25,403 bases of DNA. Origin: a virus. Position 1 is the first letter of the stretch. Every line of letters begins with the position of its first letter. Positions 1-25,403 of the stretch are shown piece by piece. The translations under genes were made by a program, and so were the position numbers. The notes beneath the pieces were generated by a model. The model did no database searches. It was not told where the DNA came from and saw only the letters and a list, made by a program, of their open reading frames with translations. The stretch covers positions 1 to 25,403 of IMG/VR virus record IMGVR_UViG_3300029319_000455. One strand, given 5' to 3'.

Positions 1-1
1 T

Positions 2-49
2 GGTGCATCATTAGATGATGCTACAGCTCTAGCTATAGCATTAGGATAG
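2..49 (+). CDS. C-terminal fragment of an upstream gene
   Basis: An open frame enters from the left edge and stops at TAG (47-49). Only 15 residues are visible (GASLDDATALAIALG), too few to identify the protein. It lies ten bases before the next start, on the same strand, so it is probably the previous member of the virion/tail operon. The frame is the one that gives a natural stop just before a good ribosome site, but a window-edge fragment this short cannot be proved coding. Confidence 0.5.
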   Translation, partial: GASLDDATALAIALG

Positions 50-59
50 AAAGGACAAA

Positions 60-410
60 ATGGCTAATACATTCAAATTAAAAACAAATGATGCTATGCC
101 ATCAAGCTCTGGTACTCCTTTAACACTATATACAGTACCAAGTTCTACATCTTCTGTAGTACTAGGATTATTACTATGTAATGTCCATTCATCAGCTGTA
201 AATGTTAGTGTGAAGATTGAATCAGATACTTCTGATACAGAAACAAATCAAACTGTATTTGTAGTAAAAGATGCTCCTATCGCAGTTGGAGGTACTCTTG
301 AGGTACTAACTGGAAGTAAGGTAGTGTTACAGACTACAGATGTAGTAAAGATTGATTGCTCTGTTTCAGCTAAGATAGATGCAGCATTATCAATAATGGA
401 GATAACATAG
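60..410 (+). CDS. Hypothetical virion/tail-associated protein
   Basis: A 116-residue protein rich in Ser, Thr and Val with alternating hydrophobic residues, as in an all-beta structural domain. The start is supported by an AAAGGA ribosome site about five bases upstream. No signal peptide or membrane segment is seen. It lies directly before the fibre genes, and its stop is one base from the next ATG, so it belongs to the same operon. Its last codons (GAG ATA ACA) supply a GGAG for the next gene. I do not recognise the family. From context it could be a small virion or tail appendage protein. Confidence 0.8.
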   Translation: MANTFKLKTNDAMPSSSGTPLTLYTVPSSTSSVVLGLLLCNVHSSAVNVSVKIESDTSDTETNQTVFVVKDAPIAVGGTLEVLTGSKVVLQTTDVVKIDCSVSAKIDAALSIMEIT

Positions 411-411
411 A

Positions 412-1164
412 ATGGGTTATATAGGTAGACAACCTACTAACGCTATATTAACCAGTGATGATATTGCAGCTGGTTCAGTATCTAAAGATAAAGTAAATCT
501 TATATCTGATGCTACCGCTGGTCTAACAGTTAAAGGTGATAACGGATCTAATGATGGGTATCTACAACTTAATTGTAGAGTAAACTCACATGGCATTAAG
601 TTAAAGTCACCACCTCATAGTGCTGGACAAAGTTATACACTTACATTTCCTAGTACAGCACCAGCTACAAATAAAATTTTACAAACAGATAGTTCAGGTA
701 ATTTAAGTTTTGCAGATGGTAATCTAGCTGCATCATGTTCATTTGCTGCATATATGAACTCTGGTGTTACAAATATAGCAGCAGATTCATTAGTTTCTTT
801 ACCTTTCGACACAGAGTTTTTTGATGTAGGTAGTGATTTCAATACTTCAACATACACTTTTACTGCACCAGCTACAGGCTACTATTTGTTTAACACATAT
901 ATAAGATTGAATAATAATAACAGAAGTATGAATTATATAATGTTTAGACTTGTTACAACAACTAGAGAATATGAAAGAAATATATGGGATCCAAATGCTT
1001 TTTATAATGATGTAACCTATTGGAGCATGAACAGCACAGATTTAGTTTATCTTTCAAGTGGTAATACAGTTATACCAAAATACTATCAAGGTGGAGGTGA
1101 TGCTATGGTGGATATACCATCAGGAGCTGGTCAATCAATGTTTAGTGGAATGAGAGTAGCATAA
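412..1164 (+). CDS. Tail fibre protein with C1q-like C-terminal domain
   Basis: A 250-residue protein. It opens with MGYIGRQPTNAI, resembling the start of the next gene (MSYVGREPT), a shared N-terminus that may attach to the tail. Residues 40-105 are Gly/Ser/Thr-rich beta material of the kind found in phage fibres. Residues about 110-250 look like a C1q/TNF-like jelly roll: a Phe-Ala start, then Phe-Asp-Val with Asn-Thr-Ser, a 'TFTAPATGYYLF' strand, and a short Gly-Met-Arg end. C1q-like domains in phage fibres usually form trimeric receptor-binding tips; that role is inferred here. The stop overlaps the next start (TAATG). Confidence 0.82.
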   Translation: MGYIGRQPTNAILTSDDIAAGSVSKDKVNLISDATAGLTVKGDNGSNDGYLQLNCRVNSHGIKLKSPPHSAGQSYTLTFPSTAPATNKILQTDSSGNLSFADGNLAASCSFAAYMNSGVTNIAADSLVSLPFDTEFFDVGSDFNTSTYTFTAPATGYYLFNTYIRLNNNNRSMNYIMFRLVTTTREYERNIWDPNAFYNDVTYWSMNSTDLVYLSSGNTVIPKYYQGGGDAMVDIPSGAGQSMFSGMRVA

Positions 1165-1616
1165 TGAGTTATGTAGGAAGAGAACCAACTATAGGAAACT
1201 ATATAGAGCTAGATGATATATCTAGTGGTTTTAATGCTTCTAATGTTACATTTAATCTGACATCTGGTGGTACTGCTGTATTCCCACAGACAGATGCTAA
1301 TGCAATCATATCTATATCAGGTGTTGTACAGTACACATCTGCATACAGTATTAGTGGATCACAGATAACATTTACTTCTCCTCCAGCATCATCAGATAAT
1401 TTTAGTGGTAGAGTACTAGGACATAGTAGAGATATCGGTACACCAACTGACGGAACAATAACTTCTTCTAGTTTATCATCTACATTCTTTATGACTAATC
1501 CACAAACATTTACAGACATATCTATTGCATCTGGCAAAAATGCTATGGCAGTAGGCAGTCTAACTATATCAGGTACATTAACAGTACCATCAGGGAGTAC
1601 ATTTGTAGTATTATGA
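1164..1616 (+). CDS. Tail fibre-like protein, beta-rich
   Basis: A 150-residue protein that starts one base inside the previous stop (TAATG), so it is probably translationally coupled. The N-terminus MSYVGREPT matches the preceding fibre's MGYIGRQPT. Residues 25-90 contain a 'GVVQYTSAYSISGSQITFT' stretch, which I recall as a recurrent beta module in phage fibres ending in a Gly-Arg-Val-Leu-Gly turn. Residues 110-150 are repeated short Ser/Thr/Gly strands. Unlike its neighbours it shows no C1q-like end. It may be a shorter fibre or an adaptor carrying the following C1q proteins. The exact role is unknown. Confidence 0.78.
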   Translation: MSYVGREPTIGNYIELDDISSGFNASNVTFNLTSGGTAVFPQTDANAIISISGVVQYTSAYSISGSQITFTSPPASSDNFSGRVLGHSRDIGTPTDGTITSSSLSSTFFMTNPQTFTDISIASGKNAMAVGSLTISGTLTVPSGSTFVVL

Positions 1617-2176
1617 GTAAAATAGAAGTACAAACAATAGACGCACCAAGTGGTCAAAATACAGTCACTATTGGTGATAGCAACGCATCAACTATAACTT
1701 TAAAGTCAGGTGCAACACTTACAAACTTTCCAGATAATACTCCAGTATTATTTGCTTTTTTAAATACAACACAAACTGCTACAAATAATAATTATACAAA
1801 AGTTACATTAAATCAAACATCTATTGATACTGCTAGTGGTTTTAATACAAGTAGTTATGAATATACTGTTCCTGAAGCTGGTAAATATTATATTATGGCA
1901 ACAATAATTTTTACTACTGGAGCAGCAGATGCTTTGCGTGACCATAACATTTCAATAAGAAAAAATGGAACAAGTTTTGCTCATACTACAGATAATCCAA
2001 ATTCTGCTTACAAAGCAACTGGAACTTTAGAGTGTTCTACTATTGCAACATTAGCTCAAAATGATGTGATTACTTTATATGGACACATAAACTCTACAAA
2101 TGCTGCTCAGTTTGAAGGTAGTAGCACAGAAACAAATGAAACAAGTTTATATATGTTTAAATTAGCAGGAGCATAG
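1613..2176 (+). CDS. C1q-like fibre protein, array member
   Basis: A 187-residue protein with a short beta-rich N-terminus (residues 1-42, 'TIGDSNASTITLKSGATLTN') and a C1q-like domain from about residue 44: 'FAFLNTTQT', a Thr-Lys-Val-Thr-Leu strand, a Phe-Asn-Thr-Ser-Ser-Tyr-Glu-Tyr-Thr-Val-Pro segment, Gly-Lys-Tyr-Tyr, then 'SIRKNGTSFAHT'. The ATGA start/stop overlap couples it to the previous gene. The last codons, GCA GGA GCA, place a GGAG-like ribosome site just before the next ATG. A receptor-binding or host-range role is inferred from the fold class. Confidence 0.82.
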   Translation: MSKIEVQTIDAPSGQNTVTIGDSNASTITLKSGATLTNFPDNTPVLFAFLNTTQTATNNNYTKVTLNQTSIDTASGFNTSSYEYTVPEAGKYYIMATIIFTTGAADALRDHNISIRKNGTSFAHTTDNPNSAYKATGTLECSTIATLAQNDVITLYGHINSTNAAQFEGSSTETNETSLYMFKLAGA

Positions 2177-2722
2177 ATGAGTATATTAAAAACAAATCAA
2201 ATAACTGACTTAGGGGGTAACGAACTACTAACCAGTAATGGTAGTGGTGTTATCTCTAGTGGTGGTGCAATAACGAATACTCCAGCTTTTCATGGTATGA
2301 ATAATGCTGACCAAACAATATCTCGTGATACATTTACAAAAATAACATTTCAGGAAGAGGCTTGGGATACTAATGGTGCTTTTGCTGATAGTAGATTTAC
2401 AGTTCCAACTGGAGGAGCTGGTAAATATGCAATCTTTATTGATGGTGCTTTTCAAATAAATGCAAACTACAGAGAGGTATGGATAAGATTGCAAAAGAAT
2501 GGTGCTACTGGAGATCAAAGTAATCAAGTTGAAATGAGATTAAGATTAAGTTCAAATTATTTCAATAGTGGTAGCTCTCAAAGATTGAGTGCTAGTGGTA
2601 CAATGAGTTTAGCTGATGGAGATTACTTAGAGGCTTTAGGTTATATAAATGCAGATTCAGGTACTCCACAATTCAATGTAAATACTATGAATTTTTCAGG
2701 ATATAAATTAATAGGAGCATAA
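2177..2722 (+). CDS. C1q-like fibre protein, array member
   Basis: A 181-residue protein. The N-terminal 25 residues (ILKTNQITDLGGNELLTSNG) closely resemble those of the following gene (IIKVNTIQDVGGNNLLISNG), so the two are likely paralogues. The C1q-like domain spans about 36-181, with 'TKITFQEEAWDTNGAF', 'RFTVPTGGAGKYAIFIDG' and 'IRLQKNGATGD' in the usual order. Its start abuts the previous stop (TAG then ATG), and its ribosome site AGGAG lies inside the previous gene's final Ala-Gly-Ala codons. It ends in Ile-Gly-Ala, giving AGGAG for the next gene. Confidence 0.82.
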   Translation: MSILKTNQITDLGGNELLTSNGSGVISSGGAITNTPAFHGMNNADQTISRDTFTKITFQEEAWDTNGAFADSRFTVPTGGAGKYAIFIDGAFQINANYREVWIRLQKNGATGDQSNQVEMRLRLSSNYFNSGSSQRLSASGTMSLADGDYLEALGYINADSGTPQFNVNTMNFSGYKLIGA

Positions 2723-2723
2723 C

Positions 2724-3287
2724 ATGACATCAATTATAAAAGTAAACACAATACAAGATGTAGGTGGAAACAACCTATTAATATCTAATGGATCAGGAAG
2801 TATTACTACTAACAAACTTGGTATTACTGTAGCTGGTATGTGGAGAATAAACGCAAATCAAAACATAAGTGCAGATACAGAAACAGTAATAAATGCTAAT
2901 TGGGAAGAAGTAGATACAGATTCTTATACAAGAATTGGTGGTGCTATGTCACAATCATCTGGTACATGGACATTCCCTGAAACTGGCATATATCAAATTA
3001 ATTGGAATGTTCAGTTTAGAGATCCATCACAAGGAGCAACCAGATGCACATCTATTATTACTGTAACTACTGATAACTCAAACTACAGTACTGCTGCTGA
3101 TAATAGTGGTAATATATATCATGCAAACGGAAGATCCTCTGTTCTATCTAGTCATATTTTTGATGTAACAGACACATCTACTCACAAATGTAGATTAAGT
3201 GCTTTATGTGAATTTGCTGCTGCTTGTCACGCAGCAACTGGTCAAAGCAGAACATGGGTACAATTTATAAGATTAGGAGATACATAG
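2724..3287 (+). CDS. C1q-like fibre protein, array member
   Basis: A 187-residue protein. Residues 1-28 share the 'xIIKVNTIQDVGGNNLLxSNGSG' opening with the gene before it. The C1q-like domain is at about 37-187: Thr-Val-Ile-Asn-Ala-Asn-Trp, 'SGTWTFPETGIYQINWNV' and a late 'WVQFIRLGDT' strand. The domain has four Cys residues in its second half, more than its neighbours, possibly structural. The start follows the previous stop by one base, with AGGAG in the preceding coding end. Its own last codons (GGA GAT ACA) supply GGAG for the next gene. Confidence 0.82.
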   Translation: MTSIIKVNTIQDVGGNNLLISNGSGSITTNKLGITVAGMWRINANQNISADTETVINANWEEVDTDSYTRIGGAMSQSSGTWTFPETGIYQINWNVQFRDPSQGATRCTSIITVTTDNSNYSTAADNSGNIYHANGRSSVLSSHIFDVTDTSTHKCRLSALCEFAAACHAATGQSRTWVQFIRLGDT

Positions 3288-3288
3288 C

Positions 3289-3780
3289 ATGGCAATAACT
3301 CGTTTAAATAATAATTCTTTAACATCAATTACTGCTTTGCCTAGTGCTGTAGCTGTAGATAACGAACCTATGTTTTTTATTAGAGCAACTGGTAGTGCGT
3401 TATCAGTATCAGCTGATACAAACACAAAATTAACTGTATGGGATACACCAGAAATAGATACAGATAGTGGTTGGAGTTCTACTAATTCAAGATGGACAGT
3501 TCCAACAGGAAAAGGTGGTAAATATTTTATACATTGTGCAGTAAAATATGCTGGTACTGCTGATAGAAGATTAAGAGGTCATATTTATGTTAATGGTTCA
3601 GTTAGTAGAGTTTTAGCATCTAATATTACATATTATGCTGGACTAGAAATAAGCAGTTTTGTTAATCTAAGTGCTGGTGATTATGTTGAAATTTTTGGAA
3701 GATTAGACAATGGAGGAGGAGGAAGTCTTGGAACAGATCCTAATGAACAATGGTTAGGAATACATAGGTTAATATCATAA
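3289..3780 (+). CDS. C1q-like fibre protein, last array member
   Basis: A 163-residue protein, the shortest and simplest of the set. About 26 N-terminal residues precede a C1q-like domain: 'PMFFIRATG', 'NTKLTVWDTPEIDTDSGW', 'RWTVPTGKGGKYFIHCAV', then 'GHIYVNGSV' and a Gly-rich turn before 'EQWLGIHRL'. It is the end of the array: unlike its neighbours it does not end in Gly-Ala codons, and the next gene has its own intergenic ribosome site. A receptor-binding role is an inference. Confidence 0.82.
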   Translation: MAITRLNNNSLTSITALPSAVAVDNEPMFFIRATGSALSVSADTNTKLTVWDTPEIDTDSGWSSTNSRWTVPTGKGGKYFIHCAVKYAGTADRRLRGHIYVNGSVSRVLASNITYYAGLEISSFVNLSAGDYVEIFGRLDNGGGGSLGTDPNEQWLGIHRLIS

Positions 3781-3798
3781 CAAAGAAAGGAAAAACAA

Positions 3799-4128
3799 AT
3801 GGCACAACTATCAACTACAATAAAACTTTACGCAGAAGCCAATGGTGTATCTGATGTAGATTTTACTAAAGATGTTTTATTGCAAGATGATTCAGATGGC
3901 AAAGGTGCATATATCAAAGAATGGAACTTAGATATTGCACAACCAACTGATGACCAACTTGCTACATATTCATCTGATGGTGATACATTAGAAAACAACA
4001 ATACCATAAGAGCTACTCGTAAAGCTGCATACGGTGATATTGGCGATCAGCTTGATGAGATCTATAAAGATATGGATGCTTGGAAAGCTAGAATTGCACA
4101 AATAAAAGCAGATAATCCAAAGGAGTAA
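3799..4128 (+). CDS. XkdW-like tail/fibre-associated protein
   Basis: A 109-residue acidic protein. The C-terminal segment 'AYGDIGDQLDEIYKDMDAWK' matches what I remember of the XkdW/YorD-type end found in small phage tail or fibre-assembly proteins (an [Tyr/Ile]-Gly-Asp-Gln-Leu-Asp followed by a helical end). The N-terminal half carries 'DVLLQDDSDGKGAYIKEWNLD', reminiscent of proteins that bind fibre ends. The start has a strong AAAGGA site upstream. It closes the fibre gene set, which fits a fibre assembly or attachment role. Confidence 0.72.
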   Translation: MAQLSTTIKLYAEANGVSDVDFTKDVLLQDDSDGKGAYIKEWNLDIAQPTDDQLATYSSDGDTLENNNTIRATRKAAYGDIGDQLDEIYKDMDAWKARIAQIKADNPKE

Positions 4129-4131
4129 ACA

Positions 4132-4170
4132 ATGTGTGAATATTGTAATGGCGAATGTGTATGTAGATAA
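4132..4170 (+). CDS. 12-residue Cys-rich micro-ORF
   Basis: ATG to TAA encodes MCEYCNGECVCR, four cysteines in 12 residues. An excellent AAGGAG ribosome site (about 4120-4125) lies at normal spacing, inside the end of the preceding gene. The TAA overlaps the next ATG (TAATG), and that next gene has no ribosome site of its own. This makes it likely that the micro-ORF is translated and that its translation opens the following start. Whether the peptide has a function, for example metal binding, is unknown. Confidence 0.5.
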   Translation: MCEYCNGECVCR

Positions 4171-4529
4171 TGCCTAGTGTATCTGAAAGTACAGAGATAG
4201 GTCTGCCGCTAAAAAATCTTATTGGATTAATAGTAGCGACAGCTGCAGCTGTATACGGATATTTTGGTATTGTTGAAAGACTCAATAATATTGAAACCAG
4301 GCAAACGCTTTTTGAAGCTGACCTGGTTAAAGCTGCAGATCAAACTCCTGTAGACCAGGAACAGTTTATGTTATTAGAATTTGTATCTGAACAAGTTGAT
4401 AACATAACTGAAGATTTAGAAGCTATGAGCCATAACAAAGTCAATATACAAAGGTTACAAACTGATATGGAAAAAGCATTAGATGATATTGAAGATCTAA
4501 AAGACAAAGTTAGAAACAATGGTAACTAA
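4170..4529 (+). CDS. Membrane-anchored coiled-coil protein
   Basis: A 119-residue protein with one membrane segment at about residues 13-32 (LIGLIVATAAAVYGYFG region) followed by a long heptad-like helix, residues 36-117, rich in Glu, Asp, Lys and Leu. The architecture (short N-terminus, membrane helix, coiled coil outside or inside the membrane) is frequent in small phage lysis-cassette proteins, and spanin or holin-accessory roles are possible. It starts inside the previous micro-ORF stop and overlaps the next gene by 11 bases. The family is not firmly recognised. Confidence 0.78.
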   Translation: MPSVSESTEIGLPLKNLIGLIVATAAAVYGYFGIVERLNNIETRQTLFEADLVKAADQTPVDQEQFMLLEFVSEQVDNITEDLEAMSHNKVNIQRLQTDMEKALDDIEDLKDKVRNNGN

Positions 4530-4740
4530 AGTAATTATAGCATTATTATTATTCTCAGGAGGAGATATGATAGAACATACAGTAACTACTGGTGTCAAAG
4601 ATTGTCTTGAAAAGAAAAGAATAATGGAAAGAAATATGGCTGACACAGCTAAAGTTTCTTGTGTAAAAGTAGAAGCAAAGATAGAAACCATCCAGGGTGA
4701 AGAATTTATAAGATCTATAAGCAAAATAAATGGCAACTGA
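4519..4740 (+). CDS. Small putative secreted protein with two cysteines
   Basis: A 73-residue protein with a hydrophobic N-terminus (MVTKVIIALLLFSGG) like a signal peptide or anchor, then a short domain with two Cys at residues 28 and 48 that could form a disulphide in the periplasm. The stretch 'DCLEKKRIMERNMAD' followed by Cys-Val-Lys-Val resembles a small protein family I recall from marine phages, without a known function. It overlaps both neighbours by about 11 bases, so it belongs to a coupled operon. A periplasmic role in lysis is only a possibility. Confidence 0.75.
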   Translation: MVTKVIIALLLFSGGDMIEHTVTTGVKDCLEKKRIMERNMADTAKVSCVKVEAKIETIQGEEFIRSISKINGN

Positions 4741-4993
4741 TTACGAAAAAGAGATAGATAAGTGGAGAAAGAGAGCCAGAAAATTCGAAAAATTATATAA
4801 AGAAGTTACAAAAGATAATGAAGATCTAGAAACTTTTACCATGTATTTACAAAAAAAAATTTTAAGGCTGACAGATGATGAAGAAAAAGGTATGTATTTA
4901 ACACAGAAATTAAATGAGTTTCATAATCTATCAATTGACCAGAAGCTCAAACATAGTATGAACGATGCCAACGCAATCAGAGAAAATAAATAA
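4730..4993 (+). CDS. Small coiled-coil protein, unknown function
   Basis: An 87-residue, highly charged protein predicted by eye to be almost all helix: 'DYEKEIDKWRKRARKFEKLYKEV' has heptad-like spacing. No cysteine, signal peptide or membrane segment is present. It overlaps the preceding gene by 11 bases and the following one by 29 bases, so it is part of the same coupled set. The function is unknown; it could be a partner of the neighbouring coiled-coil membrane proteins. Confidence 0.72.
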   Translation: MATDYEKEIDKWRKRARKFEKLYKEVTKDNEDLETFTMYLQKKILRLTDDEEKGMYLTQKLNEFHNLSIDQKLKHSMNDANAIRENK

Positions 4994-5159
4994 ACTTGAT
5001 AAAGAAGTTGCTATTATCAAAAAAGATATAGAGATCATCAAAACAAATCATCTCGTTCATCTGGACAAAAGATTATTGAGTGTCCAGAAAGTGTTATGGA
5101 CTGTTGGTATTCTTGTTTTTTCAAATCTAATTATTCTGCTCAGAGATATACTTTTATAA
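4965..5159 (+). CDS. Coiled-coil plus C-terminal membrane helix protein
   Basis: A 64-residue protein: a charged helix at about residues 5-40 ('KLDKEVAIIKKDIEIIK') followed by one hydrophobic segment at 43-61 (VLWTVGILVFSNLIILL). This layout resembles XhlA-type haemolysin/holin partner proteins of phages, although the sequence is too short for a firm assignment. It overlaps the previous gene by 29 bases. The neighbouring holin supports a role in the lysis cassette. Confidence 0.7.
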   Translation: MPTQSEKINKLDKEVAIIKKDIEIIKTNHLVHLDKRLLSVQKVLWTVGILVFSNLIILLRDILL

Positions 5160-5183
5160 TTATATCCATATACTTATCCAGCT

Positions 5184-5492
5184 ATGGACAAGAAACACCT
5201 TAAAGGATTTGAGTCTGAAATGGAGGCGGAGCTGTGGCTTACAAAGCTAGGCTACATTGTTTACACAAAAAAGGGTGTTCAATCCCCTATAGACTTTCTT
5301 TGTTATCATCCAGGAAGGCATGAGCTGCTGCTTGTTGATGTAAAATCTGCTAGCTATCGTAAAACTGGCAAAAAAAAAGGTTCTGTGATATACAGATCTC
5401 CAAGTAACATACAAAAAAAAATGGGTGTTTCTATCTTGTATGTATTAGAAGATGGATCTTGTACTTTACAATCACCTATTTTGAAGGAGTAA
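5184..5492 (+). CDS. PD-(D/E)XK nuclease, Holliday-junction-resolvase-like
   Basis: A 102-residue protein with the compact Hjc/YraN-like arrangement: helix with Glu16 ('FESEMEAELWLTKLGY'), then Ser-Pro-Ile-Asp37-Phe-Leu, then Leu-Leu-Val-Asp52-Val-Lys54-Ser. Asp37, Asp52 and Lys54 form the expected metal-binding PD-(D/E)XK set. Members cut branched or unusual DNA; the exact substrate here is unknown. It ends one base before the holin start, so it is transcribed with the lysis-like genes. Its position away from the minus-strand recombination genes is unusual. The chemistry is fairly certain, the biological role is not. Confidence 0.78.
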   Translation: MDKKHLKGFESEMEAELWLTKLGYIVYTKKGVQSPIDFLCYHPGRHELLLVDVKSASYRKTGKKKGSVIYRSPSNIQKKMGVSILYVLEDGSCTLQSPILKE

Positions 5493-5493
5493 A

Positions 5494-5883
5494 ATGTTTG
5501 GTTTATTAGTAAAACCGCTTTTTGGAGTTTTAACAGAGAGTGTAAAAGGCTTCGTGGAAACAAAAAAAGCAAAGGCAGATCTTAAACTTACTGAGATCAA
5601 AGCACAAAAAACTCTCAAAGAGCAGCAAATAGCTGGTAATGTTAAGTGGGAAGCTAGTGCTGTGGATCAAATGCAAGGCAGCATCAAAGATGAAATAGCC
5701 TTAATAGTTTTATTAACACCAGCTGTATTGGTATTCATACCAGGTATGACAGATCATATAAAAGCTGGGTTTGAGGCTTTACATAGTTTGCCTAGCTATT
5801 ATCAGCATTTACTATATATTGCGATATCTGCCAGCTTTGGAATAAAAGGTGCTAGTGGAGCTATGAAATTATTTAAAAAGTAA
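5494..5883 (+). CDS. Holin, GTA 3TM type
   Basis: A 129-residue protein. A basic helical N-terminus (residues 20-45) is followed by Trp52-Glu-Ala-Ser, 'QGSIKDEIALIVLLTPAVLVFIPG' (first membrane segment about 68-84), a Gly-Phe-Glu-Ala-Leu linker, and 'YYQHLLYIAISASFGIKG' (second segment about 104-119). The Trp...Ser-Ile-Lys-Asp-Glu then Pro-rich membrane pattern is that of the 'holin of 3TMs, for gene-transfer release' family. Holins permeabilise the inner membrane at the end of infection. An AAGGAG in the preceding coding end supports the start. No endolysin gene follows within the window. Confidence 0.8.
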   Translation: MFGLLVKPLFGVLTESVKGFVETKKAKADLKLTEIKAQKTLKEQQIAGNVKWEASAVDQMQGSIKDEIALIVLLTPAVLVFIPGMTDHIKAGFEALHSLPSYYQHLLYIAISASFGIKGASGAMKLFKK

Positions 5884-5892
5884 GGAGATAGT

Positions 5893-6030
5893 ATGCAAAA
5901 ATATATAAATAAAGTTCTTGAAAGATTAGATAATTACTGGGGTAAATTTAATCAATTGAATAATAAAGGTAAATTCCTGGTTATTGCTGTAGCTGCGGTT
6001 ATTCTTTATGCACTATTACGATTGGTTTAG
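5893..6030 (+). CDS. 45-residue single-membrane-helix peptide
   Basis: ATG to TAG encodes 45 residues. Residues 1-26 are polar and amphipathic with Lys and Asn, and residues about 27-45 are a membrane helix (FLVIAVAAVILYALLRLV). An AAGGAG ribosome site spans the end of the holin gene (5880-5886). The gene follows the holin by nine bases and overlaps the next frame by 23 bases. The size and topology suit a holin regulator or small accessory membrane peptide. The function is inferred only from position. Confidence 0.65.
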   Translation: MQKYINKVLERLDNYWGKFNQLNNKGKFLVIAVAAVILYALLRLV

Positions 6031-6205
6031 GAAATCCAGGAAAGAACAAGAAGAATACAAAAAGAAATCTCAAAAAAAGTTCTGTCCAGATTGTAAGAAA
6101 TATCCATGCGTTGCTGATGCTCTTTTTGAGCATTGGCATTGCATTAATTGTGGGTATATGCAATCACACAAGGACAAGTCTAAAACACCATCAGAAACGC
6201 CTTAA
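6008..6205 (+). CDS. Zinc-ribbon-like small protein
   Basis: A 65-residue protein. A very basic N-terminus (KSRKEQEEYKKKSQKK) is followed by Cys26-x2-Cys29, Cys34, and Cys45-x2-Cys48-Gly-Tyr, a typical zinc-ribbon arrangement. It starts within the previous membrane peptide gene and has no clear ribosome site, so coupling is likely. It is the last plus-strand gene of the block, and its 3' end overlaps the opposite-strand gene by 15 bases. The function is unknown; nucleic-acid binding is plausible. Confidence 0.65.
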   Translation: MHYYDWFRKSRKEQEEYKKKSQKKFCPDCKKYPCVADALFEHWHCINCGYMQSHKDKSKTPSETP

Positions 6206-6400
6206 AACGGATTTTTCACCATAATATTTAGCGTTATAACACCGAATACAGTAATTTTTTCTCTTTTTGCCACCAGCTCCATATATAATCTGTATCATGT
6301 TCAGATGTATGTAGCTCCTGGAACATTCAACACATTCAATCTGGTCGGTATTGTATTGTGTTGTCTGATTTCTGATTTTATATACTGCGTTTTTTTTCAC
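6191..6400 (-). CDS. Small zinc-finger-like protein, GTG start
   Basis: A 69-residue basic protein with two CxxC pairs: Cys23-x2-Cys26 and Cys51-x2-Cys54, separated by 24 residues, as in a zinc-binding knuckle or treble-clef half. The only upstream start is GTG at 6400, within the end of the preceding small gene in another frame, which suggests coupled translation. It is the last gene of the minus-strand block. No function can be assigned; an HNH-like or nucleic-acid-binding role is possible, but no catalytic His-Asn motif is seen. Confidence 0.55.
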   Translation of the reverse strand: MKKNAVYKIRNQTTQYNTDQIECVECSRSYIHLNMIQIIYGAGGKKRKNYCIRCYNAKYYGEKSVLRRF

Positions 6401-6554
6401 AAACTATTACAAAATTTTCTACTTTATTACGCTGCATGATTGTAATCATGTCCACAGCTCCAGCCTGGCAAGCATGAGCTGAGTTATAGACATTTGTTAA
6501 GTTTGCACATTCACCACCAATACACATGGTTACATATAAAATAAATTTAATCAC
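6378..6554 (-). CDS. 58-residue protein, GTG start
   Basis: GTG at 6554 to TAA (6378-6380) encodes 58 residues: a hydrophobic start (MIKFILYVTMCIGGECANL), then 'NVYNSAHACQAGAVDMITIM' and a basic end. Four cysteines suggest disulphides if it is exported. It overlaps the preceding gene's stop by eight bases and the following gene's GTG by 23 bases, so it fills an otherwise empty 150-base gap in a tightly packed operon. This packing is the main evidence; there is no strong ribosome site. The function is unknown. Confidence 0.55.
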   Translation of the reverse strand: MIKFILYVTMCIGGECANLTNVYNSAHACQAGAVDMITIMQRNKVENFVIVCEKKRSI

Positions 6555-6921
6555 AGCATGACTGTAAACTTTTTAAATAGGAAAGCCAGAGCTGCGGTGT
6601 CGCTTCTCTATATGTAGGAGAAACATCTGGACTAAATCTCCTGATCCTAAATTTTGTAATTTTTTCTCCGTCTATTGTGTAGAGAACTACAAAGCCTGGT
6701 ATCCCTAGTTTGTCTGCAACTTTTTTACTTAGCGTAAATACTTTGTCTTGTCCTTTATCAAGAGCTGTTTCAATGATAGCGAGTGGTTGATAACATTTCT
6801 GGCAACATTCTACAGAGTCAATATCAATGTAGGCAATACCATCATACTGTCTATGCCATTCAGAATAGTGATCTCCTCTGTTAAAATAGTTCCACCTAGC
6901 CACGATCTTTATAAGACTCAA
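6547..6921 (-). CDS. Conserved-looking phage protein with Cys cluster
   Basis: A 124-residue protein. The N-terminal part 'GIAYIDIDSVECCQKCYQPL' has Cys39, Cys40 and Cys43 followed by 'AIIETALDKGQ'. I recall this layout (Asp-rich strand, CxxC, Pro-Leu, Glu-Thr) from small proteins of marine phages lacking a known function. The middle is a beta-rich 'GFVVLYTIDGEKITKFRIRRF', and two more Cys end the chain. It overlaps the upstream gene by 26 bases and the following small gene by eight. Metal binding is likely; the activity is unknown. Confidence 0.72.
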   Translation of the reverse strand: MSLIKIVARWNYFNRGDHYSEWHRQYDGIAYIDIDSVECCQKCYQPLAIIETALDKGQDKVFTLSKKVADKLGIPGFVVLYTIDGEKITKFRIRRFSPDVSPTYREATPQLWLSYLKSLQSCCD

Positions 6922-7084
6922 GAAGTAAAGCTCTGTTTTCTATAATGTATTCTAAGACTGATACAGTCAAAGCCATCATAGATCCTTCATTTAGATCAAG
7001 ATATTCGTGTACTTTTATTTCCTCAAACTCTCTATCTGTAAGGCAGAGCTTCATCTTACCGCCATCATTGACAACTACAGCCAT
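6896..7084 (-). CDS. Small hypothetical protein
   Basis: A 62-residue protein: 'KLCLTDREFEEIKVHEYLDLNEGSM' followed by a hydrophobic helix 'ALTVSVLEYIIENRALLLES'. No recognisable motif. Its ATG overlaps the preceding stop by one base (TAATG on the minus strand), which supports the start at 7084. An internal Met at residue 11 is an alternative start. It sits between the annealing-protein genes and the Cys-cluster gene in one operon. The function is unknown. Confidence 0.68.
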   Translation of the reverse strand: MAVVVNDGGKMKLCLTDREFEEIKVHEYLDLNEGSMMALTVSVLEYIIENRALLLESYKDRG

Positions 7085-7335
7085 TAGAACGGAGCTTCTG
7101 ATGACTCTTTTTTGACAAAAGGTTTTATTGTTATTTGTATCTGGGTACTGCCTTTTTGTGTAGTGCTATGCCAGAGAGATATATCAACTGGCTCACCAGC
7201 TTTCAAAACTATATCTTCTTTTGGTGTAAAGCCATACTCACTATGAGAGTTTGCAAAACTTTTCCCAGCTGTAGAGTTTATAGCTTCCAATACTTCTTTT
7301 CTTGGAAACAAATATAAATATTGATTTTTACTCAT
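7084..7335 (-). CDS. Small hypothetical protein beside the annealing gene
   Basis: An 83-residue protein with a beta-rich C-terminal half ('IVLKAGEPVDISLWHSTTQ', 'STQIQITIKPFVKK') and a helical N-terminus. The start at 7335 has an AAGGGA site about eight bases upstream, located inside the end of the annealing-protein gene, with which it overlaps by eight bases. The immediate linkage suggests a role in the same recombination or DNA-processing step, for example as an ssDNA-binding accessory, but no SSB signature is visible. Confidence 0.72.
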   Translation of the reverse strand: MSKNQYLYLFPRKEVLEAINSTAGKSFANSHSEYGFTPKEDIVLKAGEPVDISLWHSTTQKGSTQIQITIKPFVKKESSEAPF

Positions 7336-7942
7336 TAAGAAATTTCCCTTCTTTTAGAGATCTCATTTGATCTTCTCTTTGTGTGTAAAGATTTCTAGCT
7401 TTGTTTTTGTCACCTTCTGGCAACTTATCTAGCCAATCTTTTTTCTTTGTTACTAGCTCTCCCAGGTGTCCTGGATGTTTACAATTGTCCAGATCTTTTT
7501 CAAAATCTTTAAGACTGTATACATCAGCTAGCTGTTCTTGTTTATTTTTAGCGATATCAATCTCATCTACAGATGCGTACTCTGATCCGCTAAAACCTAG
7601 ATTTGCCAGGCATCTACCGATGCAGCTGGTTTCACAATTCTCAATATGAGATGTTGCATTGACCATGCCTTTGTGCTGCCATTCCTCTGCATATCCCGTA
7701 CTGATAATTTTATTATCAATTGATATTGATCCTTTGAATACAACTCTTCTGGTCATTTTATCACCTAATGATATAGGCTCATCTGTAACCATATCAGTTA
7801 TAATCTCAGCGTCAGGAAAAAATTTTCTAAAAACCTGGAGTCTGTAAGCTACCTGGCTGTATTGTTTTCCCTTGATATCAATTGAATTTTTTTCAAAATT
7901 TCTATTAAAATGCTCTTGAGCTTGTAATAATTTTTCTTTCAT
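7328..7942 (-). CDS. Erf/Sak-like single-strand annealing recombinase
   Basis: A 204-residue protein. Residues 24-125 show the layout of Rad52-like phage annealing proteins: 'GKQYSQVAYRLQVFRKFFPD' (26-44), a strand pair 'RVVFKGSISIDNKIISTGYAEE', and the hallmark Asn-Cys-Glu-Thr-Ser-x-Ile-Gly-Arg-x-Leu-Ala-x-Leu-Gly-Phe at 102-117, then 'EYASVDEI'. Such proteins coat and anneal complementary ssDNA left by a partner exonuclease. The C-terminal 70 residues are helical and polar. A GGGAG site supports the start. The nuclease gene lies upstream with one small gene between them, the classic exo-annealase pairing. Confidence 0.82.
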   Translation of the reverse strand: MKEKLLQAQEHFNRNFEKNSIDIKGKQYSQVAYRLQVFRKFFPDAEIITDMVTDEPISLGDKMTRRVVFKGSISIDNKIISTGYAEEWQHKGMVNATSHIENCETSCIGRCLANLGFSGSEYASVDEIDIAKNKQEQLADVYSLKDFEKDLDNCKHPGHLGELVTKKKDWLDKLPEGDKNKARNLYTQREDQMRSLKEGKFLNE

Positions 7943-8184
7943 AGTATCTCCCAGAGCCTTTGTAAAAATGTTTTATTTTTTTTCTGATTTAGGAGAGCTG
8001 CAGCTGCTGCTAACCTGGCTGCACATTCAGCCTGGACTTTTTCTTCTCTGGCTTTACGCAGCTGCCTATCCATTTTGACTAATGGAAAGTCAGTCTTTGG
8101 TGGTATGTCATTTGATATTGTCTTTTGCTCTAGCTCTTCGACCTTTTTTTCTAAAAAAGGATTAATGGGTATAATGTTTGTCAT
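7939..8184 (-). CDS. Small hypothetical protein between exonuclease and annealase
   Basis: An 81-residue protein. A Pro/Ile-rich N-terminus ('NIIPINPFLEKKVEELEQK') precedes a long basic Ala-rich helix ('LRKAREEKVQAECAARLAAAAALLNQKK'). It overlaps the exonuclease gene by 23 bases and the annealase gene by four (ATGA-type). The helical tail and location suggest a bridge or loading factor for the recombination pair, but this is inference from position. No motif is recognised. Confidence 0.7.
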   Translation of the reverse strand: MTNIIPINPFLEKKVEELEQKTISNDIPPKTDFPLVKMDRQLRKAREEKVQAECAARLAAAAALLNQKKNKTFLQRLWEIL

Positions 8185-9058
8185 TGTAAAATCTTTTTAC
8201 CTCCGTTATTTCATCTTCGTTATATCCATAATAGTTTATATTATTTAAATCAGCTTCAACATAGTTTTTAGCTACATATTCAACTGTAGTTTTTTGTGAC
8301 AGCTCCAATAGATTTTGTCTTTTTTTAGATTTTGTAAAAAAATTATCTATTGTTTGTTTTTGAGCTTCAACACCAAGCTCCTCATGCTCCAGGCTACTGT
8401 ATATTTTGTAATCTGTAGGAGTTGCATAGACCAGATAGCCTGGCTTCTGTGTTGCTTCTTTATAGAAACAAACTTGATTGACATGGTATGCGTCTGGTGT
8501 TTTTGGAGCAGATATATTTATAAAACTATGTGTTCCATCTTTTTTTGGTTTACTAGATCTACGCTGCCATTTTGTTTTTGCTTCTATAAAAAAATTTTTT
8601 GTTTCCATATCTGTTCTACCAGTATATGGAACTGTAATACCATCAATCCATAGTTCGACATATCTCTCAGAGTTTACTGTTTCTATTTTTTTTATTTCTA
8701 GATCTTTGAGAGCTGCTATGTAATTTGTAATTACTTTAGGTATAGCTTCCAGGTTTACTTCAAACTGTTTCATTTCTTTTTCATCATCAATAAACAATCC
8801 TTTTTGTTTTTGATAGTGATGGATGCCAGCTGCTATAGCTTCATCCTGGGATTGATTAAATAAAAAATATCCATCCCATCCATGTTGAGCAGAATTACCA
8901 GCAATCATTTTTGCATTTGGTTTCCTAGCTCTTCTCCATTCTTGAGTCTTGTAGACATATTCGTACCACCATCCACATAAAGGTTTATTTATTTGAGTTG
9001 GGGATAAGTGATTTAAACCGACATCAAGCCAGCATTTTCCTATTGTTTTAAAATTCAT
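8162..9058 (-). CDS. PD-(D/E)XK exonuclease (RecB/Cas4-like)
   Basis: A 298-residue nuclease. The N-terminus 'LSPTQINKPLCGWWYEYV' (18-35) is the entry motif of phage PDDEXK_1-type nucleases. The core is Gly-Arg-Thr-Asp150-Met-Glu, then Phe-Ile-Glu159-Ala-Lys161-Thr-Lys-Trp, followed by His192-Val-Asn-Gln195-x3-Tyr199. Asp150, Glu159 and Lys161 are the expected catalytic set. With the downstream annealase it would resect double-stranded ends for recombination. A good promoter ends about seven bases before the ATG and there is no ribosome site, so its mRNA may be leaderless. Confidence 0.85.
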   Translation of the reverse strand: MNFKTIGKCWLDVGLNHLSPTQINKPLCGWWYEYVYKTQEWRRARKPNAKMIAGNSAQHGWDGYFLFNQSQDEAIAAGIHHYQKQKGLFIDDEKEMKQFEVNLEAIPKVITNYIAALKDLEIKKIETVNSERYVELWIDGITVPYTGRTDMETKNFFIEAKTKWQRRSSKPKKDGTHSFINISAPKTPDAYHVNQVCFYKEATQKPGYLVYATPTDYKIYSSLEHEELGVEAQKQTIDNFFTKSKKRQNLLELSQKTTVEYVAKNYVEADLNNINYYGYNEDEITEVKRFYNDKHYTH

Positions 9059-9065
9059 TTGGGTA

Positions 9066-9093
9066 TTTATAGCAATTTTTTCTATTCATACAA
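9066..9093 (-). promoter_or_regulatory. Sigma-70-like promoter for the exonuclease operon
   Basis: Read on the minus strand: TTGTAT (9093-9088), a 16-base spacer, then TATAAA (9071-9066) preceded by TGC, an extended -10. The start point would fall about seven bases further on, at or next to the exonuclease ATG (9058), implying a leaderless transcript. It lies just after the terminator of the preceding minus-strand operon, which makes biological sense. It was recognised by eye only. Confidence 0.6.
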
Positions 9094-9134
9094 ATAAAAA
9101 AAAGGCAGCAGAAAACTAAAAAACTGCTGCCTTT
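9094..9134 (-). terminator. Rho-independent terminator of the 9.2-10.6 kb operon
   Basis: An 11-base perfect stem, AAAGGCAGCAG (9101-9111) with CTGCTGCCTTT (9124-9134), around a 12-base A-rich loop. On the minus strand the stem is followed by a run of T (the A tract at 9096-9100), the normal form for termination of leftward transcripts. It separates the operon of small genes (9194-10617) from the exonuclease operon. Confidence 0.85.
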
Positions 9135-9146
9135 ATGCGGAGGATC

Positions 9147-9171
9147 ATACTGTTAAAAAAATTAACAGTAT
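9147..9171. repeat. Perfect 10-bp inverted repeat, A5 spacer
   Basis: ATACTGTTAA (9147-9156) and TTAACAGTAT (9162-9171) form an exact inverted repeat with a five-A centre, 13 bases to the right of the terminator stem. It could be a second hairpin that helps stop leftward transcription, or an operator bound by a dimeric regulator. The low GC content makes it a weak RNA hairpin, so a protein site is at least as likely. Confidence 0.5.
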
Positions 9172-9193
9172 AAAACTTACCTAAATATATTAA

Positions 9194-9541
9194 TCAATCA
9201 AGAGAAACCTCGTATAATTGTGAGAAAATATCAACTAATTTTATATGCTCTCTTTCTGACTTACCTCGTCTTTTGAGAATGTACCTGGCAAATTTTTCTG
9301 CACAAGCCTTGCCACAAAAAGGTTTACTATAATCCTGATAGCTCTCGCCATCCCAGACTTTGTAATTTGTTGAGTTGCTCCATTCTGTTTTGTCTATTAC
9401 TTGGTGGTTACCTCTGTACTCTTCACCTTTTGACAAATATACTGTTTCAGTTTTTCTAGGATATTTTTTATGACAGACATAACATCTGTTTTTTGTACCT
9501 TCATCTATTATTTGTCTTACAGTTCGTTTTGTTTTTTTCAT
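9194..9541 (-). CDS. Zinc-binding protein, treble-clef-like
   Basis: A 115-residue protein. Cys20-x2-Cys23 (CYVCHKKYPR) at the N-terminus pairs with Cys76-x3-Cys80 in 'KPFCGKACAEKFARYIL', a knuckle-plus-helix layout seen in MYM/TRASH- or treble-clef-type zinc fingers. The centre holds Trp/Tyr-rich strands. GGAGG lies about eight bases before ATG 9541, and the start overlaps the stop of the 30-residue membrane peptide gene (ATGA). It is the last gene before the terminator. A DNA- or protein-binding regulatory role is inferred. Confidence 0.72.
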   Translation of the reverse strand: MKKTKRTVRQIIDEGTKNRCYVCHKKYPRKTETVYLSKGEEYRGNHQVIDKTEWSNSTNYKVWDGESYQDYSKPFCGKACAEKFARYILKRRGKSEREHIKLVDIFSQLYEVSLD

Positions 9542-9630
9542 TCTTTACCTCCAAAAAATTCATAAATTAACCAGAGGATGACCGCAGCCATCCCCAGGTG
9601 AACTATGATTGTTAATAAATCGTTAAGCAT
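9538..9630 (-). CDS. 30-residue membrane peptide
   Basis: ATG at 9630 to TGA encodes MLNDLLTIIVHLGMAAVILW followed by LIYEFFGGKE, essentially one membrane helix with an acidic start and a polar end. It overlaps the preceding gene by eight bases and the next start by four (ATGA), and its final Gly-Gly codons carry the next gene's GGAGG site. It exactly fills the gap between two operon genes. A translated micro-protein is likely; its role is unknown. Confidence 0.55.
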   Translation of the reverse strand: MLNDLLTIIVHLGMAAVILWLIYEFFGGKE

Positions 9631-9877
9631 GGATGCTAAAAAAACCATCTCCAATATGGTGTTTATAGTAATTTCTAGCTAGGACTCCTTCTATCCTGGC
9701 ATCAACATATTTTGTGTATCTGTAGCCATCCCAGCCAGAAAAAACATTAGCTTTATATTGATCTAGTTTTTTATCATACTTTAATGATCTGATACTTGAT
9801 CCATCAAATTCTTGTTTGAATAATTCTTTTAAGAATTTACTGTGTGGATCTTTACTTGTTACTGGTTTAAAAGCCAT
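9623..9877 (-). CDS. Small hypothetical protein
   Basis: An 84-residue basic protein with many Tyr and Lys ('YDKKLDQYKANVFSGWDGYRY', 'GVLARNYYKHHIGDGFF'). No motif recognised. The start overlaps the preceding stop by one base (TAATG). In the leftward operon of small genes next to the control region, its position resembles that of early host-takeover genes, but no function can be given. Confidence 0.68.
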   Translation of the reverse strand: MAFKPVTSKDPHSKFLKELFKQEFDGSSIRSLKYDKKLDQYKANVFSGWDGYRYTKYVDARIEGVLARNYYKHHIGDGFFSIHA

Positions 9878-10113
9878 TATGCACCTCCAATCGCATCATC
9901 AATTTTTACTCTGAGCTTTTCTATCTCTTCCTCGCATTTGTAAATAGATTTGCCAAGCTCGTTCATTGTAAATCCATCTTCCTCTTTACAGATATTTTTT
10001 GCTCTTTCATATCTGTATGTCATTACAGTTCTATACAAACCATCTTCAACCAGTCTGATTTCTTTTTCAGATAATGGTAGAACCTGGTTATCAATTTTAA
10101 GTTCTATTTTCAT
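9877..10113 (-). CDS. Small helical hypothetical protein
   Basis: A 78-residue, mostly helical protein: 'LPLSEKEIRLVEDGLYRTVMTYRYERAKN' and a C-terminal charged helix 'KCEEEIEKLRVKIDDAIGG'. Its ATG overlaps the upstream stop by one base, and its own stop overlaps the next ATG in the same way. It is soluble, with no membrane segment or metal site. The function is unknown. Confidence 0.68.
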   Translation of the reverse strand: MKIELKIDNQVLPLSEKEIRLVEDGLYRTVMTYRYERAKNICKEEDGFTMNELGKSIYKCEEEIEKLRVKIDDAIGGA

Positions 10114-10295
10114 TAATACAGATCCTCCTTGATCTTTTGTAGTTTTAGTTTTCCGTTTGTACCGACCTGGTACTCTTTGATGACCAGGCGTTTAACGCCT
10201 GGATCTTTGATTTTGCCAGTAACAATCTTTGATAATTTTTTTCGATACTGGTTTATTTTTTGTTTTTTAGTCAAATTAGTCCATCCTTCCGTCAT
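10113..10295 (-). CDS. Small basic hypothetical protein
   Basis: A 60-residue, strongly basic protein ('NLTKKQKINQYRKKLSKIV', 'GKLKLQKIKEDLY'). The frame could be extended to a TTG at 10310, but ATG 10295 (MTEGWTNL) is the more natural start. It overlaps the upstream gene's end by about 20 bases. Nucleic-acid binding is suggested by charge only. Confidence 0.6.
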   Translation of the reverse strand: MTEGWTNLTKKQKINQYRKKLSKIVTGKIKDPGVKRLVIKEYQVGTNGKLKLQKIKEDLY

Positions 10296-10617
10296 TGTAG
10301 AATACTTCAAATCCTTGTTTTTTTAAGTATTCCATCGCTGGGTATCTTGCTTTTGCTACTCCTACATTACCCTGGCTGAGATCTCCATCTACCACATTTT
10401 TCCAGCGATGTTTTCTGCAACCTTTTGGTATGTAACAGACCTCAAGACCTTTACCCAGACAGCAAGTTCCCTCATCTACCGCACCTTGTTTTTGCCATTC
10501 TTCTTTCCAAAGAATTTCTGCAAAAGCAAAATGCTGCCAGTTTTCATCCAAGTATTTTTCCTTGTATGCTTTTATTTTCTTACCTCCGTAAGACTGTACT
10601 TCTACATAGTTTGCCAT
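10276..10617 (-). CDS. Hypothetical protein, first gene of the leftward operon
   Basis: A 113-residue protein using ATG 10617 (MANYVEVQSYGGKK), which has a strong GGAGG eight bases upstream. The frame is open further, to 10650, but that would start beyond the ribosome site. Features: 'DEGTCCLGKGLEVCYIPKGCRKH' with four Cys and a His (possible metal site), and 'YPAMEYLKKQGFEVFYNDGRMD' at the end. It is the promoter-proximal gene of the leftward operon. I do not recognise the family. Confidence 0.72.
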   Translation of the reverse strand: MANYVEVQSYGGKKIKAYKEKYLDENWQHFAFAEILWKEEWQKQGAVDEGTCCLGKGLEVCYIPKGCRKHRWKNVVDGDLSQGNVGVAKARYPAMEYLKKQGFEVFYNDGRMD

Positions 10618-10749
10618 TTTATTACCTCCGTTTTTGATTTGTTTTAACATCTATAATATATATAGCAATTAATGCTACGATTACAACCCCTGAATAAAAA
10701 AAATTTTTTTATTTTGAAATTAATTATTTTTAGTATAGACATAGATGCT
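10618..10749. promoter_or_regulatory. Divergent control region
   Basis: A 132-base AT-rich gap between divergent operons. Leftward: a TTGTAA (10686-10681 on the minus strand) with an 18-base spacer to TATATA (10662-10657) is a plausible promoter for the leftward genes. Rightward: TATAGA (10734-10739) lies 10 bases before the repressor ATG without a convincing -35. In the middle (10693-10713) is a near-perfect palindrome AAT-A8-T7-ATT, which should bend DNA or act as a weak two-way terminator. Repressor operators are expected here, but I cannot define them. Confidence 0.5.
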
Positions 10750-10947
10750 ATGAAACTAGAACAATACAGAAGGGATAGGAATTTATCATACGCAAAATTA
10801 GCTACACATCTGGGATTAAAAGGCATTAATCCTGGCAGACTCGTACACCGCTGGTGTAAAGGTTCAACACCATCATCAACGAATATGAAAAAAATAGTTA
10901 CAGCTACAGAGGGTAGTGTGCAGCCAAATGATTTCTTCCAAGGATAA
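10750..10947 (+). CDS. Cro/CI-family HTH regulator
   Basis: A 65-residue XRE-type DNA-binding protein. 'LSYAKLATHLGLKGINPGRLV' (12-32) forms the helix-turn-helix (Ala-x3-Leu-Gly then the recognition helix), followed by His-Arg-Trp-x-Lys-Gly and the typical Cro end 'ATEGSVQPNDFF'. Being a single HTH domain without a dimerisation or cleavage domain, it is closer to Cro than to lambda CI. The ATG at 10750 is chosen because the longer frame has a hydrophobic, untypical N-terminus. No ribosome site precedes it. It sits at the divergent promoter region and probably controls it. Confidence 0.8.
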   Translation: MKLEQYRRDRNLSYAKLATHLGLKGINPGRLVHRWCKGSTPSSTNMKKIVTATEGSVQPNDFFQG

Positions 10948-11251
10948 TCCAGACTTTGCTATCTTTTCCTGGAAAGATCCCCAGGAGGATGAAAATGGTT
11001 GGAAAACCTTACGGGAGAGTCATATCGGACTAGCCAGCTGCAAGAGCTGCGGTTGGATTATTGATGAAACTAAAGATTATTATGTGGTAGCTGCCGACCT
11101 GGTTATAGAGAAAAATAGGATTACTGATACTGGTAGAAGGCACAGTATTTATAAATCCTGGCTCTCCAGGTGTGAGAGGATAGAATACAACATTTATGAA
11201 AAACAAATGGAAACTGTTAAAGAAAATACACAAGGATCAAAGAATAGATAG
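10928..11251 (+). CDS. Hypothetical phage protein with CxxC
   Basis: A 107-residue protein from ATG 10928, overlapping the end of the HTH gene by 20 bases. A GTG 12 bases upstream is possible. 'FSWKDPQEDENGWKTLRESHIGLASCKSCGWIIDETKDYYVVAADL' resembles a phage family I remember with a Trp-x-Asp-Pro start, a Gly-Trp and a Val-Val strand, here carrying a Cys38-x2-Cys41 pair. The C-terminus is helical and charged. It lies between the regulator and the replication gene, so early expression is likely. The function is unknown. Confidence 0.68.
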   Translation: MISSKDNPDFAIFSWKDPQEDENGWKTLRESHIGLASCKSCGWIIDETKDYYVVAADLVIEKNRITDTGRRHSIYKSWLSRCERIEYNIYEKQMETVKENTQGSKNR

Positions 11252-11822
11252 TGCTGCTAGATGTGTTTATTTTTTTCTACTTGATAGAGAAAATAACATA
11301 ACTAAAAAATTATTTCCTAGCCATGCCAGGCTAGCTGATGATACTGGATTGCACATTAGATCTGTTCAGAGATCTATTAAACTATTGATTGATTATGATT
11401 ATATATCAAAAATTAAAAAAGGTTATCCAGGCAGAGCATCAGAATATAAAATTAATTACGATCTATCACCCGACAATCTTGTCGTTAATACCCGACAAGC
11501 TGGTCGTTTTTACCCGACACACAAGACACACCAATTAACTAATGAATTAACTAATGAATTAACTATGGATGATAAAGTAAAAAATATATTAGGCAGCATT
11601 ACAAAGAACATGAACCCAAACTACAGAGCTGTAGTTGATGGTAATAAAAAACCATATAATCACCCAGATAGCATTGAAGCTCGAATGATGCGTAAGACCG
11701 ATGACTACAATAAAACTAAAGCCTGGCGAAAACTTTACGATAACCCATCAACCAAAAATAAAGCTATAGCAATTGCCAAGCATTTAGGTATCATTCAGGA
11801 ATATAAAAAAAATGGTAGGTAG
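11196..11822 (+). CDS. Replication initiator-like protein (O/DnaD-like winged helix)
   Basis: A 208-residue protein. Residues 12-88 look like a winged-helix domain of phage replication proteins: 'AARCVYFFLLDRENNITKK', 'FPSHARLADDTGLHIRSVQR' (HTH, 40-59), 'SIKLLIDYDYISKIKKGYPG', then Ser-Glu-Tyr-Lys-Ile. A low-complexity linker (91-124, with Gln-Leu-Thr-Asn-Glu-Leu-Thr repeats) is followed by a helical C-terminal part. The linker DNA carries ordered repeats like those of lambda's origin inside gene O. The start overlaps the previous gene by 56 bases. No helicase gene is present; the C-terminus may recruit the host helicase. Confidence 0.65.
   Translation: MKNKWKLLKKIHKDQRIDSAARCVYFFLLDRENNITKKLFPSHARLADDTGLHIRSVQRSIKLLIDYDYISKIKKGYPGRASEYKINYDLSPDNLVVNTRQAGRFYPTHKTHQLTNELTNELTMDDKVKNILGSITKNMNPNYRAVVDGNKKPYNHPDSIEARMMRKTDDYNKTKAWRKLYDNPSTKNKAIAIAKHLGIIQEYKKNGR
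11468..11520 (+). repeat. Three iterons at 22-bp spacing, candidate origin
   Basis: ACCCGACAA begins at 11468 and 11490, and ACCCGACAC at 11512, exactly 22 bases apart. The first two full 22-base units agree at 18 positions. Within unit 1, CGACAA-TC-TTGTCG is a perfect palindrome; unit 2 has an imperfect version (CGACAAGCTGGTCG). Palindromic iterons at two-helical-turn spacing inside the initiator's own gene are the arrangement of lambda's origin. Function is inferred. Confidence 0.6.
11533..11565 (+). repeat. AT-rich 12-bp direct repeats next to the iterons
   Basis: AATTAACTAATG occurs at 11533 and 11545, with a partial third copy (AATTAACTA) at 11557. The 12-base period is in frame and encodes Leu-Thr-Asn-Glu repeats. 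Directly after the iterons, this AT-rich repeat block has the position of an unwinding element in a replication origin. Confidence 0.6.
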
Positions 11823-12066
11823 ACCAAGTAAAAAGGTTTTTTGCCAAGCCAGAAGAAAATACGATGGGAAACAATGCCAGGCTAAAGGTATTTTATGTAA
11901 AAATGGTCGTTGGATCTGTCGTTATCATGGCGGTAAATCTACTGGAGCTACCTCATTTGAAGGGAAAATAAAAGCGTATAAGAATTTAGTACAGTTCAGA
12001 GGTAAAACAGATGAAGAAATCAAAAGCTACATACGACAAGATCATTCAGAAGCTGCAGCTCGGTAA
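11812..12066 (+). CDS. HGG-motif zinc-binding protein
   Basis: An 84-residue basic protein. Cys11, Cys22, Cys29 and Cys36 with His39 form a probable zinc site, and 'CRYHGGKSTGATSFEGK' is the His-Gly-Gly-x-Ser-x-Gly...Gly-Lys signature seen in small phage and alphaproteobacterial proteins with unknown function, often near terminase genes. It overlaps the initiator gene by 11 bases and the small terminase gene by 56 bases. DNA binding is plausible. Confidence 0.7.
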   Translation: MVGRPSKKVFCQARRKYDGKQCQAKGILCKNGRWICRYHGGKSTGATSFEGKIKAYKNLVQFRGKTDEEIKSYIRQDHSEAAAR

Positions 12067-12460
12067 CAGCTTAACAAGTATTTGTGTTGATAAAGCAATG
12101 CCTGGTCTTACCCAGGTTCACCAATGGATGAAGGATGACCAGAAGTTTAAAGACCAGGTACTTGATGCCAGAAGGATTGGTACAATGGTTTGGCTTGATA
12201 AGATGCAAGACCTATTGGAACAAGAAGTAGAGCCACAGAAAGTACAATGGTATCGTGAAAGGCTACATCATGCACGATGGATGGCAGCTAAGTTGATCTC
12301 AACTTTCGGTGATAAGCAAACAGTTGTGAATGAAGGAGATCCAATTATCAAGGTAATCTGGCAAGATGATGCCAGCACAGAAGATAAACCGAACGATCTC
12401 GCACGCACGACAAGAAGTTCGGAGCAAAAAGAACAAAATGCAAACAAAAGCACCCACTAG
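12011..12460 (+). CDS. terS: Terminase small subunit
   Basis: A 149-residue protein. The N-terminal helix-turn-helix 'YDKIIQKLQLGNSLTSICVDKAMPGLTQVHQWM' (8-40) is the DNA-recognition fold of Sf6-like small terminases (Leu-x-x-Gly-x-Ser...Pro...Val-x-x-Trp), followed by 'FKDQVLDARRIG' and a long helical region ('WYRERLHHARWMAAKLIS') for oligomerisation. The C-terminal 35 residues are polar and disordered. It recognises the packaging site and hands DNA to the large subunit. The large-subunit gene follows after one small gene and a 193-base non-coding gap, itself a candidate packaging site. Confidence 0.78.
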   Translation: MKKSKATYDKIIQKLQLGNSLTSICVDKAMPGLTQVHQWMKDDQKFKDQVLDARRIGTMVWLDKMQDLLEQEVEPQKVQWYRERLHHARWMAAKLISTFGDKQTVVNEGDPIIKVIWQDDASTEDKPNDLARTTRSSEQKEQNANKSTH

Positions 12461-12653
12461 ATATAGTAGTCAAGAATGTCACACAACAAAAAACCTTGAT
12501 AAATATAGAATTATTTGTTGCATAATATCTATTATAGGAACGCAGCTACAAAAAAGTCAAAAATACAGCCAGATTTTGCAAAATTTTTTTTTGCGATACC
12601 CCAAAAATGCTGCGTGCGTGTGTGTATATATATAATATGGGAGAACAAGACAC
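12461..12653. other. Non-coding gap between terminase genes
   Basis: 193 bases without a convincing gene; a frame that runs across it is low-complexity and overlaps terS. Contents: a 12-base palindrome ATTTTGCAAAAT (12573-12584), a T tract, then a 24-base strictly alternating pyrimidine-purine run (12611-12634) running from TGCG repeats through TG to TA, ending in TATAAT (12631-12636). The TATAAT could be a -10 for the terminase/structural operon, although no good -35 is seen. A pac or cos site is possible here. Confidence 0.45.
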
Positions 12654-12836
12654 TTGGACATAGACAAACACATTCTCTGTAAAGTTGTTGTTGATTATAA
12701 AACAAAGGAACTTAAGATAATTCTAGGTAAATTTGATACAGATATAGCTATGATAAATGCTGCTGAAGGAATATGTAGTGCATTGAATGTAGAATTTGTA
12801 CCAGAGCTGCTAGACGAGGAAACTACATATCATTGA
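12654..12836 (+). CDS. Small hypothetical protein, TTG start
   Basis: A 60-residue protein using TTG at 12654; the frame has a stop just upstream (12633) and no ATG before the conserved-looking part. GGGAG about ten bases upstream serves as ribosome site. 'ILCKVVVDYKTKELKIILGKFDTDIAMINAAEGICSAL' suggests a small alpha-beta fold. It overlaps the large terminase start by four bases (TTGA). The function is unknown. Confidence 0.6.
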   Translation: MDIDKHILCKVVVDYKTKELKIILGKFDTDIAMINAAEGICSALNVEFVPELLDEETTYH

Positions 12837-14119
12837 AAACTATAACTATACCATATACACCAAGACCACAGCAAAAAGCATTACACCAGGCATTAGATAA
12901 ATACCGCTTTTCCGTTTGCGTTATGCACAGAAGAGGAGGTAAGACTATATTTTCTATCAACCACCTAATTAAAATGGCTCTGACGAGCAAAAAAAAGGCA
13001 TTTAGAGGTGCTTTCTTTGCTCCTACTAGAGTCCAGGCTAAGTTGATTGCCTGGGATTATCTAAAACATTATTCCAGGAAAGTACCTGGTATGAAGTTTA
13101 ATGAAACAGAACTAAGAGCTGATTTCCCTACGGGAGCTAGGGTTACTTTGTTTGGTGCTGAAAATCCAGACTCCGCTAGAGGACAATATTTTGACCAGGT
13201 ATTCTGTGATGAATATGCACAGATGGATGAAAGAATGTTTCCAGAGATTATTAGACCAGCTGTTGCAGATAGATTAGGTGGTGTTGCTTTTATAGGAACT
13301 CCAGCTGGAATGAACTCATTTTATGATTTGTATGAAAAAGCCAAAGGTGATGCAGCCTGGTATACTTGTATTCACAAAGCTAGCGAAACTAAATTAATAC
13401 CAGAAACGGAGCTGCAAGAAGCTAGAAATCTGATGACAGAGGATCAGTATCAACAAGAATTTGAGTGCAGCTGGACTGCAAATGTATCTGGTACTGTCTA
13501 TGGTAAAATTTTAGATAAGATGGAAGAGAAGGAGCAGATAGGAAAATATCCGTTTGATCCCGCATATCCAGTAGATGTTTACTTTGATTTAGGTATATCT
13601 GACGATACTAGCATTTTATTTATACAACAAATAAACAGAGCTATATTTATTATTGATTGTTATTCTAATAATAATCAGAGCCTGGATCATTATGCTGAGT
13701 ATATTAGAAAAACAGATTATCCTATTCGCAACTATGTATTTCCACACGATATAGATCATCGAGAGATGTCTACTGGTCATTCCAGAAAAGAGTTTGCCTA
13801 TTCTATGGGTATGAAACCGATAAAGGTTTGTCCAAAACTCCCTATAGAAGATGGAATTCATGCTGGACAATTGTTGCTAAATCGTACATACATTGATAGA
13901 GATAATTGTAAAAAGTTTATTGATGCCATGAGATGGTATCATAGAAAATGGATTGATAAATTGAAAACATATTCTAAACCAGTACATGATTGGAGCAGTC
14001 ACTACTGCGATGCCTGGAGGACAGCTTCAATTGCAATTAGAGATTTAGATTTTAATAACACAGTTCCACCGCAACAATACGCTGCGGGTTTGAACTATAA
14101 TCCTTTAGGAGATAATTAA
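12833..14119 (+). CDS. terL: Terminase large subunit
   Basis: A 428-residue packaging motor. ATPase: 'PRPQQKALHQALDKY' entry, Walker A His32-Arg-Arg-Gly-Gly-Lys37-Thr38, Walker B Val-Phe-Cys-Asp126-Glu127, coupling motif Gly155-Thr-Pro-Ala-Gly. Nuclease (RNase H-like): Tyr-Phe-Asp252-Leu-Gly, 'YVFPHDIDHRE' with Asp306, and 'HDWSSHYCDAWR' with Asp393. All elements appear intact. The start is TTG at 12833, overlapping the previous stop; the next Met lies inside the ATPase core and is too late. It ends one base into the next ATG (TAATG). Confidence 0.93.
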   Translation: MKTITIPYTPRPQQKALHQALDKYRFSVCVMHRRGGKTIFSINHLIKMALTSKKKAFRGAFFAPTRVQAKLIAWDYLKHYSRKVPGMKFNETELRADFPTGARVTLFGAENPDSARGQYFDQVFCDEYAQMDERMFPEIIRPAVADRLGGVAFIGTPAGMNSFYDLYEKAKGDAAWYTCIHKASETKLIPETELQEARNLMTEDQYQQEFECSWTANVSGTVYGKILDKMEEKEQIGKYPFDPAYPVDVYFDLGISDDTSILFIQQINRAIFIIDCYSNNNQSLDHYAEYIRKTDYPIRNYVFPHDIDHREMSTGHSRKEFAYSMGMKPIKVCPKLPIEDGIHAGQLLLNRTYIDRDNCKKFIDAMRWYHRKWIDKLKTYSKPVHDWSSHYCDAWRTASIAIRDLDFNNTVPPQQYAAGLNYNPLGDN

Positions 14120-14340
14120 TGGGATTTTTAAGACCAAAGACACCACCACCTCCCCCACCTCCAACACCGATGCCTAGTTTACCACCAGCTACTGGAGATG
14201 ATTTAGATAAGAAAAAAAAGAAAAAAATAAAAGAAGAACTAAAAAAAATGAGAGCTGGGTATACACAAACGATTATGACATCAAAACAAGGTGATACCAC
14301 AGAGGCTGATACATTTACAAAAACATTGTTAGGTCAGTAA
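14119..14340 (+). CDS. Proline-rich small virion-associated protein
   Basis: A 73-residue protein: seven consecutive prolines (10-16) within a Pro-rich N-terminus, a six-Lys basic helix (32-48), and a C-terminus 'GYTQTIMTSKQGD...TKTLLGQ'. The Thr-Ile-x-Thr-Ser-x-x-Gly...Thr-x-Thr-Leu-Leu-Gly end matches what I remember of small proteins between terminase and portal in podoviruses, probably head-associated. The polyproline run should stall ribosomes without EF-P. The start overlaps the terminase stop and the end overlaps the next ATG. Confidence 0.75.
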   Translation: MGFLRPKTPPPPPPPTPMPSLPPATGDDLDKKKKKKIKEELKKMRAGYTQTIMTSKQGDTTEADTFTKTLLGQ

Positions 14341-14936
14341 TGGGATCAGAGTCAGCACAAAAATCAAGAGAGCAGAAAAGAACTGCACAAACACAAGAGC
14401 TGATGCAAAACATAATGACGGGTGGAGAGATTTCAAAAAAGAGAGAAGCTGAACTTGCAGCAGCAGCAGATGCTGGTAGAGGAGTGCAGCTCATTATGGA
14501 CTCACCGACAGTTGGAAACTTAACACAAAAAGGTGGTAAGCCAGTTTTTAGAACTGGTACTAAAGCATCAGATTATACTGGTAGAATAGCAGCTAGCTCC
14601 CCCACATTTGGTGAAGCATTGTCAGATATGAGTAGAGCTGTATTTGGTGGTCAAGCGACAGATCCATCATATCTAAGAGGTGAACTCAATTCAGCTCCAG
14701 GAACAACTACAACAAATTATGCAAAATTTTTACCAGAACCAAGAAAAGTAAAAGGTATAGTGCCTTCAATGATAGAGGGAGGCGGTTCACCAGTTATGAT
14801 GGCTGTAAATGCAATAATGGGAAAACCAAATCAAAAGAAACAAAGCGTTGATGATATTTATAACCAAGGCGTTACAAGTTTTGCTGGAACAACAAGAACA
14901 TTAATGGGAAACAGAAAGAGTAAGTTAGGTCAATGA
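14340..14936 (+). CDS. Hypothetical head-region protein
   Basis: A 198-residue Gly/Ser/Thr-rich protein without hydrophobic segments, probably flexible. A basic helical start ('SAQKSREQKRTAQTQELMQ') precedes low-complexity sequence. It ends 'GTTRTLMGNRKSKLGQ', echoing the Leu-Gly-Gln end of the preceding gene. It is tightly packed between terminase and portal genes (one- and four-base overlaps). It may be a minor head or portal-associated protein. The family is not recognised. Confidence 0.72.
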   Translation: MGSESAQKSREQKRTAQTQELMQNIMTGGEISKKREAELAAAADAGRGVQLIMDSPTVGNLTQKGGKPVFRTGTKASDYTGRIAASSPTFGEALSDMSRAVFGGQATDPSYLRGELNSAPGTTTTNYAKFLPEPRKVKGIVPSMIEGGGSPVMMAVNAIMGKPNQKKQSVDDIYNQGVTSFAGTTRTLMGNRKSKLGQ

Positions 14937-16516
14937 ACGGAAAAGATTTAAAACATCAACTGAGTCAGTTGAAAACAAAAAGGCAAAACTGGGAAAGTCA
15001 TTGGCAAGAGATTGCAGAATATGTTTTACCCAGAAGAGCAGATGTAACAACAACGAGATCCAGGGGAGATAAAAGAACTGAAAAAATTTTCGACTCGACA
15101 GCTCTTAGAGCTTTAGAATTATTCTCATCATCTCTACATGGTATGCTGACAAATCCCGCAACTCCCTGGTTTAGTATGAGATTTAAAGATGAAGAGATAG
15201 CCAGGAATAAAGAAAACAAAGATTGGTTAGAAGCATCAACACAAACGATGTATATGGCTTTTGATAGATCTAATTTTCAACAAGAAGTTCACGAACTTTA
15301 CACAGATCTAATATCATTTGGTACTGGCTGCATGATGGTTGAAGAAGATACAAAAGATTTTATTAGATTTTCAACCAGGCATATAAAAGAAATCTATGTC
15401 CAGGAGAACAATAATAGTGTTGTAGATACTATTCATAGAGAAATCAAAATGACTGCCAGGGGAGCTTTCCAAAGATTTGGAGATAAGCTGCCTAAATCTA
15501 TTTTGAAAAAATCGACAACATATCCACACGATGATGTAACGATCTATCATTGTGTAAGACCTAATGACGAACTCAATCCATTTAAAGCTGATAACAAATC
15601 AATGGAGTTTTCATCTATCTACTATGATGAAGATGGTAATATTATATCTGTTTCTGGATATAATGAGTTTCCATTCGTAGTTCCAAGATATTTAAAATCA
15701 AGTAATGAAGTTTATGGTAGATCACCAGCTATGACAGCTCTTGCTGATATCAAAATGATTAACAAAATGTCAGAAACCACAATCAAAGCTGCACAAAAAA
15801 TGGTAGATCCGCCTTTATTAGTACCAGATGATAGTTTTATGTTACCGATTAGAACACAGCCTGGAGGATTAAACTTCTATAGATCTGGATCAAGAGATAC
15901 TATTACTCCATTATCAATCGGAGCTAACACACCTTTAGGATTGAATATTGAAGAGCAGAGAAGAACTGCAATAAAACAAGCATTTTATGTAGATCAACTA
16001 TTGATGTCACAGAATATTCAGATGACAGCTACTGAAGTTATGCAGCGTAATGAAGAAAAAATGAGATTACTTGCTCCAGTTCTAGGTAGATTACAATCTG
16101 AAATGTTACAGCCTTTGATAAACAGAATTTTTGGTATTCTTTTAAGAAATAAAATTTTACCACCAGCTCCAGAACAGCTGAGAGGTAAAGATATAGATAT
16201 CGAATATGTATCACCGCTAGCAAGATCACAAAAGATGGGAGATCTCCAGGCGATACTTAGAACTTTAGAAATTGTAACTCCACTATCTCAAATGAGTCCA
16301 GTTATGGATTTCATTGATAATGATAAAATGGTAAATCACCTGGCGACAGTATTGGGTGTACCATCCAAAGTTATGAGATCAACGCAAGAAGTGGAGTCAA
16401 TACGACAACAAAGACAAGCAGCTCAACAAGCTGCAGCGGAAGCTCAACAACAAATGCAAGCAGCTGAAGCTGGAGGTAAAGTAGCTCCGCTTGTTAAAGA
16501 GTTAAATCGTGAATAG
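14933..16516 (+). CDS. Portal / head-to-tail connector protein
   Basis: A 527-residue protein of the T7 gp8-like head-tail connecting family. The N-terminal 'WESHWQEIAEYVLPRRADVT' and 'KIFDSTALRALELFSSSLHG' with 'NPATPWFSMRF' are characteristic. The middle contains 'SFGTGCMMVEED' and 'EVYGRSPAMTALADIKMIN' (crown/stem helix), and 'ATEVMQRNEEKMRLLAPVLGRLQSEML' forms the long wing/stem helix. The C-terminus is a Gln/Ala-rich helix. It forms the dodecameric DNA channel at one head vertex. Start ATGA overlap; length normal for the family. Confidence 0.9.
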   Translation: MNGKDLKHQLSQLKTKRQNWESHWQEIAEYVLPRRADVTTTRSRGDKRTEKIFDSTALRALELFSSSLHGMLTNPATPWFSMRFKDEEIARNKENKDWLEASTQTMYMAFDRSNFQQEVHELYTDLISFGTGCMMVEEDTKDFIRFSTRHIKEIYVQENNNSVVDTIHREIKMTARGAFQRFGDKLPKSILKKSTTYPHDDVTIYHCVRPNDELNPFKADNKSMEFSSIYYDEDGNIISVSGYNEFPFVVPRYLKSSNEVYGRSPAMTALADIKMINKMSETTIKAAQKMVDPPLLVPDDSFMLPIRTQPGGLNFYRSGSRDTITPLSIGANTPLGLNIEEQRRTAIKQAFYVDQLLMSQNIQMTATEVMQRNEEKMRLLAPVLGRLQSEMLQPLINRIFGILLRNKILPPAPEQLRGKDIDIEYVSPLARSQKMGDLQAILRTLEIVTPLSQMSPVMDFIDNDKMVNHLATVLGVPSKVMRSTQEVESIRQQRQAAQQAAAEAQQQMQAAEAGGKVAPLVKELNRE

Positions 16517-16715
16517 CCAAGAAGTAAAAGAACTTATACAAAGCTATAAACAAACTTTTGGTACTCCAGAAGGACTGAAAGTTTTAAGCGATTTAGAAGC
16601 AAGATTTAATTATCATGCTTCATCATTCAGCAAAGATAGCAACGAGATGGCATATCTTGAAGGACAGCGATCTGTAGTTATCGCAATCAAAAATCTTATA
16701 AAGGAGAAAAAATGA
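16509..16715 (+). CDS. Bbp19-like small protein, GTG start
   Basis: A 68-residue helical protein. The pattern Phe-Gly-Thr-Pro-Glu-Gly-x-x-Val-Leu-x-x-Leu...Phe...Ala-x-x-Glu-Gly-x-Arg-x-Val-Val-x-x-Ile resembles the Bbp19 family of Bordetella phage BPP-1 relatives, found between portal and scaffold. It starts at GTG 16509, overlapping the portal stop by eight bases, and ends four bases into the next gene (ATGA). Probably a minor head-assembly protein. Confidence 0.75.
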   Translation: MNSQEVKELIQSYKQTFGTPEGLKVLSDLEARFNYHASSFSKDSNEMAYLEGQRSVVIAIKNLIKEKK

Positions 16716-17524
16716 GTGAAGAACAGACAACTGATACAGTAATAGCAACTGGTCAATCTGAACAAGCAGATCCAGGTGTTACTTTTTTAGATGGATTACC
16801 AGAAGATCTTAGATCAGAACCATCTTTAAAAAATTTTACAAACGCTGGAGATCTTGCAAAGAGCTATCTCCATGCTCAAAGAATGGTAGGAGCTGATAAG
16901 ATACCAGTACCTGGCAAACATTCTACAGAAGAGGATTGGAATATGATCTATAGTAGGATAGGTAGACCAGATGATGCTGCTGGATATGAAATACCAGGAG
17001 AAAAATTTTCAGCCGATGATCCAGCTGTTGTTGGTTTCAAAGAAGCTGCATACAAAGCTGGACTAAATAATAGCCAGGCTAATCAGATTTTAGATTATTA
17101 TAGTAATCTTAGTCAGAGCCAGGAGCAGACATCAAATGCTCAAATAGAAACATCAAGAAAAAGAGCAGAGGAAGATCTTAGAAAAACCTATGGTCTAGCC
17201 TTTGATAAAAAAATAGAAATGGCTCAAAGTGTTTTTTCTAAATATATTCCAGATGAATTAAGAGAAAAAACTTTTGATGGTTTCAGGTTTGGAGATCATC
17301 CAGTCGTAATCAAAGCTCTTGCATCTATTGCAGAAAATTTTACAGAGGATAGTGCAACGCAAGAAAACGACTTGACATTGACTCCAGATGATGCTGAAAA
17401 AGAGATTGCTAAATTAACTGCTCCAGGTACTCCGTACTGGGATAAGAAACATCCTGGACACCAGGCTGCAGTTGAAGAAGTTTTCCAGCTTCAGAATATG
17501 AAGCATGGGATAGTTGAGGAATAA
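16712..17524 (+). CDS. Capsid assembly scaffolding protein
   Basis: A 270-residue acidic protein without Cys or membrane segments. 'FLDGLPEDLRSEPSLKNFTNAGDLAKSYLHAQRMVG' and 'KIPVPGKHSTEEDWNMIYSRIGRPDDAAGYEIP' are typical of podovirus scaffolds, followed by a long helical part and a C-terminal 'TPYWDKKHPGHQAAVEEVFQLQ' that may contact the capsid protein. It guides procapsid assembly and is then released or degraded. It lies directly before the capsid gene, as expected. AAAGGAG precedes the start. Confidence 0.85.
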   Translation: MSEEQTTDTVIATGQSEQADPGVTFLDGLPEDLRSEPSLKNFTNAGDLAKSYLHAQRMVGADKIPVPGKHSTEEDWNMIYSRIGRPDDAAGYEIPGEKFSADDPAVVGFKEAAYKAGLNNSQANQILDYYSNLSQSQEQTSNAQIETSRKRAEEDLRKTYGLAFDKKIEMAQSVFSKYIPDELREKTFDGFRFGDHPVVIKALASIAENFTEDSATQENDLTLTPDDAEKEIAKLTAPGTPYWDKKHPGHQAAVEEVFQLQNMKHGIVEE

Positions 17525-17646
17525 TCGAAAGACTCCTCTGACATTGGGAACAGACCAGCTACTATCAGTAGTAAAATGAAGTAAGACCTGGAAACAGATA
17601 ATTTTACGAAGAAAGTAAATAACAACAAATGAAAGGTAAGGACTAA
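17525..17646 (+). promoter_or_regulatory. Leader region before the capsid gene
   Basis: The only sizeable gap (122 bases) inside the tightly packed structural operon. It has no credible gene, and ends with AAGGTAAGG before ATG 17647. A small stem (CTACT-ATC-AGTAG near 17557-17569) is visible. A gap at this place often holds a promoter or RNA-processing site that raises capsid expression; I could not define a clear -35/-10 pair. Confidence 0.3.
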
Positions 17647-18525
17647 ATGTCAAATCAAATAACTACAGCATTTGTTGAACAGTATAGTAACAATGTTACT
17701 ATGTTATCTCAGCAAATGGGTTCTGTACTTAGACCAGCTGTAGATGTCGAAACTGTAAACGGGAAAAAGGCTTTCTTCGAACAGATTGGACAAGTAACAG
17801 CACAAGTCAGAACAAGCAGACATTCTGATACGCCACAGTTAGATACGCCTCATGCAAGAAGATCCGTTACTTTAGCGGACTATGAATGGGCTGATTTAAT
17901 TGATGATGTTGATAAAATCAGAATGTTAATTGATCCTACTTCTTCTTATGCTAAAGCAGCTGCTGCAGCAATGGGAAGAGCTATGGATGATGTTGTAATA
18001 ACAGCATTAGGCGGCACAGCTAAAACGGGAGTTACTGGATCTACAGATACAGCTCTTCCATCGGCACAAAAGCCATTCTCATCATCTCAAGGTGATACTA
18101 CAGCTGGTGCGTTATCAGTTGCTAAACTAACAGAAGCAAAATTCTTGTTAGACAGCAAATCAGTTGATCCGTCATTAAAGAGATACTTCTTATGTTCACC
18201 AAAACAAATTCAAAACTTGTTAGGTATCACAGAAGTAACTTCTGCTGACTTCAACACAGTTAGAGCGTTAGCTCAAGGAGATGTAACATCCTTTATGGGT
18301 TTTGAATTCCTTGTGTCTAACAGACTTCAATTAGCTAACACAGACGACAGACTTTGTTATGCTTTCACAGAAGATGCTATTAAACTTGCCATTGGTAAAG
18401 ATGTAACAGCTCGTATTGATGAAAGAGCAGACAAAGGTTATTCCACACAAGTTTACTATTGTATGTCAATAGGAGCTACTCGTATGGAAGAGGAAAAAGT
18501 CGTTGAAGTGGCTTGTGACGAATAG
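17647..18525 (+). CDS. Major capsid protein
   Basis: A 292-residue protein with the HK97-like layout of BPP-1/podovirus capsids. The N-terminal region runs 'QYSNNVTMLSQQMGSVLRPAV', the middle carries 'RRSVTLADYEWADLIDDVDKIR', and the spine/A-domain part has 'AAAAMGRAMDDVVITALGG' and a late Phe-Met-Gly-Phe-Glu-Phe-Leu-Val-Ser-Asn segment. The C-terminal 'ATRMEEEKVVEVACDE' fits the family's end. The gene follows the scaffold and has its own leader. It has no CCWGG site, unlike most neighbours, consistent with different codon selection in a highly expressed gene. Confidence 0.87.
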   Translation: MSNQITTAFVEQYSNNVTMLSQQMGSVLRPAVDVETVNGKKAFFEQIGQVTAQVRTSRHSDTPQLDTPHARRSVTLADYEWADLIDDVDKIRMLIDPTSSYAKAAAAAMGRAMDDVVITALGGTAKTGVTGSTDTALPSAQKPFSSSQGDTTAGALSVAKLTEAKFLLDSKSVDPSLKRYFLCSPKQIQNLLGITEVTSADFNTVRALAQGDVTSFMGFEFLVSNRLQLANTDDRLCYAFTEDAIKLAIGKDVTARIDERADKGYSTQVYYCMSIGATRMEEEKVVEVACDE

Positions 18526-18534
18526 GAGTAAGAA

Positions 18535-18984
18535 ATGTCTAGTGTAAAAGGCGTAGAAATAACTAACATGGATGCAGATCCAGTAGTTAAAGTATCATCA
18601 GAAGTAGCTGGCGGTAAGATGCGTGTGTTCCATGGAACATTTGAAGCATCAAGCCTTGCAAGTGGATCTGATATTACAATTGCTAGAATACCAGAAGCAG
18701 CAACAATTCACGATGTTATCTTGAAATGTGATGCTTTAGGTGGTTCTTCAACTCTGAAAGTTGGAACATCCGCAGATGATGATTTGTTTATTGCAGCGAC
18801 TGGAACTTGGAATGTCGCTGGACAGACACAATCCATCTTAGGTGGTAGCTCAACTGGAGCTGCGATAGCTACTATGACTGGAGTAGGTCATAGAACTACT
18901 GCATCTACAGATATTATAATTACTACTGGTGGAGCAACAATATCTGGATCAATCCATTGTATTGTTGTATTCTCTACAGAGTAA
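18535..18984 (+). CDS. Putative capsid cement/decoration protein
   Basis: A 149-residue, all-beta-looking protein: 'MRVFHGTFEASSLASGSDIT', 'IPEAATIHDVILKCDALGG', 'STLKVGTSADDDLFIAATG', then Gly/Thr-rich strands ending in 'SIHCIVVFSTE'. The size, position right after the capsid gene (nine-base gap, AGGAG site) and beta character match the BPP-1 Bbp16-type cement protein that stabilises the shell. The sequence similarity is from memory and modest. A strong GC-rich terminator follows. Confidence 0.7.
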   Translation: MSSVKGVEITNMDADPVVKVSSEVAGGKMRVFHGTFEASSLASGSDITIARIPEAATIHDVILKCDALGGSSTLKVGTSADDDLFIAATGTWNVAGQTQSILGGSSTGAAIATMTGVGHRTTASTDIIITTGGATISGSIHCIVVFSTE

Positions 18985-18993
18985 AACAAATCA

Positions 18994-19020
18994 GGGAGGG
19001 GTTATCCCCTCCCTTTACAT
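18994..19020 (+). terminator. GC-rich hairpin after the capsid/cement genes
   Basis: GGGAGGGG (18994-19001), TTAT loop, CCCCTCCC (19006-19013), then TTTACAT. An eight-base all-GC stem stands out in this AT-rich sequence. The T run is short, so it may act as a partial terminator or a 3' stabiliser giving higher capsid mRNA than downstream mRNA. The next gene has its own AAGGAG site right after it. Confidence 0.72.
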
Positions 19021-19032
19021 AAGGAGATTATT

Positions 19033-19137
19033 ATGAAACATGGTATGAAAAAGAAAACACCGAAGGCAAAAAAGCAAGCAGCTACTGCAATGGCTATGAA
19101 AAAAGCTGGCAAGAAGCCTAAGAAAATGAAGTATTAA
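19033..19137 (+). CDS. 34-residue lysine-rich peptide
   Basis: ATG to TAA encodes 34 residues, about 40% lysine, in an Ala/Lys/Pro pattern ('TPKAKKQAATAMAMKKAGKK'), like a histone tail. A strong AAGGAG lies seven bases upstream, right after the terminator. It opens a run of six tiny basic genes between the capsid and tail genes. A nucleic-acid-binding, packaged virion role is inferred from charge and location. Confidence 0.65.
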   Translation: MKHGMKKKTPKAKKQAATAMAMKKAGKKPKKMKY

Positions 19138-19138
19138 A

Positions 19139-19294
19139 ATGGCTTTGTATGGCAGACAAAAAAAGTTAGACGCAGACGGAGATAATAAAATTACTGGTAA
19201 TGATTTTCGTATGCTGAGAAACAGACCGAAGGTAAAAGGCATAAAATTTACAGCCAAGAAAAAGAAAAATGGCAAAAAAGAAAAGCTCGGTTAA
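19139..19294 (+). CDS. 51-residue protein with EF-hand-like calcium loop
   Basis: The first 24 residues contain DADGDNKITGNDF (11-23), a calcium-loop pattern with Asp at positions 1, 3, 5 and 12 and Ile at 8, closest to the dockerin type of loop. The remaining part is a basic tail ('KFTAKKKKNGKKEK'). ATG 19139 follows the previous stop by one base, and its 3' end overlaps the next gene by 26 bases. I recall similar loop-plus-basic-tail proteins in marine phages. Calcium binding is predicted; the role in the virion is unknown. Confidence 0.68.
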   Translation: MALYGRQKKLDADGDNKITGNDFRMLRNRPKVKGIKFTAKKKKNGKKEKLG

Positions 19295-19448
19295 TAAAGC
19301 TGGTAATTACACCAAACCAGGTATGCGTAAGAGAATGTTCAATACGATTATGGCTGGTTCAAAAGGTGGAAAGCCTGGACAATGGAGTGCCAGGAAAGCT
19401 CAACTCCTGGCATTAAGGTATAAAAAAGCTGGAGGAGGCTATAAATGA
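19269..19448 (+). CDS. 59-residue basic phage protein
   Basis: A 59-residue protein with a distinctive Gly/Lys-rich composition: 'NKAGNYTKPGMRKRMFNTI', 'GSKGGKPGQWSARKAQLLA', ending in Lys-Ala-Gly-Gly-Gly-Tyr-Lys. I remember this pattern (Val-Asn-x-Ala-Gly-Asn-Tyr-Thr-Lys-Pro and Gly-Gln-Trp-Ser-Ala-Arg-Lys-Ala-Gln) from many marine phage genomes, always as a tiny gene of unknown function. It overlaps both neighbours (26 and four bases). Confidence 0.72.
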   Translation: MAKKKSSVNKAGNYTKPGMRKRMFNTIMAGSKGGKPGQWSARKAQLLALRYKKAGGGYK

Positions 19449-19597
19449 CACAAAAATCAATAAAAGCACCGAAGGGATTTCATTGGATGAAAAGTAAAAA
19501 CGGGTTGAAATTAATGAAACATACTGGAGCATTTAAGAAACATCCTGGAGCATCGCTTACTGCTAAATTTACAGTTCAGAAGCGACATGGCTCTTAA
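19445..19597 (+). CDS. 50-residue basic phage protein
   Basis: A 50-residue protein, 'APKGFHWMKSKNGLKLMKH' followed by 'GASLTAKFTVQKRHG'. It is basic with His and Lys, and resembles another tiny marine-phage protein with a Pro-Lys-Gly-Phe-His-Trp-Met opening. ATGA overlap with the preceding gene and an 11-base overlap with the next. It has no known function; DNA or membrane contact is plausible. Confidence 0.68.
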   Translation: MTQKSIKAPKGFHWMKSKNGLKLMKHTGAFKKHPGASLTAKFTVQKRHGS

Positions 19598-19826
19598 AAA
19601 ATCACAAAAAAGTCTAAAAAACTGGACAAAACAAAAATGGCGTACCAAATCTGGTAAGCCATCTGCAAAAACTGGTGAGAGATATCTGCCAAGTGCAGCA
19701 ATAAAATCTTTATCTGCGTCTGAGTATGCAGCTACTACCAGAAAAAAAAGACAAGATACACTTATGGGTAAGCAGCATAGTAAGCAGCCGAAGAATATTT
19801 CTAAGAAAACAAGAAGGTTTAGATAG
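19587..19826 (+). CDS. Basic protein, DUF5872-like
   Basis: A 79-residue, Lys/Arg-rich protein: 'SLKNWTKQKWRTKSGKPS', 'GERYLPSAAIKSLSASEYAATTRKKR', 'GKQHSKQPKNISKKTRR'. This string of motifs is what I recall as DUF5872, found in marine phages and some large algal viruses; the domain name is from memory. It overlaps the previous gene by 11 bases and the next by one (TAGTG). The function is unknown. Confidence 0.75.
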   Translation: MALKKSQKSLKNWTKQKWRTKSGKPSAKTGERYLPSAAIKSLSASEYAATTRKKRQDTLMGKQHSKQPKNISKKTRRFR

Positions 19827-20122
19827 TGGTTGCTAAAAAATATCAAAATCCGAAGGGTGGTTTAAACGCAGCTGGTCGTAAGTTTTTTAAGAGAACAGAG
19901 GGTTCTAATTTAAAATCACCAGTCAAAAGAGGTGTCAATCCCAGGAGGATTTCTTTTGCTGCCAGGTTTGGTGGTATGCGTGGTAGTGAAAAAAAGCCAG
20001 ATGGATCTCCTACCAGGCTAGGTTTAGCTTTGAGAGCTTGGGGTTTTCGTTCTAAAGAGTCTGCAAAAGCATTTGCAAATAGACATAAAAAGACTAAAAA
20101 GAAAAGAAGGACTTTAGTATGA
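19826..20122 (+). CDS. Basic protein, DUF6321-like, GTG start
   Basis: A 98-residue, strongly basic protein: 'NPKGGLNAAGRKFFKRTEGSN', 'VKRGVNPRRISFAARFGGMRG', 'GSPTRLGLALRAWGFRSKESA', and a Lys/Arg end. The motif order resembles DUF6321 of marine phages (name from memory). GTG 19826 overlaps the previous stop, and the end overlaps the gp11-like gene by four bases. Its constant place beside DUF5872-like genes argues for a shared, probably DNA-associated, virion role. Confidence 0.72.
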   Translation: MVAKKYQNPKGGLNAAGRKFFKRTEGSNLKSPVKRGVNPRRISFAARFGGMRGSEKKPDGSPTRLGLALRAWGFRSKESAKAFANRHKKTKKKRRTLV

Positions 20123-20706
20123 CATCAGTAGTATCTATTTGTAACTCAGCTCTAAATATCTTAGGAGCTAATAACATCATAGCTCTGACAGAAGATAGTA
20201 AAAATGCCAGGTTATGTAATCAAAGATATATACCTATCAGAAATGCTGTATTCAGGGAGCATCATTGGAATTGCCTGGTTAAAAGAATAGAATTAGCCAG
20301 AGATACAGCTACCCCAACACATGAATTTGCCTATCAATATCAGCTTCCAGCTGACTGTATTAAGGTAATAAACATAGGTGGACTGCATAATGGCACAAGT
20401 TCTAATCTTGATGGTGGACAAATATTTAAGGTAGAAGGTAGAAAAATCGTTACTGATGAAGAACAGATCTTTTTAGTCTACAGTTCTATTGTTGAGGATG
20501 TTACAGAGTATGACTCTTTACTTGTAGAGTCTATCTCACAAAGATTAGCAGCAGAACTGTGTTATGCTATCACTAGCTCCACATCATTAGCTAATTCACT
20601 AAAAGCAGAATACCAGGAGAAACTAAGATTAGCTCGTCATGCAGACGCTACAGAAGGCACAGCGGATGTCATTGACTCATCTACATTTATCAATGCGAGA
20701 TTTTAA
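20119..20706 (+). CDS. Tail tubular protein A (gp11-like adaptor)
   Basis: A 195-residue protein opening with 'SVVSICNSALNILGANNIIAL', 'ARLCNQRYIPIRNAVFREHHWNC' and 'YQLPADCIKVINI', all typical of T7 gp11-like adaptors, followed by a beta portion and the C-terminal helices 'QRLAAELCYAITSS' and 'LKAEYQEKLRLARHADA'. It forms the ring between portal and nozzle. ATGA overlap at the start and a one-base overlap with the nozzle gene. Confidence 0.87.
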   Translation: MTSVVSICNSALNILGANNIIALTEDSKNARLCNQRYIPIRNAVFREHHWNCLVKRIELARDTATPTHEFAYQYQLPADCIKVINIGGLHNGTSSNLDGGQIFKVEGRKIVTDEEQIFLVYSSIVEDVTEYDSLLVESISQRLAAELCYAITSSTSLANSLKAEYQEKLRLARHADATEGTADVIDSSTFINARF

Positions 20707-22967
20707 TGCCAAGACAGACTGTAGCCTATACAAACTTTACAGCTGGACAGTTATCACCTAGATTAGACGGGAGAACTGATCTTAGTAAATACTATAACGG
20801 AGCAAAACAACTCACAAATTTTACAATACAGCCACATGGCGGAGCTACCAGGCGACCTGGCACAAGATTTATACATGAAGTAAAAAGCAGTTCTGCAGCT
20901 GTAAGACTCATTCCTTTTGAATTTTCTACTGTCCAGACATATATTATGGAGTTTGGCAATCAATATATTAGATTTTACAAAGACAAAGGCATCATAACAG
21001 AATCTGCAAAAGCTATATCTGCAGCTACAAAAGCTAATCCAGGAGTGATTACAGCTAATTCACATGGATATTCTAACGGAGATCATGTCATAATTACAAG
21101 CGTTGGAGGTATGACAGAGCTGAATGGTAAAACATTTATTGTTGCAAATAAAACAACAAATACATTTGAGCTTACTGATGTTGATGGAACAAATGTAAAT
21201 ACAACTAGCTTTACAACATATACATCTGGTGGATCTTGTAACAAGATATTTGAAATAGCATCACCATTTACAACTGCACAGCTTCCAGGCATAAAATTTG
21301 CACAATCTGCAGATATTATGTACCTGGTTCATCCAGAGGTAAGTGTCAGAAAGTTATCCAGAACTGGTCATACTAGCTGGACTCTTGTTGAAGAAGAGTT
21401 TTCACCGATGCCTTTTTTACCAGAAAACACAACTGCAACGCAGCTGCAGACTTCTAGTGTAACTTTAAATGCGTCTGCTACTGTTACAGCAACAAATACT
21501 ACTGGTATAAATGATGGTACTGGATTTACATCAAATGATATTGGCAGACATATAAAACTTGGAACTGCTGGATTTTTAGAAATAACAGCTATTACTAATA
21601 CAACAACTGTTACAGCTACTGTAAAAGAAGCTATTACTGGTCTAAGTATAAATACAAATAGTACAGAATTTTCTTTAGGTTCTTTTTCAGATACGACTGG
21701 ACATCCATCATCTGTTACATTTTTTGAACAAAGACTGGTTTTTGCAGCCACAGCTGTAGAGCCACAGACATTGTTTTTTAGTAAAGTAAATACTTTTAAC
21801 AATTTTCAAATAGGAACAAATGATAGTGATGCTATGGTTTATACAATTGCATCGAATAAAGTAAATGCTATCAGATTTTTGTCTGCACAAAGATCTCTCA
21901 TAGCTGGTACTGTAGGTGGTGAATTTGTTGTATCTGCATCTGGAACTACACAACCTATAACACCAACAAATATACAAATTCAAAGACAAACATCCTACGG
22001 AGCTGCAAACATAGATGCTGTCCAGATTGCAAATGTAACTATGTTTTTACAAAGAGCTAAAAGAAAAATCAGAGAACTAACATATTCTTTTGATTTTGAT
22101 AGCTATGTAGCTCCTGATATGACTATCCTGGCTGAGAATGTTACAGAGTCTGGGGTTACAGAGCTGTCTTATCAGCAAGAACCAGACAGTATTTTATGGG
22201 GTGTAAGAACTGATGGTAAATTGATTGGTCTAACCTATCAAAGACCAGAAGAGGTAGTTGGCTGGCATATACACGAACTTGGCGGATCTTTTGGATCTGA
22301 TAGCTTTGGTCATGTTGAAAGTATAGCCACAATACCAGGAGATGCTGATGAAGATGATCTCTATCTAGTAGTTAAAAGAACTGTAAATGGATCTACCAGA
22401 AGATATGTAGAATATCTGACTGACTATGATTTTGGCGATAGTATTAGCGATGCTTTTTTCATTGATAGTGGTTTGCTATACTCTGGTAGTGCAGTCACAA
22501 CTATTTCTGGACTAGATCATCTTGAAGGACAATCTGTGTCAATTCTAGCTGACGGAGCTACTCATCCAGATAAAACTGTATCTGGTGGATCTATAACACT
22601 TGAAAGATCTGCTACAAAAGTCCAGGTTGGGTTGTCTTATACGAGCTTACTACAAACTATGAGGGTAGAAGCTGGAGCTGCAGAAGGTGTAGCTCAAGGT
22701 CAAACAAAAAGAATACACGAAGTTACAGTAAGATTATTAGAGTCTGTGGGTGTAGAGATAGGTAGTAAGATTACAAATATGGAAAGAATACCTTTTAGAT
22801 CAAGTGCTGATGATATGGACACAGCTCTGCAGCCATTTACGGGTGACAAACAAGTAGAATTTAGAGGAGATTTTGAAACAGATGGACATATCTTTGTAAG
22901 GCAAACACAGCCTTTACCACTCAATATTATTGGGATATATCCAAGAGTAACAACTAATGAAGGATAA
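20706..22967 (+). CDS. Tail nozzle / tubular protein B-like protein
   Basis: A 753-residue protein. The N-terminus 'NFTAGQLSPRLDGRTDLSKYYNGAKQLTNF' then 'PHGGATRRPGTRFI' is the signature of podovirus nozzle or stabilisation proteins. Residues 104-180 hold a small inserted domain ('ANSHGYSNGDHVIITSVGGM', 'NGKTFIVANKTTNTFELTD', 'TSGGSC') resembling the E1-FCCH-like fold seen in other phage tail proteins. Later come a propeller-like part ('FFEQRLVFAATAVEPQTLFF') and 'RKIRELTYSFDFDSY'. It forms the tail tube tip through which DNA leaves. A large late gene in the expected place. Confidence 0.85.
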   Translation: MPRQTVAYTNFTAGQLSPRLDGRTDLSKYYNGAKQLTNFTIQPHGGATRRPGTRFIHEVKSSSAAVRLIPFEFSTVQTYIMEFGNQYIRFYKDKGIITESAKAISAATKANPGVITANSHGYSNGDHVIITSVGGMTELNGKTFIVANKTTNTFELTDVDGTNVNTTSFTTYTSGGSCNKIFEIASPFTTAQLPGIKFAQSADIMYLVHPEVSVRKLSRTGHTSWTLVEEEFSPMPFLPENTTATQLQTSSVTLNASATVTATNTTGINDGTGFTSNDIGRHIKLGTAGFLEITAITNTTTVTATVKEAITGLSINTNSTEFSLGSFSDTTGHPSSVTFFEQRLVFAATAVEPQTLFFSKVNTFNNFQIGTNDSDAMVYTIASNKVNAIRFLSAQRSLIAGTVGGEFVVSASGTTQPITPTNIQIQRQTSYGAANIDAVQIANVTMFLQRAKRKIRELTYSFDFDSYVAPDMTILAENVTESGVTELSYQQEPDSILWGVRTDGKLIGLTYQRPEEVVGWHIHELGGSFGSDSFGHVESIATIPGDADEDDLYLVVKRTVNGSTRRYVEYLTDYDFGDSISDAFFIDSGLLYSGSAVTTISGLDHLEGQSVSILADGATHPDKTVSGGSITLERSATKVQVGLSYTSLLQTMRVEAGAAEGVAQGQTKRIHEVTVRLLESVGVEIGSKITNMERIPFRSSADDMDTALQPFTGDKQVEFRGDFETDGHIFVRQTQPLPLNIIGIYPRVTTNEG

Positions 22968-23406
22968 TTTACACATCATGCCATTTAAAAAAAATCATGC
23001 TTTGACACTTACATCTGGACTAATGAATGATCCTTTACTAGCAGTTGATGAAAAATGGAAAGCAAAATTTGAAAACCTAGAAGAGCCTGGAATGTCATTT
23101 ACAGCTGCAGATGGTGATGAATTGATTGTAGCTGGTGGTATATGTCATTTATGGGATGGTGTTTACGAAGGTTGGGTGATAGCTTGTGATAAAGTTTGGA
23201 ACTATAGAGTAGGAGCTGCTAGAGCTATAAAAAAAAATTTAGATCAAATGATAGAAAAAAATAGTATAACGAGAGTACAAACAGCTGTGAAAAAAGATTT
23301 TTTACTTGGTCATAGATTTGCATCATGGCTAGGTTTTGAGAACGAAGGTATTATGAAAAAGTATGTTTTAAATCAAGATCATATTAGATTTGCGAGGGTT
23401 TTATAA
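22957..23406 (+). CDS. Internal virion protein A-like, GNAT-fold
   Basis: A 149-residue protein. 'VYEGWVIACDKVWNYRVGAARAIKK' and 'QTAVKKDFLLGHRFASWLGFENEGIMKKY' match the acetyltransferase-like end of podovirus gp13-type proteins (Leu-Gly-Phe-x-x-Glu-Gly). The first-part residues that would bind acetyl-CoA are poorly kept, so catalysis is uncertain. The start at 22957 overlaps the nozzle gene by 11 bases; Met8 (22978) is an alternative. Probably a capsid-internal protein or assembly helper. Confidence 0.72.
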   Translation: MKDNLHIMPFKKNHALTLTSGLMNDPLLAVDEKWKAKFENLEEPGMSFTAADGDELIVAGGICHLWDGVYEGWVIACDKVWNYRVGAARAIKKNLDQMIEKNSITRVQTAVKKDFLLGHRFASWLGFENEGIMKKYVLNQDHIRFARVL

Positions 23407-23906
23407 TGGGTGCAACACCATTATTATTAGCCTCTACTGGCATAGCAGCTGTTTCAACTATAGCGGCTGGACAACAAGCTAGAGCTGCTGGTAGATATCA
23501 ACAAACATTAGCAGAGCAAAATGCACAGATTTATGAGGATAAAGCTGAAAGAGCTATAGAACTTGGAGAATATACAACACAAAGGTTTGAGAAAAGTTTT
23601 AGTAAAACACTATCATCTGTAGAAAGAGCATACGCATCATCAGGTGTAGAAATGCGAGGTACACCGCTTGCTATTATAGAAGATTATCTTACAGAGTCAG
23701 AAATAGAAAAAGCAAACATAGATTACAATGCCAGGATGCAGAATACAGAATTCAAAGACGCTGCAGTTCTATCAAGAATGGAAGGACAGTTGGCAGCATA
23801 CCAAGGTAGACAAAGACAGATTGCATCTTATTACAATGCTGGATCTACTCTTCTTGGTGGTTTTGGACAAGCTAAATATATTCAACAATATGGAGGTCTA
23901 GCATAA
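23406..23906 (+). CDS. Internal virion protein B-like (gp14-type)
   Basis: A 166-residue protein: a hydrophobic start ('PLLLASTGIAAVSTIAAGQQARA') like the membrane-inserting N-terminus of gp14-type core proteins, then a long helix ('LAEQNAQIYEDKAERAIELG') and the typical 'VERAYASSGVEMRGTPLAIIEDYLTESEIEKANI' with a Tyr/Gly-rich end. In T7-like phages such proteins are ejected and help form the channel across the envelope. The start and end overlap neighbours by one base (TAATG). Confidence 0.8.
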   Translation: MGATPLLLASTGIAAVSTIAAGQQARAAGRYQQTLAEQNAQIYEDKAERAIELGEYTTQRFEKSFSKTLSSVERAYASSGVEMRGTPLAIIEDYLTESEIEKANIDYNARMQNTEFKDAAVLSRMEGQLAAYQGRQRQIASYYNAGSTLLGGFGQAKYIQQYGGLA

Positions 23907-25403
23907 TGGTAAAGATACCTGAATTTACAGCCAGGACACAACCGACTGGACAAGGTGGTGCAAGTTTAAGACCAACTCCAGATATTACTGGAGCTGCTAC
24001 AGCTCCCTTAGAAGCTGCTGCAAATCTAGCTGGCACAGCTGCAGACATAGCAAGTAAATTTTCTTTAGCACAAACATCTCTGCAGAGAAAAAACGAGGCT
24101 GCAGAAAAAATAGATTTTTTAATTAAGGGTGATGAAAACAATCCAGGATTAAATAAATTAATGTTTGATGCTTCTAACAGTACAGATACAGCAAACGCTT
24201 TACCAAACTTTCAAAATAGTTTTAACAATCATAAAACTAATATTCTAAATTCAATTGATGACCAGGTTGTAAGAACAATCTTTAGTGAAAAAGCTGATGA
24301 AATATTTACAAATAATTATATTGATGTTCAAAGTAATGTTTGGAAAAATATCAGAACTAACTCTATTACTACATTAGACAAAAACTTAGAATTCGAAATC
24401 AACAATTATGTTAGTGGTAATGCTGCTAAAAAGAACTCAGCTTTAGCAAACATAGATAAATATATTACTGACGCAAAAGCTGATGGTCTTGTTGATGATA
24501 ATTTTAGAGATATAACATATCAAAATATGTATACCCTAGAAGCAGAGAAGATGGCTTCTGATGATCCAAATAAATTTTTAGATCTTTACGAAGATGGTTT
24601 TTGGAATGATAAGATATCTGGTGACAATCTAAATACTATTTACAAATCAGCTGGCGTAGCTGTAAATAAAATAAACACAAGTATCAAAGGTGATATCAAA
24701 GCAGCCAAGACTGATGTTATAAGTGATTTCAATAATCTAAAAGATGTCATGTCTGGTGGATCTATGAATATTACATCATTCAACGAAATAGAGTCAAGAA
24801 TGACAGCTATAGACTCACAGCTAAAACAGATCGGAGAACCTGGCTTAGAAGATGAGCTACAAGAGCTACAAATTTATAAAATAAATTTTGATACAGTAGA
24901 GAAAGCAAAATTATTACCAGCCAATGAAGTAAAACAAGCCTTAGATCAAGTTAATTTAAAGATAGAGCAGAATGAACAGAAAGAAAATGTAAGTCTTTTT
25001 GAGCAGAAGGCTCTTTTAAGTTTGAGAGATAGTTTGTCAGACATACATAGTAAGATGGTATCTGGGTTTGATGATGATATGCTAGGAGTTGCAGAAACTT
25101 TTGATCCTAGTTTAAATATTCAAGAGTTAGATTTGACTATGACAGACTCTAATATGTTTGCAGAAATGTCAAAAAACAGAGTGTCTACAGCAAACAAAGT
25201 AGCAGATAGATATGGTATTACAGATTTTATACAGTACCTGAAACCAGAAGAGAGAGAACAAGCTAAATTTATTTTTGAAAACGGATCAAGAGATCAGATA
25301 CAGACTATGTTGTTGAACCTGGTTACACTATCTAAAAATGGTGGATCTATAAGAGTATTTCAAAATATTGGTATGGGTGCAGACTCAGCTATGTATGCAC
25401 ATA
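23906..25403 (+). CDS. Large internal virion protein, N-terminal part (cut by window end)
   Basis: ATG 23906 opens a frame of at least 499 codons without a stop up to the window edge, so only the N-terminal part is visible. It starts 'MVKIPEFTARTQPTGQGG', with an Ala-rich helix ('APLEAAANLAGTAADIASKF') near residue 45, then long charged helical stretches ('SLFEQKALLSLRDSLSDIHS'), like the elongated core proteins gp15/gp16 of podoviruses. No lytic transglycosylase motif appears in this part, but one could lie further on. It follows the gp14-like gene by a TAATG overlap. Confidence 0.8.
   Translation, partial: MVKIPEFTARTQPTGQGGASLRPTPDITGAATAPLEAAANLAGTAADIASKFSLAQTSLQRKNEAAEKIDFLIKGDENNPGLNKLMFDASNSTDTANALPNFQNSFNNHKTNILNSIDDQVVRTIFSEKADEIFTNNYIDVQSNVWKNIRTNSITTLDKNLEFEINNYVSGNAAKKNSALANIDKYITDAKADGLVDDNFRDITYQNMYTLEAEKMASDDPNKFLDLYEDGFWNDKISGDNLNTIYKSAGVAVNKINTSIKGDIKAAKTDVISDFNNLKDVMSGGSMNITSFNEIESRMTAIDSQLKQIGEPGLEDELQELQIYKINFDTVEKAKLLPANEVKQALDQVNLKIEQNEQKENVSLFEQKALLSLRDSLSDIHSKMVSGFDDDMLGVAETFDPSLNIQELDLTMTDSNMFAEMSKNRVSTANKVADRYGITDFIQYLKPEEREQAKFIFENGSRDQIQTMLLNLVTLSKNGGSIRVFQNIGMGADSAMYAH

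Follow-up and report, generated by a model that had tools for sequence, protein, structure and literature searches.

Phased iterons and an adjoining AT-rich array within an early gene of an HTVC010P-related marine phage point to a lambda-type replication origin

The window analyzed here is a viral DNA record of 25,403 bases and, judged by its relatives, probably represents part of a genome of ~35 kb. On sequence grounds the phage is a marine relative of HTVC010P, which infects SAR11, an abundant bacterium of the ocean, and its portal protein is ~54-60% identical to the portals of HTVC010P-type pelagiphage isolates. Its host we infer from these relatives only; a search of bacterial genome contigs returned no confirmed relative and therefore no evidence of a host or a prophage. 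The early region shows a lambda-like gene order of regulator, small gene and initiator. The first rightward gene (10750-10947, plus strand) encodes a Cro-like HTH protein (PF01381, E-value of 0.002, under the curated cut-off), and the initiator gene (11196-11822, plus strand) encodes a protein of 208 residues. A short gap at 10650-10750 separates divergent early operons, with the Cro-like gene opening the rightward side, and this layout resembles a lambdoid control region. Among the divergent leftward genes, both on the minus strand, are those for a possible single-strand annealing protein (7328-7942; phrog_11717, 2.6e-23, function unknown) and a possible Cas4- or exonuclease-like nuclease (8162-9058; phrog_1706, a weak match at 0.0011). 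The cultured phage Skadi-1 carries an annotated 'ss-annealing protein' within a comparable early module. Directly after the initiator, and before the small-terminase gene that starts at 12011, lies a gene for a small Cys/His-containing protein with the motif HGGKSTG (11812-12066), which has weak PHROG matches of unknown function and matches no Pfam family. GC skew was dropped as an origin indicator because in this window it tracks gene orientation and is uninformative.

The AlphaFold2 model of the initiator (mean pLDDT 71.8) predicts an N-terminal winged helix, a disordered linker and a helical C-terminal domain (residues 126-205; 11571-11810, plus strand) that we propose as the replisome-recruiting part. 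The recognition helix spans residues 54-66 in the model, with most of it (codons 54-63) encoded at 11355-11384 on the plus strand. The segment with pLDDT below 50, residues 92-123, corresponds to bases 11469-11564 and matches the DNA element described below almost to the base, in agreement with an earlier sequence-only reading that had placed the repeats inside the linker. The protein matches the helix-turn-helix family PF13730 (5.8e-10) and PHROG families annotated as replication initiation or O-like (best 3.5e-10), with O-like matches at 1.6e-6 and 3.9e-6 resting largely on the winged helix. A profile of the window initiator family missed lambda O itself, the sequence link not being significant, and a profile search of PDB sequences gave nothing useful. 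Foldseek comparison of the model with the PDB returned generic winged helices, none at E<=0.001, and comparison with viral models ranked a putative protein O (phage Min27) 14th, amid HTH proteins. The predicted structure finds its matches through a generic winged helix, and the evidence falls short of assigning the protein to the lambda O family proper. In the scanned window proteins, no replication gene other than the initiator was recognized and no lambda-P/DnaC-like loader or DnaB was detected.

Within the linker-coding segment the sequence ACCCGACA occurs at 11468, 11490 and 11512, exactly 22 bp apart as previously noticed, and is absent elsewhere in the window on either strand. All three units lie on the plus strand. 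The first iteron, ACCCGACAATCTTGTCGTTAAT (11468-11489), contains the dyad CGACAA-TC-TTGTCG at 11471-11484, an inverted repeat whose 6-bp arms match perfectly across a 2-bp spacer; it is the palindrome that had been reported for this unit. The second, ACCCGACAAGCTGGTCGTTTTT (11490-11511), carries the dyad CGAC-N6-GTCG at 11493-11506. The third (11512-11532) is degenerate, retaining the left half ACCCGACA only, followed by CACAAGACACACC. The lag-22 segment score of 22 was the highest of all lags from 13 to 60 across the 25.4-kb window, and the next three repeat scores (16-17) all had lags that are multiples of 3. These next strongest repeats, at 19510-19553, 16405-16465 and 20994-21062, have lags of 21 and 42, consistent with protein repeats. 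Synonymous recoding of the gene did not match the lag-22 score in any of 20,000 trials (maximum 17), and none of 2,000 recodings reached it at any of the lags from 16 to 44 not divisible by 3.

The iterons are followed by an AT-rich array of 12-bp direct repeats, CAATTAACTAATGAATTAACTAATGAATTAACTA (11532-11565, plus strand), a candidate unwinding element. The repeat unit AATTAACTAATG, expected from the sequence-only reading, was found in 2.8 copies at 11533-11565; the one inaccuracy in that reading was the distance from the third ACCCGACA, which is 13 bases (11520-11532) and not 12. Taken by itself, the array is only moderately unusual in the window sequence, as 115 of 5,000 recodings scored as high; it becomes decisive across relatives, via constraint at synonymous sites. 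Among 13 divergent sequences that keep an LTN or FTN motif, the codons of residues 113-122 were 100% identical in same-residue comparisons, where codon usage would give 48%; for comparison, winged-helix codons were 46% identical and 43% was expected. The array is therefore conserved as DNA and not just as protein. In clades that lack an array of the LTN/FTN type, the 12-bp periodicity persists with different letters. The duplex stability of the array is among the lowest 2% of 36-bp windows, yet it is not the least stable stretch of the gene; stability thus weakly supports a role as the unwinding element.

Relatives were collected by TerL and initiator searches of viral contigs, which yielded 82 distinct initiator sequences, with the pieces of split genes counted. 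Fifty-eight of these were at least 190 residues long, and grouping at 90% nucleotide identity left 25 representatives. The best lag over the whole gene was 22 bp in 21 of the 25. One relative (L029, gene at 1858-2451) has a 33-bp spacing in the linker, three helical turns rather than two, and another (L044) is borderline, with lag 22 scoring 12 against 13 for its best lag. In L122 and L136 the units are degenerate and the 22-bp register can be followed by eye only, with no clear regular spacing found by computation. The iteron sequence itself changes completely between clades, with GACAGATTTGTC, GGTTCAGAATTGAGCC, ACACGCCACAATTG, GATCAGCACTGATC and others taking the place of the window motif. 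Within the 22-bp register, complementarity between the arms is highest at a single phase (0.48), with 0.40 at the adjacent phase and 0.13-0.34 at the others. An initiator split into two ORFs, one for the winged helix and one for the C-terminal domain, was found in L047-L061 and L147. These split-gene relatives still carry repeats spaced by 22 bp or nearly so (GGAA...TTCC), located where the first ORF ends; in L147 a 22-bp-spaced ATGACACTTTTGGT repeat is found at the end of this ORF or past it. The spacing and the phase of the dyads are therefore retained while the linker peptide and the iterons differ by clade, as anticipated for an origin. The opposite outcome, in which relatives would keep the linker amino acids and lose the DNA repeats, was not what we found, the array being synonymously constrained.

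To relate the protein to its sites we compared iteron distance with recognition-helix distance (codons 54-63) in 23 sequences. With the C-terminal domain and the remainder of the winged helix controlled for, the partial Mantel correlation was r=0.54 (permutation p=0.0002), although some effect of shared ancestry is left in this test. Some of the remaining winged-helix sequence lies nearer to the iterons than the recognition helix does, yet this remainder showed no independent correlation with them (r=0.05, p=0.31), a result that speaks against linkage as the sole cause. The top single columns for co-variation were residues 55 and 57 in the helix, followed by residue 72 near the wing. The pair L015 and L025 illustrates the pattern: their C-terminal domains are 96% shared, their helices 40%, and their iteron classes differ. 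The specificity of the initiator appears to be matched to its own iterons, as judged by this statistical co-variation.

A winged-helix early gene of ~230 codons, annotated as a 'putative transcriptional regulator' or as hypothetical, is present in 19 pelagiphage isolate records; examples are Lederberg_38, HTVC010P AGE60327 and Skadi1_17. Direct tblastn queries with the window protein and with three of its relatives did not hit any cultured pelagiphage, and the link was reached through gene order and Lederberg_38. The cultured-phage gene matches the profile of the window initiator family weakly, with full-sequence scores of 8-15 bits, and matches PHROG initiator families with a best value of 4.7e-7 (Skadi-1). 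Among ten cultured-phage genes examined, six had 22 bp as their best lag; it ranked second in Lederberg (best 54) and HTVC034P (best 21) and third in HTVC204P, and the HTVC203P gene gave no repeat signal. For HTVC010P alone the repeat signal reached only p=0.04. Perfect dyads were found in the genes of HTVC024P, HTVC100P and Greip (TAGCCGT-TTT-ACGGCTA) and of HTVC204P (TAGCTC-ATTAA-GAGCTA). Compared with the window initiator, the cultured HTVC010P-type gene has about two repeats rather than three, lacks the LTNE array and is distant in sequence. The extension of the origin pattern to cultured pelagiphages is supportive and falls short of proof. Skadi-1 also encodes, outside its repeat-bearing gene, a DnaA C-terminal DNA-binding domain (gene 28, L154:8797-9309; PF08299, 2.3e-16).

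The arrangement in the window parallels that of lambda, in which the origin likewise lies within the initiator gene O and dyad-symmetric iterons have an AT-rich stretch after them on the corresponding side. As in the lambdoid design, several dyad copies spaced by about two helical turns are positioned between the DNA-binding and C-terminal domains, and an AT-rich element, here of only moderately low stability, adjoins them. The sequence-only reading had called this a lambdoid origin; the description holds for the design, with its iterons, AT-rich array and linker position, rather than for a demonstrated homology to lambda O. The lambda origin has an AT-rich stretch of 38 bp (PMC3349717) and four 18-bp iterons with starts 20, 24 and 23 bp apart, whereas the window has three iterons at exactly 22 bp and an AT-rich part built as a 12-bp direct-repeat array. 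The window also differs in that no P-like partner was recognized, and some of its relatives have a split initiator gene. RepA-type iteron plasmid origins combine iterons phased at about two helical turns with AT-rich direct repeats beside the initiator gene; in the window, by comparison, the iterons lie inside the coding sequence and are dyad-symmetric. In phage SPP1, gp38 binds direct repeats of oriL within gene 38, beside an AT-rich unwinding element (PMC6316719), so that there, too, the initiator gene holds its own origin repeats and an adjoining AT-rich element. SPP1 differs in that it has oriR as a further origin and encodes a loader, gp39, and a helicase, gp40; none of these was recognized in the window, whose 25.4 kb contain the iteron motif at a single place.

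Could the repeats be a by-product of a repetitive linker peptide, with no DNA element involved? The AT-rich array does encode (LTNE)n, with a period that is a multiple of 3. However, 22 is not a multiple of 3, so the three iterons are read in three frames and specify unrelated peptides, and the protein is therefore not their cause. Together with the failure of synonymous recodings to reproduce the iterons, the frozen synonymous sites of the array across relatives and the position of the L147 repeats at or past the end of the winged-helix ORF, this means that the peptide explanation is already contradicted, and we assign it a negligible probability. Some phages have their pac sites inside or close to the small-terminase gene, and here that gene begins ~450 bp downstream of the repeats, which could accordingly be a packaging site for the small terminase. 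Such a site would not account for the co-variation of the iterons with the recognition helix of the gene that hosts them, and the homologous gene of HTVC010P, Lederberg and Skadi, repeats included, does not neighbour the large terminase; a packaging function is very improbable.

The iterons might instead be operators, with the protein acting as a transcription regulator that binds inside its own gene and controls early transcription. Winged-helix proteins are often regulators, the homologues in isolates are annotated as such, and a published account takes the transcriptional regulators of HTVC010P-type phages in this sense, as tools for hijacking host transcription (PMC10504331). Against this, the sites lie ~270 nt inside the gene and form regular phased arrays beside a synonymously frozen AT-rich array that would be needless for an operator, and the family matches point to initiators. 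We consider a purely regulatory role unlikely, while autoregulation may occur as a side effect of iteron binding.

Considering these results, we propose that 11468-11565 is very probably a lambda-type replication origin nested in its own initiator gene; binding, melting and helicase recruitment are the inferred steps of this reading. By analogy with lambda and SPP1, winged-helix dimers would bind the three dyad-symmetric iterons. With iterons at every two helical turns (22 bp), the bound dimers would lie on one face of the DNA and could form an O-some-like complex, and the strain it exerts would open the adjoining AT-rich 12-bp array. The helical C-terminal domain would then recruit the host replicative helicase, either directly or via a partner yet unrecognized, and the host polymerase would copy the phage genome. 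The possible nuclease and annealing proteins may later support recombination and the formation of concatemers. Ten records, a few of which may be incomplete, yielded no gene for a DnaC-type protein (PF01695), DnaB (PF03796) or DNA polymerase A, as expected if the host replisome is used. Helicase loading, for which no loader was recognized, is the main gap in the proposed mechanism.

HTVC010P-type phages have been described as ranking second in abundance among the known pelagiphage groups (PMC12753301). No DNA polymerase is encoded by these phages, for which one study has proposed a helicase loader and replication of a rolling-circle-like kind (PMC10504331). Our literature search, which did not cover the main 2021 HTVC010P-type genome paper, found no mention of iterons and pelagiphages together. 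If correct, the origin reading would show where replication begins in this group and which protein starts it, would give a new label to a gene present in 19 cultured-phage records, and would supply a natural data set tying winged-helix residues to DNA sites. The similar, weaker pattern in cultured SAR11 phages makes this reading testable. We raise, as a tentative generalization that may well not hold, that a diverse marine phage group, cultured phages of the HTVC010P type included, shares an initiator-embedded origin with swappable helix/iteron pairs. In this view a small number of residues in the helix would dictate the iteron sequence and thereby define replication-specificity groups among otherwise similar phages, and the initiator would load the host helicase without a phage loader.
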